The notes beneath the pieces were generated by a model. The model saw nothing but the letters and a program-made list of their open reading frames with translations. It was not told the DNA's origin and searched no databases. Positions 1-64,000 of a stretch of 64,000 bases of DNA are shown piece by piece. Position numbers and translations under genes: made by a program. This stretch comes from Billgrantia sulfidoxydans. Lineage in GTDB: Bacteria; Pseudomonadota; Gammaproteobacteria; Pseudomonadales; Halomonadaceae. The stretch is taken from NCBI RefSeq assembly GCF_017868775.1, contig NZ_CP053381.1, positions 3,658,001 through 3,722,000 of the forward strand, written 5' to 3'. Numbering within the stretch: position 1 is the first letter of the stretch; every line of letters starts with the position of its first letter.

Positions 1-84
1 CCCTGTCACGGTGACGCCAGTGTCTGGTCTAGATACCACGGCTGTTGGCGACTTGCTGCAAAAAACACTTAGCCATTATAAACG

Positions 85-117
85 CAAGCGCCCCCGCAAC
101 GAGGGCGGGGGCGCTTG
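85..117 (-). terminator. Probable intrinsic terminator downstream of mmsA
   Basis: There is a perfect 13-bp inverted repeat (left arm CAAGCGCCCCCGC, right arm its exact complement) around a 7-nt loop. It lies just past the mmsA stop when read on the minus strand. A short T-containing stretch follows it rather than a clean T-run, so termination is likely but not certain. Bases 1-84 hold no gene I can support. Confidence 0.6.
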
Positions 118-132
118 ATCACCCGGGTCAGG

Positions 133-1632
<1,500 letters not shown>

Positions 1633-1798
1633 GGCGATGCTCCTGGTTTGTCGTTGTAAACCGGCTGGTTCCGGGAGCGCTGAAGATGGAACCATTCAGC
1701 GCCGCCTTAGACTTTCTGTGTATAAAAACACGAAGTGCGATGAATTCGAGTCTATAGAGCCGTCCTGCGGCATGACAACGGGCACTTCTTCACAAGAT

Positions 1799-1816
1799 TT
1801 GTGCAACAATGCACAA
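1799..1816. promoter_or_regulatory. Inverted repeat in the mmsA-lysR divergent region, possible LysR binding site
   Basis: TTGTGCA and TGCACAA face each other across 4 nt, close to the T-N11-A style of LysR sites. The repeat covers an ATG at 1809 that is in frame with the LysR gene. This is one reason to prefer the GTG start at 1845. Binding is inferred, not shown. Confidence 0.4.
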
Positions 1817-1844
1817 CCCGACACGCCGCAGCGCAGGTGGCCCC

Positions 1845-2786
1845 GTGCTCGACTGGCAGGACATCCAGATTTTCCTCGAAGTGGCGCGCAGCCAGCGGCT
1901 CATCGACGCCGCTCGGCGCCTGGGCCTGGATCACTCCACGCTGTCGCGCCGTACCCGTCGCTTCGAGCAGAAACTCAATACCCAGCTCTTCGAGCGTAGC
2001 ACCCATGGCTACCACCTGACCGAAGCCGGCCAGCAGCTGCTCGCCCACGCCGAGGAGATGGCGCGCCACGCCTTCGAGGCGGGCGAGAGCCTGGCCGACA
2101 AGAACCGCCAGCTCAGCGGCCAGATTCGCCTGGGCGTGACCGAAGGCTTCGGTACCTGGGTGATCGCCCCGCTGCTCGCCGCCTTCTGCGAGCGCCACCC
2201 GGGCATCACCCTGGACCTGCTGGCCCTGCCGCGGGTGGTCAACCTGAGCCGTCACGAGGCCGACCTGGCGATCACCGTGGAGCGCCCGGCAAGCCAGGGG
2301 CTGGTCATCTCGCGGCTGTGCGACTACCGTCTGAGGCTCTACGGCAGCGAGAGCTACTTCCGCCGTCACGGCCGCCCCACGCGGCTCGACGAGCTGGGCC
2401 AGCATCGGCTGATCGGCTACGTCGACGACCTGATCTTCAGCGAGCAGCTCAGCTACCTCGACCCGCTGCTCGACCCGGCAGTAGTGGGCCAGCCGGGGCC
2501 GCACTTCTCGATTCGCAGCACCAGCGTCACCACCCAGCACGCCGCCGCCTTGCAGGGGGCAGGGCTCGCCGTGCTGCCGTGCTTCATGGCCGAGACCGGA
2601 GACCGGCTCGAGAGCGTGCTGAACGATGACGTGAAGATCGTGCGCCAGTTCTGGATCACCTCACGCCAGGAGCAGCGCCGCCTGGCGCGGGTGCGGCTAC
2701 TGTGGGACTTCCTGCGCGAGGCGCTGGAGGCCAATCGGGCGCTGCTGATGGGCGAGGCGCGGGAGCTGGTGCTGCCCAGCGCCTGA
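1845..2786 (+). CDS. LysR-family transcriptional regulator, divergent from mmsA
   Basis: The N-terminal winged helix-turn-helix (LDWQDIQIFLEVARSQRL, then LDHSTLSRRTRRFEQ) is followed by a LysR substrate-binding domain to about residue 290. From GTG 1845 the protein is 313 residues, and VLDWQDI matches the usual LysR start. The ATG at 1809 would add 12 residues that look non-conserved and overlap a dyad. By position it probably regulates mmsA, as LysR genes often control the divergent neighbour. The effector is unknown. Its stop is only about 20 nt from the convergent kynU stop, and I see no clear terminator between them. Confidence 0.85.
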   Translation: MLDWQDIQIFLEVARSQRLIDAARRLGLDHSTLSRRTRRFEQKLNTQLFERSTHGYHLTEAGQQLLAHAEEMARHAFEAGESLADKNRQLSGQIRLGVTEGFGTWVIAPLLAAFCERHPGITLDLLALPRVVNLSRHEADLAITVERPASQGLVISRLCDYRLRLYGSESYFRRHGRPTRLDELGQHRLIGYVDDLIFSEQLSYLDPLLDPAVVGQPGPHFSIRSTSVTTQHAAALQGAGLAVLPCFMAETGDRLESVLNDDVKIVRQFWITSRQEQRRLARVRLLWDFLREALEANRALLMGEARELVLPSA

Positions 2787-2806
2787 GCTCCACTACCCAG
2801 CCGCGC

Positions 2807-4063
2807 TCACGTCACCGCCCCGCGCTGCTGAAAGCGCGGGGCCAGATACTCGCCTGCGCTCAGCACCTCACGCAGATGCCGCGCCGCCTGCCAGACGTCC
2901 TCATGGCTCAGGTAGAGCGGCGCGAAACCGAAGCGCATCAGCCCCGGCTCGCGGTAGTCGCCGATCACGCCGCGCTCTATCAGCGCCTGGACGATGGCAT
3001 AGCCAGGGTTCGGGGCGTTGGAAGAGCCATGGTTCGACACCACCAATCCTACCTGGCTGCCGCGCTGAGCCTCCGGCGGCGTGATGTCACTGATGCCATG
3101 CTCGTCCAGGCAGCCACTCAGCGACTCGCGAAACAGCTCAATCAAGCGTTGGCTCTTGTGGCGTAGCGCAGCGAGATCCACCTCCTGCCACAGGGTCAGC
3201 GATGCTTCCAGCGCTGCGAAGGCGAGGGGCGAATGGGTACCGGTGCGGAATTGCGAGATGCCTGGCGCCGGCGCGTAGTCGGCTTCGAAGGCGAACGGCG
3301 CCGCGTGCCCCAGCCAGCCCGACAGGGGCTGCCAGCCCCGGTTCTGACAGTCACGCCGCACGTAGAGAAAGGCCGGCGCGCCGGGGCCGCCGTTGAGGTA
3401 CTTGTAGGTACAGCCCACCGCGTAGCGCACGCCGCAGGCGGCGAGGTTCACCGGCAGCGCGCCGGCCGAGTGGGCCAGGTCCCAGACGACCTCGGCGCCG
3501 CTGGCATGGACCTGACGGGTGATCGCCGCCATGTCGCGCAGGCGCCCGGTGCGATAGTGCACGTGGCTGAGCACCACCGCCGCCACCCGCTCGTCGAGGT
3601 ACGCCTCCAGCGCTGCCCCTTCCGGCACGACCCGGTGCTCGAAGCCGCCGAAGCGACAGAAGCCCTGGGCGATGTAGCCGTCGGTGGGAAAGTTGCCCCC
3701 TTCACTGAGAATCACCGGCCGCGCCCGTCCCTGTCCCTCGGTGATATAGCCCAGCAGCTTGTAGAGGTTGTGGGTGATGGTGTCGCTCACCAGCACCTCG
3801 CCCGGCGCGGCGCCGAGCAGCGGCGCCAGCCGGTCGCCGAGCCGCTCGGGGGCGTCGAACCAGCCCTGGTTCCAGCCCTGGATCAACGAGTCGCGCCACT
3901 GCGCCATCAGCGCTTCGACGGCCTCGGCAGCAGCCACGGGCTGGGCACCCAGGGAGTTGCCGTCGAGATAGATCGCCCCCTCCGGCAGCGCGAAACGTGA
4001 CTTGAAAGTCGCCAGCGGGTCCTGGCGGTCCAGCTCACGGACATCATCGAGAGTCAGGGGCAT
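2807..4063 (-). CDS. kynU: Kynureninase
   Basis: A PLP-dependent fold-type I enzyme that cleaves kynurenine to anthranilate and alanine (or the 3-hydroxy forms). The 418-residue length is normal. The PLP lysine lies in GCTYKYLNGGPGAPAF, near residue 220, and the N-terminal YLDGNSLGAQP and VLSHVHYRTG segments are family hallmarks. I chose the ATG at 4063 because GGAG lies 6 nt upstream; a TTG 15 nt earlier is also in frame. It is the last gene of a kynA-kynB-kynU operon on the minus strand, about 60 nt after kynB. With no 3-hydroxylase in view, the operon should yield anthranilate. Confidence 0.95.
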   Translation of the reverse strand: MPLTLDDVRELDRQDPLATFKSRFALPEGAIYLDGNSLGAQPVAAAEAVEALMAQWRDSLIQGWNQGWFDAPERLGDRLAPLLGAAPGEVLVSDTITHNLYKLLGYITEGQGRARPVILSEGGNFPTDGYIAQGFCRFGGFEHRVVPEGAALEAYLDERVAAVVLSHVHYRTGRLRDMAAITRQVHASGAEVVWDLAHSAGALPVNLAACGVRYAVGCTYKYLNGGPGAPAFLYVRRDCQNRGWQPLSGWLGHAAPFAFEADYAPAPGISQFRTGTHSPLAFAALEASLTLWQEVDLAALRHKSQRLIELFRESLSGCLDEHGISDITPPEAQRGSQVGLVVSNHGSSNAPNPGYAIVQALIERGVIGDYREPGLMRFGFAPLYLSHEDVWQAARHLREVLSAGEYLAPRFQQRGAVT

Positions 4064-4122
4064 GATCGGCTCCGGCAAGGGGAAACAAGGATCGGGAAGC
4101 GGCGATCAACCAGCTCACGCCG

Positions 4123-4755
4123 CTAGCCTTCCAGCTCGCGCAGAATGGCGCGCACCGGCGCGGCATCGGCCCCGGCCAGTTTCAGCGGTAGGGCGACCAG
4201 CTCGTAATGGCCCGGCGGTACCGCATCCAGCACCAGCCCTTCGAGGATTGCCATGCCGTGGTGCCGCACCCGATGGTGCGCCAGCAGTGCACTTTCCACT
4301 TCGGGATCGAGCGAAGGCGCATCCACGCCGATCAGCCTGGCACCACGCTCGGCCAGCAGGTCGATGCTCTCCGGCGCGAGAGTGGTGAAGTCGCTGCGCC
4401 ATTCCTCGTGAGGGAAACGCGCCCAGGTGCGTAGCAGCACCCGTTCGACGCTTTTCGGCAGCACCGGCAGCAGGTGCTCGGGACGTACCGTCGGTACCGC
4501 ATGGCGCAGGTCCAGCACCACGCAGGGGCCGATGTAGCGGGTCAGGTCCACCTCATCGATCGGCTGGCCGTCGGCCGCGTAGTGGCTCGGCGCGTCGGCA
4601 TGACTGCCGGTGTGGGTGGAGAGCGTCAGGCGCGAGACGTTGACCGGACAGTGCTCACCGAGCACCCAGCTCGGCTCGCGGGCGAAGGCCGTATCGCCCG
4701 GCCACACCGGCATGCCGGGGCGCAGCGGCTGGGAGATGTCATGGAGCCGGCTCAC
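4123..4755 (-). CDS. kynB: Kynurenine formamidase (arylformamidase)
   Basis: A cyclase-family, metal-dependent hydrolase that turns N-formylkynurenine into kynurenine and formate. It is 210 residues long, the usual KynB size. The metal-binding signature is visible as STHTGSHADAPSHY, close to residue 50. The start is GTG at 4755, whose GTGA overlaps the TGA of kynA, so the two genes are probably translationally coupled. An upstream extension of the same frame runs inside kynA and is not real. The product SRLHDISQPLRPGMPVWPGD is the characteristic family N-terminus. It functions between KynA and KynU in the same operon. Confidence 0.95.
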   Translation of the reverse strand: MSRLHDISQPLRPGMPVWPGDTAFAREPSWVLGEHCPVNVSRLTLSTHTGSHADAPSHYAADGQPIDEVDLTRYIGPCVVLDLRHAVPTVRPEHLLPVLPKSVERVLLRTWARFPHEEWRSDFTTLAPESIDLLAERGARLIGVDAPSLDPEVESALLAHHRVRHHGMAILEGLVLDAVPPGHYELVALPLKLAGADAAPVRAILRELEG

Positions 4756-5624
4756 GAGGCGCCCTCCTCGAGGGTGGTGCGCACCGACCACAGCTCGGGG
4801 AAGAACTGCAGGTCCAGCGCCTTGGCGAGATACGAGGCCCCGCCGGTGCCGCCGGTACCGGGTTTCTGGCCGATGATGCGCTCCACGGTCTTCAAGTGGC
4901 TGAAGCGCCACTGCTGAAAGTGATACTCGGTATCGACGAGTTTCTCGGCCAGCTCATAGAGCTCCCAGTGACGCCCGACATCGCGATAGATATCCGCCCA
5001 GGCCTGCTCCACCTCGGTGCTGGGCCGGTAGGGCTCCGACCAATCGCGTTCGATCACCGACTCGGGAAGGGCGAAGCCGCGCCGCGCCAGCAGCTGAAGG
5101 GTAATGTCGTAGAGGCTGGGCGCATGCAGCACTTCGCGGAGCCGCTGATAATGCGCCGGATGCCGACGGTGCACCTCGACCATCGCTGCATTCTTGTTGC
5201 CGAGCAGGAACTCCAGCTCGCGATACTGGAAGGACTGGAAGCCCGAGCTCTGGCCCAGGCTGTCGCGAAAGCGTGCGTAGTCGGCCGGCGTCATGGTCAC
5301 CAGCACCTCCCAGGCGTTGATCATCTGTGCCTGGATCCGCGCCACCCGAGTGAGCATCTTGAACGCCGGGCGCAAGCGGTCGGCGGCGAGGTTGGCGGCG
5401 GCGGCATGGGCCTCATGCAGGCACTGCTTGAGCCACAGCTCGGAGACCTGATGGATGACGATGAACAGCATCTCGTCATGCTCCGCGGTACCCGGCTGCT
5501 GGGCCGACAGCAGCGGCCCCAACTGCAGGTATTCGCCGTAGCTCATCGGCTGGTCCCAGTGGACGCCCTCCTGCGAGAGGTCCAGCGCACCGCCGCGCGT
5601 CGCTTCGTTGCTCTGCCTGGTCAT
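4752..5624 (-). CDS. kynA: Tryptophan 2,3-dioxygenase
   Basis: A haem enzyme that oxidises L-tryptophan to N-formylkynurenine, the first step of the kynurenine route. It has 290 residues. Family marks are LSYGEYL-like MSYGEYLQL near residue 27, FQYRELEFLLGNKN, and the C-terminal FQQWRFSHLKTVERIIG with GTGGTGGASYL. The start ATG has GGAG just upstream. It is the first gene of the kyn operon and overlaps kynB by 4 nt. About 100 nt separate it from the preceding selO gene, so it probably has its own promoter, though I could not assign convincing -35/-10 boxes. Confidence 0.95.
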   Translation of the reverse strand: MTRQSNEATRGGALDLSQEGVHWDQPMSYGEYLQLGPLLSAQQPGTAEHDEMLFIVIHQVSELWLKQCLHEAHAAAANLAADRLRPAFKMLTRVARIQAQMINAWEVLVTMTPADYARFRDSLGQSSGFQSFQYRELEFLLGNKNAAMVEVHRRHPAHYQRLREVLHAPSLYDITLQLLARRGFALPESVIERDWSEPYRPSTEVEQAWADIYRDVGRHWELYELAEKLVDTEYHFQQWRFSHLKTVERIIGQKPGTGGTGGASYLAKALDLQFFPELWSVRTTLEEGAS

Positions 5625-5722
5625 GGCCGCTCCGTCCTCTCCGGTTGTCTATCGACAGTGTACGAAGGACCAAGAAGAGGCACTACCTGCGGGGCCCTGC
5701 CAAGAAGGGCGCAGGACTCGGC

Positions 5723-7201
5723 TCAGGTCCCGCAGAAAGTACGGAACACCCGTTCGGTGGGCTCGGCCGGCCGCGTGTACTCCTCGCGCCCGGGCTGGTC
5801 GTCGAAGGGATGGGTGACGACTTCGAGCAGCGTCTCGAAGGGGCCGAAGTCGTTCTCGTCCATGGCCGCGGTGAGCGCCTGCTGTACGCGGTGGTTGCGC
5901 GGGATGAAGGCCGGGTTGGCCAGGCGCATCCGCCGCGCCCGTTCACCTTCGGTCCACAGATCCTGGGCGAGCCGCTGGCGCCAATCTTCTAGCCAGCCAG
6001 CGATCTCCTCCGGGCGTTCGAACAGCGCGATCAGCGAGGCTTCGGTCTCACGATTCTCGGCGGCGTCCGCCAGGCGGCGGAAGGTCAGGGTGAAGTCGGC
6101 ACGCCCCCGGTGCATGACCGCCAGCAGCGCCTCGGCCAGTGCCTTGTCGCCGGGCTGTGCCCGCTCCAGGCCGAGTTTGGCCCGCATCACCGCGAGCCAC
6201 TCCTCTTCGTAGCGCTCCGGAAAACGCTGCAGCAGTTCGGTGGCAAGCTCAATCGCCCGGTCGGTGTCGTCGTCGATTAGCGGCAGCAGGGTTTCGGCCA
6301 GCCGCGCCAGGTTCCACTGGGCGATCCACGGCTGGTTGGCGTAGGCGTAGCGACCGCCTTCGTCGATGGAGCTGAACACCATCTGCGGGTCGTACTGCTC
6401 CATGAAGGCGCAGGGCCCGAAGTCGATGGTCTCGCCGGAGATCGAGGTATTGTCGGTATTCATCACGCCGTGGATGAAGCCGACACCCATCCACTTGGCG
6501 ATCAACCCCGCCTGGCGTGCCTGTACCGCTTCCAGCAGGCCCAGGTAGCGCTCGCCACCCTCACGCTTGGCGAGTTCAGGATAGTGGCGCTCGATGGCGT
6601 GATCGGCCAGCTCGCGCAAGCCGTCGATGTCGCCGCGGGCGGCGAAGTACTGGAAGGTGCCGACGCGGATATGGCTGGCCGCCACCCGGGTGAGGATGGC
6701 GCCCGGTTCGGGGATGCCGCGCACCACGTGTTCGCCGGTGGTCACCGCGGCGAGCGCCCGGGTAGAGGGAATGCCCATGGCGTGCATCGCCTCGCTGACC
6801 AGGTACTCGCGCAGCACCGGGCCCAGCGGCGCACGCCCATCGCCGCCGCGGGAGAACGGCGTGCGCCCGGCGCCCTTGAGCTGGATGTCGCGCAGCCGGC
6901 CGTCGCGGTCGGCCACCTCGCCGAGCAGCACCGCCCGGCCGTCGCCCAGCTGCGGTACGAAGCCGCCGAACTGGTGCCCGGCATAGGCCTGGGCCAGCGG
7001 CTCGGCACCGCGCGGCACCACGTTGCCGGAGAACCACACCGCCGCTTCTTCGGCGTCGAAGGCGGCCAGATCGAAACCAAGCGCTTCCGCCAACGGCCGG
7101 TTGAAGGCGATCAGCCGTGGCTCGCGCACGGGTACCGGTTCGAAGAGCGCGTAGAAGCGCTCCGGCAGGTGGGCATAGCGAAGGGTGAAAGGGGGAAACA
7201 T
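5723..7201 (-). CDS. selO: SelO-family protein adenylyltransferase (YdiU)
   Basis: A pseudokinase-fold enzyme that transfers AMP to protein Ser/Thr/Tyr and is linked to redox homeostasis. The 492-residue length is typical. Clear motifs are [19 protein letters not shown] (nucleotide binding), [19 protein letters not shown] (catalytic and metal-binding region, residues about 240-265) and a cysteine near the C-terminus (FCGT), where eukaryotic homologues place selenocysteine. The ATG at 7201 has GGAG upstream; a longer frame to 7345 is low-complexity and unlikely. It stands between the kyn operon and the malonate regulator, with no evident functional link to either. Confidence 0.93.
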
Positions 7202-7289
7202 GACGGCTCCACTGGCATTCCTGCCCGTCACTTTAGGCGGACGCAGCACGAAAATCGAGCGCGCGCCCCACGCCCCTCGCCCGCGCCGC

Positions 7290-7973
7290 TCAGCCGGTGG
7301 CGCTGGCGGGGTTCTCGAACGCGCGGATGCTGGCGACGAAATCACTGAAGCGCTCGCCCTGGATCAGCACGTGATCGCGCAGGGCATGCTCCGCCGCGGC
7401 CGGGTCGCCGGCCTCGATGGCCGCCACCACGGCCCGGTGCTCGCGCAGCGAGCTGTGCATGCGCTGGCGTACCTGCAGCTGCAGGCGTCGGTAGGGCTTT
7501 AGCCGCTGCTTGAGCTGGCGCGCCTCGCCGAGCAGGAAACCGTTGTGGCTGGCGCGGTAGATGCAGTCGTGGAAGGCCTCGTTCTCGTAGTAGTACTCGT
7601 CGGTATCACCGGCCAGGGCGGCGGCCTCGCAGCGCTCCAGCGCCCCGCGCAGCTCGGCCAGCTCCGCGTCGCTGATGCGCCGTGCCGCCAGGCGCCCGCA
7701 CATGCCCTCCAGCTCGGCCATGACCTCGAACATCTCGATCAGCTGGTCGATGCCCACCCGCGCCACGAAAGTGCCCTTCTTCGGTGTGACCGTGACCAGC
7801 CCGCTGGCGACGAGCTGCTGGATCGCCTCGCGCACCGGCGTGCGCGAGACGTTGAACTCGCGGCCCAGCGCCTCGGGGTCGAGCCGCTCGCCGGGTGCCA
7901 GGCGTCCATTGATGATGGCGTTCTCCAGCGAATCGCGCAGGCGCTGCGCACTGGAGCGCTTGGGGCTGGTCAT
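7290..7973 (-). CDS. GntR-family regulator with FCD domain, MatR-like
   Basis: The N-terminal winged helix ([20 protein letters not shown], residues about 45-65) is followed by an all-helical FCD ligand-binding domain whose [13 protein letters not shown] and [13 protein letters not shown] segments supply metal-binding histidines. It has 227 residues. The ATG at 7973 is preceded by GGAGG; the frame runs further up to 8099 but through the promoter. It is divergent from a TRAP-malonate operon. In rhizobia the malonate regulator MatR is the same type and binds a site with a TGTATACA core. Two GTATAC sites lie in this promoter. It most likely acts as a repressor relieved by malonate or a related acid. 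Confidence 0.85.
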
Positions 7974-8038
7974 GGTCACCCTCCTTCCTTCATGCGGCTC
8001 GTGAACGGTTCTTCCTGCCGCCTTTTTACTGTAACGGA

Positions 8039-8080
8039 TTTGACATGTGTATACGCAAGCGCTATTGAAGTATACATCAG
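8039..8080 (+). promoter_or_regulatory. Promoter with two GTATAC operator-like sites for the TRAP-malonate operon
   Basis: TTGACA at 8039-8044 and TATTGA at 8063-8068 (18-nt spacing) make a plausible sigma-70 promoter for the rightward operon. GTATAC occurs at 8049-8054, inside the spacer, and again at 8070-8075, just past the -10. The outer bases are partly symmetric (ATGTGTATAC and GTATACAT). The two centres are 21 bp apart, about two helical turns. GTATAC is the core I recall for rhizobial MatR sites. A repressor bound here would block this promoter and probably the leftward gntR promoter too. Confidence 0.6.
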
Positions 8081-8143
8081 CCAAGCTGATAAACATCACT
8101 AAGTCCTAACTCCTACATAAGAACAACCCTGTGGAGACGCCAA

Positions 8144-9148
8144 ATGCAACGCCACAACACCCTAACCGCCTTCGCCGCCGCCCTCGGCCTGGCCATGGCC
8201 TTCAGCAGCGCCGCGTCCGCCAATACCGTGCTGCGCGCCTCGCATCAGTTCCCCGGCGGCCAGGGCGACGTCCGTGATGAAATGGTGCAGATGATGGCCC
8301 GCCAGGTGGCCGAGGCCGACGTCGGGCTCGAGATCCAGGTCCACCCCGGGCAGTCCCTGTTCAAGGCCGACGAACAGTGGGGCGCGCTGGTTCGCGGCCG
8401 CCTCGACATCACCTCCCTGCCGCTCGACTACGCCAGCGGCCGCCACCCCGAGTTCTCCGCCACGCTGATGCCGGGGCTGGTGCGTAACCACGAACACGCC
8501 CAGCGGCTCAACGACTCCGAGTACATGGAGATGATCAAGGAGGTGATCCAGGAGGGAGGCGCTCGTGTGCTGGCCGACGCCTGGCTTTCGGGCGGCTTCG
8601 CCTCCAGCGAGCAGTGCATCACCTCGCCCGATACGGTGCAGGGACAGAACCTGCGCGCCGCCGGTCCCGCCTTCGAACAGATGCTGGAAGCGGCCGGGGC
8701 CTCGATCGCCTCGATGCCCTCCTCCGAGGTCTACACCGCCATGCAGACCGGCGTGCTGGACGCGGCCAACACCTCGTCGATGTCGTTCATCTCCTTCCGC
8801 CTCTACGAGCAGGTCGAGTGCCTGACCGAACCGGGCGACTATGCGCTGTGGTTCATGTACGAGCCGATCCTGATCTCGGAACAGACCTGGCAGAAGCTCA
8901 ACGAGGAGCAGCAACAGGCCTTGATCGAGGCGGGCCAGGCCGCCGAGGAGTACTTCGCCGCCGAAGCCGCCGCCATCGACCAGGAGATGGTGGAGGTGTA
9001 CGAGGAGAACGGCGTCGAGGTGGTGCGCATGAGCGAGGAGGACTACAACGCCTGGCTCGAGATCGCCCGCGAGACCTCGTACAAGAACTTCGCCGAGAAC
9101 GTGCCCAACGGCCAGGCGATCATCGATGCGGCCCTCGCCGTGGAGTGA
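8144..9148 (+). CDS. TRAP transporter solute-binding protein, DctP family
   Basis: This is the periplasmic substrate-binding subunit of a TRAP uptake system. It is 334 residues with a clear signal peptide (hydrophobic LTAFAAALGLAMAF, probable cut after SSAASA). The mature part begins with the family-typical TVLRASHQFPGGQGDVRDE and contains TAMQTGVLDAANT with the conserved substrate-contacting region. It is the first gene of the rightward operon, followed by DctQ- and DctM-type subunits and malonyl-CoA genes. The most likely substrate is therefore malonate or a substituted malonate. That assignment rests on neighbours, not on binding-site residues. Confidence 0.88.
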   Translation: MQRHNTLTAFAAALGLAMAFSSAASANTVLRASHQFPGGQGDVRDEMVQMMARQVAEADVGLEIQVHPGQSLFKADEQWGALVRGRLDITSLPLDYASGRHPEFSATLMPGLVRNHEHAQRLNDSEYMEMIKEVIQEGGARVLADAWLSGGFASSEQCITSPDTVQGQNLRAAGPAFEQMLEAAGASIASMPSSEVYTAMQTGVLDAANTSSMSFISFRLYEQVECLTEPGDYALWFMYEPILISEQTWQKLNEEQQQALIEAGQAAEEYFAAEAAAIDQEMVEVYEENGVEVVRMSEEDYNAWLEIARETSYKNFAENVPNGQAIIDAALAVE

Positions 9149-9173
9149 CGCCCCACCCTTCCCCACGTGAGCC

Positions 9174-9196
9174 GGGCCACCCGCAACGGGTGGCCC
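9174..9196 (+). promoter_or_regulatory. Stem-loop between dctP- and dctQ-type genes
   Basis: A 10-bp perfect stem (GGGCCACCCG / CGGGTGGCCC) with a 3-nt loop lies in the 73-nt gap after the binding-protein gene, followed by CCGTTT. Such hairpins after binding-protein genes often stabilise the upstream mRNA or partly terminate, giving more binding protein than permease. No long T-run is seen, so partial read-through is likely. Confidence 0.5.
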
Positions 9197-9221
9197 CCGT
9201 TTCGATCCCCGGGAGGACTGC

Positions 9222-9743
9222 ATGGCCATGGCCCACTCTCAACCCCTCGCACAACGCTACGGCGCCGTCGGCGCCTACATCGGCCTGATGGACCGGTTCT
9301 CTCGCCTGCTGGCCTACGTGGCGGGCGTGTTGTTCATCGCCGGCGTCACGGTCATCTGCCAAATGGTCTTCGTGCGCTACGTGCTCGGCATGAGCACCAG
9401 TTGGCAGACCGAATTCACCGTGCTCGCGGTCACCGCCGCCATGCTGCTGGGCAGCCCCTACGTGCTGATGACCGGCGGCCACGTGGCGATCACTATCCTG
9501 CCGGATGCCCTGGGCGGCTTCGCGCGCCGGCTGATGCAACTGACCGCCGCGCTGTGCGGCCTCGCCTTCTGCGCCGCCCTGGCCTTCGCCGCGTGGGTCT
9601 ACGTGTGGGAGGCCTGGGAGGGCGGCTGGACCACCGGCACGGTGTGGAACCCGCCGCTGTGGCCCGGGCTGGTGCCGATGGCCGTCGGCGCCACCCAGCT
9701 GTCATTGCAGTACGTGGCCGAAATCCTGCGCGGGGAGGGCTGA
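9222..9743 (+). CDS. TRAP transporter small permease, DctQ family
   Basis: A 173-residue inner-membrane protein with about four hydrophobic segments (roughly residues 28-50, 65-85, 100-122 and 140-160). This is the size and layout of DctQ-type small subunits. GLMDRFSRLLAYVAGVLF and the WQTEF segment are typical. It partners the large permease that starts 3 nt after its stop, so the two are cotranscribed and probably translationally coupled. An in-frame ATG two codons downstream (MAMAHS) is an equally possible start. Confidence 0.88.
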   Translation: MAMAHSQPLAQRYGAVGAYIGLMDRFSRLLAYVAGVLFIAGVTVICQMVFVRYVLGMSTSWQTEFTVLAVTAAMLLGSPYVLMTGGHVAITILPDALGGFARRLMQLTAALCGLAFCAALAFAAWVYVWEAWEGGWTTGTVWNPPLWPGLVPMAVGATQLSLQYVAEILRGEG

Positions 9744-9745
9744 GC

Positions 9746-11080
9746 ATGGATCCGACTACGCTGGGCATCATCGTCGCCGTCGCCCTGATCGTGCTGATGG
9801 CGATCGGCACGCCCATCGCCTTCGCCCTGGGCGGCGTCTCGCTGCTGGCGCTGATCTACGACCGCGGCCTGCCCGAACTCATCTACTTCGGCGAGACCTT
9901 CTTCGACCGCATCGCCGAGTTCGGCTTCGTCGCCATCCCCATGTTCATCCTGATGGGTGCCGCCGTGGCCTCGTCGCCCACCGGACGCGACCTGTATCGC
10001 TCGCTGGATTTGTGGATGGGGCGGCTGCCGGGCGGCCTGGCCGTCTCCAACATCGGCGCCTGCACCATCTTCTCCGCCCTCTCCGGCTCGTCGCCAGCCA
10101 CCTGCGCCGCCATCGGCAAGATGGGCATCCCCGAAATGCGCACCCGCGGCTACCCCGACGGCGTAGCGGCGGGCTGCATCGCCGCCGGCGGTACGCTGGG
10201 GATATTGATACCGCCCTCGGTGACCATGATCATCTACGGCATCTCCACCGAGACCTCGATCGGCCGGCTGTTCATCGCCGGGGTCATGCCGGGCTTCATG
10301 CTCGCCGGGCTGTTCATGGCCTGGACCATGATCGCCTGCAAGCTGGCCGGGGGCTACGCCAATCCGATGGCCCAGGCCGCCGCCCAGGTGAAGCGCAACG
10401 TGCGCGAGAACCTCGACGCCAACGCCAAGGCGATGATCCGGGTGCTGCCCTTCCTGGCGGTGGTCGGCGGCATCCTGTTCGCGCTCTACGGTGGCGTGGC
10501 CACGCCCTCCGAGGCCGCCGGCGTGGGCGCCTTCCTGTGCCTGGCGCTGGCGGTGATCATCTACCGCATGTGGCAGGTCGGGCCGATCAAGCTGATCATG
10601 CGCGACTCGCTGCGCGAAAGCGTGATGATCATGCTGGTGATCGCCTGCGCCGAGGTGTTCGCCTACGCCCTCTCCTCGCTGTTCATCACCCAGACCGTAG
10701 CCGGCGCCATCGCCGAGATGGAGGTCAACCGCTGGGTGCTGATGGGCGTGATCAACCTGTTCCTGCTGGTGGCCGGCTTCTTCCTGCCGCCGGTGGCGGT
10801 GATCGTGATGACCGCGCCGATCCTGCTGCCGATCATCCTCGCCGCCGACTTCGATCCCTACTGGTTCGCGGTGATCCTCACCATCAACCTGGAGATCGGC
10901 CTGATCACCCCACCGGTGGGGCTCAACCTGTTCATCATCAAGGGCATCGCACCGGACATCTCGCTGCGCAACATCCTGATGGGCAGCCTGCCCTACGCCC
11001 TGTGCATGGTGCTCGGGATCCTGCTGCTGTGCTTCTTCCCGGGCATCGCCCTGTGGCTGCCCGACCTGATCATGGGCTGA
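9746..11080 (+). CDS. TRAP transporter large permease, DctM family
   Basis: This is the ion-coupled transport subunit, 444 residues with about 12 membrane segments. Family marks include FALGGVSLLALIYDRG, FVAIPMFILMGA, SALSGSSPATCAAIGKMGIP (the conserved re-entrant hairpin region) and NLEIGLITPPVGLNLF. The start ATG at 9746 follows the dctQ stop by 2 nt; the same frame stays open far upstream but overlaps dctQ. Fourteen nt separate it from malonyl-CoA decarboxylase, so uptake and metabolism are in one transcript. Confidence 0.92.
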   Translation: MDPTTLGIIVAVALIVLMAIGTPIAFALGGVSLLALIYDRGLPELIYFGETFFDRIAEFGFVAIPMFILMGAAVASSPTGRDLYRSLDLWMGRLPGGLAVSNIGACTIFSALSGSSPATCAAIGKMGIPEMRTRGYPDGVAAGCIAAGGTLGILIPPSVTMIIYGISTETSIGRLFIAGVMPGFMLAGLFMAWTMIACKLAGGYANPMAQAAAQVKRNVRENLDANAKAMIRVLPFLAVVGGILFALYGGVATPSEAAGVGAFLCLALAVIIYRMWQVGPIKLIMRDSLRESVMIMLVIACAEVFAYALSSLFITQTVAGAIAEMEVNRWVLMGVINLFLLVAGFFLPPVAVIVMTAPILLPIILAADFDPYWFAVILTINLEIGLITPPVGLNLFIIKGIAPDISLRNILMGSLPYALCMVLGILLLCFFPGIALWLPDLIMG

Positions 11081-11094
11081 CGGAGAGAGCCATC

Positions 11095-12459
11095 ATGAAC
11101 ATGACCTTCCTGCAGGAGCTGTTCAACAGCATCACCCAGCGTGATGCGCGGCTATGGCGCCGGCAGGGCGAGTTCACCGCGCCCGACCACGCCCAGCTGC
11201 TCGACGCCTGTCGGGAGCTGCTGGAGAGCGACGGCGAAGCCTCGAGCATCAGCCTGGCCAGCCGCGCCCTCACCATGTACCACCGGCTGACGGAAGACGA
11301 GCGCACGCGTTTCTTCGAGGGGCTGGCCAGCGACTTCGCCGCCGAGCCGGCGCGCATCGACGCCGCCTACGAGGCCTATCGCGAGCAGCGCGACAACCCC
11401 AGCCTGCACGCGCTGTTCGAGGCCTGCGAGCCGCGCCGCCAGGAGCTGTTCCGACGCCTCAACCTGGCCAGCGACGGCACCCATGCGCTGGTGCGCATGC
11501 GCGAAGGGCTGCTCGAACGCATCCGCGAGCGCCCCGAACTCGACGCCATCGATGCCGACTTCGCCCATCTGTTCGGCTCCTGGTTCAATCGCGGTTTCCT
11601 GATGCTCAAGCGCATCGACTGGAACACCCCGGCCTCGATCCTGGAGAAGATCATTCGCTACGAGGCGGTGCACGAGATTCGCGACTGGGACGACCTGCGC
11701 CGGCGCCTCGACGCCCGCGACCGGCGCTGCTTCGCCTTCTTTCATCCGGCCATCGGCGACGAACCGCTGATCTTCGTCGAGGTGGCGCTGTGCAAGGGCC
11801 TGCCCGACCGCATCCAGCCCATCCTCTCGGGGGAGAGCGCCGGCGAGCGCGACATCGACGACCCCGAGGCCGCCGACAGCGCCGCCTTCTTCGGCATCAG
11901 CAACTGCCAGACCGGCCTGCGCGGCATCTCCTTCGGCAACTTCCTGATCAAGCAGGTGGTGCAGGAGCTCAAGCTGGAGCTGCCGCAGCTCAAGCACTTC
12001 GTCACGCTCTCGCCGGTGCCGGGCTTCGCCCACTGGCTCGCCGAGCGACGCGACGACGAGGGGCTGCCCGACGAGCTGCGCCAGGTGCTGCATGAGCTCG
12101 ACGCCCCCGACTGGCACCTCGACCCGGCCCGCAGCGAGCGCCTCAAGGCGGTGGTCAAGCCGCTGGCCGCCCGCTACCTGGTCGAAGAGAAGAATGCCCG
12201 CGGCCTGCCGCTCAACCCGGTGGCCCGCTTTCACCTCGGCAACGGCGCCGAGCTGCACCGCGTCAACTGGCTCGGCGACACCTCGCCCAAGGGGGTGAAG
12301 CAGGCCGCCGGACTGATGGTCAACTATCTCTACGTGCTCGACGACATCGAGCGCAACCACGAGAACTACACGGCCAACGCCACCGTGGCCTGCTCCAACG
12401 AGGTCCGCGACCTCAACCGCCGCGCCCGGAAGATGGCCAAGGGAGAGCCCGCCAAATGA
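11095..12459 (+). CDS. Malonyl-CoA decarboxylase
   Basis: A GNAT-fold enzyme that converts malonyl-CoA to acetyl-CoA and CO2. It is 454 residues, matching MatA and other bacterial malonyl-CoA decarboxylases. An N-terminal helical domain (about residues 1-180) precedes the catalytic domain, with HPAIGDEPLIFVEVALCKG, LKHFVTLSPVPGFAHWL (the conserved serine and histidine region) and NPVARFHLGNGAELHRVNW near the C-terminus. The start ATG at 11095 has GGAGAGAG upstream. Its final ATGA overlaps the start of malonyl-CoA synthetase, so the two catalytic steps are coupled. It equals matA of rhizobial matABC. Confidence 0.95.
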   Translation: MNMTFLQELFNSITQRDARLWRRQGEFTAPDHAQLLDACRELLESDGEASSISLASRALTMYHRLTEDERTRFFEGLASDFAAEPARIDAAYEAYREQRDNPSLHALFEACEPRRQELFRRLNLASDGTHALVRMREGLLERIRERPELDAIDADFAHLFGSWFNRGFLMLKRIDWNTPASILEKIIRYEAVHEIRDWDDLRRRLDARDRRCFAFFHPAIGDEPLIFVEVALCKGLPDRIQPILSGESAGERDIDDPEAADSAAFFGISNCQTGLRGISFGNFLIKQVVQELKLELPQLKHFVTLSPVPGFAHWLAERRDDEGLPDELRQVLHELDAPDWHLDPARSERLKAVVKPLAARYLVEEKNARGLPLNPVARFHLGNGAELHRVNWLGDTSPKGVKQAAGLMVNYLYVLDDIERNHENYTANATVACSNEVRDLNRRARKMAKGEPAK

Positions 12460-13973
12460 GTCACAACCTCTTCGAAACCTTCGCCGCCCGCATGCGCGAC
12501 CGCGGCGATGCCGACTTCATCACCACTCGCGAAGGCCGCCGCTACTCCTACCAGGATGCGCTGGCGGCGAGCGCCCGCCTGGCCGGCGCCCTGGTCGCGC
12601 TGGGCGTGACCCCCGGCGACCGGGTCGCGGTACAGGTCGACAAGAGCCCCGAGGCGATCCTGCTCTACCTCGCCTGCCTGCGCATGGGCGGCGTCTACCT
12701 GCCGCTCAATACCGGCTACACCGCCGACGAGATCCGCTACTTCCTCGGTGACGCCGAGCCGGCGCTGTTCGTGTGCCGCCCCGCAGCACTGGAGGAGGCC
12801 CGCAAGGTGGCCGCCGAGACCGGCTGCCCGGCGGTGGAGGCGCTCGGCATCGATGCCGACGGCAGCCTGATGGCGCGGGCCGAGCGCGCCGAGCCGTTCA
12901 CCGACATCGAGCCGCGGGACCACGACGACCTGGCCGCGATCCTTTATACCTCGGGCACCACCGGGCGCTCCAAGGGCGCCATGCTCACCCATCGCAACCT
13001 GGGCTCCAACGCCACCACGCTGAAGGAAGCCTGGCGCTTCAGCGCCGAGGATCGCCTGATCCACGCGCTGCCCATCTTCCATACCCACGGCCTGTTCGTC
13101 GGCTGCAACGTCACCCTGATGGCCGGCTCAAGCATGCTGTTCCTGCCCAAGTTCGATGCCGACGTGATCTTCGACGAGATGCCACGCGGCACGGTGCTGA
13201 TGGGTGTGCCGACCTTCTACACCCGCCTGGTCGCCGATGAGCGCCTCACGCCCGAGGCCACCGCCCACATGCGCCTGTTCGTCTCCGGCTCCGCCCCGCT
13301 CACCGCCGAGACCCACCAGGCGTTCCAGGCCAAGACCGGCCACGCCATTCTTGAACGCTACGGCATGACCGAGACCAACATGAACCTCTCCAACCCCTAC
13401 GACGGCGAGCGTCGCGCCGGCACCGTAGGCAAGCCGCTGCCGGGGGTGGAGTACCGCATCACCGACCGCGAGACCCACCAGCCGGTGCCTCAGGGCGAGA
13501 TCGGTATGCTCGAGATCCGCGGCCCCAATGTCTTCATCGGCTACTGGCGCATGCCCGAGAAGACCCGCGAGGAACTGCTCGACGACGGCTTCTTCGTCAC
13601 CGGCGACCTGGCCATGGTCGACGAGTTGGGCTACGTGCACATCGTCGGGCGCGACAAGGACCTGGTGATTTCGGGCGGCTACAACGTCTACCCCAAGGAG
13701 GTCGAGCAGGTGATCGACGAGCTGGAGGGAGTGGTGGAATCGGCGGTCATCGGCCTGCCCCACCCCGACTTTGGCGAGGGCGTAACCGCCGTGGTGGTGA
13801 CGGAGCCCGGCACCGCGATGGAAGAGCAGCAGGTGCTCGACCATCTCGAGGGGCGGCTGGCAAAGTACAAGCAGCCCAAGCGGGTGTTCTTCGCCGACTC
13901 CCTGCCGCGCAATACCATGGGCAAGGTGCAGAAGAACGAGCTGCGCAAGCGCTACCAGGACACCTACCGCTGA
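12456..13973 (+). CDS. matB: Malonyl-CoA synthetase (AMP-forming acyl-CoA ligase)
   Basis: An ANL-superfamily ligase that activates malonate (and often methylmalonate) with ATP and CoA. It has 505 residues. The P-loop-like AMP-binding motif is LYTSGTTGRSKGAMLTH (residues about 165-181). Next come ERYGMTETNMNLSNPYDGERR, VTGDLAMVDELGYVHIVGRDK and the C-terminal catalytic lysine motif PRNTMGKVQKNELR. The ERYGMTET context with downstream arginine is characteristic of MatB, which needs an arginine to bind the free carboxylate. It overlaps malonyl-CoA decarboxylase by 4 nt, giving malonate to malonyl-CoA to acetyl-CoA. Confidence 0.92.
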   Translation: MSHNLFETFAARMRDRGDADFITTREGRRYSYQDALAASARLAGALVALGVTPGDRVAVQVDKSPEAILLYLACLRMGGVYLPLNTGYTADEIRYFLGDAEPALFVCRPAALEEARKVAAETGCPAVEALGIDADGSLMARAERAEPFTDIEPRDHDDLAAILYTSGTTGRSKGAMLTHRNLGSNATTLKEAWRFSAEDRLIHALPIFHTHGLFVGCNVTLMAGSSMLFLPKFDADVIFDEMPRGTVLMGVPTFYTRLVADERLTPEATAHMRLFVSGSAPLTAETHQAFQAKTGHAILERYGMTETNMNLSNPYDGERRAGTVGKPLPGVEYRITDRETHQPVPQGEIGMLEIRGPNVFIGYWRMPEKTREELLDDGFFVTGDLAMVDELGYVHIVGRDKDLVISGGYNVYPKEVEQVIDELEGVVESAVIGLPHPDFGEGVTAVVVTEPGTAMEEQQVLDHLEGRLAKYKQPKRVFFADSLPRNTMGKVQKNELRKRYQDTYR

Positions 13974-13983
13974 GAACCAGCCC

Positions 13984-14931
13984 ATGAAGATCGTGATACC
14001 CGACGACTATCAGGACTGCGTGCGCCACCTCGACGCCTTCGCCAGGTTGGAGGGCCACGACGTCACCGTCTATCACGACACCGTAGCCGACGAGGACGCC
14101 CTGGTGGAGCGCTTCCGCGACGCCGAGGCCCTGGTGCTGATCCGCGAGCGCACGCCGATCACTGCGTCATTGCTTGCCCGGCTGCCCAAGCTGAAGGCGA
14201 TCAGCCAGACCGGCGGCGGCGCGGCCCACGTCGACCTGGCCGCCTGCAAGCGCCACGGGGTCACGGTCATGGCCGGCACCGGTTCGCCCCATGCCACGGC
14301 GGAGCTCACCTGGGGCCTGGTGCTGGCGGCCATGCGCCACATCCCCGAGGAGTTTGCGAACCTCAAGGCCGGCCGCTGGCAGCGCACCCTGGGCACCGGC
14401 CTCAAGGGCCGCACCCTGGGGATCTTCGGCTACGGCAAGATCGGCCGGCTGATCGCCCGCTACGGCCAGGCCTTCGAGATGAACGTGCTGGTGTGGGGCC
14501 GCGAGGGTACCCGCGCCCGCGCCACCGAGGCCGGCCTCGACGTGGCGGCAAGCCAGGCCGAACTGTTCGAACGCAGCGATGTGCTCAGCCTGCACCTGCG
14601 CCTGAACGCCGACACCCGCGGCATCGTCACCGCCGCCGACCTCGCGCGCATGAAGCCCGACGCCCTCTTGGTCAACACCAGCCGGGCGCCACTGATCGAG
14701 CCAGGCGCGCTGGAGGCGGCGCTGCGCAAAGGCCGCCCGGGCCGGGCCGCGGTGGACGTCTTCGAACAGGAGCCGGTGACCAATCACCCGCTGCTCGCGC
14801 TGCCCAACGTGCTCGCCACGCCCCACCTGGGCTACGTGGAGCAGGACAGCTACGAGCGCTACTTCGGCGATGCCTTCGACAACCTGCTGGCCTTCGAGGC
14901 CGGCCGGCCGGTGAACAACCTGGCCGAGTGA
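13984..14931 (+). CDS. D-2-hydroxyacid dehydrogenase family protein
   Basis: An NAD-dependent oxidoreductase of the D-isomer-specific 2-hydroxyacid dehydrogenase family, 315 residues. The NAD motif is GIFGYGKIGRLIARYGQAF (about residues 145-163). The catalytic residues sit in VNTSRAPLIEPGALEAAL (Arg region) and LATPHLGYVEQDSYERYF (His). It begins 10 nt after the matB stop in the same operon. It is not part of known matABC loci, so it may process a hydroxy- or keto-acid related to malonate. The actual substrate cannot be read from the sequence. Confidence 0.88.
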   Translation: MKIVIPDDYQDCVRHLDAFARLEGHDVTVYHDTVADEDALVERFRDAEALVLIRERTPITASLLARLPKLKAISQTGGGAAHVDLAACKRHGVTVMAGTGSPHATAELTWGLVLAAMRHIPEEFANLKAGRWQRTLGTGLKGRTLGIFGYGKIGRLIARYGQAFEMNVLVWGREGTRARATEAGLDVAASQAELFERSDVLSLHLRLNADTRGIVTAADLARMKPDALLVNTSRAPLIEPGALEAALRKGRPGRAAVDVFEQEPVTNHPLLALPNVLATPHLGYVEQDSYERYFGDAFDNLLAFEAGRPVNNLAE

Positions 14932-14943
14932 GAGGAGAGTGCC

Positions 14944-15345
14944 ATGACGTCGTCCCACGACCGTCTCGACCCCGATGGGCTCGCCACGCGCCGCGAGGTG
15001 CTCGGCGACGCCTACGTCGATAACGCCCTGGCCCAGGCCGACGAATTCGGCTGGCCGCTGCAGGAGTTGGTGACGCGCAACTGCTGGAACGACATCTGGA
15101 ACCGGCCGGGGCTGGCACGCCCTACCCGCAGCCTGGTCAACATCGGCATGCTGGTGGCGCTCAACCGCCCCCACGAGCTCAAGGTGCACCTGCGCGGCGC
15201 GCTCAACAACGGCTGCAGCGAGGCGGAGATTCGCGAGGTGTTGCTGCAGTGCGTGCCCTACTGCGGCTTCCCGGCGGCCATGGACGGCATGCGGGTCGCC
15301 CGCGAGGTGATCACCGCCTACCACGAGGAGCAGGCCGGGGGTTGA
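14944..15345 (+). CDS. Carboxymuconolactone decarboxylase family protein
   Basis: A small (133-residue) all-helical CMD/AhpD-fold protein. The core TRSLVNIGMLVALNRPHELKVHLRGAL with the family histidine (HLRGALNNGCSEAEI) and CVPYCGFPAAMDGMRVA resembles PcaC-type decarboxylases. It does not carry the paired CxxC cysteines of peroxidase-active AhpD. It is the last gene of the TRAP-malonate operon, starting 12 nt after the dehydrogenase with AGGAGAG in front. A beta-keto or lactone decarboxylation step is plausible but inferred only from the fold. Confidence 0.85.
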   Translation: MTSSHDRLDPDGLATRREVLGDAYVDNALAQADEFGWPLQELVTRNCWNDIWNRPGLARPTRSLVNIGMLVALNRPHELKVHLRGALNNGCSEAEIREVLLQCVPYCGFPAAMDGMRVAREVITAYHEEQAGG

Positions 15346-15363
15346 GCCGCACCCGACAGTATT

Positions 15364-15382
15364 GAGAATGATTATCGAGAAT
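15364..15382. promoter_or_regulatory. Fur-box-like site upstream of the siderophore-interacting protein
   Basis: GAGAATGATTATCGAGAAT matches about 12 of 19 positions of the Fur consensus, including the central AATGAT-ATC block. It lies 38 nt before the ATG of a siderophore-interacting protein gene. Both the position and the gene's role support iron control. The match is partial. Confidence 0.55.
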
Positions 15383-15419
15383 GTTAGCCTGCGGCCATCT
15401 CACGCGGAGTCACGGCACC

Positions 15420-16346
15420 ATGGCCAAGCAGAGCTACCAGGTCTTCGACATCACCCTTTCCCGCCGCACCCAGCTCACGCCCTCGCTGGCCCGGTTCACC
15501 TTCACCGGCGCCGACGTGGCGCGCATGGCCACCCACGCCCCGGACCAGCGCATCAAGCTGTTCTTCCCTACCGCACGCGGCAGCCTCGAGGCCCTGTTCG
15601 ACTGCGTCGCGGCCGTGCCCGACGACTGGTATGCCGCCTATCGCGGCCTACCGGAGGCCCTGCGCCCGCCGATGCGCACCTACACCATTCGTGCGCTGCG
15701 TGCCGGGCATGGCGAAGTCGACATCGAGTTCGTGCTGCACGGCGACGAAGGACCGGCCTCGCGCTGGGCGATGCGCGCCCAGCCGGGCGACCGCCTGGCC
15801 ATGACCGCCCCGACCGCCGACGTGGAAAATCTCGGCGTGGGCTATGAGTGGAAGCCGCCGCGCGGCGTGCAGCGCATTCTCGTCGTGGCCGACGAAACCG
15901 CCCTGCCGGCGGCGGCCGGCATCCTCGAGACGTTGGCCGCGCGTGCCGACCGCCCGCAGGTGGATGCGCTGATCGAGGTTCCGCTGGGCGACGACACCCG
16001 GCCGCTGGCCATGACAGCCGGGGTGCGATGGCTGCCGCGCGATGTCACGCCCGGCTGCGCCCATGGCGAGCGCCTGTTGCGCGCGGTGCGCGACGTCGAC
16101 CTGTGCGCCGAGATCGCCCGCCTGGCCGACACCACCGACAATGCCGAGGGCCAGGACGAGCCGGCCGACGACGAGTTGCTGTGGGAAGCGGCAGCGACAG
16201 ACGACGGCGCCCCCTTCTACGCCTGGATCGCCGCGGAGAGCAAGGTGGCACTGGGCATCCGCCGCTACCTGGTCAACGAGTGCGGGCTGCCCAGGCGCTA
16301 CGTCAGCAGCATGGGCTACTGGCGCGAGGGCAAGGTGCTGGGCTGA
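15420..16346 (+). CDS. Siderophore-interacting protein (FAD-linked ferric-siderophore reductase)
   Basis: A 308-residue SIP/ViuB-family flavoprotein that reduces ferric siderophores in the cytoplasm to release iron. The FAD-binding RTYTIR motif (in PPMRTYTIRALRAGHGEVDI) is clear, as is the NAD(P)H-binding ILVVADETALPAAAGILETL segment. The C-terminus has the family's AESKVALGIRRYLVNE and GYWREGK. I chose ATG 15420 (MAKQSYQVFD); upstream codons run through the Fur-box region. It is a single-gene unit with a Fur-box-like site in front. No siderophore synthesis or receptor gene is nearby. Confidence 0.9.
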   Translation: MAKQSYQVFDITLSRRTQLTPSLARFTFTGADVARMATHAPDQRIKLFFPTARGSLEALFDCVAAVPDDWYAAYRGLPEALRPPMRTYTIRALRAGHGEVDIEFVLHGDEGPASRWAMRAQPGDRLAMTAPTADVENLGVGYEWKPPRGVQRILVVADETALPAAAGILETLAARADRPQVDALIEVPLGDDTRPLAMTAGVRWLPRDVTPGCAHGERLLRAVRDVDLCAEIARLADTTDNAEGQDEPADDELLWEAAATDDGAPFYAWIAAESKVALGIRRYLVNECGLPRRYVSSMGYWREGKVLG

Positions 16347-16442
16347 GCGCCCCGCCCCATGGCTTCGGAAAAAAACGGGGACACCCGCACCCAGGCGCGC
16401 TAGCCTCAGGAGACCGTACGAAACGGAAGCGAGGGAGCCCCC

Positions 16443-17045
16443 ATGCCCAAGCGCATCAGCTACTACTTCAGCCTGGTCTCGCCCTGGACCTACCTGGGCC
16501 ACGCCCGCCTCGGCGAAATCGCCGCCCGCCACGGCGCCACCGTCGATTACGTGCCGGTCACGGTCAGTGCGGTCTTCCCCAGAACGGGCGGCCTGCCGCT
16601 ACCCAAGCGAGCCCCGGAGCGCCAGGCCTACCGCCTGGTGGAGCTGCGGCGCTGGCCGCGCCTGCTGGGCATTCCGCTCAACGTGGAGCCGAAGTACTTT
16701 CCCGCCGACGATCGCCCCGCGGCGCGCCTGGCGCTGACCGCCAAGGCTCGGGGCCACGACATCGCCGCGCTGTCGCTGGCCGTCCTGCGGGCCTGCTGGG
16801 CCGAGGAGCGAGACATTGCCGATCTCGACACACTGGAGGCGATTGCCGACGCCTGCGGCCTGGATGGCCGGGCGCTGCTCGAGGAGTCGGAAACGGAGCC
16901 TGGCCAGCAGCGCCTCGACGAGGCCTGCGAGCAGGCCATCGCCGCCGGCTGCTTCGGTGTCCCGTGGTACGACGTCGAGGGAGAGCCGTTCTGGGGCCAG
17001 GACAGGCTCGAACTGGTGGAGAAAAAGCTCACCGGCGAACTGTGA
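16443..17045 (+). CDS. 2-hydroxychromene-2-carboxylate isomerase family (DsbA-like) protein
   Basis: A 200-residue thioredoxin-fold protein of the kappa-class glutathione transferase/HCCA isomerase group. The N-terminal YYFSLVSPWTYLG carries the serine that replaces the CxxC of true DsbA, and the C-terminal AAGCFGVPWYDVEGEPFWGQDRL is the family signature. In naphthalene degraders the isomerase uses glutathione, but no aromatic degradation genes are close here, so the true substrate is open. GGAG-like sequence (GCGAGGGAG) precedes the ATG. Confidence 0.85.
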   Translation: MPKRISYYFSLVSPWTYLGHARLGEIAARHGATVDYVPVTVSAVFPRTGGLPLPKRAPERQAYRLVELRRWPRLLGIPLNVEPKYFPADDRPAARLALTAKARGHDIAALSLAVLRACWAEERDIADLDTLEAIADACGLDGRALLEESETEPGQQRLDEACEQAIAAGCFGVPWYDVEGEPFWGQDRLELVEKKLTGEL

Positions 17046-17221
17046 TCCCGTCCACCGAGGGGGAGGCTCAGGCGCTCAGGGCCGCGCCGCCCTCATCGCA
17101 CAGCAGAAACGTGCAAAGCACCGCACGCCCGGGCAAGCCTGGCCGTGGGCGACATCCCATCATGGATACGACGAGTTGGCCCTGGCTCGTTCCCCATCAA
17201 CCATGACAGGAGGTCGCCCCC

Positions 17222-17503
17222 ATGAGGCTTCGCACTCTAGCGCTACTGTTCACCCTGTCCCTCGTCCCCGGTACGGCGCTCGCCGATCGCCCGTCCCCCG
17301 AGGATGAGCCCATGATGACGCGTAGCGGCAGCATGCAGGCTCCCTTGATCAAGCGTCACTTCGACCAGCTCGACACCGACCGCGACGGGCGGCTGAATCA
17401 AGCCGAAACCGTTGGAGTCTCGTTGTCAGACGCGTTCTGGGAGCTCGACCGCAACCGCGACGGCTTTCTCAGCCGCCAGGAGTATGACTACCATCCCAAC
17501 TGA
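17222..17503 (+). CDS. Small secreted EF-hand protein (copy 1)
   Basis: A 93-residue protein with a signal peptide (RLRTLALLFTLSLVPGTALA) and two calcium-binding loops, DTDRDGRLNQAE and DRNRDGFLSRQE. It ends in EYDYHPN. A strong ribosome site (AGGAGG) precedes the ATG. A paralogue with the same plan lies at 24986-25258. It is probably a periplasmic calcium-binding protein of unknown partner. A terminator-like hairpin follows. The 175 nt before it hold nothing else I recognise. Confidence 0.85.
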   Translation: MRLRTLALLFTLSLVPGTALADRPSPEDEPMMTRSGSMQAPLIKRHFDQLDTDRDGRLNQAETVGVSLSDAFWELDRNRDGFLSRQEYDYHPN

Positions 17504-17524
17504 TCGCGCTATCTCTGCCCTGCC

Positions 17525-17550
17525 GACGCGAGTGCCTGGGCACTCGCGTC
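17525..17550 (+). terminator. Terminator-like hairpin after the EF-hand gene
   Basis: A 12-bp perfect stem (GACGCGAGTGCC and its complement) with a 2-nt loop lies 22 nt after the stop. The following bases (TGTGCTTGG) lack a T-run, so it may be a weak terminator or mRNA-stabilising hairpin. Confidence 0.5.
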
Positions 17551-17711
17551 TGTGCTTGGGGAGGTAATTCAGCTGAACCGTAGGCTCGAATGGGAATGGT
17601 CGACGGTAGGGCTGGCCTATACTTCTTATCGGCCCGTTCAACGGAACCAGACCCTCTGAGCGATCAAGCCCCAGCTTCGCCCAGGAAGTCCGAATTTTCG
17701 GGGGCGATGCC

Positions 17712-18251
17712 ATGGCGCCGTTACCGGTCAGTTCGCCGCGAGTACCCAGCACCATCTATGAAATGCGGGAGAGAGTGATTCAGCTGCTCGATGAGGCCGC
17801 GGCGACCCTGGCCCGGGATCAGGAAGCGGCACGCAACAGCCTGGCCGAGGCCCGACTGTTGCTGGCACAGGCTCCCTTGGCAACCGCACCGGAGCCGGCG
17901 CTTCATGGCGGGCTCGTCGGCTGGCAGATTCGCCGCGTGATCGCCTTCGTCGACACGCACCTGGATGCGACGATCCACGTCAAGGAGATGGCCGCCGAAG
18001 CACGCCTCAGCCTCAGCCACTTCTCGCATGCCTTCAAGCTGACCTTCGGCGAACCGCCCCTGGCCTACGTGACCCGCCGACGACTGGCCCGTGCCTGCGA
18101 GATGATGCTCGCCGGCAACGCGCCGCTCTCACGGATCGCCCACGATTGCGGCTTCTACGACCAGTCACACTTCACCCGACACTTCCACCGCCGGCTAGGC
18201 ATGACGCCACAGCGCTGGCGCCGCCTGCATGCAGAAGGACCAGGTGACTGA
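17712..18251 (+). CDS. AraC-family regulator with short N-terminal region
   Basis: The C-terminal 100 residues hold the paired AraC helix-turn-helix: VKEMAAEARLSLSHFSHAFKL, then LSRIAHDCGFYDQSHFTRHF. The N-terminal 70 residues are helical and alanine-rich, and lack the cupin sensor domain of larger AraC proteins. The protein is 179 residues. It may therefore respond to a partner protein or act constitutively. ATG 17712 is used; a second in-frame ATG (MRERVIQ) lies 17 codons in. The convergent amidase is not an obvious target, and no divergent gene is adjacent. Confidence 0.8.
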   Translation: MAPLPVSSPRVPSTIYEMRERVIQLLDEAAATLARDQEAARNSLAEARLLLAQAPLATAPEPALHGGLVGWQIRRVIAFVDTHLDATIHVKEMAAEARLSLSHFSHAFKLTFGEPPLAYVTRRRLARACEMMLAGNAPLSRIAHDCGFYDQSHFTRHFHRRLGMTPQRWRRLHAEGPGD

Positions 18252-18316
18252 CGCATCGCGCGAGTTTAGCCCGGCGTCGCGCCTGCCGCTGATCGACAAC
18301 GCTCCCCGTCCCACAG

Positions 18317-19747
18317 CTAGGAAGCGACAAACGGGTCGACTGGCGTGCTGGCACCGAATGCCGCCTCGATGACCTCGCCAGCCTCGAGCACCAGGTCGTC
18401 GCGAAAGCGGTCGGCATACAGCTGGACGGTCATCGGTGCGTTGTCGATCGGCCGGGTCGGCAATACTACAGCGGGGAAGCCGAGCAGATTACCGGGGGTC
18501 ACGAACCACTGCATGCCCAGCATCAGCTCACTGCCGGCGGGCGACGCCACATCGGCGTCGTGCACGAACGGCGCCGAAGGCCAGACAGGCCCCAGCACGA
18601 TCGGATACTCCGCAAAGAACGCCGCCCAGGCCCTGCCGAGGCGCGAACGCTCCTGATGCAGCGCGGCATGAGTCACCGTCGGGTCGACCTTGGCGATCAG
18701 GGCATCCATGAGTATGGCTGCCTCCGCGCTGAGCACCGGGCGCATCGCTTCGGCCGTAAGGCTCAGGTCGGACATCTGGAATTGTGTCCACAGGTGATTG
18801 ATCAGCTCGATCTCCGGCGGTACCGCCTCCTCCACCTGATAACCCGCGGCGGCAAGCGCCTCGCCGGCCGACCGCACACCGGCGACAATGGCCGGATCGA
18901 CAACAGTGCCGGGCAGTGTTGTCACCATGGCAACACGTCGCGGAACTGGTGCGCCTTCCAATGCCACCGTGACCGAACGAGGGTCACGCAGATGCTGCCC
19001 GTGGACCTGCTCCAGCATCAGCCTGAGATCCTCAACGCGGCGGGCGATGGGTCCATCGGTCAGCATCACCTGGGCACTCAGGAAACCGTCACCGGCACCA
19101 CCGAAGGGAACGCGCCCCTGGGTCGGCTTCAAGGCGGCAACACCGCAGCAAAACGCCGGGTTTCTCAAGGATCCGCCGATGTCGTTGCCGATACCAAGCG
19201 GCGACATGCCGGATGCCACCGCCGAGCCTTCTCCTCCGCTGCTGCCTCCCGCGGTCAACAGGGCATTCCACGGGTTGCGCGTCAGCCCCCTGAAGGGGTT
19301 GCTGGTGGAGACCCGCAGGCCCATTTCCGGCATATTGGTGCGCCCGATGGGAATGGCGCCGGCGGCGCGCAAGCGCTCGACCACCGGCGCATCCTGCTGG
19401 GGCAATGCATTGGCGTTCGCTGCCAGGCCGAAGGTCGTCGGGCTGCCGAGGCAATCGATATTCTCCTTCACCGTGATCGGCACCCCGTACAGAGGCGGCA
19501 GATCGCGTTCCCCCGTCTTCTTACGATGGGCATCCGCCGCGTCAGCCGCCTTGCGGGCCGACTGGTGCAGCGTGACGGTGACGGCATTCAGCGTGGGATT
19601 CACGGCCTCGATCCGTGCCAGATGCGCATCGACGACTTCGCGGCTCGAGACCTCGCCGGTCTTGATCAGGGTCGCCAACGCCGAGGCGGAGTGCCGCCAG
19701 AGATCCTGCCAATGGCGAGGAGGCTGGGGCGAAGAACGCTTCTTCAT
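18317..19747 (-). CDS. Amidase (amidase-signature family)
   Basis: A 476-residue amidase-signature hydrolase. The Ser-cisSer-Lys triad is visible: the lysine in YGVPITVKENIDCLG (near residue 90), and the glycine/serine-rich signature GGSSGGEGSAVASGMSPLG with GNDIGGSLRNPAFCCG. It ends near HWQDLWRHSAS-type N-terminus and a normal-length C-terminal region. I chose the ATG at 19747 (MKKRSS) because GAGGAAG precedes it; an upstream ATG at 19813 is in frame but not conserved. The substrate is unknown; relatives include aryl-acylamidases and the GatA fold. Confidence 0.88.
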   Translation of the reverse strand: MKKRSSPQPPRHWQDLWRHSASALATLIKTGEVSSREVVDAHLARIEAVNPTLNAVTVTLHQSARKAADAADAHRKKTGERDLPPLYGVPITVKENIDCLGSPTTFGLAANANALPQQDAPVVERLRAAGAIPIGRTNMPEMGLRVSTSNPFRGLTRNPWNALLTAGGSSGGEGSAVASGMSPLGIGNDIGGSLRNPAFCCGVAALKPTQGRVPFGGAGDGFLSAQVMLTDGPIARRVEDLRLMLEQVHGQHLRDPRSVTVALEGAPVPRRVAMVTTLPGTVVDPAIVAGVRSAGEALAAAGYQVEEAVPPEIELINHLWTQFQMSDLSLTAEAMRPVLSAEAAILMDALIAKVDPTVTHAALHQERSRLGRAWAAFFAEYPIVLGPVWPSAPFVHDADVASPAGSELMLGMQWFVTPGNLLGFPAVVLPTRPIDNAPMTVQLYADRFRDDLVLEAGEVIEAAFGASTPVDPFVAS

Positions 19748-19820
19748 ATTCACTTCCTCTGTGGCGTGACACCCGGAGCTGTGGCGGCACGAGATGCGAT
19801 CCTGCATCGTCATGAAGGGT

Positions 19821-19908
19821 TGGCACCGGTGCGGGCAATCGTCCCGCAGGACAGCCGATAGATGTCCCGCTGCTCAGCAGTACCTCTTCCAGCAGGATAG
19901 CCGCTCAT
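19821..19908 (-). pseudogene. 5' remnant of a flavin reductase gene
   Basis: Read on the minus strand from an ATG at 19908, the sequence tracks the first 28 or so codons of the intact flavin reductase gene at 21986-22600 (matching MSxY, then IYRL-CGTI). The identity is high over about 85 bases, but one extra base after codon 4 breaks the reading frame. The rest of the gene is missing. It lies between the amidase and EamA genes. It is a decayed partial duplicate or the trace of a recombination event. Confidence 0.7.
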
Positions 19909-19994
19909 GGGGAATTTCCTGCCGGTGGTGAATGAACATGCCGGACCGGCTCCCCGCCGACAACGATGCCCGGATCGAGCTTCCAAACGGCGCC

Positions 19995-20924
19995 CTAGCG
20001 CGTCACCATCAGCAGGCCGGCCAGCAGCGCAATGCCGCCGGCGATGAAGCTCAGTGTCAGCGGTTCGCCGAGCAAAGCGGCGCCGAACAGTACGCCGAAT
20101 ACCGGCGACAGGAACGAGAAGATGCCCAGCTGCGAGGCGAAATAGCGCCTCAGCAGCGAGAACCACAACAGCAACGCGGCAAAGGAGATCACCAGCGTCT
20201 GGAAGGCGAGGCTGGCGATGACCGCACCGGTCGCATGGATGCGGCCGAGATCTCCCAGTAGCGTGGCAACGGGTATCAGCAGTAGACCGGCGATGACGAG
20301 CTGACAGCACAAGGTCTGGACCGGCGGCGCTTCGGACAGCGACGAGCGCCGAATCACCAGCGTGGTCGCGGCCCAGGAGAAGCCCGCCAACAGCCCCAGG
20401 GCATCGCCCAGCAGGATGGCTCCGGCGTTCTCGACAGCGGTCGTCGGCGCCAGCGCCACGGCCATACCGGCGAAGGCCAGCCCGACGCCCGCCCACTGCC
20501 GCCGCGTCAGTTGCTCGCCTGGCACCCACAGGTGCAATCCCAGCGCGGCGAACACCGGCGCGGTGTACAGAAAGACCGACATATGCGATGCCAGCGTGTG
20601 GTTCAGCCCCCACGCCACGAACACGAATTCCGAGGTAAATCCCAACCCCACCAATAGCCCCGGCCCGAGGTGAGCGCGGAAGTCGGGCAGCCGCAAGCCA
20701 TGCCGGTAGGCCAAGGCCGCCACCAGCAGGCCCGCGATGGCGGAACGCAGGGCGACCTGCGCCAACGGCGAGATATCGGCGGCGACCGCCTTGATCGCGA
20801 CCTGCTGAAGCCCGAGCGCCAGGCAGAATAGCACCATCAGGCCACTCGCCTGCAAATCGAGATGACGGCGTGCGGTGGTGCTCGCCACAGCCTCAGTTCG
20901 AGTCAATCGCCTGGTGTGCTCCAT
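19995..20924 (-). CDS. EamA/DMT-family transporter
   Basis: A 309-residue drug/metabolite transporter with ten predicted membrane helices in two EamA repeats. GLMVLFCLALGLQQVAIKA opens the first and LGDALGLLAGFSWAATTLVI the second. The ATG at 20924 is preceded by GGAGG. A LysR gene (21021) is divergent and close, and probably controls it. Family members export amino acids or other metabolites; the substrate here is unknown. Confidence 0.88.
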   Translation of the reverse strand: MEHTRRLTRTEAVASTTARRHLDLQASGLMVLFCLALGLQQVAIKAVAADISPLAQVALRSAIAGLLVAALAYRHGLRLPDFRAHLGPGLLVGLGFTSEFVFVAWGLNHTLASHMSVFLYTAPVFAALGLHLWVPGEQLTRRQWAGVGLAFAGMAVALAPTTAVENAGAILLGDALGLLAGFSWAATTLVIRRSSLSEAPPVQTLCCQLVIAGLLLIPVATLLGDLGRIHATGAVIASLAFQTLVISFAALLLWFSLLRRYFASQLGIFSFLSPVFGVLFGAALLGEPLTLSFIAGGIALLAGLLMVTR

Positions 20925-21020
20925 ACCGCCTCCTTGGCCGTTAATGCCGCCAGTCAAGCAGTTGTCAGCACTTGCTCCAAACGATTACTCTGCTGCCCTA
21001 GACTCAGGAAAAATCACCCT

Positions 21021-21974
21021 ATGAAGATTGAGCGCCTGCCCCTGAACGCGCTTCGGGCGTTTGCTGAAGCGGCACGCGAGGGAAGCTTCAAGACCGCCGC
21101 CGGCCGCCTGGGCGTCACCCCCGGTGCGGTCAGCCGACAGGTCAAACAGCTCGAGGAGCGACTGGGGATGCCCCTCTTCGAGCGGCACGCCAACGGTGTA
21201 CGCCTGAACGAGGCTGGGCGCCACCTGGCCGCCGACATCGACAGCGGCCTGGAACGCATCGCAGCGGGAGTCACGGCCGCAAGGGCACGGGCACGCAGCG
21301 CCGCGACCCTGTCGCTGAGCGCCCCACCTTCCTTCCTGCAATTGTGGTTACTACCGCGTCTAGCGGATTTCGAAGCCTCGGCACAGGGGTTCAGCATCTC
21401 CCTCGACGCCAACCAATCGCTTACCATACCCGCCTGGCAAGGCGACGGCGCACGCCTGGCGATTCGCTATGGCCGTGGCCCCTGGCCGGGCGTGACGAAC
21501 CATCGCCTGTTCGCCGATGAACTGTTTCCCGTCTGCGCCCCGTCGTTGCTGCAACAGGGCCGGCCTCTGCGAGAACCCGCCGACCTGGCCGACCACACCC
21601 TGCTCGACGTCGGTTGGGAATCGCGACAGGGGATCGCCTTTCCTGGCTGGAGAGAATGGCTCGAGGCCGCCGGTGTTGGGGACCGCGTCGCCCCGCCGCA
21701 ACGCCGCTACTCGCTGTTCGGCCTGGCGCTGGACCAGGTCATCGCCGGGCACGGCGTCATGCTCGCCAACCACCCCATCGCGATGGATCGCTTGAAGAGC
21801 GGCATCCTCGTGCGCCCTTTCGGCGAACGCCATGCGCTCGCCTCCCCCATGACCTACGATCTGCTGGTGCCCGCCACCGGCGAGGCACCGCCCGCGGTCG
21901 GCCGCTTCATCGATTGGCTGCTGGCCGAAGCCGCCGCCTTCGACCGGGAGACGCTGAGCGGCAAAGTAGGCTAG
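21021..21974 (+). CDS. LysR-family regulator, GcvA-like
   Basis: The N-terminus LPLNALRAFAEAAREGSFK and the HTH LGVTPGAVSRQVKQLEERL are characteristic of the GcvA/AmpR branch of LysR regulators. A substrate-binding domain follows to about residue 300. It has 317 residues. It is divergent from the EamA transporter gene and only 96 nt away, so it probably regulates that gene. Its 3' end converges on the flavin reductase gene with a 10-nt gap. Confidence 0.88.
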   Translation: MKIERLPLNALRAFAEAAREGSFKTAAGRLGVTPGAVSRQVKQLEERLGMPLFERHANGVRLNEAGRHLAADIDSGLERIAAGVTAARARARSAATLSLSAPPSFLQLWLLPRLADFEASAQGFSISLDANQSLTIPAWQGDGARLAIRYGRGPWPGVTNHRLFADELFPVCAPSLLQQGRPLREPADLADHTLLDVGWESRQGIAFPGWREWLEAAGVGDRVAPPQRRYSLFGLALDQVIAGHGVMLANHPIAMDRLKSGILVRPFGERHALASPMTYDLLVPATGEAPPAVGRFIDWLLAEAAAFDRETLSGKVG

Positions 21975-21985
21975 ACAAGGTGCCG

Positions 21986-22600
21986 TCAGGCGGGCCGCTC
22001 CAGACCGAACAGGTCGCTGGTGCGGGCGTAGTCGCTGCCCGCCATGCGGCCGATGGGCTTGAGCGCCTCGACGCTCACGTGACGGCCGTTCCAAATCGCG
22101 TCGTCGATGTGGATCGACACCACCTCCGCCAGCACCAGGCAGCCCGCCATGGGCTGATCGCCGAAGCGCACGATCTCGCGCAGCCGGCAACCGAAGGCCA
22201 CCGGAGCCGCCGCCACCCGTGGCACCGTCAGCCCCGGCATGGAGACCTTCTCCAGCCCCGCCAGGGCGAACTCGTCCTCGCCCGCCGGCAGGCTGGCGCT
22301 GGTGGCGTTCATCGCCTCCACCAACGCTTCGCCGCTGATGTGCACCACGCACTCCGGCACCTGCTCCAGGTTGCGGATGGTGTCCTTGGGCTGGCTTTCG
22401 CCGTTGAGCAGCGGCGAGAAGCCCAGCACCGGCGGCGCCACGCTCACCACGTTGAAGAAGGAAAACGGCGCCAGGTTGGTATTGCCGTCGCGATCCTGGG
22501 TCGAGACCCAGGCGATGGGGCGCGGGCAGATGGTGCCGCAGAACAGGCGATAGATGGCCCCGCTGCTCAGCGATGCCTCTTCCAGCAGATAGTCGCTCAT
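21986..22600 (-). CDS. Flavin reductase-like (FMN-binding) protein
   Basis: A split-barrel FMN-binding protein of 204 residues. RLFCGTICPRPIAWVSTQD, NLAPFSFFNVVSVAPPVL and GCRLREIVRFGD are the typical flavin reductase domain signatures. Members use NAD(P)H to reduce FMN for partner monooxygenases, or act as stand-alone oxidoreductases. The ATG at 22600 (MSDYLLEE) fits the family; 12 upstream codons in frame are not conserved. A frameshifted 5' copy of this gene lies 2 kb away at 19821-19908. Confidence 0.85.
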   Translation of the reverse strand: MSDYLLEEASLSSGAIYRLFCGTICPRPIAWVSTQDRDGNTNLAPFSFFNVVSVAPPVLGFSPLLNGESQPKDTIRNLEQVPECVVHISGEALVEAMNATSASLPAGEDEFALAGLEKVSMPGLTVPRVAAAPVAFGCRLREIVRFGDQPMAGCLVLAEVVSIHIDDAIWNGRHVSVEALKPIGRMAGSDYARTSDLFGLERPA

Positions 22601-22658
22601 GGCCAGCCCTTGTTGCAGTCGGTGAAGGCCTTCCATCCTACACCCGCCGAGGCATCGC

Positions 22659-23606
22659 TCAATGCGCCATCGCCAGCCCCGCCGCCTGAGCCGGCGGCAG
22701 CAACGCCAGCGTGGCTTTCATTTCACGCACCTCCTCGCCGGGCGGCCGGCCGAAGAAGCGCTTGAACTCGCGGCTGAACTGCGAAGGGCTCTCGTAGCCC
22801 ACCCTGGCGGCGGCCGCCGCGGCGGGCAGGCCATCACGGATCATCAGCAGCCGGGCCTGGTGCAGCCGCGTCGACTTGATGTACTGCAGTGGCGATGTCT
22901 GCGTTACCGCCTTGAAATGCACGTGGAACACCGCCGTACTCATGCCGACTTCACTGGCCAAGCGCCCCACCTCCAGGGGCTCGGCGTAATCCGTATGAAT
23001 ACGCTGCAGCGCCTTGGCGATCCTGCCGAACTGCCCTTGATGCGCCAGCGCCGCGCGCACGCTTCCGCCCTGTTCGCCGACCAGTACGCGGTAGTAGATC
23101 TCCCGCATGATTGCGGGCGCCAGTACCTGGGCTTCGAGAGGTGAAGCCAACGCCTCGAGCAACCTGAGCGTGGCATTCGCCATGGGCGCACCGAGCGGCG
23201 TGGAGAGCATGCCCCGTGGAGGTGCTGTCGAACGTGAATCCGCCTGGTCCAGCAGGAAGACCAGCTCCGCCACCACGGTCATGTCCAATCGAATCGAAAT
23301 GGCCAGCAGCGGCTCCTCGGGGCTTGCCTCGGTCTCCGATGCGAAAGGCAGCGGCACCGACAGCACGAGGTAGTGCAGGGCATCGTAGAGATACACCTCG
23401 TCGCCCAGATAGCCTCGCTTGCGCCCCTGGCACACGATCACGATGCTCGGCTCGTACAGCACCGGTGTGAGCTTCAGCGGACGATTCGAACGCAGGAAGC
23501 GCACCCCATCCAGCAAGGATTGGGTGTAGCCCTCATGCGGGGCGAGCCGATACAGCTGCTCGACCATCCGCTCATGGGGAAGGCTGACAGGCGGCCTTGA
23601 TGTCAT
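22659..23606 (-). CDS. AraC-family regulator, YqhC-type
   Basis: 315 residues. The N-terminal AraC_N sensor domain (VRFLRSNRPLKLTPVLYEPSIVIVC, split here as RSNRPLKLTPVLYEPSI and VIVCQGRKRGYLG) is followed by the HTH pair, with VGMSTAVFHVHFKAVTQ and ARVGYESPSQFSREFKRFFG. YqhC-like members control aldehyde reductases. It is divergent from a short-chain dehydrogenase (23841) across an AT-rich gap, and that gene is its probable target. The C-terminus ends in AQAAGLAMAH. Confidence 0.87.
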   Translation of the reverse strand: MTSRPPVSLPHERMVEQLYRLAPHEGYTQSLLDGVRFLRSNRPLKLTPVLYEPSIVIVCQGRKRGYLGDEVYLYDALHYLVLSVPLPFASETEASPEEPLLAISIRLDMTVVAELVFLLDQADSRSTAPPRGMLSTPLGAPMANATLRLLEALASPLEAQVLAPAIMREIYYRVLVGEQGGSVRAALAHQGQFGRIAKALQRIHTDYAEPLEVGRLASEVGMSTAVFHVHFKAVTQTSPLQYIKSTRLHQARLLMIRDGLPAAAAAARVGYESPSQFSREFKRFFGRPPGEEVREMKATLALLPPAQAAGLAMAH

Positions 23607-23840
23607 CGCGCAAGCCCCTTTTCTACTTCCTGATGAATTAATTTTTAGGCAACAATATCCAACATATCACTTCTCAAGGAAAGCCCACCCAATAGGATTA
23701 GGCAATATATCGATAGGAATGGATCTGTTGGCATTCCCGCCGCCTCCGTAGGCTTGTCACAACGACGCTCTTGTTCATTGGCTCGCTCATCCGAGCCCTG
23801 CGAGAGGTCGTCACAAGCCACCCCATACGGAGCCTATCCC

Positions 23841-24563
23841 ATGAGCAAAGTGATTCTTCTCACCGGCGCCAGCAGTGGTATTGGCGAGGCTACCGCCCGC
23901 CTGCTGGCAAGCCATGGGCATCGACTGGTCATCGGCGCACGCCGCACCGAGCGGCTGGAAGCGCTGGCCCAGGCCATTCGCAACGAAGGCGGCAGCGTGG
24001 AGTATCGCGCGCTGGACGTCACCCGGCGCGAAGACGTGCAGGCCTTCGCCGATGCCGCACTGAAGCTTCATGGCCGCATCGACGTGATCGTCAATAACGC
24101 CGGCGTCATGCCGCTTTCGCCCCTGGCCTCGCTCAAGGTCGACGAGTGGTATCGCATGATCGACGTCAACATCCGCGGCGTGCTGCACGGCATCGCTGCC
24201 GTGTTGCCCACGATGCAGGCCCAGGGCAGCGGACAGGTGATCAACATCTCCTCCATCGGCGGGCTCTACGTGGTGCCCACTGCCGCCGTCTACTGCGCGA
24301 CCAAGTATGCCGTGCGCGCCATTTCCGATGGGCTGCGCCAGGAGCACGACAAGCTTCGCGTCACCTGCGTCTATCCCGGCGTGGTGGAGTCGGAGCTTGC
24401 CGACACCATCACCGATCCCGGCGCCGCCGAGGCGATGAAGAGTTACCGCCAGATCGCACTCAAGCCTGACGCCATTGCCGCGGCCATCGCGCATGTGATC
24501 GCCCAGCCCGACGAGGTGGACACCAGCGAGATCGTGGTCCGCCCCACCGCAAGCCCGGCATAA
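23841..24563 (+). CDS. Short-chain dehydrogenase/reductase
   Basis: A classical SDR of 240 residues: cofactor motif TGASSGIG (residues 8-15), NNAG (about residue 87), catalytic SSIGGLYVVPTAAVYCATKYA with the Tyr-x3-Lys pair, and the PGVVESEL segment. The arginine after the first strand (GARRTERL) suggests NADP preference. GGAG precedes the ATG at 23841. It is divergent from a YqhC-type AraC regulator and is followed 25 nt later by an Atu4866-like gene, a common trio in proteobacteria. It probably reduces a reactive aldehyde or ketone. Confidence 0.9.
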   Translation: MSKVILLTGASSGIGEATARLLASHGHRLVIGARRTERLEALAQAIRNEGGSVEYRALDVTRREDVQAFADAALKLHGRIDVIVNNAGVMPLSPLASLKVDEWYRMIDVNIRGVLHGIAAVLPTMQAQGSGQVINISSIGGLYVVPTAAVYCATKYAVRAISDGLRQEHDKLRVTCVYPGVVESELADTITDPGAAEAMKSYRQIALKPDAIAAAIAHVIAQPDEVDTSEIVVRPTASPA

Positions 24564-24588
24564 GCCCGGCCGCAGCCGAGGAAACCCG

Positions 24589-24944
24589 ATGCCCCTACCT
24601 ACCAAGCGACTCAAATCCGCCCCTGTGGCTCTAGCCACCGTCGCAGCACTCTCCCTCCTGGGGATGGCTGCCACCGCAACCGGAGACGACACCATGGCAG
24701 ACCATCCCTATGTCGGCATGTGGGTCACCGACGATGGCCACACATACGCCACGAACTGCTGCCGAACAATCGCTACGACGAGGCCCGCGGCGAGCGCGAG
24801 AGCGCCTATCAGGGCCGCTACCGCGTCACCGGCAACACCATCGAGTACTGGGACGACACCGGCTTCACCGCCGACGGCGAGTTCATCGACGGCGTGCTCT
24901 ATCACGCCGGCATGGTGCTACGGCGGAAGAGTAGCACTCGCTGA
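24589..24944 (+). pseudogene. Atu4866-domain protein, frameshifted
   Basis: The first frame from ATG 24589 encodes a signal-peptide-like start and then HPYVGMWVTDDGH. The Atu4866 domain continues in another frame as IRHELLPNNRYDEARGE..., RVTGNTIEYWDDTGFTADG and ending VLRRKSSTR at 24944. The break is within a CACACA run near 24740, consistent with a 2-nt (CA) insertion. Restoring the frame gives one continuous domain of normal length (about 80 residues). It may be a true pseudogene or a sequencing slip. It follows the SDR gene in the same orientation. Confidence 0.8.
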
Positions 24945-24985
24945 CCGGGAAAATTCCACACCTGTTATTTGAAGGAAACGACACG

Positions 24986-25258
24986 ATGAAAATTCGGAAA
25001 TTCGCACTTTCCCTTGCGCTTACTCTTGCCTCAGGTTTCGCCCTTGCCGAAAGGGGCGCAGAGGAGCCGATTCCACCGCTCCTCGGATCCTCTAGCGCAA
25101 CAGGCCAGAACAGCTTCGACCGACTGGATCTGGACGGCGATGGCCACATCTCCCGGCAGGAAGCCCAGGCAGGTTCGCTACCGGAAATCTTCCTGTTTCT
25201 GGATCGCAACCATGATGGGCTGATCTCACGGCAGGAGTTCCACTACCGTCCGCGTTGA
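24986..25258 (+). CDS. Small secreted EF-hand protein (copy 2)
   Basis: A 90-residue protein with a signal peptide (KIRKFALSLALTLASGFALA) and two EF-hand loops, DLDGDGHISRQE and DRNHDGLISRQE. It ends EFHYRPR. It is the same layout as the protein at 17222-17503, including the spacing of the loops and an aromatic-rich tail, so the two are paralogues. Ribosome site GAAGGAAA precedes the ATG. Role unknown; periplasmic calcium binding is likely. Confidence 0.85.
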   Translation: MKIRKFALSLALTLASGFALAERGAEEPIPPLLGSSSATGQNSFDRLDLDGDGHISRQEAQAGSLPEIFLFLDRNHDGLISRQEFHYRPR

Positions 25259-25314
25259 TAGCTCGTCATGGCGTAAAGCATGTGCAGGCACAGCAGATCC
25301 AGTCTGCACACGGA

Positions 25315-25337
25315 GAAGGGGGCCCAGCGCCCCCTTC
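25315..25337. terminator. Hairpin between convergent EF-hand and 5'-nucleotidase genes
   Basis: A 9-bp perfect stem GAAGGGGGC/GCCCCCTTC with a 5-nt loop lies between two converging genes. It could end transcription from both sides. On the minus strand it sits just after the nucleotidase stop. Confidence 0.55.
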
Positions 25338-25363
25338 GTCGTTGTGGCGAGAGGGGGCTAATT

Positions 25364-26356
25364 TCAAGGCGAATTCTCTTCAGGTAGAGAGTGGCCAGGT
25401 CGGGTCGCCTCTTTCTCACCGGAAACGAGGCCCTGGTTGAGCTGCCCGAACGGCACATGCACCGACGGCAGGATATCGCTGGTTGCCGAAAGGTGAGACG
25501 CCTGGTCGTCGAAGAAGATATGCGGCTTGATGATGCCGAGGACATGCTCCTTGGCGATGCCGCCGAGGAAGTAGGCCTCGTTGACGGTCACCCCCCAGCT
25601 ACGCATGGTATGGATGACACGCTCATGGGCCGGCGCGTTGCGGGCCGTCACGATGGAGACCCTGACCTTGGGGCGATAAGCGCCTTGCGTTTCCTCCTCG
25701 CGCTGCTTCTCCAACATCTGGATATGCGCCAGCTTGCGCAGGAAGATAGCCAGCAAACCCGCCTCCGCCGGCACCTGTGCATTGGCCCGCTCGTATTCGC
25801 GAAACGCCTCGATCCCCTGCTGCTGGTAGATGGTTTCGGACTCGTCGGTGACCAGCACGCCATCGAAATCGAAGGCAATGCGCAGCTCCTCCTCGTCGGT
25901 CAGGTCGAGATCGCCCGACGACAGCACCTGCCCCGCCGGGTGCCCGGCCAGGATCGCCTGGTCGACGTCCTGGCGATTGGCCGACAGAAAGAGGCTGATG
26001 TTCAATGCCGGAATGAAGCGGTGGGGGTAGCGCCCCTGCAGGAAGATCGCCCGCGTGATGCCCAGCTCATGATGCTCGATCGACTTCATGACCCGCAGCC
26101 CGGTTTCCGGATCGTTGCGCGAGAGCAGCACCACCTCGATGGGCGGATTATTCGGGCTCAGCTCGTTCAACGAAAGAAGGCGCTTGATAAAGGGGAAGGC
26201 AACGCCGGTGCTTAACGGCTTGTTCTCATTGTCGCGCTGATAGATGCGATAGGACGCCTCGCCCTGCTCGCGAAAGACCCGATCGGATTCCTCCAGATCG
26301 AACAGGACGCTGGATGCCAGCCCGATTACCAAGCGTTCGCTGAGATCGTAGGCCAT
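25364..26356 (-). CDS. 5'-nucleotidase (cytosolic NT5C1-like family)
   Basis: A 330-residue HAD-like protein of the bacterial 5'-nucleotidase family (Pfam PF06189). The N-terminal MAYDLSERLVIGLASSVLFDL and VEVVLLSRND-type segment (PIEVVLLSRNDPETG) are characteristic. The HAD-type acid motif is IAFDFDGVLVTDE (about residue 175), with VSIVTARNAPAHERVIHT further on and HIFFDDQ as the last acidic motif. It should remove phosphate from nucleoside monophosphates in the cytosol. I chose ATG 26356 over an upstream in-frame codon. It stands alone between a convergent EF-hand gene and divergent recC. Confidence 0.88.
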   Translation of the reverse strand: MAYDLSERLVIGLASSVLFDLEESDRVFREQGEASYRIYQRDNENKPLSTGVAFPFIKRLLSLNELSPNNPPIEVVLLSRNDPETGLRVMKSIEHHELGITRAIFLQGRYPHRFIPALNISLFLSANRQDVDQAILAGHPAGQVLSSGDLDLTDEEELRIAFDFDGVLVTDESETIYQQQGIEAFREYERANAQVPAEAGLLAIFLRKLAHIQMLEKQREEETQGAYRPKVRVSIVTARNAPAHERVIHTMRSWGVTVNEAYFLGGIAKEHVLGIIKPHIFFDDQASHLSATSDILPSVHVPFGQLNQGLVSGEKEATRPGHSLPEENSP

Positions 26357-26526
26357 GGCCGTCCCTGATGAAGAAGTGCAACGCACGATCTCCAGACCAT
26401 GCCTCAGAGCTTTCGGCCAGACAAGCGCCTATCCGTAGAGGCGTCTCGGCCTGGAAGAGCATGACGGTAAAAGCGTAAACCTGTAAAACTGCAAAACTGT
26501 ATTCAAGTTCGCAGCAAGGACCCGCC

Positions 26527-29500
26527 ATGCCGTTCGCCTCCCCCCAGGAGAATGCCCTCACCCCCGGCTTCATGGTCGTTCACGGCAATCGCCTGGAGGA
26601 CCTGCGCGGCGTGGCGGTGGAGTGGATGAAGCGCCACCCGCTGGCACCGCTGGAGAACGAGACCATCCTGGTGCAGAGCAACGGCATCGGCCAGTGGATG
26701 AAGCTGGCGCTGGCCGCCGACGAGGCCGACGGCGGCAGCGGAATCGCCGCCGCGCTGGACGTCACGCTGCCGGCGCGCTTCCTGTGGCAGGCCTACCGCG
26801 CGGTGCTCAACCACGTGGAAGGCGACCCCAACGCGGTGCCGGCCACCTCGCCCTTCGACAAGTCGCGCCTGCTGTGGCGGCTGCTGCGCCTGCTGCCGGA
26901 GCTGATGCCGCGCGACGAGTTCGCTCCGCTGCGCCGCTTCCTCGAAGGCGACAGCGACCTGCGCAAGCACCACCAGCTCGCCGAGCGCCTGGCCGACCTG
27001 CTCGACCAGTACCAGGTGTACCGCGCCGACTGGCTCGAGGCCTGGTCCCGCGGCGAGGACGTGCTGATCTCCGCCCGCGGCGAGGCCCGCCCTATCGAAG
27101 ACACCCAGCGCTGGCAGCCGGCCCTGTGGCGGGCCGTGGTGAAAAGCGTTGCCGAGGACGTAGGCGACGACGGCGTGGCCTCCAGCCGCGCCATGGTGCA
27201 CCGGCGCTTTCTCGCCGCCGCCCGCGAGCTTCGCGGCAACGAGTGCCCCCCCGGCCTGCCGCGACGGGTGATGGTGTTCGGCATCTCCTCGCTGCCGCAG
27301 CAGGCGCTGGAGGCCCTGGCCGCCATCGCCCGTTGCTGCCAGGTGGTGTTGTGCGTGCACAACCCCTGCCAGCACTACTGGGCCGACATCATCGAACACA
27401 AGGACCTGCTCCGTGCCCAGCGCTACCGACAGCGGCGCAAGGCCGGCATGCCCGAACGGCTCGACGTGCTCGGGGATGGCAGCGATGACGGAGCGCAGAG
27501 CCTGCACCTGCACGCCCAGCCGCTGCTGGCCGCCTGGGGCAAGCAGGGCCGCGACTACCTGCGCCTGCTCGACGAGCACGACGACGCCCAGCAGTACGAG
27601 GCCTTGTTCCGGGCCGACTCGCTGCGCATCGACCTGTTCGAGCCCTTCGTGCGCGAAGGCGACGGCCGGTTGCTGCAGCAGTTGCAGGACGACATCCGCG
27701 AGCTGCGCCCGCTGCACGAGACCCGCGAGACCTGGCCGGGGGTGGACCCGAGCCGCGACGACTCCATCGTCTTCCACGCCGCCCACAGCCCCCAACGCGA
27801 AGTGGAAATTCTCCACGATCAGCTGCTCGCCGCCTTCAGCGCCGACCCGACCCTCAAGCCCCGCGACGTGATCGTGATGGTGCCGGATATCGACCACTAC
27901 GCGCCGCATGTTCAGGCGGTATTCGGACAACTGGAACGCGACGACCCGCGCCATATCCCCTTCACCCTCTCCGACCAGGGCAGCCGCCACCGACTGCCGC
28001 TGCTGATCGCGCTGGAGAAACTGCTGCGCCTGCCGGAGCTGCGCCTCTCGGTGAGCGACCTGCTCGACCTGCTCGACGTGCCCGCCCTGCGCGCCCGCTT
28101 CGGCATCGACGAGCAGGACGTGCCCACCCTGCGCCGCTGGATCGAGGGCGCCGGCATCCGCTGGGGGCTCGACGCCGGCCAGCGCGGCAGCCTCGACCTG
28201 CCCGCCGGCATGGAGCAGAACACCTGGGCCTTCGGCCTGCGCCGGCTGCTGCTGGGCTACGCCGTGGGCGAGGCCGCCAGCGGCCCGTGGCAGGGCATCG
28301 AACCCTTCGACGACATCGGCGGGCTGGAAGCGGCGCTGGCCGGGCCGCTGGCCGCGCTGCTGGAGACCCTGGAGGCGCAATGGCGCCGCCTGCGCGAGCC
28401 CACCGACGTGGCCGGCTGGGTGGCGCGCCTGCGCACCCTGCTGGAGGCGAGCTTTCTGGCCGAAGCGCCGGAAGACAGCCTGATGCTGGCCCAGCTCGAA
28501 CAGGCGCTGCAGAGCTGGCAGGAGAGCGCCGAAGAGGCCGGCCTGACCCGCGACCTGCCGCTCTCGGTGGTGCGCGAGCACTGGCTGGCCCAGATCGACG
28601 AACCCAGCCTGTCGCAGCGCTTCCTGGCCGGCGCGGTCAACTTCGCCACCCTGATGCCGATGCGCGCCATCCCCTTCAAGCGGGTGTGCCTGCTGGGCAT
28701 GAACGACGGCGACTACCCGCGCAGTCACCCGCCGATGGACTTCGACCTGATGAACGGCGACTACCGCCCCGGCGACCGCTCCCGCCGCGAGGACGACCGC
28801 TACCTGTTCCTCGAAGCGCTGCTCTCCGCCCGGGAGCAGCTCTACGTCAGTTGGGTGGGTCGCAGCATCGTCGACAACAGCGAAAAGCCGCCCTCGGTGC
28901 TGGTCGGCCAGCTGCGCGATCATCTCCAGGCCGGTTGGCACACAAGCGATGGCAGCGACCTGCTCGAAGCCCTCACCACCGAGCACCCGCTGCAGCCGTT
29001 CAGCCGCAGCTACTTCCCCAGCGAGGCGCAGCAGGCCGAGCGCAGCGTCGCCGCCCGGCGGCTGTTCACCTACGCCCACGAGTGGCGCGAGGTGCATGGT
29101 GAAGTAGCCGCGGCAGCGGCGCCCCTCGACTTGGAGCCATATACGCAGGACACACCGCTAACGCTGTCCCAACTCGGCAACTTTCTGCGCGACCCGGCCC
29201 GCGCCTTCTTCACCACCCGGCTCAAGGTCTTCCTGGAACGCGAGGACATCGTCAGCCTCGACCACGAGCCCTTCGACCTGGACGGCCTCGCCAACTGGCA
29301 GCTACAGGACCTGCTGATCCGCGAGCAGCGCCGCGCCGTGGACGAAGGCCGCGAGCGCCTGCCCGTTCTGCTCGACACCCTCGACCGTTTGCAGGGCCAA
29401 GGCGTACTGGCCATGGGCGCCTTCGGCGAGCGCATGCGCGAGCAGCTCAGCGAACCGATGGACGCGCTGTTCGAAGCCTACGAGGAAGCGCTGGAAGCCT

Positions 29501-30162
29501 GGCCCCACGCCATCGAGGAGCCCGAGCCGGTGCAGCTCGACGTGCCCGGCGCCCCCCCCATCGAAGACTGGCTCGACGAACTGCGCGAGAGTGACTCGGG
29601 CGAGCGCTGCCGCCTGGTGCTCGCCAGCAGCAGCCTAGTCAAGAAGGGCAAATACCGCTGGTCGCACATCCTGCGCCACTGGGTCGCGCACCTGGTCGGG
29701 CACCTGAACGACAGGCCCATGACCAGCCTGCTGCTCTCCAAGGCCGGCCACGTCACCCTGCCGCCCCTCGATCCGGAAGCGGCCCGCGGACATCTGCGCG
29801 AGATCGTCCGCACCTGGCAGGCCGGCATGCAGGTGCCGCTGCCGCTGGCCTGCGACACCGCCTTCGTGTGGCTGAGCAAATTGGGAACGCCTGATACCGA
29901 GCGCGACAGCGACGCCTGGCGCGCCGCCGCCAGCACCTACAACGGCGACGACTTCAACGCCGGGGAGGCGGGCCGCAACGCCTACCTCGCCCACCGCTGG
30001 CCGAGCTTCACCGCGCTCTATGAAGCCCGCCAGGACCGGCTCGGCTTCGCCGAACTCACCGAGCGGCTACTCGCCCCGGTACACCTGGCGGTGAAAGGCG
30101 ACAAGAAAGAAGAAGGGACGAGCAAAGAGGGAAGAGGGAAGACAGCGGGAGGCAAGGCATGA
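26527..30162 (+). CDS. recC: Exodeoxyribonuclease V subunit gamma (RecC)
   Basis: The RecBCD subunit that recognises Chi and splits the DNA strands. It has 1211 residues, slightly longer than E. coli RecC. The N-terminus FMVVHGNRLEDLRGVAVEW and QSNGIGQWMKLALA is diagnostic, and so are PFTLSDQGSRHRLPLL and LLGMNDGDYPRSHPPMDFD later on. The last 22 residues are a lysine/glutamate/glycine-rich tail from a purine-rich stretch at 30100-30155, not conserved in the family. It overlaps recB by ATGA at 30159. Confidence 0.96.
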   Translation: MPFASPQENALTPGFMVVHGNRLEDLRGVAVEWMKRHPLAPLENETILVQSNGIGQWMKLALAADEADGGSGIAAALDVTLPARFLWQAYRAVLNHVEGDPNAVPATSPFDKSRLLWRLLRLLPELMPRDEFAPLRRFLEGDSDLRKHHQLAERLADLLDQYQVYRADWLEAWSRGEDVLISARGEARPIEDTQRWQPALWRAVVKSVAEDVGDDGVASSRAMVHRRFLAAARELRGNECPPGLPRRVMVFGISSLPQQALEALAAIARCCQVVLCVHNPCQHYWADIIEHKDLLRAQRYRQRRKAGMPERLDVLGDGSDDGAQSLHLHAQPLLAAWGKQGRDYLRLLDEHDDAQQYEALFRADSLRIDLFEPFVREGDGRLLQQLQDDIRELRPLHETRETWPGVDPSRDDSIVFHAAHSPQREVEILHDQLLAAFSADPTLKPRDVIVMVPDIDHYAPHVQAVFGQLERDDPRHIPFTLSDQGSRHRLPLLIALEKLLRLPELRLSVSDLLDLLDVPALRARFGIDEQDVPTLRRWIEGAGIRWGLDAGQRGSLDLPAGMEQNTWAFGLRRLLLGYAVGEAASGPWQGIEPFDDIGGLEAALAGPLAALLETLEAQWRRLREPTDVAGWVARLRTLLEASFLAEAPEDSLMLAQLEQALQSWQESAEEAGLTRDLPLSVVREHWLAQIDEPSLSQRFLAGAVNFATLMPMRAIPFKRVCLLGMNDGDYPRSHPPMDFDLMNGDYRPGDRSRREDDRYLFLEALLSAREQLYVSWVGRSIVDNSEKPPSVLVGQLRDHLQAGWHTSDGSDLLEALTTEHPLQPFSRSYFPSEAQQAERSVAARRLFTYAHEWREVHGEVAAAAAPLDLEPYTQDTPLTLSQLGNFLRDPARAFFTTRLKVFLEREDIVSLDHEPFDLDGLANWQLQDLLIREQRRAVDEGRERLPVLLDTLDRLQGQGVLAMGAFGERMREQLSEPMDALFEAYEEALEAWPHAIEEPEPVQLDVPGAPPIEDWLDELRESDSGERCRLVLASSSLVKKGKYRWSHILRHWVAHLVGHLNDRPMTSLLLSKAGHVTLPPLDPEAARGHLREIVRTWQAGMQVPLPLACDTAFVWLSKLGTPDTERDSDAWRAAASTYNGDDFNAGEAGRNAYLAHRWPSFTALYEARQDRLGFAELTERLLAPVHLAVKGDKKEEGTSKEGRGKTAGGKA

Positions 30163-33100
30163 GCGACGTGACGCAGCTGAATCCGCTTGAGTTCCCGCTT
30201 CACGGCAGCCGCCTGATCGAAGCCAGCGCCGGCACCGGCAAGACCTTCACCATCGCGCTGCTCTACGTGCGCCTGGTACTCGGCGCCCGCTCGGCCGACG
30301 ACAATACCGCCTTCGAGCGCCCGCTCACGCCGCCCGAGATCCTCGTCGTCACCTTCACCAACGCCGCCACCCAGGAGCTGCGCGAGCGTATCCGTGCGCG
30401 GCTGGTCGAGGCGGCCAATGTTTTTCTGCAACCGGTGGAAGGCGCCGAGGGCGACGGTCTTCTTCTTCAATTACGCGACCAGTATGACCCCGCCACTTGG
30501 CCCGCCTGCGCCCGACGCCTGCAACTCGCCGCCGAATGGATGGACGAAGCCGCCGTCTCCACCATCCACAGCTGGTGCTATCGCATGCTGCGCGAGCACG
30601 CCTTCGACAGCGGCAGCCTGTTCTCGCTCGACCTGGAAAACGACCAGACCGAGCTGGAGCTCGAGGTGGTGCGCGACTACTGGCGCAGCTTCTACTACCC
30701 GCTCAACCTCGACGAGCTGGCCATCGTGGTGCGCCACTGGAGCACGCCCGAGCAGCTGCATGCCGCCGTGCGCGGGCTGATGCCCGAAGCCGAGGCGCTG
30801 AACAAGAACGCCCCGCCCCCAGCCGAGACCATCGCCAACGCCAGCCACGAGACCGCCGAGCGCCTGGCCCAGCTCAAGGCCCCCTGGCCCCAGTGGGTGG
30901 ACGAGTGTGAGGCGCTGTTCGAAGAGGCCGCCCAGCAGAAAGCCTTCAAGGGCCAAAGCTTCAACGCCAAGAGCCGCGCCAGCTGGCTCGGCAAACTGCG
31001 TGAATGGTGCCAAGGAGAGGCCACCTGGCCCGGCCTGACCGACGCCGCCTGGAAGCGCCTCACGCCCCAGGGCATGGCCGATATCTGGCTCAAGGGCGAG
31101 CCGCCGAATCATCCGGCGCTGACCGAGCTGGAAAAACTCCAGGACGAACTCAACGCCCTGCCCGATCCCTACGCCGATCTGCTCACCCACGCCGTGCACT
31201 GGTGCCGGGCGCGGCTCGACCGCGAGCAGGAGCGCCGCGCCGAGATGGGCCCCAACGAGCTGCTCACCCATCTCGACCGGGCGCTCACCGGCCCCAACTG
31301 CGAGGCGCTGGGCGCGCAGATCCGCCGCCAGTTCCCGGTCGCCCTGGTCGACGAGTTCCAGGACACCGACCCGGTGCAGTACCGCATCTTCGACTGCGTC
31401 TACCGCATCCGCGAGAACCGTAGCGAGTGTGGGGTATTCCTGATTGGCGATCCCAAGCAGGCGATCTACGCCTTCCGCGGCGCCGACATCCATACCTACC
31501 TGCGCGCCCGCCGCGATACCCAAGGCCGCCACGTCACCCTGGGCACCAACTTCCGCTCCAGCCGCGAGATGATCGAGGCGGTAAACCGCTGCTTCGCATT
31601 CGCCGAAGCCCACCCGCCCGGCGCCTTCCTGTTCAACTCGCCCGAGGGGAACCCCGTTCCCTTCCTGCCCGTGGGAGCGAAAGGCCGCAAGGACTCACTC
31701 ACCCGCCAGGGCCAGCCGCTGCCGGCGATGACCCTGTGGCAGCTCGAGTGCGACGAGCCGCTCTCCAAGACCGCCTACCAGCAGGAGATGGCCGAGCGCT
31801 GCGCCTCCACCATGGTGGAGCTGCTCAACGAGGGGCAGCGCGGCAGTGCCGGCTTCCGCAACGAGCAGGGCGACTTGCAGCCGCTCAAGCCCTCCGACAT
31901 GGCGGTGCTGGTCAACGGCCTGGGCGAGGCGCGCTCGATCCGCCAGGCGCTGGCCCGGCGCGGGGTGAAGAGCGTCTACCTCTCCGACAAGGACAAGGTG
32001 TTCGCCTCGCCGGTCGCGCGGGAGCTCGACGCCTGGCTGCGCGCCTGTGCCGAGCCCGGCTCTTCTTCAGGACAGGGGGACCGACTGCTGCGCACCGCCC
32101 TGTCCACCCCGGTGCTGGGGCTCGATATCGCCACGCTGGACCGGTTGAACGAAGACGAGCTGGCCTGGGAAGGCCGCGTGCTTCAGTTCCGCGGCTACCA
32201 CCGGCTGTGGCAGCGCCAGGGCGTGCTGCCGCTGGTGCGCAAGATCATCCACGACTTCGACGTGGCGCAGCGGCTGCTTGCCTGGGGGCCTGCCAGCGAC
32301 GGTGAGCGCTTCCTAACGGACTTGTTACACCTGGGTGAGTTGCTGCAGCACGCCAGCCAGGAGCTCGACGGCGAACACGCGCTGATCCGCTTTCTCGCCG
32401 AGGCCATCGCCAACCCCGAAGGCCATGGCGACACCCATAAGCTGCGCCTGGAGAGCGACGCCGACCTGGTGCAGGTCATCACCATTCACAAGTCCAAGGG
32501 GCTGGAGTACCCGCTGGTGTTCCTGCCCTTCATCTGCAACCACCGCCCGACGAAGAAGGACGACTCGCCGCTGCGCTGGCACGACGCCGAGGGCCGCCTG
32601 CGCATCAGCCTGGAAGCCGACGAGGAGACCCTGGCCACCGTCGACCGCGAGCGCCTGGGCGAGGACCTGCGCAAGCTCTACGTGGCGCTGACCCGCGCCC
32701 GCCACGCCACCTGGCTCGGCATGGCCCCGCTCAAGGGCGGCGAAGGCAGCGCCATCGGCCAGCTGCTGGCCAACGGCGAAGCGCTGAGCCCGGCAGGATT
32801 CGCCAGCGCGCTCACCCGGCTCAAGGGCGACTGCGCCGCCATCGAGATCGCCCCGGCGCCACCGGCTCATGCCCAGATCGTCAGTCAAACCGAGCGCGAC
32901 GATGCCCTTGGCGAAGCGCGCACCCCCACGCGCCCGGCCCGCGAGCACTGGTGGATCGCCAGCTACTCGGCGCTGCGCCTCTCCGGCGAGACCGTCAGCG
33001 TCGCATCGGCCAGCGCCCCAGTAAGGGCTGACTTACCTGTTAAGCCCCATGACGAAGCGCAGCGTAGCAGCAGCCTGCCGGAACCCGCCACCGCCATGGA

Positions 33101-33953
33101 AGCCACCGCGTTGGAGGTGCTGGAGGAACCCCGCGACAGCAGTCAGAGCGAACCGTTGCCTTCCTTACATCGGTTCCCCCGAGGCCCCGGGCCTGGAACA
33201 TTCCTGCATGGGATATTGGAGTGGGCTGGGGAACTGGGCTTCGCCCGCGTGGCACGCGACCCCGCCCTGCGCGAGGAAACCCTGGCCCGGCGCTGCCAGG
33301 TGCGCGGCTGGCAGCCGTGGCTGAACACCCTGCACGCCTGGTTCAGTACCCTGCTCGCCGCCCCGCTGCCGCTGCCCAACGGCGCGGGCAGCCTCAGGCT
33401 CGAAACGCTGACGAGCTATCAGGTGGAGATGGAGTTCTGGTTCGCCTCGCGCCAGGTCGACACCCGCCGGCTGGACGCCCTCGTAAGTGCTTACACACTG
33501 GCAAGCCCGGATAACGGCTCGGGTGCCGGCCTGCCCCGCCCGGCGCTGGATGCCGATACCCTCAACGGCATGCTCAAGGGCTTCATCGACCTGGTGTTCG
33601 AGCATGAGGGGCGCTACTACGTGGCCGACTGGAAATCGAACCACCTGGGGCCGGACGACAGCGCCTACAGCCAGGAGGCGATGCGCCAGGCAGTGGCCGC
33701 CAAGCGCTACGACCTGCAGTACGCGCTCTACCTGCTGGCCCTGCACCGGCTGCTCAAGGCGCGCCTGCCGGGCTACGACTACGACCGCCATATCGGCGGC
33801 TCGCTCACCGTCTTTCTCCGGGGCGCCAATGCGGAGAGCCGCGGCGTACACGCCGAGCGCCCCCCGCGTGAGCTGATCGAAGCGCTGGACGCGCTGTTCC
33901 AGGGTGACACCCGAGCGGCAGGCACCCGCCACACCACGGAGGCGCCGGCATGA
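30159..33953 (+). CDS. recB: Exodeoxyribonuclease V subunit beta (RecB)
   Basis: A 3'-5' helicase and nuclease of 1264 residues. Helicase motifs: Walker A EASAGTGKTFTIALLYVR (residue about 20), VTFTNAATQELRERIR, Walker B region ALVDEFQDTDPVQYRIF, LIGDPKQAIYAFRGADI, and ITIHKSKGLEYPLVFLP. The C-terminal nuclease domain shows PGTFLHGILEWA and GFIDLVFEHEGRYYVADWKS, the catalytic Asp and Lys of RecB nucleases. A variable linker (about residues 940-1010) separates the two. It overlaps both recC and recD by 4 nt, so the three subunits are made together. Confidence 0.97.
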   Translation: MSDVTQLNPLEFPLHGSRLIEASAGTGKTFTIALLYVRLVLGARSADDNTAFERPLTPPEILVVTFTNAATQELRERIRARLVEAANVFLQPVEGAEGDGLLLQLRDQYDPATWPACARRLQLAAEWMDEAAVSTIHSWCYRMLREHAFDSGSLFSLDLENDQTELELEVVRDYWRSFYYPLNLDELAIVVRHWSTPEQLHAAVRGLMPEAEALNKNAPPPAETIANASHETAERLAQLKAPWPQWVDECEALFEEAAQQKAFKGQSFNAKSRASWLGKLREWCQGEATWPGLTDAAWKRLTPQGMADIWLKGEPPNHPALTELEKLQDELNALPDPYADLLTHAVHWCRARLDREQERRAEMGPNELLTHLDRALTGPNCEALGAQIRRQFPVALVDEFQDTDPVQYRIFDCVYRIRENRSECGVFLIGDPKQAIYAFRGADIHTYLRARRDTQGRHVTLGTNFRSSREMIEAVNRCFAFAEAHPPGAFLFNSPEGNPVPFLPVGAKGRKDSLTRQGQPLPAMTLWQLECDEPLSKTAYQQEMAERCASTMVELLNEGQRGSAGFRNEQGDLQPLKPSDMAVLVNGLGEARSIRQALARRGVKSVYLSDKDKVFASPVARELDAWLRACAEPGSSSGQGDRLLRTALSTPVLGLDIATLDRLNEDELAWEGRVLQFRGYHRLWQRQGVLPLVRKIIHDFDVAQRLLAWGPASDGERFLTDLLHLGELLQHASQELDGEHALIRFLAEAIANPEGHGDTHKLRLESDADLVQVITIHKSKGLEYPLVFLPFICNHRPTKKDDSPLRWHDAEGRLRISLEADEETLATVDRERLGEDLRKLYVALTRARHATWLGMAPLKGGEGSAIGQLLANGEALSPAGFASALTRLKGDCAAIEIAPAPPAHAQIVSQTERDDALGEARTPTRPAREHWWIASYSALRLSGETVSVASASAPVRADLPVKPHDEAQRSSSLPEPATAMEATALEVLEEPRDSSQSEPLPSLHRFPRGPGPGTFLHGILEWAGELGFARVARDPALREETLARRCQVRGWQPWLNTLHAWFSTLLAAPLPLPNGAGSLRLETLTSYQVEMEFWFASRQVDTRRLDALVSAYTLASPDNGSGAGLPRPALDADTLNGMLKGFIDLVFEHEGRYYVADWKSNHLGPDDSAYSQEAMRQAVAAKRYDLQYALYLLALHRLLKARLPGYDYDRHIGGSLTVFLRGANAESRGVHAERPPRELIEALDALFQGDTRAAGTRHTTEAPA

Positions 33954-36307
33954 GCAAGCGCAGCAAGCACCACGACGACGCTACCCCGGACCTGTTCGCC
34001 GATCTCGGTGAGGAATCAGCAGGCAGCCGCCAGGCAGCCGACGAGGGCGCCGAACCTGAACCGCCCCAAGCCGAGCCGGAACCGAACCAGGCCGCGCAGG
34101 GCGACGTGCAAGCCGCGCTCCACAACCCCCAGGCGCTGTTCGCCCTGCTCGACCGCTGGGTGGAGCGAGGCTGGCTGCGCGCGCTGGACCGGGCGCTGGC
34201 GAGCTTCTTCCAGCGCGAGGTGAACGACGCCCCACCCCTGCTGCTGCTCGCCGCGGCGCTGGCCAGCCATCAGCTCGGCCGTGGCCACGTGTGCCTCGAT
34301 CTCGCCCAGACCCTCGCCGCCCCCGACCTGGCGCTCTCGCTGCCGCCGGAAGGCGACGACCTCAGCGACCCGCCGCCGCTGCCAAGCGACCTGCTGGCCG
34401 AGCTGGAACTCGCCACCTGGCGTGACGCTCTGCACCACCCCGCCCTGGTGGCGGACGGCAACGAACCACCGGGAAACACCCCGCTGGTGCGCAGCGAGCG
34501 CGACGGCAACGTGCGGCTCTACCTGCGCCGCTACTGGCAGTACGAGCAGGACATTCGCGGCCTGATCGGCAGCCGACTTGCTGCCACCACCGACGCAGAA
34601 GCCGACACCGTCACCCTGGCCCGGGCACTGGCCGCGCTCTTCACCCCGGGGCATGAACTCGACTGGCAGCAGGCCGCCTGTGCGCTGGCCAGCCGTTCGC
34701 GCTTCGCCGTGATCACCGGTGGCCCCGGCACCGGCAAGACCACCACCGTGGTCAAGCTGCTCGCCCTGCTGCAGGCCTTGGCCCTGGGCGAAACCACCCC
34801 AGTTGGCTCCGCCGCCCCGCGCCCGCTGCGCATTCGCCTGGCCGCCCCCACCGGCAAGGCCGCCGCACGGCTCAACGAATCCATCGCCAAGCAGGTGCAG
34901 GGGCTTTCGCTGGTGGAACTGGCCGCCGCCGTAGGCCAACAGGGTGTGGATATCCCGACCCTGCGCAACAGCATACCCACCGAAGTGACGACCTTGCACC
35001 GCCTGCTGGGCTCGCGGCCGGACACCCGCCACTTCCGCCACCACGTCGGCAACCCGCTGGCGCTGGACGCCCTGGTGATCGACGAAGCCTCGATGGTGGA
35101 TATCGAGATGATGGCCGCCGTACTCACCGCCCTGCCGCCCAAGGCGCGGCTGATTCTGCTTGGCGACAAGGACCAGCTCGCCTCGGTGGAGGCCGGCGCC
35201 GTGCTCGGCGACCTGTGCCAGCACGCCGAAGGCGGCCACTACACCCCGGCCACCTGCGACTGGCTGCAACGGGTGACCGGCACGCCGATTCCTGAACGCT
35301 ACCAGGACGAAGGCGGCCAGCCGCTGGACCAGGCCATCGCCATGCTGCGGGTGAGCCACCGCTTCGATGCCAAGAGCGGCATCGGCCAGCTCGCCGAAGC
35401 GGTCAATCGCCCGCTCGCACCCGAGCATGGGCAGAAAGAGAAGAAACGCGCGGTATGTGAGATCTTCGGCACTGATGGAAAGTCACACTACGCCGACATC
35501 GCCCGCCTCGCCCTGGCGGACGCCGACGACCCGGCGCTGGATCGGCTGGTGGTGAACGGCAACCCGGCCGGTTTCATCAACGGCGGCGAAGGCCGCCACG
35601 ACCGTCGCGGCGAGCCCATCGCACCGCCCCGCGGCTACGCCCACTACCTGGACGTGATGCAGCAACAGCGGCCCGCCCAGCCCTTCTTCGGCGAAGGCGA
35701 AGCGCGCCCGCCCTACGACGACTGGGCGCGCCAGGTACTCGCCGCCCACGGCCACTTCCAGTTGCTGTGTGCCCTGAGGAAAGGCCCCTGGGGCATCGAA
35801 GGGCTGAACCCGCGCATCGGCCGGGCGCTGCGCCGTGCCGGCTGGCTCAAGGCCAGCGACCTGGAGCTGGAACAGGGCTGGTTCGAAGGCCGCCCGGTGC
35901 TCGTCACCCGCAACGACTACGGCCTGGGGCTGATGAACGGCGATATCGGCATCACCCTAGCCGTGCCCGAAGCGCGCAGCGCCAGTGAAATGGCCGGCCG
36001 CACCCTGCTGCGCGTCGCCTTCCCGGCCAGCGACGGCAGCGGCGACATCAAGTGGGTGCTACCCAGCCGCCTGCAAGCGGTGGAAACCGTCTTCGCCATG
36101 ACGGTACACAAGTCCCAGGGCTCGGAATTCACCCACACCGCCCTGCTGCTCCCCGACGTCCCCAACCCCATCCTCACCCGGGAGCTGGTCTACACCGGCA
36201 TCACCCGGGCAAGGGACTGGCTGACGCTGGTGGAGACGGGGCGCGGGATGCTGGATGAGGCGGTAACGAGGGAGGTGGTCAGGGTGAGTGGGGTGGGGAA
36301 GTTGTAA
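33950..36307 (+). CDS. recD: Exodeoxyribonuclease V subunit alpha (RecD)
   Basis: The fast 5'-3' helicase subunit, 785 residues, longer than E. coli RecD (about 608). The extra length is partly an acidic N-terminal region (EPEPPQAEPEPNQAAQGD) and partly an insert near residues 480-600. Walker A is ITGGPGTGKTTTVVKLL, Walker B region VIDEASMVDIEMM, then LLGDKDQLASVEAGAVLGDLC, and TVHKSQGSEFTHTALLLP with VYTGITRARDWLTLVE at the C-terminus. About 110 bp of the 3' end is repeated at 37176-37285. It is the last gene of the recCBD operon. Confidence 0.96.
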   Translation: MSKRSKHHDDATPDLFADLGEESAGSRQAADEGAEPEPPQAEPEPNQAAQGDVQAALHNPQALFALLDRWVERGWLRALDRALASFFQREVNDAPPLLLLAAALASHQLGRGHVCLDLAQTLAAPDLALSLPPEGDDLSDPPPLPSDLLAELELATWRDALHHPALVADGNEPPGNTPLVRSERDGNVRLYLRRYWQYEQDIRGLIGSRLAATTDAEADTVTLARALAALFTPGHELDWQQAACALASRSRFAVITGGPGTGKTTTVVKLLALLQALALGETTPVGSAAPRPLRIRLAAPTGKAAARLNESIAKQVQGLSLVELAAAVGQQGVDIPTLRNSIPTEVTTLHRLLGSRPDTRHFRHHVGNPLALDALVIDEASMVDIEMMAAVLTALPPKARLILLGDKDQLASVEAGAVLGDLCQHAEGGHYTPATCDWLQRVTGTPIPERYQDEGGQPLDQAIAMLRVSHRFDAKSGIGQLAEAVNRPLAPEHGQKEKKRAVCEIFGTDGKSHYADIARLALADADDPALDRLVVNGNPAGFINGGEGRHDRRGEPIAPPRGYAHYLDVMQQQRPAQPFFGEGEARPPYDDWARQVLAAHGHFQLLCALRKGPWGIEGLNPRIGRALRRAGWLKASDLELEQGWFEGRPVLVTRNDYGLGLMNGDIGITLAVPEARSASEMAGRTLLRVAFPASDGSGDIKWVLPSRLQAVETVFAMTVHKSQGSEFTHTALLLPDVPNPILTRELVYTGITRARDWLTLVETGRGMLDEAVTREVVRVSGVGKL

Positions 36308-36368
36308 TAAAGCCCAAGGGTTGTCCTGGAAATCGACATGTATAGTTATCAAAGCAAGGGAGCTGCCA

Positions 36369-37124
36369 ATGAAGCACTACAGAAAAATCGAACATGTGAG
36401 ACGCCACGGGCTATCCCTGCTGGCTCGGCTCGGCCGCTACGAGCTGGCCGTGCTGCTGTGTGTCTCGGTACTTTCCGGCGGGGTCTGGGGGTTCATCGAG
36501 CTGGCCGATGCCGTCATCGAGGGAGAAACCCAGAGCATCGATGAGACCCTGCTGCTCTCCCTGCGCAATCCTGCCGATCACACCGATCCGCTCGGCCCGG
36601 GCTGGGTCGAGGAAATGGGGCGAGACTTTACCGCGCTCGGCGGTGTCGGCGTGCTGGTCGTGATCACCCTGGGTGCCCTGGGCTACCTGTTACTCGCCCG
36701 GCACCATCGCGCGGCGCTCTTTGCCTCGGTCGCGGTGCCCGGCGGCATGCTACTCAGCACGCTGATGAAGATGGGCTTCGATCGTCCTCGACCCGACCTC
36801 GTGCCGCATGAAGCCATGGTCTACACCGCGAGCTTCCCCAGCGGCCATTCGATGATGTCTGCCGTTACCTACCTCACCCTGGCCGCCCTGCTCATTCGTG
36901 TACAGCCAGCGCTGAGGCTGAAGGCCTACCTGCTGATACTGGCGATACTGCTCACCCTGCTGGTGGGCATCAGCCGTGTCTACCTCGGCGTGCATTGGCC
37001 GACGGATGTACTCGCCGGCTGGACCGCCGGAGCGGCCTGGGCCGCGCTGTGCTGGCTGGTGATGCGCTGGTTGCAGCGGCGCGGGCAGGTAGAGACAGAG
37101 GAGAGCAGCTCGGGCACCGAGTAA
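36369..37124 (+). CDS. PAP2-family phosphatase
   Basis: A 251-residue membrane phosphatase. The three-part PAP2 signature is complete: KMGFDRPRPD, SFPSGHSM and SRVYLGVHWPTD, with catalytic His in the second and third parts. Several hydrophobic helices (about residues 22-42, 90-110, 115-130, 185-200 and 205-225) place it in the inner membrane. It probably acts on undecaprenyl pyrophosphate or a lipid phosphate. It lies between recD and a partial repeat of the recD 3' end, so it may be part of exchangeable cargo, although its base composition matches the host. Confidence 0.9.
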   Translation: MKHYRKIEHVRRHGLSLLARLGRYELAVLLCVSVLSGGVWGFIELADAVIEGETQSIDETLLLSLRNPADHTDPLGPGWVEEMGRDFTALGGVGVLVVITLGALGYLLLARHHRAALFASVAVPGGMLLSTLMKMGFDRPRPDLVPHEAMVYTASFPSGHSMMSAVTYLTLAALLIRVQPALRLKAYLLILAILLTLLVGISRVYLGVHWPTDVLAGWTAGAAWAALCWLVMRWLQRRGQVETEESSSGTE

Positions 37125-37175
37125 GTGCTCAAGCGATGGCAGCCGCAGCATCAAGTAGGTGCTGCGACTGCCAAC

Positions 37176-37285
37176 GCCCCCATCCCCATCCTCACGAGGG
37201 AGCTGGTCTACACCGGCACCACTGGCACGAGGGACTGGCTCACGCTGGTGGAGACGGGCCGCGGCATGCTGGATGAGACAGTGAC
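37176..37285 (+). repeat. Partial second copy of the recD 3' end
   Basis: These 110 bp match recD 36158-36267 in the same orientation at roughly 85 % identity by eye (about 15 differences). They encode PILTRELVYTGT...RDWLTLVETGRGMLDE in frame but have no start of their own. Base composition drops sharply right after the repeat. This looks like the edge of an imported block that carried the end of a diverged recD from another strain. Confidence 0.85.
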
Positions 37286-37310
37286 AAAAGTAGCATTAAG
37301 ATATTAAAAT
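37281..37310 (+). promoter_or_regulatory. Possible promoter of the AT-rich gene pair
   Basis: GTGACA (37281-37286) and TAAAAT (37305-37310) are separated by 18 nt, matching five of six consensus bases at each box. It lies 29 nt before the GTG start of the first AT-rich gene. In an AT-rich stretch such matches arise easily, so support is moderate. Confidence 0.35.
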
Positions 37311-37338
37311 CAAGAAAAAATGGGAAAGGGAAAACATA

Positions 37339-37839
37339 GTGGAAAATTTTATCGCCTCACTAGCTTCAACCATATTAGGCGGAATAACCTTAACCATTTT
37401 GTTTTTCACATTTAAAGAAAAGATATTCCCACCTCCAAACGTCTCAGGATTTTGGACGCTAACAACAACTACAACCAAGAGCGACTACAACCCTTACAAA
37501 GGCCTTGTTATCAAATATGACTCCATACTTTGGAGAGAGGGACTATTAGTTAAAGGAAGCATAGAGAAAAAATATGAAAGATCACAAAAAGGGGAAACTG
37601 AGCACCAAGGAAAGAACAGAAGAAGAGGATATGTGGAAGGATATATTGAAAAGAATTATTTAAAAAATGACTCATTAGTACTTCACGTAACTTTGAATGA
37701 TTTTGGGAGAGAGTCCACCTATTTTTTTAAATTTTATTTTAAAAACCCAAGCCTAGCACAAGGTGTATTTCATTCGATGACAGCTGCCCAAAGCGGCCAT
37801 GCTGAACTAGCAAAAGACAAAACAGAATCAACAAAATGA
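37339..37839 (+). CDS. Membrane-anchored protein with a probable beta-rich domain, unknown function
   Basis: 166 residues starting at GTG 37339, with AAAGGGA upstream. One clear membrane helix sits at residues 5-24 (IASLASTILGGITLTILFF). Then comes a domain of alternating polar/hydrophobic strands that starts with VSGFWTLTTTTT (residues 35-46, GxW pattern) and runs through VEGYIEKNYLKNDSLVLHVT to YFFKFYFKNP. This plan resembles the beta-barrel effectors of the Cap15 (S-2TM-beta) type in CBASS systems, but I see one helix, not two, and no cyclase gene. Codon and base use are AT-rich, unlike all flanking genes. Its stop overlaps the next start (ATGA). I do not recognise a named family. Confidence 0.75.
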   Translation: MENFIASLASTILGGITLTILFFTFKEKIFPPPNVSGFWTLTTTTTKSDYNPYKGLVIKYDSILWREGLLVKGSIEKKYERSQKGETEHQGKNRRRGYVEGYIEKNYLKNDSLVLHVTLNDFGRESTYFFKFYFKNPSLAQGVFHSMTAAQSGHAELAKDKTESTK

Positions 37840-38543
37840 ACCAAAAAGAGATATTTGATATAATTGGTGGAAAACCCGCCTTCACACTAGACATTAAAGG
37901 ATGGCTAATCTATTATAATCTTATTCTAGACAAGATATTGCTCCACTTGGATTCAGCGAAATATTCTTCTAGCCTAGCATTTCACGACAACCTCACAGAA
38001 TTTGAGAAATATGTAGTACTACTTGAAGATAAGAGATATTTCAACCACAGAGGAGTAGATTTATACTTCATTCCCAGAGCATTGAAACAGCTAGTCACAC
38101 GCAAAAGAATTGGAGGAATCAGCACTATAGAGCAGCAGTATATTAGAACAATACTAAACAGAAAAGAACGAACCTTATCCAGAAAGCACCGTGAAATAAT
38201 ACTATCATGGCTCCTGGCCCACCGAGCCTGCAAAAAAGAGGTTTTAAAGAGCTATCTCGGCTCAGCCTATTTTGGTTACAAGATAAACAGCTGCGACGAG
38301 GCATCACTCGTTCTATTTAGAAAAAATGCTAACGAAGCCAAGGCAGAAGAAGCAGCTCTTCTGGCAAGCTTACTAGTCTACCCATTGCCCAAGCAGGTAA
38401 TCCACGAAATCAAAGAAAAAAACATACAGACACCGATCAACATAAACAACTTCTTCCAAGTCTCAAGCTTAGTGGCACCAAACTGGAGCTCAAAGATATC
38501 AAGAAGGCTACGCTTCGCAATATCCTTATCCCAAGCCAAATAA
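37836..38543 (+). CDS. GT51 peptidoglycan transglycosylase-domain protein, no clear anchor
   Basis: 235 residues. The five GT51 motifs are present: EDKRYFNHRGVD (catalytic Glu64), GISTIEQQ (normally GASTISQQ), RKHRE (Glu120), KKEVLKSYLGSAYFG and EEAALLASLLVYP. It is closest in plan to monofunctional MtgA. Unlike MtgA and PBP1 proteins it has no N-terminal transmembrane helix before the catalytic domain, only a mildly hydrophobic stretch at residues 22-38. It would thus be cytoplasmic or held by its partner, which is unexpected for an enzyme whose substrate lipid II is used on the outer face. It overlaps the upstream membrane protein gene by 4 nt and shares its AT-rich composition, so they form a two-gene unit. 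Confidence 0.8.
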   Translation: MNQKEIFDIIGGKPAFTLDIKGWLIYYNLILDKILLHLDSAKYSSSLAFHDNLTEFEKYVVLLEDKRYFNHRGVDLYFIPRALKQLVTRKRIGGISTIEQQYIRTILNRKERTLSRKHREIILSWLLAHRACKKEVLKSYLGSAYFGYKINSCDEASLVLFRKNANEAKAEEAALLASLLVYPLPKQVIHEIKEKNIQTPININNFFQVSSLVAPNWSSKISRRLRFAISLSQAK

Positions 38544-39212
38544 ACGAGCAAGCAAGTAGCTACAACTCAAACGCTTCCTATTACCAAAGCATACCTGCCT
38601 TTCAATAGGGAAGGTTGAGAACCTTCCCTCCCTCACTTTAAGCATCAAATTCTCTATCACAACTACAATCCTGCTCCCAAGAACATTTAATCTTTGTTCA
38701 ATTTCGACATATTTTTCTTGGCTAAAAATTTCACGCTCAAGCTTTCTCACCTCGTTATTTAAAATATAAAACCCCCTCTGAATATCATACTCAACCTCCC
38801 ATGCTGCCTCGCTTCCAAATGAATACTTTATTCTTGCAAGCAAAACACCCAATTTTTCGTTCCACTCATTAACCACCTCAGAATACGCCTTCTCCACAGC
38901 TTGCTCAGAATCTTCAGCTTTGATAGACCATAGCTTTCTTCTTTGCCTGTGCAACCTTTTATAAGAAAGAAAAGAAAAATCTTCAATTAGACTCAGCGCT
39001 GCCTCCTCTTCTTTTTCGTAGTAACGAATCTTATCCCTCTTTGCCCAATAACAATGCTGAACCCATGCTGTAAGAATAACCACAAAAACAGTTAGAATCG
39101 CGCCAAAAAAATAGCTCATATATTTTTTCCGCAAATGGCCATAGTGAATTCTAATAACCATGTCTCTAAAAACCATACGCACTAGAGAAACCAAAGAGCC
39201 AGTGCTTACCAT
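38526..39212 (-). CDS. Membrane-anchored helical protein of unknown function
   Basis: 228 residues on the minus strand, AT-rich like its neighbours. A membrane helix at about residues 33-52 (SYFFGAILTVFVVILTAWV) is followed by long charged helices (YYEKEEEAALSLIEDF, NNEVRKLEREIFSQEKYVE) likely to form coiled coil. Its 3' end overlaps the end of the GT51 gene by 18 nt in convergent orientation. Several in-frame ATGs exist (39212, 39176, 39161, 39119), and none has a strong ribosome site. I know no family match. It may be a third component of the same island or independent cargo. Confidence 0.65.
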   Translation of the reverse strand: MVSTGSLVSLVRMVFRDMVIRIHYGHLRKKYMSYFFGAILTVFVVILTAWVQHCYWAKRDKIRYYEKEEEAALSLIEDFSFLSYKRLHRQRRKLWSIKAEDSEQAVEKAYSEVVNEWNEKLGVLLARIKYSFGSEAAWEVEYDIQRGFYILNNEVRKLEREIFSQEKYVEIEQRLNVLGSRIVVVIENLMLKVREGRFSTFPIERQVCFGNRKRLSCSYLLARLFGLG

Positions 39213-39304
39213 AAGGCTTCAGTACCATGCTGAGCTTAACACTAAAGCTAATCCTGTCCCACACACGGTATCAACGGTGATAAGCCAAGGGATAAAAGCG
39301 CCCC

Positions 39305-39760
39305 CCTCATCTTAAAGTACGGAAAGTACTCCTCCGTACCGAAGTGATTGCCTGCCTCGACCTTGGTGGGCAGGGTGAAGCCTTCGAAGTTTTTGGAAAT
39401 TGTCTAGGTAACAGCCGAAAGGCTGGAGCCGCAACGCCTTCTCGGGGTTGGCGTTGCTCCAGCGTTGGTACTGCACCCAGCGCGTTTGGCCGTTTTCAGC
39501 CACGGCGATCTCTATCGCTTGCTCCAGGCTGCCGTGGGTGATGATCGCTCGTGCCAGGTTGGGCTCGCCGGTCTCTTCCCAGCGCGCGTCGTGCTGCGGC
39601 AGCAGCGCTCCGGGGCCCAGAAGGCGGCTTCCGCCACCGCTCGGCCGAACGAGGCGCGCATGTGATTGTCGTCGCCCCCGGCTCTGCGACGGGCAGCGTG
39701 TCGTTGAGCCAGAAGCGCGTCCAGGAGCGGCCTTCCGCCATGCTGTGCGTCCGTGAGGGC
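39305..39760 (-). pseudogene. Truncated, frameshifted second copy of the DUF6544-type gene
   Basis: This stretch aligns in the same orientation with 42258-42696, the 3' half of the intact gene at 42222-43076, at roughly 90 % identity by eye. Shared product segments include RWEETGEPNLARAIITHGS and EQAIEIAVAENGQ. Small indels break the frame on both sides of that block, and the 5' half of the gene is absent. It bounds the AT-rich island on its right, just as the recD fragment bounds it on its left. Confidence 0.85.
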
Positions 39761-39890
39761 TCGGAGGAAGCGTTGGCAATAGCGCCATCCGTACGCCTGA
39801 GCATTATGTTAATAATGCTGCGATCCCCATTCGCTTTGGCGGTGGGTCGGAGAATCTTGATGGATAGCCGGCAACGGGATAGGGGAACGC

Positions 39891-40700
39891 ATGCAGCCAT
39901 TGGATAGCCAGAAGGCCAGCCCCTATGCGGGTTGGCGCCGTTGCCTTTACCTGATGCTCGAGCCCACCGCTCGCCAAGCTCATGGCCTGTCGATCACCAA
40001 CCGCTTCATCGCCGGTCTGATAATCCTCGCAACGGCACTGACCATTCTGGAGACGGAGCCGGCAGTTCGAGCGCTCGCGCCAAGCCTCTTCGTCACCGCC
40101 GAGGCAGTGCTGGCCTTGGCTTTTCTGGTCGAGTACGTCGCGCGCGTGATCGCGGCTGGTGAAAATCCTCGCTATCGAGGGCTGGCTGGGCGCTTACGCT
40201 TCATGGTTAGCCCATGGGCGATCTTCGACCTGCTCGCTATCTTGCCTTTCTTCCTGACCATGGGGGCAGTCAACGCCTTTGCGTTACGTCTGCTCAAACT
40301 GATCCGGCTGCTCAGGCTCGCGCGCCTGGGGCACTTCTCCAACGCGATTGGCGATCTCTACCAGGCAGTGCGCGGGCGACGCTACGAACTCACGGTAAGC
40401 CTGATGGTGGCTGTGGCGTTACTGATCGTCACCAGCAGCGTGATCTATGTCTTGGAAGCCAGCCACCAACCCGAGGCCTTCGGGAGCATTCCCAGGGCGC
40501 TCTGGTGGAGCGTGGCCACACTCACTACGGTGGGCTATGGGGACGTGACACCGGTAACCGCGGCTGGACAGCTGTTTGCAGGCCTGACCGCCATCGTCGG
40601 CATCGGCATGATCGCAATGCCGACCGGCATCCTGGCTGCCGCCTTCAGCGATGCCATGCAGAAACGTCGGGAGCAGGCGGAACACGACAACAACAAGTGA
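39891..40700 (+). CDS. Voltage-gated potassium channel-like ion transporter
   Basis: A 269-residue six-helix channel. The voltage-sensor helix S4 is RLLKLIRLLRLARLGHF, with regularly spaced arginines, and the pore has the potassium selectivity filter TLTTVGYGDVTP (near residue 222), followed by the S6 helix GLTAIVGIGMIAMPTGILAA. It has no large C-terminal regulatory domain. It lies between the DUF6544-type fragment and two toxin-antitoxin loci, and so appears to be hot-spot cargo. GC content is like the host. Confidence 0.9.
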   Translation: MQPLDSQKASPYAGWRRCLYLMLEPTARQAHGLSITNRFIAGLIILATALTILETEPAVRALAPSLFVTAEAVLALAFLVEYVARVIAAGENPRYRGLAGRLRFMVSPWAIFDLLAILPFFLTMGAVNAFALRLLKLIRLLRLARLGHFSNAIGDLYQAVRGRRYELTVSLMVAVALLIVTSSVIYVLEASHQPEAFGSIPRALWWSVATLTTVGYGDVTPVTAAGQLFAGLTAIVGIGMIAMPTGILAAAFSDAMQKRREQAEHDNNK

Positions 40701-40879
40701 CAAGAGAGGGAGCGGGGGATGGCACTTCGATTTCGTCGGCGCATCCGTATTGCGCCAGGCATAAGCCTGAACCTCAGAAAAGCGGAGTCGGGAGGAAAGG
40801 GTACCGAAAAAACGAGATAGACCGACGCCATGCATGACGATCAAGCAGCGCGGTATATGGAGCAGTAGGCGCTACACTA

Positions 40880-41247
40880 TTATTCGGCTTCTTTCGGGTT
40901 TTTGACTTCACGTAGCTGTTCCAATAATTCGGGAATATTGTCCTGGATGATGCTCCATACGGTATCGTCGTCAATCCCAAGATAGGCATGGATCAAGCGA
41001 TTCCTGGTAGCGATGATCATCCGCCAGGGAATGTCCGGATACTGCTGACGAACCGTAAGTGGAATACGTGTTGCCGCTTCGCCGATCAGCTCGAGATTTC
41101 GCAGTGTGGCGTCGTAGGTGAGGTCATGCACGGTGAAGCTATCCTGATCCAAGCCATCACATCAGTATAGGACAGGACCTTCTCAGCAAAACCGATCATG
41201 TCATCGATATAGAAGCGCCATTCGCGCTTGAGACGAGAATCAGACAC
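40880..41247 (-). pseudogene. HepT-family HEPN toxin, frameshifted
   Basis: The N-terminal part (SDSRLKREWRFYIDDMIGFAEKVLSYTD, from GTG 41247) and the C-terminal part (DQDSFTVHDLTYDATLRNLE onward) are in different frames. Between them, CATCA occurs twice in tandem on the plus strand (41155-41164); removing one copy restores a single HepT-length protein of about 120 residues. The RNase motif RNRLIH (Rx4H) is intact in the downstream part. The gene overlaps the end of mntA, which is normal for this pair. As it stands the toxin cannot be made in full. Confidence 0.8.
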
Positions 41248-41530
41248 GCACTGCCTCACGCTCCACATGGGGTCTAAGCTCGGGACGTAGCGCCTTATCG
41301 GTCACTAGATCTACCGGATGGCCCAACAGATCCTCCAGGTAGAACTGCACACCGAAATAATGCGCCGAGGTAGCCGGGCCCTCAAAGCTCACCAGGATAT
41401 CGATATCGCTGTCGTCGCGAGCCTCATTACGCGACATGGAACCAAAAAGCGACAACGAGGTGACGCCATACTCGCTGGATAGCGTCGGCAGGTGTTCTCG
41501 CAACAGCTGTAACGTCTCGGTTCTGTTCAT
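41240..41530 (-). CDS. mntA: MntA-type nucleotidyltransferase antitoxin
   Basis: 96 residues with the minimal nucleotidyltransferase core: LFGSMSRNEARDDSDIDIL carries the GSx10DxD metal-binding motif. In MntA-HepT systems this protein neutralises HepT by attaching AMP to it. It is intact, while the overlapping downstream hepT is frameshifted. Its TGA lies inside the start region of hepT (8-nt overlap). Confidence 0.87.
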   Translation of the reverse strand: MNRTETLQLLREHLPTLSSEYGVTSLSLFGSMSRNEARDDSDIDILVSFEGPATSAHYFGVQFYLEDLLGHPVDLVTDKALRPELRPHVEREAVRV

Positions 41531-41703
41531 TTTGCGCTACCTCAACAACGTTGAGCCTTAGGCAATTCGATAACTATGGCAGCCCATGGCTTAGCCTAGC
41601 ATGGGTGGCAGCCTAGGGCCTGCTCGTAGGATAGGTTGCCACACCAGGGCGTTTGACATGGCCTGGTGCTGCAGCAAAAATATACGCAATCTGCGTACAT
41701 CGC

Positions 41704-41892
41704 ATGAAAGCAACGTTTCTCGAACTGCCACCCTTCGAGCGGCACCGATCCACCTACTTCGATGACGCCGCCTTTCGTGCCTGCCAGAATTTCTTGCTTC
41801 AGAACCCTGGGGCCGGTGATGTCATCCAAGGAGGGAGGCTGCGCAAGACCCTGAGACAGCTGCTGGATGCGGAAATCAACGCGAGGCCATGA
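41704..41892 (+). pseudogene. HigB/RelE-type toxin with internal deletion
   Basis: 62 residues, against about 100-110 for the family. The N-terminus MKATFLELPPFERHR and ACQNFLLQNPGAGDVIQGG match the first 45 residues of this toxin group. The next residues, LRKTLRQLLDAEINARP, match the very end. The middle, which holds the beta-strands and basic catalytic residues, is missing. The deletion is in frame, so the 4-nt overlap with the antitoxin is kept. A toxic activity is very unlikely. Confidence 0.75.
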
Positions 41893-42209
41893 CCATGGGC
41901 CGTAACATTTTTGACGAACTCGTCGAGGGCTTCGATGCATTGGCAAATGAGCGCCAAGGCAAGCGCACGCTGCGCTCCCACTCCGTAGAGCTGGCGGAGG
42001 TTCCCGACGTCACAGCCAGCGAGCTCACCGAGCTGCGGGAGCGGCTGCATATGTCCCGCCCGGTATTCGCCATGTACCTCCGCACCAACCCAAGGACGCT
42101 GGAGAATTGGGAGCAAGGCCGCGCCAAGCCCAATGCCCAGGCCATGACACTCATCCGGCTCGTCCAGAAGTATCCTGAAACCCTTGAGCATCTCGCTGAT
42201 CTTGCCTAG
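41889..42209 (+). CDS. HigA-type helix-turn-helix antitoxin
   Basis: 106 residues. The helix-turn-helix is in ELRERLHMSRPVFAMYLRTN with TLENWEQGRAKPNAQA, typical for antitoxins and autorepressors of the HigA/XRE kind. It starts at ATG 41889 within the end of the truncated toxin gene (ATGA overlap). The frame is complete. It may now serve only as a repressor or as protection against related toxins from other elements. Confidence 0.82.
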   Translation: MTMGRNIFDELVEGFDALANERQGKRTLRSHSVELAEVPDVTASELTELRERLHMSRPVFAMYLRTNPRTLENWEQGRAKPNAQAMTLIRLVQKYPETLEHLADLA

Positions 42210-42221
42210 TGCCATTGAGCG

Positions 42222-43076
42222 CTACGACACCGAAAACCGCACCTCCCCCACCCTTACCCGAAAGAACGGAAAGTACGCCTCGGTGCCGAAGTGGTTGCCT
42301 GCCTCGACCTGGGTGGGCAGGGTGTAGCCTTCGAAGTTCTGGAAGTCGTCCAGGTAGCCGCCGAAGGGCTGGAGCCGCCACGCCTTCTCGGGGTTGGCAT
42401 TGCTCCAGCGTTGGAACTGTACCCAGCGCGGTTGGCCGTTTTCGGCCACGGCGATCTCTATGGCTTGCTCCAGGCTGCCGTGGGTGATGATCGCTCGTGC
42501 CAGATTGGGCTCGCCGGTCTCTTCCCAGCGCACTCCGTGCTGGGGCAGCAGCGCTGCCGGGGCCCAGAAGGCGGCTTCCGCCACGGCTCGGCCGAACGAG
42601 GCGCGCAGGTGGTTGTCGTCGCCCCCGGCCCTGGCGACGGGCAGCGCGCCGTCGAGCCAGAAGCGCGTCCAGGAGCGGCCGTTCGCCATGCCGTCCGAAC
42701 CGCTCATCTGCATCAGGCCGGCGCCGGCCCGTTCGAGGTGCCAGATGAAGCCGTGCGGCGGAGCGAGGATCTGGCGTGCCCGCATGGGGCGGTAGCCGGG
42801 TGTTTCCTTACTACCCAGGCCAATCTCGCCGCTCATGCGGATCTGGCTGACGACATGAAGCGGTGTGCCTGGTTCGATGGTGTAGAGGAAGTAGCGCCGT
42901 GCCGCATCGGGCAGGCCTTCGACCATGGCGGGGTCGAACGCTTCGACGCTGGCGGGCGCCTGGGATTGCAGCCATGCCCAAGAATTTTCCATCGCGCGGT
43001 TATCGGCCAGGCGCCACGCCTGCATCGCCAGTGCCGCTACCAGCAGTAGACCCACCGCTATTGCCAGGTACGCCAT
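42222..43076 (-). CDS. DUF6544-type membrane-anchored protein
   Basis: 284 residues with an N-terminal membrane helix (AYLAIAVGLLLVAALAMQAW) followed by a globular domain. VSQIRMSGEIGLGS, MRARQILAPPHGFIWHLE and YFPFFRVRV are landmarks of the DUF6544/DUF6920 group as I remember it. Function is unknown in the family. Its 3' half exists as a broken copy at 39305-39760, so this gene marks the right edge of the recD-linked hot spot. Confidence 0.75.
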   Translation of the reverse strand: MAYLAIAVGLLLVAALAMQAWRLADNRAMENSWAWLQSQAPASVEAFDPAMVEGLPDAARRYFLYTIEPGTPLHVVSQIRMSGEIGLGSKETPGYRPMRARQILAPPHGFIWHLERAGAGLMQMSGSDGMANGRSWTRFWLDGALPVARAGGDDNHLRASFGRAVAEAAFWAPAALLPQHGVRWEETGEPNLARAIITHGSLEQAIEIAVAENGQPRWVQFQRWSNANPEKAWRLQPFGGYLDDFQNFEGYTLPTQVEAGNHFGTEAYFPFFRVRVGEVRFSVS

Positions 43077-43173
43077 CCGGTCTCTCCTGCGCTCTGCTCT
43101 TGTTCTCTGCTCTTGTTCTCTTCTCGTTCCGCTCTTCCCTACTCCGTGCCCTTCTTGTGCGAGCCCAGCTCAA

Positions 43174-43572
43174 TCAACGAGCGGATTCGGGAAACCTGGG
43201 CAGCTCATCGGCAAGCTCGAACCACTCGGCCTTGGACGAGACCCAGGCGTGGTAGCGCTTGCCGGGCGCTATCGGCGTATCCAGGGTGCCGAGCCGCAGC
43301 CGCTTGGCGTCGGGCAGGTCGTCACGGGCGCTGTAGAGCGGGCTGCCGCACTCGCTGCAGAACACCCGCGCCTTGTTCGGTGTGGCACGATACTCCTTGA
43401 GGTACTCCGCACCCCGGGTGATGCGAAACTCTGCCGAGCGGATGGGCGACACGGCGACGAAGGCCGAGCCTTGTGCCTTCTGGCACTGCTTGCAGTGGCA
43501 CATGGAGACTTCATCGATCTCGCCGCGGTACTCGTATGTCACTTTCCCGCATAGGCAGCTTCCTTGGTGCAT
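43174..43572 (-). CDS. GFA/CENP-V-fold zinc protein (copy 1)
   Basis: 132 residues with the GFA zinc-binding pattern: GSCLCGKVTYEY, MCHCKQCQKAQGS and FCSECGSPLYS supply the two zinc-cysteine clusters. The family is named after glutathione-dependent formaldehyde-activating enzyme, but most members have no proven activity. A second member with the same motifs is at 51752-52141. It is preceded by a repetitive CTCTGCTCTTGTT stretch (about 43085-43140) in the gap to the DUF6544-type gene. Confidence 0.87.
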   Translation of the reverse strand: MHQGSCLCGKVTYEYRGEIDEVSMCHCKQCQKAQGSAFVAVSPIRSAEFRITRGAEYLKEYRATPNKARVFCSECGSPLYSARDDLPDAKRLRLGTLDTPIAPGKRYHAWVSSKAEWFELADELPRFPESAR

Positions 43573-43697
43573 CGGCGTCTCTCCCCGGTGGCTTTCGCCT
43601 ACGATACCCCTTTCGCTACCCGATGGTTGAAACCGGCGTCAATCACGGCCTGAAAGTGCTAGGGTTCGAGGAAATCCGATCCAATGGCTTCGCGACC

Positions 43698-44339
43698 ATG
43701 CCCCACGTCGACATCACCGTGATCTCCGATGCCATCTGCCCATGGTGCTTCATCGGCAAGCGCCACCTCGACCTCGCCCTGGCCGAACTGCCCGGAGAGA
43801 TCAGCGTCTCGGTGGCCTGGCACCCCTTCGAGCTCAACCCCGACATGCCCGCCGGGGGCCTGTCGCGGCGCGAGTACCGCACCGCCAAGTTCGGCTCGTG
43901 GGAGCGCTCCCGGGCGCTCGACGCCCAGGTGGAGGCCGCCGCCGCCCAGGCGGGCATCGAGATCCACCACGAACGCATGACGCGAACGCCCAATACCTTC
44001 GATGCCCACCGGCTGATCTGGCTCGCCAGGGAGCATGGCGTCCAGTCGGCCGTGGTCGCAGCACTCTTCCGCAGCTACTTCGTCGAGGGGGAGGACATCG
44101 GTGACAGTGCGGTGCTGGCCAAGGCCGCCCGAGACGGCGGGCTGGCGGATATTGACATACCCGCCTTTCTCGCCAGCGACCAGGGCCGGGCCGAGGTAAA
44201 GGCAGGCCTCGACGAGGCGCGGCGCCTGGGCGTGAGCGGTGTACCCACCTTCATCCTCAATAACGCAATCGGCCTGTCGGGCGCCCAACCGCCCGAGGCG
44301 CTGCGCCGGGCGATTCTCGAGTCGACCGGCAGAGGTTGA
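43698..44339 (+). CDS. DsbA-family oxidoreductase, FrnE-like
   Basis: 213 residues with thioredoxin fold and helical insert. The redox motif CPWC is in SDAICPWCFIGKRHLDLAL near residue 14, and the C-terminal cis-proline loop is GVSGVPTFILNN. No signal peptide is present, so it acts in the cytoplasm like FrnE, which is linked to oxidative-stress tolerance and polyketide steps. The ATG at 43698 fits the family; no good ribosome site is visible, and a longer start at 43623 is possible. Confidence 0.88.
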   Translation: MPHVDITVISDAICPWCFIGKRHLDLALAELPGEISVSVAWHPFELNPDMPAGGLSRREYRTAKFGSWERSRALDAQVEAAAAQAGIEIHHERMTRTPNTFDAHRLIWLAREHGVQSAVVAALFRSYFVEGEDIGDSAVLAKAARDGGLADIDIPAFLASDQGRAEVKAGLDEARRLGVSGVPTFILNNAIGLSGAQPPEALRRAILESTGRG

Positions 44340-44459
44340 AGCCGTCCAACCCCGTGGGCAAGCGCCAGACGGAACCGTCTCTACCTGCTTGCCCCCTATC
44401 GGCGTCGGTGTCATCGTCTTGCGGTGACCAACCGCCGCCCGACCACAAGGAGCATTATC

Positions 44460-44792
44460 GTGTTCATCGCCATGAACCGTTTTCGGGTCAACCCCGAGCG
44501 AGTAAAGGAGTTCGAGCAGATCTGGCTGGAGCGGGAGACCCACCTGCAGGGCCTGCCTGGCTTCGTCGAATTCCATATGCTGCGCGGCCCCGAGAAGGAG
44601 GACCACGTGCTCTACGCCTCGCACACCATCTGGCGCTCGCGCGAGGACTTCGAGGCCTGGACGCACTCCGAGGCGTTCCGCAAGGCCCACGCCAACGCCG
44701 GCCAGAGCAAGCGCGAGGGGCTCTACCTGGGCCCGCCCAACTTCGAGGGGTTCGAGGTCATCCAGACGGTCGGCAACGATGGCAATGGCTGA
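44460..44792 (+). CDS. IsdG/HmoA-type antibiotic biosynthesis monooxygenase
   Basis: 110 residues from GTG 44460, chosen for AAGGAG 7 nt upstream. An ABM ferredoxin-like fold. The haem-degradation triad of IsdG proteins is matched in position: Asn6 in IAMNRFRV, Trp67 in REDFEAWTHS and His77 in RKAHANA. It therefore probably cleaves haem to release iron. It is followed 21 nt later by mtnN. Without structural data a generic quinol monooxygenase is the alternative. Confidence 0.8.
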   Translation: MFIAMNRFRVNPERVKEFEQIWLERETHLQGLPGFVEFHMLRGPEKEDHVLYASHTIWRSREDFEAWTHSEAFRKAHANAGQSKREGLYLGPPNFEGFEVIQTVGNDGNG

Positions 44793-44813
44793 GGCTCAGG
44801 CGAGGATCGACGC

Positions 44814-45467
44814 ATGAGCGCGGCATCGGGCACGCCGCCGCTGGCGACACTCGGCGGCCACGACGTGCTCTTTGCCATGGCCGCCGAGGCCGAATACGGC
44901 CCGCATCTCAGGCAGCGTTTCGCGCCGTTCATGACCGGCGTCGGCCCGGTGGAGGCGGCGGTGGAGCTCACCGCGGCCCTGGCCGCGCACGCCCACCGGG
45001 GGCGCCTGCCGGACTTGGTGGTGTCGCTGGGCTCGGCGGGCAGCCGCTCGCTCGAGCAGACCGAGATCTACCAGGCGACCTCCATCGCCTACCGCGACAT
45101 GGACGCCTCCCCGCTGGGCTTCGAGAAGGGGATCACGCCTTTCCTCGACCTGCCGGCGATCCTGCCCCTGCCGCTGCGCATTCCCGACATTGCCGAGGCC
45201 ACGCTCTCCACCGGCGCCAATATCGTCTCGGGCGAGGCCTATGCCGCCATTGCCGCCGAAATGGTGGATATGGAGAGCTACGCCTGCCTGCGCGCCTGCA
45301 TGCGCTTTAACGTGCCGCTGATCGTGCTGCGCGGCATCTCGGACGGCAAGGCGGAGCTGCATCACGTCGACGACTGGACGGAGTACCTGCACGTCATCGA
45401 CGAGAAGCTCGCCGCCGCCGTGGATCGGCTCGGCGAGGCGCTGGCCGAGGGGCTGCTGGCGCGCTGA
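44814..45467 (+). CDS. mtnN: 5'-methylthioadenosine/S-adenosylhomocysteine nucleosidase
   Basis: 217 residues of the purine nucleoside phosphorylase superfamily. MVDMESYACLRAC carries the Met-Glu pair that binds ribose, SDGKAELHHVDDW has the catalytic aspartate, and GVGPVEAAVELT is the phosphate-loop region. The sequence is divergent from E. coli Pfs, so activity on a related nucleoside is possible. Ribosome site GAGGA precedes the ATG. An inverted repeat (TGGCGAGA ... TCTCGCCA, 45471-45503) follows and may terminate it. Confidence 0.82.
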   Translation: MSAASGTPPLATLGGHDVLFAMAAEAEYGPHLRQRFAPFMTGVGPVEAAVELTAALAAHAHRGRLPDLVVSLGSAGSRSLEQTEIYQATSIAYRDMDASPLGFEKGITPFLDLPAILPLPLRIPDIAEATLSTGANIVSGEAYAAIAAEMVDMESYACLRACMRFNVPLIVLRGISDGKAELHHVDDWTEYLHVIDEKLAAAVDRLGEALAEGLLAR

Positions 45468-45510
45468 GGATGGCGAGACCCAAGCGCCCCTTTTCTCTCG
45501 CCACGTATCT

Positions 45511-46107
45511 TCACTCGCACCCAATGTGCTGGCGGTAGCGCTCGGGATCGTGCCCCTCGGGCACGCTGTCGCAGGGGCTTTCCTCCTCGCTGGCGTAGCC
45601 ACGCAGCTGGTTGTAGCGCGCAACTTGGTCGTCATCGAGTAACGGCAGGGTGTCGAGATGAGCGGCAAGGTGCACGAAGCGTAGTTCGGCCCGCGCCTCC
45701 TCGGCCTGTGCAAGCAGCCGACGCAGCCCCTCCTTTTCCAGGCTGCGTTCGGCGAATGCCTTCTCAATGGCGCGTTCGGCTTCGATCAGCCGTTCGCCGG
45801 CTTCAATCGCCTGTATTTGCATGTTCTCGAAACGTGCTTCGATAGCCGTTTCCTGCTCATCCCGGAGGGGGATCTGATCGCTCAGCTCGAGCAGATGGGC
45901 CGGCCCCGGCATGCCGTTCAGCTCGGCCGGCAGCGCCAGCCCCCAGCCGCCGCCGCGACGTAGCTCCTCGATGTCATCGTGCGACAGACTCTTGATCTCG
46001 CGCTCCTCGAAACCCGCGTAGGGAGAGTGATGCTGGTACTGTGTCGACGCCAGCGCAGAAGCGCAAAAAGGCAGGGCAAGCAACAGCGCGGCAATCATGC
46101 GAGGCAT
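45511..46107 (-). CDS. Secreted Spy/CpxP-like helical protein
   Basis: 198 residues with a signal peptide (PRMIAALLLALPFCASALAS) and a charged all-helical body. LSDQIPLRDEQETAIEARF and LPLLDDDQVARYNQLRGY resemble the LTxxQ pairs of periplasmic metal or stress sensors (CpxP, Spy, CnrR). Two cysteines near the C-terminus could form a disulfide. The ATG at 46107 has CGGAG upstream; a TTG at 46125 is less likely. It is followed on the same strand (upstream) by trxC. Function is inferred by fold only. Confidence 0.7.
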   Translation of the reverse strand: MPRMIAALLLALPFCASALASTQYQHHSPYAGFEEREIKSLSHDDIEELRRGGGWGLALPAELNGMPGPAHLLELSDQIPLRDEQETAIEARFENMQIQAIEAGERLIEAERAIEKAFAERSLEKEGLRRLLAQAEEARAELRFVHLAAHLDTLPLLDDDQVARYNQLRGYASEEESPCDSVPEGHDPERYRQHIGCE

Positions 46108-46134
46108 GGTAAGGGCTCCGTTCAAGTGAAAGCG

Positions 46135-46569
46135 TTAGACCAGGTACGGCTCGAGCCAGCGCTTGAGCTGTGAGCCCTGCAAAACCCCAGCCTGGCGGGC
46201 GTCCTCACGCCCCTGCTTGAACACGATCAGTGTGGGAATGCTGCGAATGCCGAAGCGTCCGGCCAGTCCCGGCTCCGCCTCGGTATCGAGCTTGGCGAAG
46301 CGGATGCGCGGCTCCAGCTCGGCGGCGACCTGGGCGAAGATCGGCGCCATCATCTTGCAGGGCCCGCACCAGCCAGCCCAGAAATCCACTACTACCGGCA
46401 GCTCGCTGCGCTCGATCAGCGCCGCGTAGTTGGCGCCGGTGAGTTCCAGGGGTGCCCCGGTGAACATCGGCTGCTTGCACTTGCCGCAGCGCGAGGCGGC
46501 CAGACGCGCCGTGGCCACGCGGTTGATGGCCAGGCAGTGAGGGCAGGCCAGGTGAAGGGAATCGGACAT
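46135..46569 (-). CDS. trxC: Thioredoxin 2 (zinc-finger thioredoxin)
   Basis: 144 residues. An N-terminal zinc ribbon (CPHC at residues 9-12 and CGKC at 28-31) precedes a thioredoxin domain with active site FWAGWCGPCKMMAP. That combination defines TrxC, a cytosolic reductant induced by oxidative stress. GGAG precedes the ATG. It may be cotranscribed with the Spy-like gene 27 nt downstream. Confidence 0.95.
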   Translation of the reverse strand: MSDSLHLACPHCLAINRVATARLAASRCGKCKQPMFTGAPLELTGANYAALIERSELPVVVDFWAGWCGPCKMMAPIFAQVAAELEPRIRFAKLDTEAEPGLAGRFGIRSIPTLIVFKQGREDARQAGVLQGSQLKRWLEPYLV

Positions 46570-46697
46570 GGCAGGGCTCCAGAATGAATAAAGACTAATA
46601 GAAATATGGAGGCCTTCGCGACGAAAGCAAAGCCAGGCGCAATCTGGTAGGCAAGTCTCGATGAGCCGAATGGAAGACGGCCCGGCTCATGCCAGCC

Positions 46698-47729
46698 CTA
46701 TGCGCTGACCGAGGAGACAAGAACCGCTTCCACCGGCCGCCGCAGCGAGCGCGGCATCGCCTTGCCCCGGCCGAACCGCACCACCAGGTCGGGGCGCCCG
46801 CCGACGATTCCCAGGGCCTCGGCGAAGGCCGGGCGCACGCTCGCCTCCTCGACCGGCTGGTTGATGAAAGCGTTGCAGATGCCGAGTGCCGTGGCCTGCA
46901 GGGCGAAACGCTGGTAGCAGCGCCCGGCTTCGACCCAGTGCGCCCGGTCGTCGGCTTGTGAGATGAACACGGCAATGCCGGCGGAGCTGCGTACCTGTCG
47001 GGCGACCTTGGCATTCTCGGCGCCCTGCCGAAACAGCGTGCGGAACAGCCACCGCCCCAGCCAGCGAGGCGTAGCGGGGCTGCCCATCGAGCGGGCGAAC
47101 AGCCCATCCCCGGCCTTGATCGCCTCGTGGTCGCCGAAGCGGATCCAGGTCTCCAGTTCCTGCCGGAACGCCCGGTTACCGACCTGCAGGCCGTTGGCCT
47201 GAAGCACGTACTCCAGTACGTTTTCTATCGCTTTCTTCTCGGTCAGCAAGCTGATGGAGACCCCATGCCCGGTGCCGGCGGCCTGCAGCAGGTGCAGCTC
47301 CTCATCGGTGATGGGCGAGCCGTCGTAGTCGGTGCGCGAGCACTGGCGGGCCGGAATGGCCTCGAACAGCGGCGTGACCTCCGGCTGGCAGGGCGCCAGC
47401 GTGACGCGCACCTCGCCGGCGCCTTCGGCATTGAAGGTCACCTCGCCCTGCATGCCCAGCGCCCGCGCCGCCAGGCTCAGGTTCTCCGCGGCGCATCCCA
47501 GCGAGACGTAGAGATGGTGGTCGTCCGGATCGACCACCGGGGTGCGCCGGGTGAGGTCCGGCAGGATGGTGATGGCATCCTCGGCGATGCGAAAGCGCCA
47601 GCATTGGGTGTTGTGGCCGGAAGGGGCCAGGGTGGCATAGCGAATGAGCTCCTTCAGCCTTGCGGCATGATCGGGCACCTGCCCGTCGCCATGGCGCCAG
47701 AGGTCCCTCACCACCTGCTCGTAGTTCAT
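46698..47729 (-). CDS. Acg-family nitroreductase-like FMN protein
   Basis: 343 residues, about twice the size of simple nitroreductases. It begins with LIRYATLAPSGHNTQCWRFRI, the Acg-type FMN site. The second half carries FALQATALGICNAFINQPVEE and a basic tail region PRSLRRPVEA. Acg proteins may bind FMN without classical reductase activity and are linked to dormancy in mycobacteria. ATG 47729 (MNYEQVV) is preferred, with another in-frame ATG at 47741. Downstream it converges on nothing; the upstream side faces a small orphan gene. Confidence 0.82.
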   Translation of the reverse strand: MNYEQVVRDLWRHGDGQVPDHAARLKELIRYATLAPSGHNTQCWRFRIAEDAITILPDLTRRTPVVDPDDHHLYVSLGCAAENLSLAARALGMQGEVTFNAEGAGEVRVTLAPCQPEVTPLFEAIPARQCSRTDYDGSPITDEELHLLQAAGTGHGVSISLLTEKKAIENVLEYVLQANGLQVGNRAFRQELETWIRFGDHEAIKAGDGLFARSMGSPATPRWLGRWLFRTLFRQGAENAKVARQVRSSAGIAVFISQADDRAHWVEAGRCYQRFALQATALGICNAFINQPVEEASVRPAFAEALGIVGGRPDLVVRFGRGKAMPRSLRRPVEAVLVSSVSA

Positions 47730-47949
47730 CGCCCGCCCCATCCCGTCGTCGCCCCTTGCTGACTTCAGTTTAGCGCCAGCACCGCCTCCGAGCGCATGAT
47801 CCACGGCATGTTCGACGCATGATCATTGGGTGCGGGAGCGCGGATGGCTTACATTTTTTCCATTGAGACCCCCACCTTGCCTCAGGCAGGATGAGGGAAG
47901 AAAAGCAGGTGGGTAGAGACAAGCAACGGCATACCGCTGGAGGAGCCAC

Positions 47950-48285
47950 ATGCAACCGCTGAGCTATTACTACTACAACGTGCTGGAAGGTCTTGAAAAG
48001 CCGTGCGACGTGCCGTCATCCCAGCTGCAGGAGGGCTACGATATCCTGTATCGGCATGGCGGGCGTATCGAAATGGACCTGATGCGCAAGGCCGAGGATA
48101 GCAATGCCCAGGGCGCGCCCTACCACTGGTACGAGGCCCTCGATGAAGAGCAGCGAGCGAAACTGCACAAGGCCCTGGATGACGAAAACCCCGCCAAGAT
48201 TCTCAAGCTCATTCAGCGCAACGGCTATGCCGGCGTGCTCTACCATCATGCCTGGCATTACTTTCGGGAGCCGGGAGCCGCCTGA
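47950..48285 (+). CDS. Conserved-looking hypothetical protein
   Basis: 111 residues, soluble, with tyrosine-rich N-terminus (PLSYYYYNVLEG) and histidine/tyrosine-rich C-terminus (GVLYHHAWHYFREPG). Most of the middle is helical. I do not recognise a family. GGAGGAG lies before the ATG, and codon use fits the host, so it is probably a real gene. It has its own terminator at 48358. Confidence 0.7.
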   Translation: MQPLSYYYYNVLEGLEKPCDVPSSQLQEGYDILYRHGGRIEMDLMRKAEDSNAQGAPYHWYEALDEEQRAKLHKALDDENPAKILKLIQRNGYAGVLYHHAWHYFREPGAA

Positions 48286-48357
48286 AGCCGCTATCGAGAA
48301 TCCCCGCACGTCGGGTAGGTGATACCGACTGCCTGCTGAGTCAGCCGTAACGTACAG

Positions 48358-48384
48358 GGCCGCTTTCCAGAAAGCGGCCTTTTT
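48358..48384 (+). terminator. Intrinsic terminator
   Basis: A 9-bp stem (GGCCGCTTT/AAAGCGGCC) with loop CCAG is followed by five T. This is the clearest rho-independent terminator in the window. It ends the transcript of the 111-residue hypothetical gene and separates it from the TetR/MFS unit. Confidence 0.85.
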
Positions 48385-48453
48385 GCTGTCCGGATCAAGG
48401 CGTGACTGTTTGACTCTGCCGCTGCTCTGTATTTAACTGCCCTCATATTTAGA

Positions 48454-48473
48454 TAGATCGGTCTATATAGACC
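48454..48473. promoter_or_regulatory. TetR operator-like palindromes upstream of tetR-MFS
   Basis: Two overlapping palindromes are seen: TAGATCGGTCTA (48454-48465, near-perfect) and GGTCTATATAGACC (48460-48473, perfect). They lie about 22 nt before the tetR start. TetR/AcrR repressors usually bind such sites near their own promoter, so autoregulation of the tetR-MFS operon is likely. Confidence 0.6.
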
Positions 48474-48494
48474 AAGCGCACAGGAGCGCCACCG

Positions 48495-49061
48495 ATGCCA
48501 GCTTCCAAGCGTGACCAGCTGCTCGCCACGGCCGAGCGGCTCTTCTACGAGCAGGGGTTCCATGCCACCGGCATCGACCGCATCGTGGCGGCGGCCGGGG
48601 TGGTACGCATGACGCTCTACAACCACTTTTCCTCCAAGGAAGCGCTGGTCGCGGCGGTGCTCAAAGCCCGCCATGAACGCTTCATCGCCAGCCTGGATGC
48701 GGCCACCGCCGCCGCCCCGCCGGGCCAGGCGACACGCGCCCTGGTCGAAGCCCATGGCCGCTGGCTGAAACGCTGCAGCCGCCAGGGCTGCATCATGGTC
48801 AAGGCGATGGGCGAGTTCGCCGAGCACAGCGCTGAGGTCCATGCCCTGGCGAAAGCCGCCAAGCGCGACCTGCTGGCACGCATCGAGGCCGCCGTGGCGC
48901 GCGACGGCCTGGACCACCACGACGACCTCGCGCGGCGCCTCTTCCTGGTACTGGAAGGCAGCAACACGGCGGTGGTACTGCTGGGCATGGATGCCGCCCT
49001 GGCCGACACCCGGGCGGTGGCCGATGCCCTGCTCGCCACGGCCCGGAGCGAGACCCCATGA
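48495..49061 (+). CDS. TetR/AcrR-family repressor
   Basis: 188 residues. The N-terminal helix-turn-helix GIDRIVAAAGVVRMTLYNHFSSKEALV (shown by its core VAAAGVVRMTLYNHFSSKEA) is typical, with a C-terminal ligand-binding domain containing the single-cysteine RCSRQGCIM segment. It overlaps the MFS gene by ATGA, so both are made from one transcript. Palindromes just upstream are probable operators. The likely inducer is a compound exported by the MFS partner. Confidence 0.9.
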   Translation: MPASKRDQLLATAERLFYEQGFHATGIDRIVAAAGVVRMTLYNHFSSKEALVAAVLKARHERFIASLDAATAAAPPGQATRALVEAHGRWLKRCSRQGCIMVKAMGEFAEHSAEVHALAKAAKRDLLARIEAAVARDGLDHHDDLARRLFLVLEGSNTAVVLLGMDAALADTRAVADALLATARSETP

Positions 49062-50245
49062 GGCCCTTGTCTGCCCTCGGCATGGCGGCGCTCGGCAGCG
49101 GGGTCATCGCCATCACCTACGGGCTGGCCCGCTTCGTGTTCGGGCTCTTTTTGCCCTCGATGCGCGACGAGCTGACGATCTCGCCGACCATGGCGGGGGT
49201 GATCGGCGCCCTGCCGTTCCTCAGCTTCGTCTTCGCCATCCTCGCGGGCCCCTGGGTCACCCGCCGCCTCGGGGTGCGGCACGCCGGGAGCGCGGCCGCC
49301 GGCCTGGCCGCCATCGGGCTGATCACGATCGCCCTGGCGCCTTCCTCGCTGCTGCTGGCCGTCGGGGTGCTGGTCTGCGGCATCAGCACCGGGCTATCCT
49401 CGCCGGCGATGGCGCAGGCGGTGTCCCGGGTCGTCCCGCCCGGGCTGCGCGGACGGGTCAACGCCACCATCAATGCCGGCACCAGCGTCGGTATCGCGCT
49501 GGCCATGCCCGCGGTGCTGATCTGGGCGGAGGCCTGGCGCAGCGCCTATCTCGGATTCGCCCTCCTGGCGGCGCTCGCCGCCTCGGCCGCCCTCTGCTAC
49601 CTGCCGCGGGAAGCGCCAAGCACCTCACCATCACGGTCTCGCCTGGCTGACATGCCGGTGAGCCGTGAGGAGTGGTTGGGGATCGCTCGACTGAGCGGCC
49701 TTGCGGTGGGCATGGGCTGCGTGAGCGCGGCCTATTGGGTGTTTGCCCCCGATGCGGTGATCAACGCCGGCGGGCTCGCGCCGAGCCAGACCGCCTGGAT
49801 GTGGCTGGCCGTCGGCCTCGGCGGGCTGACCGGCGCCGGCGCCGGCGACCTCATCTCACGCTTCGGGCCGGCCGCGAGCCATGCCGCCGGTCTCACGGTG
49901 ATGTCCGCGAGCCTCGCGATTCTGGTCATCGATCCCGGCAGCTTCGCCCTCGCCCTGGCATCGGCGGCCCTGTTCGGCGCCGGCTACATGACCCTGACCG
50001 GCTTCTATCTGGTGAGAAGCATCCAGATCATGACCGAGGTACCCGCCTTCGCCCCGGTGCTGCCGCTGCTTGCCACCTCGGTTGGCCAGGTCGCCGGCTC
50101 CCCGCTGGCCGGCTGGCTGGTCGGGGCGGAAGGCCATGCCGCCACCTTCCTGCTCTTCGCCGTCCTGGGACTCGCGGTCGCCGGGCTGGGGGCGTGGTTG
50201 CTGAAGGAGCGAGCCGCCGCCGATCCGAGCGTTCCGGGGTACTAG
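49058..50245 (+). CDS. MFS transporter
   Basis: 395 residues with about 12 membrane helices. The N-terminus GVIAITYGLARFVFGLFLPSM and GPWVTRRLGVRHAG (the MFS A-motif region) are seen, then GLSSPAMAQAVSRVVPP. It resembles YbfB-type and CynX-type sugar or anion efflux proteins. It is translationally coupled to TetR. Its stop codon TAG overlaps the stop of the convergent small gene at 50242, both using one CTAG palindrome. Confidence 0.88.
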   Translation: MRPLSALGMAALGSGVIAITYGLARFVFGLFLPSMRDELTISPTMAGVIGALPFLSFVFAILAGPWVTRRLGVRHAGSAAAGLAAIGLITIALAPSSLLLAVGVLVCGISTGLSSPAMAQAVSRVVPPGLRGRVNATINAGTSVGIALAMPAVLIWAEAWRSAYLGFALLAALAASAALCYLPREAPSTSPSRSRLADMPVSREEWLGIARLSGLAVGMGCVSAAYWVFAPDAVINAGGLAPSQTAWMWLAVGLGGLTGAGAGDLISRFGPAASHAAGLTVMSASLAILVIDPGSFALALASAALFGAGYMTLTGFYLVRSIQIMTEVPAFAPVLPLLATSVGQVAGSPLAGWLVGAEGHAATFLLFAVLGLAVAGLGAWLLKERAAADPSVPGY

Positions 50246-50457
50246 TCCCCGACCTTGGTCAGCGCCGAGTCCTTGTGCATGGCGACGTGGTCGGTCTTGT
50301 CGCTCTTGATCTCGTACTGCGGCTCGTCCTCGCTGGCGTGGCGCTTGCGCCCCTTGAATTCCGTCTCCCGGGTGTGGACGCGGATGATTTTTCCACTTAC
50401 CCGGCCCGCCTCGGAGTTCCAGCTGACGTGATCGCCCACCTTGAAACGCTTGGCCAT
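50242..50457 (-). CDS. HVA1/DUF2945 Tudor-like small protein
   Basis: 71 residues. KRFKVGDHVSWNSEAGRVSG and YEIKSDKTDHVAMHKDSALT are the full-length signature of the DUF2945/HVA1 family, small beta-barrel proteins of unknown role. GGAG-like AGGGAGAGG lies before the ATG. It converges on the MFS gene with the stop codons sharing CTAG. Confidence 0.9.
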   Translation of the reverse strand: MAKRFKVGDHVSWNSEAGRVSGKIIRVHTRETEFKGRKRHASEDEPQYEIKSDKTDHVAMHKDSALTKVGD

Positions 50458-50522
50458 GCTTCACCTCTCCCTGGGGAATGTTCACGAGCTGAAGCATAGC
50501 CCAGGCCCTGGAGGCCTTCCGC

Positions 50523-50867
50523 CTAGCGGTCTTCCGTCACGAAGGCCTTGTCGTCATCGAACGCCAGGTATTCCGCAATCGTCTCCATGCCCTTAAGCGG
50601 TTGTTCGTAGCTCCACGCCACATCGGCCTGTTCGCCGAACGAGAAGTAGGCGGCATCGCCCTTGAAGGGACAGTGGGTCACGGTGTCGGAGCGGGTCAGC
50701 CGCTCCATGCGCACGTCTTCGCGGGGAATATAGAGCCGCGGCGGGTAGCCACGCTCGCGTAGCTCGAGGGCCCGGGTGGTGTCGGCGAGCAGGGTGTCGC
50801 CGATTGTCACCTGTACCCGGTGGCTGTGCGGATACAGGGTGATACGGGGCTCGGTAGAGGTCATCAC
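50523..50867 (-). CDS. DUF427-domain protein
   Basis: 114 residues. RLYIPREDVRMERLTRSDT, THCPFKGDAAYFSF and VAWSYEQPL are the core of the DUF427 family, whose function is unknown. The start ATGATGACC overlaps the stop of the upstream nitroreductase gene, so they form an operon. A second ATG one codon later is also possible. Confidence 0.88.
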   Translation of the reverse strand: MMTSTEPRITLYPHSHRVQVTIGDTLLADTTRALELRERGYPPRLYIPREDVRMERLTRSDTVTHCPFKGDAAYFSFGEQADVAWSYEQPLKGMETIAEYLAFDDDKAFVTEDR

Positions 50868-51595
50868 TTCATCTCGAAACCGCGCTGGGTGAGGAAGTCG
50901 CGCATGTGGGCGCGCAGCTTGCTGTCGAACAGCGGGGTCAGGTTCTTCGACCAGTTGGCGTCCTTGTTGCCGCCGCGACGCTCACCGTAGTAGCGCTGCA
51001 TGGCGTCGTCGAAGGCGGCGACCTGTTCGCTGTCGTCAGTGTAATAGTCCTCCTTGAGAATCGCTTCCACCGGCAGGCGCGGCTTGAGGTCGGGGTCGGC
51101 ATCCGGATAGCCGAGGCACATGCCGAACACCGGGTAGACGTGCTCGGGTAGGCGCAGCAGGTCGCTGATGGCCTGGGGGCTGTTGCGAATGCCGCCGATG
51201 TAGCAGATGCCGAGCCCCTCGGATTCGGCGGCGATGGCCACGTTCTGCGCCATCAGCGCGGTGTCGACGCTGGCCACCAGCAGTTGCTCGGTCATGCCGC
51301 GCACGACGTTGGCGCCGGTGCGCTCCGAAGCTTCGGTGGGGCGCTTCATGTCGGCGCAGAACACCAGGAAGTCGGAAGCGTTGGCCACGTAGGCCTGGCC
51401 GCCGGCCAGCTCGGCGATCTTCTCGCGATTGGCCGGGCTCTTAACGTGGATGACGGTGTAGGCCTGGACGTGGCTGGAGGTCGCGGCGGACTGGCCGGCG
51501 CGAATCAGCTCGACCAGCAGCTCGTGCGGGATCTTGCGGTCGGTGAATTTGCGAATCGAGCGGTGGGATTTCAGCAGTTCAATGGTGGGGTTCAT
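50864..51595 (-). CDS. NADPH nitroreductase, NfsA-like
   Basis: 243 residues of the flavin nitroreductase family. LLKSHRSIRKFTDRKIP with the conserved arginines, and SSHVQAYTVIHVK at the FMN site, are typical of NfsA/FRP enzymes, as is AAESEGLGICYIGGIRN. It reduces nitro compounds, quinones or flavin with NADPH. GAGG precedes the ATG. It is coupled to a downstream DUF427 gene. Confidence 0.9.
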   Translation of the reverse strand: MNPTIELLKSHRSIRKFTDRKIPHELLVELIRAGQSAATSSHVQAYTVIHVKSPANREKIAELAGGQAYVANASDFLVFCADMKRPTEASERTGANVVRGMTEQLLVASVDTALMAQNVAIAAESEGLGICYIGGIRNSPQAISDLLRLPEHVYPVFGMCLGYPDADPDLKPRLPVEAILKEDYYTDDSEQVAAFDDAMQRYYGERRGGNKDANWSKNLTPLFDSKLRAHMRDFLTQRGFEMK

Positions 51596-51751
51596 GTCGC
51601 CTCACGGTATGCGTGTCGTTTCGTTACCCTGCTCATTATCTTTCATTCCGGCACGCATTGCATTTCGCCGGGCGCTGGGCTGACCGCTATCCTTGGCGTT
51701 ATCGTCTCGAAGGGCGCTTAGCCCCCTGAGCTCATACGTAGGAGGCGCAGC

Positions 51752-52141
51752 ATGGACCAGTACACCGGCGGTTGTCTCTGCGGCAACGTGCGCATCGTGG
51801 CGTCGGGGCACCCCTACCGGGTCGGCATCTGCCACTGCCTGGACTGCCGCAAGCATCATGGCGCGCTCTTCTACGCCTCCGCGGTGTTCCCCCAGGAGGC
51901 GGTAACGATCGAAGGCGAGGCCCGCGACTACCGCGGGCGCTTCTTCTGCCCCCACTGCGGCTCGTCCGTGTTCGCTCGCAGCAGCGACGAAATCGAAGTG
52001 CACCTGGGCGCCCTGGATGCTCCCGACCAGTTGAGGCCCACCTACGAAAGCTGGACCGTCCGTCGCGAGTCCTGGCTACCGCCGTTTCCCCACATGAAAC
52101 GCTACGACTGCGACCGTGACGACACGGGGCGAGTTGAATAG
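51752..52141 (+). CDS. GFA/CENP-V-fold zinc protein (copy 2)
   Basis: 129 residues with the GFA zinc motifs GGCLCGNVRIVASG, ICHCLDCRKHHGAL and FCPHCGSSVFAR. It resembles the protein at 43174-43572 in motif layout, though the two are not close duplicates. Ribosome site GGAGG precedes the ATG. Its substrate is unknown. Confidence 0.87.
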   Translation: MDQYTGGCLCGNVRIVASGHPYRVGICHCLDCRKHHGALFYASAVFPQEAVTIEGEARDYRGRFFCPHCGSSVFARSSDEIEVHLGALDAPDQLRPTYESWTVRRESWLPPFPHMKRYDCDRDDTGRVE

Positions 52142-52190
52142 CCAGGAAGAAGCCAAAGGCCACATTGGCTGGTCGGCTCAGCGAGTCGAC

Positions 52191-52493
52191 CTACGAGTCT
52201 GACGCCTTCAGCAGGTCGATGAAGGCGCGCAGCGCCGCAGGTACATGGCGGTGTCCGGGGTAGTAGAGCATCAGGCCGGGGTATGGCGGGCTCCACGCTT
52301 CGAGCAGCTCCACGAGCTGACCCGAGGCGAGGCGCTCGCTGGCGACGATTTCAGGCACGTAGGCAATGCCGAGGCCGTCGACCGCCGCTTCGACCATGTG
52401 CTCGTTGTCGTCGAGAGTCAGCGCACCAGGAACCGGCTGTCGGCATTGGTCAGGGATACGCTGCGGGTGGTGCGGAGTAGCAGCCTCACACCG
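52191..52493 (-). pseudogene. Internally deleted LysR regulator remnant
   Basis: Reading the minus strand in one frame, the end of a LysR helix-turn-helix domain (GVRLLLRTTRSVSLTNAD) runs into an in-frame TGA at 52419-52421. It then goes directly to the C-terminal part of a LysR effector domain (TLDDNEHMVEAAVDGLGIA, then YVPEIVASERLASGQ) with its normal stop. Some 150 middle residues and the N-terminal helices are gone. A LysR gene collapsed here by deletion. Confidence 0.75.
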
Positions 52494-52574
52494 AGCTGAC
52501 CCTCGACCTCACCGATGTGCCAGTGATCCGCGAGGTGACTCGCCAAGCCTTCGAGCGTATGGGAAGGATCGATT
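52494..52574 (+). pseudogene. Short-chain dehydrogenase fragment
   Basis: 27 codons on the plus strand encode LDLTDVPVIREVTRQAFERM plus GRID, which fits the segment just before the NNAG motif of SDR enzymes (pattern LDVTD ... AF..GRID). There is no start, cofactor motif or catalytic tyrosine. It abuts the LysR remnant in divergent order, as in an intact LysR-SDR pair. Confidence 0.5.
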
Positions 52575-52628
52575 TAGCACGGCGTGGGTGGAAGTGCCTC
52601 GAAGCAGGACTCACACCCAGGGCAATGA

Positions 52629-52650
52629 GGCGCCGCCGTGAGGCGGCGCC
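52629..52650 (-). terminator. Hairpin after the lipoprotein gene
   Basis: A 9-bp stem GGCGCCGCC/GGCGGCGCC with loop GTGA lies 10 nt past the stop of the minus-strand lipoprotein gene. It lacks a strong T-run, but GC strength and position favour a terminator. Confidence 0.6.
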
Positions 52651-52659
52651 CTCTTAGGC

Positions 52660-53124
52660 TTACTGGCTACAACTTCCAGGTGTCGCCATGCTCAGCTTGC
52701 TCACCTCTTCCATTCCCTGCTCTTCATCGACAAGACGAAGGTTCGCACCACCGACGAATGCCCCCATCTTGATGTACTGCTCGACAAAATAGTTATTTCC
52801 AGATTCCGTCATGAGGCTCAAGGTATTGGGAGAAAATTCGGATTCGGTAGCCACTTCGTGCTCCCGGTCTCCCTCGACTTGACGGTAGAAGAACACGCCG
52901 CGCGCGCTTTCACCGACACATTCACCGTCAATCCAGATATCCTTCTTCAGCGCAGCCCCGAAGGGGGACTGCTTGCGAAAGACATACACACCTGCCATGC
53001 CCTCTGCCGGGGCTTCGAATTGCTTGGCTTGAGATGATTCCTGCTGTGGCGCCATATTGACCGAGGCACAACCTGTCATCAGCGCCAGTACAGCCAAGGC
53101 AGCTGTGGTTTTCAGTAGTTTCAT
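52660..53124 (-). CDS. DUF2846-type lipoprotein
   Basis: 154 residues with a lipoprotein signal peptide (KLLKTTAALAVLALMTGC, lipobox LMTGC, Cys18). The mature part has AGVYVFRKQSPFGAALKKDIW and GVFFYRQVEGDREHEVATES, matching the DUF2846 pattern. It is anchored in a cell-envelope membrane; function unknown. ATG 53124 was chosen because the lipoprotein signal starts there. Confidence 0.85.
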   Translation of the reverse strand: MKLLKTTAALAVLALMTGCASVNMAPQQESSQAKQFEAPAEGMAGVYVFRKQSPFGAALKKDIWIDGECVGESARGVFFYRQVEGDREHEVATESEFSPNTLSLMTESGNNYFVEQYIKMGAFVGGANLRLVDEEQGMEEVSKLSMATPGSCSQ

Positions 53125-53461
53125 TTCAGTTCCCTTAGTTTGCGTTTCCAGCAGCTTCAAGCCGCTTTTACTTGCTGGCCCAACGGGCCACGCCATTTGG
53201 CTTTTGCCAAATTCTTTATATTTACGGCAAAGTTGCCACGCGCTCTCTTCTCATTCCGAGAGCGGAGCGTGGCACACGAGGCATTTGTTCTTGAATCGAC
53301 GAGGAAGATAATAAAAAGTTCTAGGGCAGGCACTTGTCATTGGGCATCCTTGCTTGCAGGCGGTCGCTCTCACGTAGTGGAGCCAAGACTATCACTCCCG
53401 GCAGCAAGAACCGGTGACCACTGTCAACGGAAACCAACGAAGCCGCAGGCAGGACAATACC
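53125..53461. other. Intergenic region without a supported gene
   Basis: These 337 bases hold the promoter side of the lipoprotein gene and the downstream side of the LysE-type gene. It is somewhat AT-richer around 53200-53320. A weak inverted repeat TTTGCC ... GGCAAA flanks an AT-rich core (about 53207-53237). I see no RNA gene or convincing reading frame. Confidence 0.5.
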
Positions 53462-54073
53462 TTAACCCCCTCCCCAAGCCAGCGGCAGCCATACATGCTC
53501 GTAGCCGATAGTGATCGCAACCCACACCAACAGTGCCGCCATGGCGAGGCTGAAGCCCCTCAGCAGCCAGGGATTCGCGAGGCGCTGACCCACCACGGCG
53601 CCCATCAGGGCGTAGCTGGTGGGTGCGCCGAAGGCCAGCGCGGCCAACCCGAGCGACCAGAACAGCAGGCTCACGCCGTGGATGCCGGCGGCGGGAAATT
53701 GAATGGTGGCGATCGGCAAGGTTGCGATCATGCCCTTGGGATTGCAGAGCTGCATGATCAAGCCATCTCGAAAGCTCAGCACACGCGGTACGTGTTTTGC
53801 CGCACCGAGATCGATGCTGGAGCGGGCGACCTTGAGCGCCAGGTAGAGGATATAGCCGCAACCCACCGCCCCCACCACGGCGAGCATGTCGCCGCGCACC
53901 CAGGCCGCGCCGGCCCAGCCGAACAGCAGGAAGAGCGTGAGCATGGCCAGCCCCACGCCGACGAAGAAGCCGAGGGAGGTTCTGGCCTGGCCGTTGAGGC
54001 CGGCGTTCAGGCCAAGCAGGTTCACGGGCCCAGGCGTGTACATGACGCCCAGGGCATAGGCGACGATCTCCAT
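53462..54073 (-). CDS. LysE/RhtB-family exporter
   Basis: 203 residues, about six membrane helices. The N-terminal ALGVMYTPGPVNLLGLNAG is the LysE-family signature and QLCNPKGMIATLPIATIQF follows the normal mid-protein pattern. It exports amino acids or similar metabolites. The AraC gene just upstream on the same strand (54135) probably controls it, a frequent pairing. Confidence 0.88.
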   Translation of the reverse strand: MEIVAYALGVMYTPGPVNLLGLNAGLNGQARTSLGFFVGVGLAMLTLFLLFGWAGAAWVRGDMLAVVGAVGCGYILYLALKVARSSIDLGAAKHVPRVLSFRDGLIMQLCNPKGMIATLPIATIQFPAAGIHGVSLLFWSLGLAALAFGAPTSYALMGAVVGQRLANPWLLRGFSLAMAALLVWVAITIGYEHVWLPLAWGGG

Positions 54074-54134
54074 GGGGAGCCTCTCCGACAGGTAGTGCGT
54101 GATGATGTGGCCGAGCGGCCGGGGTTCCGCGCCG

Positions 54135-54965
54135 CTAGGTGACGCTGCGCTGATATTGGTACGGCGTCTTGCCGTAGATGCGCTTGAAGCGACGGTTGAA
54201 GTGGCTGAGGTCGGTGAAGCCGTAGCGGAAGGCCACTTCCGAGGGCGCCTCGCCGGCCTCCAGGGCGCTGCGCGCGGCGTTGACCCGGCAGCTCAGCACG
54301 TACTGGTGCGGCGTGATGCCGAACTGCTGCCGGAACAGGCGCAGGAAGTGGTACTTCGAGAGATGCGCGGCCTGGCTGATCTCGTCCAGCGAGAGGTCCG
54401 CTTCCAGGTTGGCGAGCACGTACTCCTTGGCCCTCAGCAGCAGCGCATCGGGGCGGCTCGCCCTGCCGCCGGGCTGGAACCTGCCGGCGCGCTGCACCAG
54501 GCGGGTCGCCATGCGGTGCAGGGCGTGCTCCTGGTCGATTCGCGTACCTTGGCGGTGAATCATGAGCCCGGCCAGGTCGAGGATGGCGTGGCGCAGCTCG
54601 GGATCGGCCAGCAGGGTCTCGCGGCCGTGGAACCGGGCGGCACGCTCGCTTCCCGCTGCGTCGGCGAACGAGGCCTCGAGCTGGGCGGCGGGCACGTAGA
54701 TCATCACGTAGCCCAGCGTGGTGTCGTCGCCTGGGTGGCCGTCGTGCACCTGTTCGGGGTTGAACTGGATGACGTTGCCGGGCGGGCTGCGATGAAACTC
54801 ACCGCCGCTGAAGAAGTCCTGCCGCCCGGAGAGGGTCACGCCGAAGGCGTACTCCTCGTGGGCATGACGGTCGTAGCTGAAGTCGCTCAGCGACGCCTCG
54901 AGCACCGTGAGTTCGGGTATCTGCCGGCTCTTGTAGTAGTCGAACCGGCTGGATTGCCTGGCCAT
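54135..54965 (-). CDS. AraC-family regulator with cupin sensor
   Basis: 276 residues. The N-terminal cupin domain (YDRHAHEEYAFGVTLSGRQ, PPGNVIQFNPEQVHDGHPG) is followed by the two AraC helix-turn-helices (ISQAAHLSKYHFLRLFRQQF, then VAFRYGFTDLSHFNRRFKRI). The ATG at 54965 (MARQSSRFDYY) fits the family. It lies 61 nt upstream of a LysE-type exporter on the same strand and probably activates it in response to an amino acid. Confidence 0.88.
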   Translation of the reverse strand: MARQSSRFDYYKSRQIPELTVLEASLSDFSYDRHAHEEYAFGVTLSGRQDFFSGGEFHRSPPGNVIQFNPEQVHDGHPGDDTTLGYVMIYVPAAQLEASFADAAGSERAARFHGRETLLADPELRHAILDLAGLMIHRQGTRIDQEHALHRMATRLVQRAGRFQPGGRASRPDALLLRAKEYVLANLEADLSLDEISQAAHLSKYHFLRLFRQQFGITPHQYVLSCRVNAARSALEAGEAPSEVAFRYGFTDLSHFNRRFKRIYGKTPYQYQRSVT

Positions 54966-55070
54966 GTCGCGCCTCCCTGAACGCCATACCGTGATAGCGT
55001 AAGCCGGGCCCAGGGGAAAGGCTTGGACATAATTGCGCAAACGCAGGCATCAGCCGGCCCCGCTTCGACG

Positions 55071-55646
55071 TTACGGCTCGCGTTTGGCTCTCACGCCCTT
55101 CCAGTCCTCGAGATCCAGATCGGGGCGCTCGGCCCGGAAGCGGGCATAGAGTTCGATGCCGCGCGAATCCTCCAGGATGTCTACCTGAACGCCCTTTTCA
55201 CGCAGCAGGGGTTCCGTACCCGAGGCGTTGGTGACGTCTCCCACCACCACGCGGGAGAAGCCGCGCATGTAGAGCAGGGTCGCGCAGATCGCGCAGGGGC
55301 TGAGCGAGGTGAAGAGCGTGGTGCGGCTGAAATCCTGGCGGCCGGCATCGCGGATGGCGGAGGTCTCGCCATGGTTGTAGGGATGATTCTCCTGCACCAG
55401 GGTATTGTGCCCCTTGCCGAGAATGCGCCGCGTGGTGTTGTCGATGATCACCGCACCGATGGGGCAGCCACCTTCGTCACGGCTCTTCTGCGCCAGAAGT
55501 ACCGCAATTCGCATAAGGTCGGCGTCGCTAAGACGCTGGGCGAACGCCTCGTCCATCAGCACCGCCAGGCTCGCCGTCGGCATGTGGGCGATGGCGGTCA
55601 GAGCGGCCTCCGTTATCTCCGAGCGTGAGTCCAATAGTGTTTCCAT
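55071..55646 (-). CDS. Cytosine deaminase-like protein, yeast FCY1 type
   Basis: 191 residues with the cytidine deaminase fold. Zinc ligands and catalytic glutamate are in HPYNHGETSAIRDAGR and TSLSPCAICATLL. The HGE (not HAE) motif, VVVGDVTN and the C-terminal ERPDLDLEDW closely follow yeast cytosine deaminase Fcy1, more than bacterial CodA (an unrelated fold) or TadA. An extra N-terminal region of about 30 residues is present. ATG 55646 is used. It may deaminate cytosine or another base for salvage. Confidence 0.8.
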   Translation of the reverse strand: METLLDSRSEITEAALTAIAHMPTASLAVLMDEAFAQRLSDADLMRIAVLLAQKSRDEGGCPIGAVIIDNTTRRILGKGHNTLVQENHPYNHGETSAIRDAGRQDFSRTTLFTSLSPCAICATLLYMRGFSRVVVGDVTNASGTEPLLREKGVQVDILEDSRGIELYARFRAERPDLDLEDWKGVRAKREP

Positions 55647-55728
55647 GGCGCCTCCTATGCATGGCCATACCAGGAATCGTACCAGCAAAGCCGATCATTG
55701 CCGTGCTAATCTCCTCCCTCATTAGCCG

Positions 55729-56277
55729 ATGATGGATGCGCCCATGGAAGAGATCGGCCTGAGATGGCTGCTGGGCCAGGGCGTCAGCCTGGTGGCCCTG
55801 ACCCTGTGCATCGTGGCCTTCGCCAGCAAGCGCGACGACAGGCTGTTCGTGCTGCTGCTGTTCGCCAACGTGGCCTTCGCCGCGCAGTTCGCGCTGTTCG
55901 AGAGCTGGGTGGCCGCCGGCATCTCGGCTCTGATCGTGCTGCGCATCGCCCTGGTGCGGCGCTTCCGGCGCAACCGCGCCCTCATGCTCGGCATGCTGCT
56001 CGCTACCCTGGCGGTGGCCGCGCTGACCTGGAGCGGCCCACGCGACATCCCGGCACTGGCCGCGGGCCTGCTGGGCACCTACGGCATGTTCATGCTGAGC
56101 GGCATTCCCATGCGCCTCGCCCTGGCCGGAGCAGCGCTGTGCTGGGTCGCCAGCAATGTCCTGGCGGGTTCCATTGGCGGCACCGTCGCCGAGAGCCTGA
56201 TCTTCCTGACCAATGTGTTCACCATGCTGCGCTTGAGGCGCGATGCTCGAGTCCAGTATCCGGCAAGCGAAACCTGA
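55729..56277 (+). CDS. YgjV-family inner membrane protein
   Basis: 182 residues with five or six membrane helices and short loops. The order and the ISALIVLRIALVRRFRRNR region resemble the YgjV family (PF10688), whose role is unknown. ATG 55729 is the first start; ATG 55744 (MEEIGLRW) may be the real one, as neither has a clear ribosome site. It is divergent from the deaminase gene. Confidence 0.75.
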   Translation: MMDAPMEEIGLRWLLGQGVSLVALTLCIVAFASKRDDRLFVLLLFANVAFAAQFALFESWVAAGISALIVLRIALVRRFRRNRALMLGMLLATLAVAALTWSGPRDIPALAAGLLGTYGMFMLSGIPMRLALAGAALCWVASNVLAGSIGGTVAESLIFLTNVFTMLRLRRDARVQYPASET

Positions 56278-56391
56278 TGCGAATCGCATGCAAGACAATT
56301 ACAACCAGCTGAATTTAAAGGAAAAATTGACCAGACCTGCAGTTCAGCATAGGATATCGACGTTCCCCTCGTGCTAATGGAAAGGATCCGC

Positions 56392-56859
56392 ATGAAAGGC
56401 AAGCAGAAGATCATCGACGCCCTGAACGGGCTGCTCGCGGCGGAGCTCGCCGCCATGGATCAGTACTTCATCCACTCCGAGATGTACGCCGACTGGGGCC
56501 TCACCAAGCTCTACGAGCGCATCGCCCATGAGTTCGACGATGAGAAAGGGCATGCCAAGCAGTTGATCGAGCGGATCCTGTTCCTGGAAGGTAAACCCGA
56601 CATGCACACCCGCACCCCGGTGCGCGTCGGCCAGGACGTGGAAGAGATGCTCGGCAACGACCTCCAGCTCGAGTACGAGGTAGGCGACGCCCTGAAGGAG
56701 GCCATCGCCCTATGCGAGCAGGAGCAGGACTTCCAGACCCGCAACGTGCTGGTGGGCCTGCTGGCCGACACCGAGGAGGATCACGCTTACTGGCTGGAGC
56801 AGCAGCTGCGGCTGATCAAGATGCTGGGCAAGCCGAACTACCTGCTCTCGCAGATGTAG
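56392..56859 (+). CDS. Bacterioferritin-type ferritin lacking the haem-ligand methionine
   Basis: 155 residues. Ferroxidase residues fall at the expected places: Glu18, Glu51, His54, Glu94, and a final ExxH (Glu128, His131). Position 52, where bacterioferritin has the haem-binding Met, is Lys (HEFDDEKGHAK). This form resembles the Pseudomonas FtnA type, which mineralises iron but does not bind haem by that residue. I chose ATG 56392 with AAAGGA upstream. A terminator follows directly. It stores iron in the cytosol. Confidence 0.9.
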   Translation: MKGKQKIIDALNGLLAAELAAMDQYFIHSEMYADWGLTKLYERIAHEFDDEKGHAKQLIERILFLEGKPDMHTRTPVRVGQDVEEMLGNDLQLEYEVGDALKEAIALCEQEQDFQTRNVLVGLLADTEEDHAYWLEQQLRLIKMLGKPNYLLSQM

Positions 56860-56864
56860 GCCCG

Positions 56865-56886
56865 GGGCGCCCGACGGGCGCCTTTT
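56865..56886 (+). terminator. Intrinsic terminator after the ferritin gene
   Basis: A 7-bp stem GGCGCCC/GGGCGCC with 3-nt loop GAC is followed by four T. It starts 6 nt past the stop codon. Confidence 0.75.
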
Positions 56887-56963
56887 CCGCTTGCTGTCGA
56901 AACCGCGCGGCCCCATCCGATACAGGAGTGTACTTACCCTCTCCCACTCAACAGGAGCCTGCC

Positions 56964-57383
56964 ATGTCGCGCATGATCTTTGTGAACCTACCCGTTGCCG
57001 ATCTCGAGAAATCGATGGCGTTCTATGCGGCGCTCGGCTTTACCAACAACCCCAACTTCACCGATGAAACGGCGGCGTGCATGGTGCTGAGCGAGACGAT
57101 CCATGTGATGCTGCTCACCCATGCCAAGTGGCGCACCTTCACCGACCGCCCGATTCCGCCAGCCGATTCCAGCGAGGTGATGCTGGCCCTCTCCTCTGAT
57201 GACCGCACGGCGGTGGATGCCATGTGCGAGGCAGCTGCGGCCAATGGCGGCACGGCGGACATCAACCCGCCCCAGGATCATGGTTTCATGTACGGTCGCT
57301 CGCTTGCGGACCCCGACGGCCACGTCTGGGAGTCATTCTGGATGGACCCGACGGCCATTCCCCAGGATGGAGCGACAGGCTGA
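56964..57383 (+). CDS. VOC-family (glyoxalase-fold) protein
   Basis: 139 residues. FVNLPVADLEKSMAFYAALGF starts the first beta-alpha-beta-beta-beta module, and FMYGRSLADPDGHVWESFWM closes the second, with the usual Glu metal ligand. Members include lactoylglutathione lyase relatives and antibiotic-binding proteins. Ribosome site AGGAG lies before the ATG. Function unassigned. The gap 57384-57643 that follows holds no supported gene. Confidence 0.85.
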   Translation: MSRMIFVNLPVADLEKSMAFYAALGFTNNPNFTDETAACMVLSETIHVMLLTHAKWRTFTDRPIPPADSSEVMLALSSDDRTAVDAMCEAAAANGGTADINPPQDHGFMYGRSLADPDGHVWESFWMDPTAIPQDGATG

Positions 57384-57643
57384 CAGGAAGCGCCACGAGA
57401 CAAGGGAGGCAGCCGCATGCTGTCGTTGATTCCGTGGTTTTCCGCCATCGGTTGCGGATGTACGCACGGTCGCGTCGACGGTCGCTTGCGGTTGCTTCAT
57501 CGCGGCGCTGCTGGCGGTCTGAGCCAGGAGTCGAGCCGTGGGTAGACGCCACTCGCCTTGCACGCTTCAGGCACACCGCGGCTGCCTCAACGGGCGATGG
57601 CGCGTTAAGCTGGTCGCCTTGCCATTTCCCGAGGAGAGAACCG

Positions 57644-58126
57644 ATGAGCCTGGAGAGCGTGCGGACCTTTCTTGCCGAGCATGCACCCGATCTTGAAATC
57701 ATCGAGCTCGAGGCCAGCACTTCCACCGTGGCGCTGGCCGCCGAGGCCCATGGTGTCGCCCCGAGGCAGATTGCCAAGACCCTCGCCTTTCGGGTCGGTG
57801 AGCGCCAGGTGCTGGTCGTGGCCGGCGGCGATGCGCGCTTCGATAATCGCAAGCTGCGCTCCACCTTCGGTGCTAAGGCCAAGATGCTCGATGCCGAGAC
57901 GGTGCTGGCACTGACCGGCCATCCGGTGGGAGGGGTCTGCCCGTTCGGCCTGGCCACGCCGCTGCCGATCTATTGCGACGCTTCACTCATGTCTTACGAC
58001 GAGGTGCTGCCCGCCGCCGGCTCGCTCAACAGTGCGGTACGTATCGCGCCGGAGCGCTTGGGTAGGCTGGTCGGCGCCGAATGGGTCGATGTCTGCGCGC
58101 TGCCGGAGCCGGCCGAGAGCGACTGA
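57644..58126 (+). CDS. YbaK/EbsC-type aminoacyl-tRNA deacylase
   Basis: 160 residues of the YbaK/ProX editing-domain family. AAEAHGVAPRQIAKTLAFRV has the catalytic lysine region, and VGGVCPFGLATPLPIYCD is the signature loop around GGVCPF. It probably hydrolyses mischarged tRNA (such as Cys-tRNA-Pro or a related pair) in trans. GAGGAG precedes the ATG 57644. Confidence 0.9.
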   Translation: MSLESVRTFLAEHAPDLEIIELEASTSTVALAAEAHGVAPRQIAKTLAFRVGERQVLVVAGGDARFDNRKLRSTFGAKAKMLDAETVLALTGHPVGGVCPFGLATPLPIYCDASLMSYDEVLPAAGSLNSAVRIAPERLGRLVGAEWVDVCALPEPAESD

Positions 58127-58404
58127 GCCCGTCGCATTGGCACGGGAACACGGCGGAGCTCGCGGCTAGGCCCACGGGAACCCGGGCGCCTTCACAACGC
58201 CCTGGGCCTACCAGTTCCACCTGCCCATCGCTCGGCTAACACGGGGCCGAGCCAGTCGCTCCGCCGCGCACGCCCCGCCCCCGCTCGGTCAGGGCGAGCT
58301 GGCGGTGGGGCCACGCCTGGTCGGTATCGCTGATTTCAAGAAGCGGTCCTGAGACCTTCCGAAAACCACAGAAGCGTCAATCCGGACTCCCCTCGTTCCT
58401 TGAC

Positions 58405-58432
58405 CCTGAAATTTATCATGATAAATTTCAGG
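58405..58432. promoter_or_regulatory. Perfect 28-bp palindrome upstream of the yfcC-DUF1028-M20 operon
   Basis: The half-site CCTGAAATTTATCA is followed directly by its exact complement, centred between 58418 and 58419. It ends 49 nt before the ATG of the carrier gene. Its AT-rich core stands out from the surrounding GC-rich DNA. It is the probable operator for the GntR regulator at the end of the same cluster (61887-62633). The rest of the 355-nt gap (58127-58481) holds no gene I can support. Confidence 0.75.
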
Positions 58433-58481
58433 TATGCGTCGGTACTCCCCTCGCCGGCGCCCGGCGAACAAGGACAACGAC

Positions 58482-59873
58482 ATGCAGACAACCGAGCAGG
58501 CGCTGACACAGCGCAAGAAGAAGTGGTACCAGACGGTACCCGACCCCATGGTCTTGATCTTCCTGATTCTGCTGGCCACCTATGCCCTCACCTTCGTGGT
58601 GCCGGCGGGTGAGTACGAGCGGGTCGAGCAGGACGGACGCACCCGGGTGGTGCCGGAGTCCTTCGAATACCTTCCCGATGTGGATGCCATTTCGCCCTTC
58701 GACATCTTCGTGGCGGTGCCTCGTGGCCTGAACGAGGCGTCGCTCTATCTGTTCATCGTGTTCATTGCCGGTGGCCTGTTCCATATCCTCCAGCGCACCG
58801 GCGCCCTGGAGAATGCGATCGGCGTGGCGGTGAACCGGGTCGGCGTCGAACGACGCAACATCATCATCACCGCCGGCACCTTCATCTACGGCTTCTTCGG
58901 CGTGGCCGTGGGCTTCGAGAACAATATCGCCCTGGTGCCCATCGCCGTGCTGATCGCCAGCGCCATCGGCTGCTCCAGCCTGGTCGGTACCACCATGGCC
59001 GTCGGCGGCATCGGCATCGGCTTCGCGCTTTCGCCGATCAACCCCTACACCGTGGGCGTGGCCCAGGGAATCGCCGAGCTGCCCACCTTCTCCGGTGCCT
59101 GGCTGCGCGCCCTGCTGGTGGTCTCTTCCCTGGCCCTGCTGTCGCTCTACATCTGCAAGTGGGTGGTCAGAATGGACTTCGAGGAGCCGGACAACGCCAA
59201 GGCCATGACCAAGTCGCTGGATGAGTACCGCCTGACCAGGCAGAACAAGCTGACCCTGGGCGTGTTCATCCTGGGCCTGGCGGCCATGCTGGTGGGTGTT
59301 TTCACCCAGGGCTGGTACATCAACGAGATCGCCGGCATGTTCCTGCTCATTGCCATCGTGATCGGTATCGTCAACGGGCTCTCCGCCAACGAGATCGTCA
59401 AGCAGATGATGGAGGGCGCCTCCAAGGTGACCGCCGGCGCGCTGGTGATCGGCCTGGCCGCTTCCATCCAGGTGATCCTCAACCAGGCCCAGATCATCGA
59501 CACCATCGTGCACGGGCTGAGCGGCCTGATCCAGGGCATACCCGGTGCCCTGTCGGCGATCATGGCCAGCGTGGTACAGGGCGCGATCAATCTCTTCGTG
59601 CCCTCCGGCTCCGGGCAGGCCCTGGTTACCATGCCGATCCTGATCCCGGTGGCCGATCTGGTGGGGATGAGCCGCCAACTGATGATCACCGCCTTCCAGG
59701 TCGGCGATGGCCTGACCAACCTGATCGTGCCTACCTCCGGCGGCACCCTGGCCATGCTGGCCCTGGGGCGGGTCTCCTACGTGGCGTGGCTGAAGGCGAT
59801 CCTGCCCTTCATGGTGCTGGTCTACGCCCTGGCCTGGGTCGGCCTGGTGATCGGCCACTACGCCGGTTACTGA
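58482..59873 (+). CDS. YfcC-family carboxylate or amino acid carrier
   Basis: 463 residues with 10-12 membrane helices. KKWYQTVPDPMVLIFLILL and VVPAGEYERVEQDGRT are the typical start of YfcC/DcuC-related proteins. QGAINLFVPSGSGQALVTMP and NLIVPTSGGTLAMLALG are the two transport hairpin regions. The ATG at 58482 has AAGGA upstream. It heads an operon with DUF1028 and M20 hydrolase genes, so it probably imports their substrate. Confidence 0.88.
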   Translation: MQTTEQALTQRKKKWYQTVPDPMVLIFLILLATYALTFVVPAGEYERVEQDGRTRVVPESFEYLPDVDAISPFDIFVAVPRGLNEASLYLFIVFIAGGLFHILQRTGALENAIGVAVNRVGVERRNIIITAGTFIYGFFGVAVGFENNIALVPIAVLIASAIGCSSLVGTTMAVGGIGIGFALSPINPYTVGVAQGIAELPTFSGAWLRALLVVSSLALLSLYICKWVVRMDFEEPDNAKAMTKSLDEYRLTRQNKLTLGVFILGLAAMLVGVFTQGWYINEIAGMFLLIAIVIGIVNGLSANEIVKQMMEGASKVTAGALVIGLAASIQVILNQAQIIDTIVHGLSGLIQGIPGALSAIMASVVQGAINLFVPSGSGQALVTMPILIPVADLVGMSRQLMITAFQVGDGLTNLIVPTSGGTLAMLALGRVSYVAWLKAILPFMVLVYALAWVGLVIGHYAGY

Positions 59874-59882
59874 GCCCAAGCC

Positions 59883-60584
59883 GTGACGCTGTCATTGCTC
59901 CACGTGCAGCCGGCCACCGGCACGGTCGCCGTGCTGACGGCCACCGGCGGCGTCGCGGTGGGCGGCTACGTGCACCATGCCTGGCGCGGCCTGGGTGCCT
60001 GCGCCACCCAGGGGCTGGCGACGAATCCCTGGTATCCCGAGGGTGTTCGCCACGCGCTCGAGCAAGGGCATACGGCGCAGACAGCCCTCGAGCAGGTGAC
60101 CCGACAGGACGACGGCGCGGCACGCCGACAATGCCTGGTGATGGATGCCGGCGGCCGGGCGGCGGTGCACTCCGGCAGCGAGAACCGGCCGCTGGTGGCC
60201 GCCGAGCTGCGCCCCACCGTCGCCGCGGCCGGCAACCTGCTGGCGGATGCAACGGTGGTGGAGATACTGCTGAGACGCTTTCTGACGCTGACCTGCAGCA
60301 ACCCCGACGCGGTATGGACACAGGGAGCCGCGCCGCGCTACCGCGACGCCTACGAGACGCACTTGCCGGAGACCCTGATCGAGGCCCTGGAAGCCGCCCT
60401 GCAGGCCGGCGGTGACAGCCGCGGCACCCGCTCGGCCGCCCTGCGCGTCGAGTCCTTCGATGCCGCCCCCATCGACCTGCGGGTGGACTGGGACGACGAC
60501 CCGGCCGGCGCGCTGCGGGCCCTGGCACGCCGCGTGCGCGAGCCGGCGTTCGCCGCCTTTCTCGCCTCGCTGCCCACGAAATGA
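59883..60584 (+). CDS. DUF1028-family (Ntn-hydrolase-like) protein
   Basis: 233 residues from GTG 59883, 9 nt after the carrier stop. GACATQGLATNPWYPEGVRH is the DUF1028 signature, and AAAGNLLADATVVE fits the second conserved block. Members have an Ntn-hydrolase-like fold and are often beside amidohydrolases and peptidases. Activity is unproven. Position suggests it acts between uptake and the M20 enzyme on an amide- or ureido-bond substrate. Confidence 0.85.
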   Translation: MTLSLLHVQPATGTVAVLTATGGVAVGGYVHHAWRGLGACATQGLATNPWYPEGVRHALEQGHTAQTALEQVTRQDDGAARRQCLVMDAGGRAAVHSGSENRPLVAAELRPTVAAAGNLLADATVVEILLRRFLTLTCSNPDAVWTQGAAPRYRDAYETHLPETLIEALEAALQAGGDSRGTRSAALRVESFDAAPIDLRVDWDDDPAGALRALARRVREPAFAAFLASLPTK

Positions 60585-60601
60585 TGATTCAGGAGAACAG
60601 C

Positions 60602-61867
60602 ATGATCGATTCCACGACACAGATGGCCCTGGGCCGGCAATTGATGGCGCGCCTGGACGAGGCCGCGCGCCACTCCCGGCCCGGCCCGGGCGTCACGCGG
60701 CTGTTCTGTTCCGATGAGCATCGTGCGGTACTGGAGCTGATTGCCGATTGGATGCGCCAGGCCGGGCTGACACCGGAACTCGACGCCTCCGGCAATCTGG
60801 TGGGGCGCAATGCACGTGCCATGGCGGGCGAAAAGACCCTGATCATGGGCTCCCATCAGGACACGGTGGTCGAAGGCGGCAAGTACGACGGCATGCTGGG
60901 CGTCGCCCTGCCGCTGCAGGCCCTGCAGGCCTTGAAGGAGGCCGGCACCGAGCTGCCCTATGGGATCGAGGTGGTCGCCTTCGGCGACGAGGAGGGCACC
61001 CGTTTCCAGTCGACCCTGGTCGGCAGCCGTGCCCTCGCCGGCACCTTCGACCCGGCAAGCCTCGAGGCGCGAGACACCGACGGCGTGACGCTCGGCGAGG
61101 CGCTCAAGGGGTTTGGCGGCGACCCGGCAAGGATTCCCGAGTTGGCCCGCAATCCTGAGCAGGTGCTTGGCTTCGTGGAAGTGCATATTGAACAGGGCCC
61201 GGTGCTGGAGCAGCGCGACCATGCCGTGGGCGTCGTCACCGCGCTGACCGGGATCGAGCGCCACCGCATGCGCGTGACGGGCAAGGCCGGCCACGCCGGC
61301 ACCACGCCGATGGCGGGCCGCCGGGATGCGCTGGTCGGCGCGGCCGGGATGGTGGTGGAAGCGGACAGGATCCTGAACGCCACCGAGGAACTTGTCGGCG
61401 TGGTGGGCAAGCTGGAGGTCAGGCCCAATGCCGTGAACGTGATACCCGCCGAGGTGACCTTCACGCTGGAGCTGCGCTCCCCTGAGGCCGACGTGCGCGA
61501 GCGGGGGCGCCGGGAGATTCTCGAGGCCTTCGAGCGACACGCCGAGGCCCGCGGGCTCGAGCTGTCGGTCGAGACCACGTACCAGGCCGAGGCCGTCGCC
61601 TGCGCCGACTGGTTGATCGAGGCCCTGGAGAAGGCGTGCCGGGGCTGCGGCGAACCCGCCGAGCGCCTGTTCAGCGGCGCCGGTCATGACGGCCTGGCGA
61701 TGCATGACCTCACCGATATCGGCATGCTCTTCGTACGCTGCCGGGACGGCCTGAGTCATCACCCGGACGAAGCCATCAGTGGGGAAGACGCCGGTCGTGC
61801 CACCCAGGTGCTGATGCGCTTCCTCACCGACCTGGGCGCTTCCGCGCAGGCCGGCCCCCCGACCTGA
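60602..61867 (+). CDS. M20-family Zn hydrolase (N-carbamoyl-L-amino acid hydrolase / allantoate amidohydrolase type)
   Basis: 421 residues. Metal ligands and catalytic residues are in MGSHQDTVVEGGKYDGMLG (His, Asp), VVAFGDEEGTRFQSTLVGS (Glu pair), GFVEVHIEQGPVL (His) and FSGAGHDGLAMHD (His). The dimerisation domain lies about residues 215-330. The ATG 60602 has AGGAG upstream. This subfamily opens carbamoyl or ureido groups (N-carbamoyl amino acids, allantoate, ureidoglycolate). With YfcC and DUF1028 it forms a catabolic operon whose exact substrate is not visible. Confidence 0.9.
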   Translation: MIDSTTQMALGRQLMARLDEAARHSRPGPGVTRLFCSDEHRAVLELIADWMRQAGLTPELDASGNLVGRNARAMAGEKTLIMGSHQDTVVEGGKYDGMLGVALPLQALQALKEAGTELPYGIEVVAFGDEEGTRFQSTLVGSRALAGTFDPASLEARDTDGVTLGEALKGFGGDPARIPELARNPEQVLGFVEVHIEQGPVLEQRDHAVGVVTALTGIERHRMRVTGKAGHAGTTPMAGRRDALVGAAGMVVEADRILNATEELVGVVGKLEVRPNAVNVIPAEVTFTLELRSPEADVRERGRREILEAFERHAEARGLELSVETTYQAEAVACADWLIEALEKACRGCGEPAERLFSGAGHDGLAMHDLTDIGMLFVRCRDGLSHHPDEAISGEDAGRATQVLMRFLTDLGASAQAGPPT

Positions 61868-61886
61868 GGCCCGGCACGGGGCCGCC

Positions 61887-62633
61887 TCAGTCGGTCAGGA
61901 AGCCGCGCCGCACCTGGGCCTCGTTGTCGTTCATCACCGCCTGGGCCGAGAGCATGTGTTCGCGCATCAGCTCACGGGCCAAGTCGGCGTCCCCCGCCTC
62001 GATGGCGTCCAGCAGCCGGGCGTGGTACTGGCAGCCGGTGGGGCCGATCTGGTGGTCGCCCGGCTCGTAGAGTCGCCGGTAGACGGTGAGGTCGGAGAGC
62101 ACCTGCACGGTGAAGCGAATGATGAACGACAGCAGCGGGTTGCCCCCCGCCAGCTCGGCGAGCATCTCGTGGAAGCGCAGCGAGTCGATGTGCTGCTGGC
62201 GCTCGGTCTCCATGTCGGGCGCCGGCGTGGCGTAGCTGTGCAGGCTTTCGCGCAGACGAGCCAAGTCATCGGCGCAGACCCTGCCGGCCAGCGACGCGGC
62301 GAGCTCCGGTTCCAGCGCCACACGGATCTGGTAGATGTCGCGGATCGAGATGTCCTGGAAATAGAAATAGTGGCTGAGCAGCGAGGTCGCCTTCGCCTCG
62401 CTCATCTTGCACACGAAGACACCGCCGCCGGGGCCGGTACGCGTCACCACCAGCCCCTGCGCCTCGAGGACACGGGTGCTCTCCCGAATGGTGCCCTTGG
62501 AGACGCCCAGGGTTTCCATCAGCTCGGCCTCGCTGGGCAGACGGTCCCCCGGCATCAGCTGGCGATCCACGATCCAGCCCTTGATGGTATCCGCGACGTG
62601 ATAGGGAAGGCGACGCGATGCAGAACCCGCCAT
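61887..62633 (-). CDS. GntR-family regulator with FCD domain
   Basis: 248 residues. The winged helix ETLGVSKGTIRESTRVLEAQ lies near residue 50, and a helical FCD domain follows (LRFHEMLAELAGG and QYHARLLDAIEAGDADLA supply the metal-binding histidines). The start is uncertain between ATG 62633 and ATG 62645; the former has AGAG in front. It converges on the M20 gene and is the likely regulator of that operon via the palindrome at 58405. FCD regulators sense small carboxylates. Confidence 0.85.
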   Translation of the reverse strand: MAGSASRRLPYHVADTIKGWIVDRQLMPGDRLPSEAELMETLGVSKGTIRESTRVLEAQGLVVTRTGPGGGVFVCKMSEAKATSLLSHYFYFQDISIRDIYQIRVALEPELAASLAGRVCADDLARLRESLHSYATPAPDMETERQQHIDSLRFHEMLAELAGGNPLLSFIIRFTVQVLSDLTVYRRLYEPGDHQIGPTGCQYHARLLDAIEAGDADLARELMREHMLSAQAVMNDNEAQVRRGFLTD

Positions 62634-62721
62634 AGAAACTCTCATGCCGATGTCAGGAGGCCAAGGGTAAGCCATTCGTGGTGAAGCGAACAGGCCATGC
62701 CCACCGGTCACCCCTGGCATG

Positions 62722-63702
62722 TCAGCCGCGCTGCCTGGCCTCCTCCCGCTTCCGCCGCCTGCCCTTTCGCTCCAGCATCAGGTACCCCACGCAGGCCACC
62801 AACAGGGGCAACAGGAAGTAGAGGGCGCGATAGGCGATCAGGGCGGCGAGGATCTCGCTCTTGGCGACCTCATGTTGCAACAGCGCGAGGAACACCGCTT
62901 CCAGCACCCCGAGGCCGGCGGGAATGTGCGTGATCACACCGGCGATAGCGCTGATCAGCAGGATGCCGAGGATGCTGGGAAAGAACAGCCCCTGCGGCAG
63001 CAGCAGGTAGATCAGCATGCCCATCAGTAACCAGTTCGCTGCTCCCAGGGCCGCCTGCATCAAGGCCAACTTGAGCGGGGGCAGCACGACCTCGTGGCCC
63101 CGCACGTGCCATACGCGTCGCTTGGAGAAGCGGCAGGCGGCCAAGTAGGCGAACGAGATACCCAGCAGCCCGAAACCGATGAGCTGCAACCCCGTAGCGC
63201 CGATTTCCCAGGACGACGGCAGGCCGAGCAGCCGAAAGGAGAAAACGGTGCCGGCGAGGATCATATAGCCCAGCCAGTTGGCGATCAGGCTGACGCTGAG
63301 TATTCGCGTCACGGTGCTGACGCCGAGTCCCAGGCGGGTGTAGAGGCGATAGCGCATTGCCAGCCCCCCCACCCAGGCGCCGAGGTTCAGGTTGAAGGCG
63401 TAGCACACGGAGGCCACCAGCAGGACGCGCCAGGCCGGTAGCTCGTGGCCGGTGTAACGCTTGCCCAGCAGGTCGTAGCCGCTGAAGGCGGCGTGGCTGG
63501 CCGCGGTAATGCCTACCCCGGCCAGCAGCAGCAGGGGGCTGTAGCTGCGCAGGGTCTCGACGACTTCGGGCCAGTCGACGTTGCGCGCCAGCGAGAACAG
63601 CAGCACCGCGACCAGCACGAAGAAGGCCAGCGTGACGCCACGCTTCAGCCAGCGGCGCCAGGTTCGGGATGGCTTGAGCCTGTCGATGACGGATACCTTC
63701 AT
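62722..63702 (-). CDS. ybhN: YbhN-like inner membrane protein (UPF0104)
   Basis: 326 residues, about eight membrane helices, of the lysylphosphatidylglycerol-synthase transmembrane superfamily. NLNLGAWVGGLAMRYRLYTR and ITHIPAGLGVLEAVFLALL are the two conserved blocks. E. coli YbhN is encoded beside clsB and works with it on cardiolipin; here too it starts 18 nt after the clsB stop. The tail is basic (KGRRRKREEARQRG). Confidence 0.88.
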   Translation of the reverse strand: MKVSVIDRLKPSRTWRRWLKRGVTLAFFVLVAVLLFSLARNVDWPEVVETLRSYSPLLLLAGVGITAASHAAFSGYDLLGKRYTGHELPAWRVLLVASVCYAFNLNLGAWVGGLAMRYRLYTRLGLGVSTVTRILSVSLIANWLGYMILAGTVFSFRLLGLPSSWEIGATGLQLIGFGLLGISFAYLAACRFSKRRVWHVRGHEVVLPPLKLALMQAALGAANWLLMGMLIYLLLPQGLFFPSILGILLISAIAGVITHIPAGLGVLEAVFLALLQHEVAKSEILAALIAYRALYFLLPLLVACVGYLMLERKGRRRKREEARQRG

Positions 63703-63720
63703 GGCGTGACCTCGCAGGCC

Positions 63721-64000
63721 TCAATCCAGCGCCCGCTGCCCCGGGCGCTGCTTGGGCGTCAACGGTTCGAGCCGGGGTGTGTGGCCGGGGCTCCAGCCCG
63801 CGCTGAGGGGGAAGTGGCGCAGGAAGTGGAAGCTCACGAACATCAGCGGCGCCCGCCACCAGCGCCCCTTCTCCGCGGCTTCGGGCGTGATCAGGCGGCA
63901 GCTGTTCTCGATCAGCTCGGTCAGGTGCTCGTGGATCTGCCGGTTGAGGCCGGTATCCCGGATGAACAGGTTGGCCTCGAGGTTGAGCGAGAGGCTGAGC
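63721..64000 (-). CDS. clsB: Cardiolipin synthase B, 3' part (cut by window edge)
   Basis: 93 C-terminal codons are visible on the minus strand. LSLSLNLEANLFIRDTGLN and FHFLRHFPLSAGWSPGHTPR match the end of ClsB (phospholipase D-like cardiolipin synthase). The HKD catalytic motifs would be beyond the window. It lies upstream of ybhN with an 18-nt gap in one operon, as in enterobacteria. Confidence 0.88.
   Translation of the reverse strand, partial: LSLSLNLEANLFIRDTGLNRQIHEHLTELIENSCRLITPEAAEKGRWWRAPLMFVSFHFLRHFPLSAGWSPGHTPRLEPLTPKQRPGQRALD

Follow-up and report, generated by a model that had tools for sequence, protein, structure and literature searches.

The window, a stretch of 64,000 nucleotides from Billgrantia sulfidoxydans, carries an AT-rich cassette of 2015 bases (37286-39300) with a GC content of 0.385 compared to 0.655 window-wide. 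Three genes make up its content: A1 (37339-37839, plus strand, 166 aa, GTG start), which encodes a predicted helix-plus-barrel protein; a gene for an anchorless protein with a peptidoglycan glycosyltransferase domain (GT51, PF00912; 37836-38543, plus strand, 235 aa), overlapping A1 by ATGA; and C (38526-39119, minus strand, 197 aa), which is convergent with the GT51 gene, overlaps its tail by 18 nt and encodes an N-terminal membrane helix and a probable coiled coil. The open reading frame of C has an alternative start at 39212; its homologues and the protein P0052 favour 39119. All remaining cassette ORFs of at least 60 aa lie wholly or mostly within A1, GT51 or C or enter from the left flank. 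A first-pass annotation had described a module of two foreign-looking genes overlapping by ATGA; the coordinates and the foreign composition of the A1-GT51 pair were confirmed and the pair is real, but the third gene C was missed, as was the branch of relatives linked to a nucleotidyltransferase-like gene (NTase) described below. A possible promoter of the A1-GT51 pair (37281..37310, plus strand) is a consensus match only (10 of 12 positions), and the number of promoter-like sites in the region was not above that of shuffled sequences.

The cassette adjoins recD. At its left edge, 115 nt of the recD tail occur a second time (37171..37285, plus strand, 85% identical to 36153-36267); at its right edge, part of a DUF6544 gene is duplicated (39301..39749, piecewise 84-95% identical to 42248-42697). 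These flanking partial duplications are perhaps the trace of repeated cassette exchange at the site. A PAP2 phosphatase gene (36369..37124, plus strand; PF01569, E-value 2.7e-26) lies in the flank. Copies of the recD tail were also seen at this position in several congeners. A short HEPN/MNT-like gene pair lies some 1.6 kb past the cassette (40880-41152 and 41240-41530, both minus strand); the product of 41240-41530 matched PADLOC PDC-S09 (2.5e-29) and that of 40880-41152 had no PADLOC match. We take the pair to be a probable toxin-antitoxin. Protein databases contained homologues of C, A1 and GT51 with 78, 86 and 82% identity, respectively, and the longest contig of each measured 2548 bases, indicating that they probably stem from a second complete three-gene cassette.

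The GT51 protein of the window matched PF00912 with an E-value of 1.7e-31 (109 bits, gathering score 27, model positions 14-155 of 178) and MGT in the PDB with an E-value of 3.8e-14. The two catalytic glutamates pointed out in the first-pass annotation, Glu64 and Glu120, are present in the protein, together with the majority of the other catalytic residues. The proposed lack of an anchor was borne out as well: the most hydrophobic 19-mer within the first 85 residues scored 0.99 versus 2.91 for the presumed MtgA gene of the host, indicating that GT51 of the window has no membrane helix. With the MtgA equivalog model TIGR02070 the protein reached 73.4 bits, which is below the cut-off of 182.65. 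Among 48 aligned short GT51s (one cut short), Glu64, Asp65, Thr97, Gln101, Arg116 and Glu120 are kept in all those covering them and His71 in 46 of 48, while the aromatic residue of motif I is not found throughout; in motif II, Lys is replaced by Arg and Thr by Glu, substitutions for which the scan pattern itself selected. The dN/dS values amounted to 0.13-0.20 for GT51 (five pairs of relatives), 0.08-0.10 for A1 (two pairs of relatives) and 0.075 and 0.53 for NTase (two pairs), with synonymous sites being saturated for E. coli A1 and for both L007/L008 comparisons (GT51 and C). The low values indicate that GT51 and A1 are under selection as proteins in the relatives compared.

The predicted model of A1 (mean pLDDT 93) comprises one helix (residues 2-29) followed by an eight-stranded beta-barrel (residues 37-159), which agrees with the one helix and beta-rich domain expected from the first reading of the sequence. 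The likeness to Cap15 suggested there holds for the predicted barrel fold; Cap15 was the top natural protein in the A1 fold list and was absent among the 50 Foldseek matches listed for A1. No match of A1 was obtained among PDB sequences or in Pfam. Co-occurrence of the two genes in other genomes had been set beforehand as a test of the module, and all five A1 genes obtained in searches of genomes with an A1 profile were directly followed by GT51. The profile detected A1 in 3 of 275 genomes of the family (E-value up to 1e-3), in 1 of 369 genomes sampled from the class (the window's own) and in 2 of 398 genomes sampled from the phylum (the window's own and G843, which has two copies; E-value up to 1e-6). 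GT51 downstream of both G843 copies was verified by profile. The A1-GT51 module is thus rare, as seen in the family genomes, and this was counted against a reading as mobile defence.

With 31 related GT51 proteins as seeds, the contigs of 84,980 species were scanned and yielded 50 loci; viral contigs contributed 3 loci, and further ones were added by genome profile searches. Duplicates, 14 long PBPs (ORF >600 aa) and the host MtgA were left out, resulting in 47 GT51 loci, or 48 including the window; near-identical pairs (e.g. L022/L030) were kept unthinned, and many loci come from metagenome-assembled genomes. The loci belong to Pseudomonadota, Thermodesulfobacteriota, Bacteroidota, Acidobacteriota, Chlorobiota, Spirochaetota, Bacillota and Fidelibacterota. 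A partner gene is adjacent to GT51 in 44 of the 47 loci (45 of 48 with the window), namely A1 only in 18, NTase-like only in 18, A1 together with NTase in one (L011) and C in seven, the window counting as a further A1 locus and a further C locus. In three loci no partner was seen: L014, L020 (with an A1 remnant in its ORF) and L050 (at a contig end). Sixteen of the 19 A1 loci are arranged in tandem with A1 first, and the called frames share 4 to 151 nt. The other arrangements comprise a fusion of A1 and GT51 in a single ORF of 400 aa in L023 (Acidobacteriaceae), an A1 gene on the opposite strand behind NTase in L011 and an opposite-strand A1 fragment close to a contig end in L016. On the tree, the nearest relative of L023 is L020 (support 100/100), whose A1-like tail is in frame with its GT51, making an assembly error in L023 less likely.

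The NTase-like gene follows GT51 in 19 of 19 loci, either overlapping or abutting it (starts being the first possible codon). This family (L010, L011, L012, L013, L018 and 14 more loci, often in Bacteroidota) contains the minimal nucleotidyltransferase-like motif GS...SDLD; no Pfam model was found for it, and its predicted model had no clear fold match in the PDB. Homologues of C are convergent with GT51, with overlaps of 18 to 36 nt, in L005, L006, L007, L008, L009, L062 and L065 (L063 and L064, second copies of L007 and L008, were left out of this count). Six of these seven C-linked GT51s group with the window GT51 on the tree; the GT51 of L009, truncated at a contig end, was omitted from it. 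When 90 genomes of the genus were searched, C was present in two, both times beside GT51. A distant C homologue, P0060, bears the source name DUF4760 domain-containing protein; no DUF4760 match was obtained for C of the window in Pfam.

Partner labels are clustered on the GT51 tree, with 12 changes compared to a shuffled mean of 36. The window GT51 falls within the C-linked group (support 99/96), suggesting that its A1 was either added to a C-type module or has persisted in one. In the unrooted tree, a split with support of 99/90 separates the C group, the PBPs and MtgA from the A1- and NTase-linked GT51s, and a single origin of all partnered GT51s is possible. As judged from these sequence relationships, the window pair is one member of a wider, partner-swapping set and not an isolated oddity.

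The distribution of Lys and Arg around the membrane helices was used to predict sidedness. These residues are commoner after the helix in 26 of 27 A1 proteins (equal in one) and in 7 of 8 C proteins, the exception being C of the window, for which the counts are equal with the long start and 0 versus 4 with the 197-aa start. The long PBPs, which served as control, exhibited the opposite bias in 13 of 14 cases (in L038, whose helix was not found, the counts are equal); host MtgA has an equal distribution, making the topology control imperfect. The excess of Lys and Arg after the helix predicts that the barrel of A1 and the coiled coil of C are cytoplasmic. Two Flavobacteriaceae A1 proteins have an extra hydrophobic stretch at the extreme N-terminus (P0048 looked similar by eye), which would fit a signal, with the N-terminus outside and the barrel inside. 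Since the L023 fusion has one helix only, ahead of barrel and GT51, these two domains should lie on the same side of the membrane.

At a threshold of 1.6, no N-terminal helix was found in the NTase- or C-linked GT51s, the highest N-terminal values being 1.40 (L007) and 1.35 (L042); a value of 1.76 in L012 falls inside the catalytic domain. Among the A1-linked GT51s other than L023, a hydrophobic helix (score of at least 1.4) is present at the N-terminus in 13 of 18, indicating that the missing anchor is a trait of the window subclade and of the NTase-linked GT51s but not of the whole set. A membrane helix in GT51, which the first-pass annotation had named as counter-evidence to its own proposal, is thus absent from the window copy and present in some A1-linked relatives. 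Eleven of the 13 helices carry (Ser/Thr)-x-Pro (x being I, L, V or M) and the other two Ala-Leu-Pro. In passages of a study on PglC (PMC6133551), a Ser-Pro break is described to make the helix re-entrant such that the enzyme stays on the cytoplasmic side, and the authors suggest there that aliphatic-Pro may act likewise. This analogy suggests that the (Ser/Thr)-x-Pro helices of A1-linked GT51s may form a re-entrant, cytoplasm-facing anchor, unlike the MtgA-type export anchor. The charge bias of the 13 helices is mixed (after the helix in 8, equal in 1, before it in 4), and some A1-linked GT51s could therefore face the periplasm. With regard to GT51 as such, a cytoplasmic location is predicted on good grounds, consistent with the inner-face placement originally proposed.

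The site between the recD tail and DUF6544 is recognisable in congeners (61 genomes searched, own included). Thirteen congeneric regions with both flanks on one contig were fetched, and 22 of their proteins were scanned with PADLOC. A match at 1e-5 or better was obtained at 9 of the 13 sites: Gabija in G098 (GajB, 5.7e-249, with a split GajA), AriA/AriB with RmrA in G115 (2e-174), PrrC (1.3e-141) with a type I specificity subunit (1e-108; type I RM) in G051, dGTPase in G047 (1.6e-72), PDC-S23 in G092 (3e-125; the GC content of the gene looks native), a methyltransferase and a DpdJ-like protein in G083, and AAA or Avs-like proteins with weaker scores in G043, G078 and G100. At the other four sites (G110, G094, G035 and G045) no PADLOC match was present among the scanned proteins. 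The PAP2 gene was found at the recD-DUF6544 site in 7 of the 13 regions (in two pieces in one of them). Judged from these 13 congeneric sites, the recD-adjacent site appears to be a defence hotspot, and the nearness to defence genes about which the first-pass annotation had asked was seen there; other copies of the module lie in mobile elements.

The A1-GT51 pair is present in 5 of 5426 E. coli genomes. In a P2-like prophage it is inserted between the tail-fibre assembly and tail-sheath genes, a position which we take to be that of the P2 exclusion gene fun/Z. In lambdoid prophages it lies between antiterminator Q and holin, a position that also fits a lysis or late-gene role, and an island with the pair contains two integrases, HipAB and an ABC-three-component/LmuB-like ATPase. 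The gene context was read in four of the genomes; the fifth (H69) has the same pair coordinates and record length as H68. The P2 defence hotspot described in part of PMC9122126 is the gpA-gpQ site. Among plasmid records, an independent tblastn search found A1 in one (E. coli) and NTase in one (Aliarcobacter), in both cases with a neighbouring gene annotated as transglycosylase; the GT51-NTase pair of the Aliarcobacter plasmid is located near DUF4365 and TIR/bSEFIR genes. For the E. coli plasmid (L076:8540-9085), the start of GT51 given in the PLSDB gene table is later than that of the chromosomal copies in RefSeq (L078:12528), and this later start hides the N-terminal helix. On a viral contig (L055:3221-5740), integrase, GT51 and NTase-like gene form one run with overlapping ends, such that integrase and module may belong to one operon.

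GT51 enzymes are known from textbooks as synthases of the wall in the periplasm; they are usually housekeeping proteins and serve as drug targets. Lipid II sits in the inner leaflet before it is flipped. Taking up the three-gene anatomy, the catalytic residues, the partner linkage, the fusion, the mobility and the hotspot location, we tentatively propose, at somewhat less than an even chance, that the cassette constitutes a mobile conflict system which most likely acts against phages by abortive infection and in which the effector polymerises lipid II at the inner face of the membrane. In the resting cell, the membrane partners would keep GT51 inactive or off the membrane, with A1 (a helix and a barrel of ligand-binding type) sensing or gating and C (a helix and a coiled coil) docking or restraining. 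Upon infection, the partners would release GT51, which would polymerise precursors into products that can no longer be flipped; the lipid carrier would be trapped and wall growth would halt before the phage matures. Since polymerisation in the inner leaflet would strand the carrier lipid and starve the wall, abortive infection is a plausible outcome. We infer the defence function from genomic context, and the roles of A1 and C, lipid II as the substrate and toxicity are likewise putative; the defence or suicide module envisaged in the first-pass annotation is to this extent partly supported. In a bolder version, which is possible and to which we give less credence, the modules would constitute a widespread, partner-swapping mobile immune family in which a wrong-face peptidoglycan polymerase jams the undecaprenyl carrier and three interchangeable regulators couple different infection signals. 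If true, cytoplasmic, mobile and partner-changing GT51s would represent a new enzyme class in bacterial immunity, and lipid II polymerisation before flipping, along with its cellular effect, would become testable; the natural A1-GT51 copies in E. coli prophages make testing easy.

It is unlikely, though worth serious consideration, that the cassette is instead an addiction module resembling a toxin-antitoxin, with GT51 as inner-face toxin, A1, C or the NTase-like protein as antitoxin, and persistence of the mobile element rather than primarily defence as the benefit. The tight tandem or tail-to-tail overlaps, the prevalence of one partner per GT51, the mobile contexts and the probable HEPN/MNT pair close to the cassette agree with this explanation, and the antitoxin of HEPN/MNT pairs acts by nucleotidylation, to which NTase may be likened. 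However, three unrelated partner families, with two families combined in the window as in L011, would be unusual for a simple antitoxin, and in L023 the toxin would be joined to its antitoxin. The prophage copies beside lysis or tail genes could also point to envelope exclusion or receptor change, in which GT51, positioned by its partners, polymerises a surface-glycan precursor or wall and blocks injection or lysis by a superinfecting phage; GT51 chemistry suits undecaprenyl-PP sugars. We consider this improbable, as the cytoplasmic side is predicted and no surface-glycan gene is annotated in the displayed stretches around the E. coli and plasmid copies.

A shade less probable still is signalling akin to CBASS or Panoptes, with the barrel as membrane-damaging effector and GT51 as co-factor or as maker of a lipid-linked signal bound by the barrel. 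The top rank of Cap15 among natural proteins in the A1 fold list and the union of GT51, NTase and A1 in L011 speak for it, as does the Cap15-like protein of Panoptes, which according to a passage of PMC12657230 lyses the cell when its ligand is absent. Of all the rivals this one would change the picture most, since A1 and not GT51 would then be the killing component, by analogy with Cap15 and Panoptes. The least probable explanation is an accessory MtgA-like wall synthase on mobile DNA with ordinary periplasmic action in stress or repair. Its catalytic set is present and A1-linked relatives often have an N-terminal hydrophobic helix, but the window, NTase- and C-linked copies have neither anchor nor signal, the TIGR02070 score is 73 compared to a cut-off of 183, the branch from MtgA is long, and the partners are conserved and of cytoplasmic type, a nucleotidyltransferase partner requiring cytosolic substrates.

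The three window proteins matched 0 families in PADLOC-DB 2.0.0, and the same was true for 10 relatives (five A1 including the fusion, two C and three NTase) scanned with PADLOC. In Pfam, none of 27 A1, 19 NTase and 3 C proteins gave a match over the cut-off (best E-values 0.0006 to 0.003, chance-like). The first-pass annotation knew of no system of this kind, and searches of 5.39 million open papers yielded none in which GT51 serves defence or signalling; we know of no described lipid II polymerase at the cytoplasmic face. With the monofunctional GT51 enzymes (MtgA and S. aureus MGT; PF00912) the window GT51 has the domain and the catalytic residues in common. It differs from MtgA in that it has no transmembrane anchor, scores far under the cut-off of the MtgA model and resides on mobile DNA, and 45 of the 48 short GT51s have A1, C or NTase as a neighbour. 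The predicted A1 model shares with Cap15 and 2TM-beta proteins the eight-stranded barrel after a membrane helix, but the latter have two N-terminal transmembrane helices whereas A1 has one (2-29); the 2TM-beta homologue is named for its N-terminal transmembrane helices in a section of PMC12657230. CBASS and Panoptes contain a CD-NTase or mCpol, whereas neither is found among the three cassette genes and the partner of A1 is GT51. HEPN/MNT and other toxin/nucleotidyltransferase pairs have the GS...SDLD-type motif in common with the NTase-linked branch, but the partner enzyme of NTase is GT51, and NTase is absent from the window cassette. The monotopic phosphoglycosyl transferases of PglC type, as characterised in part of PMC6133551, have a re-entrant N-terminal helix with a Pro break, face the cytoplasm and use a polyprenol-linked sugar as substrate. 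The analogy to PglC is limited to topology and does not extend to the window GT51, which has no helix. The PglC fold is presumably unrelated to GT51.
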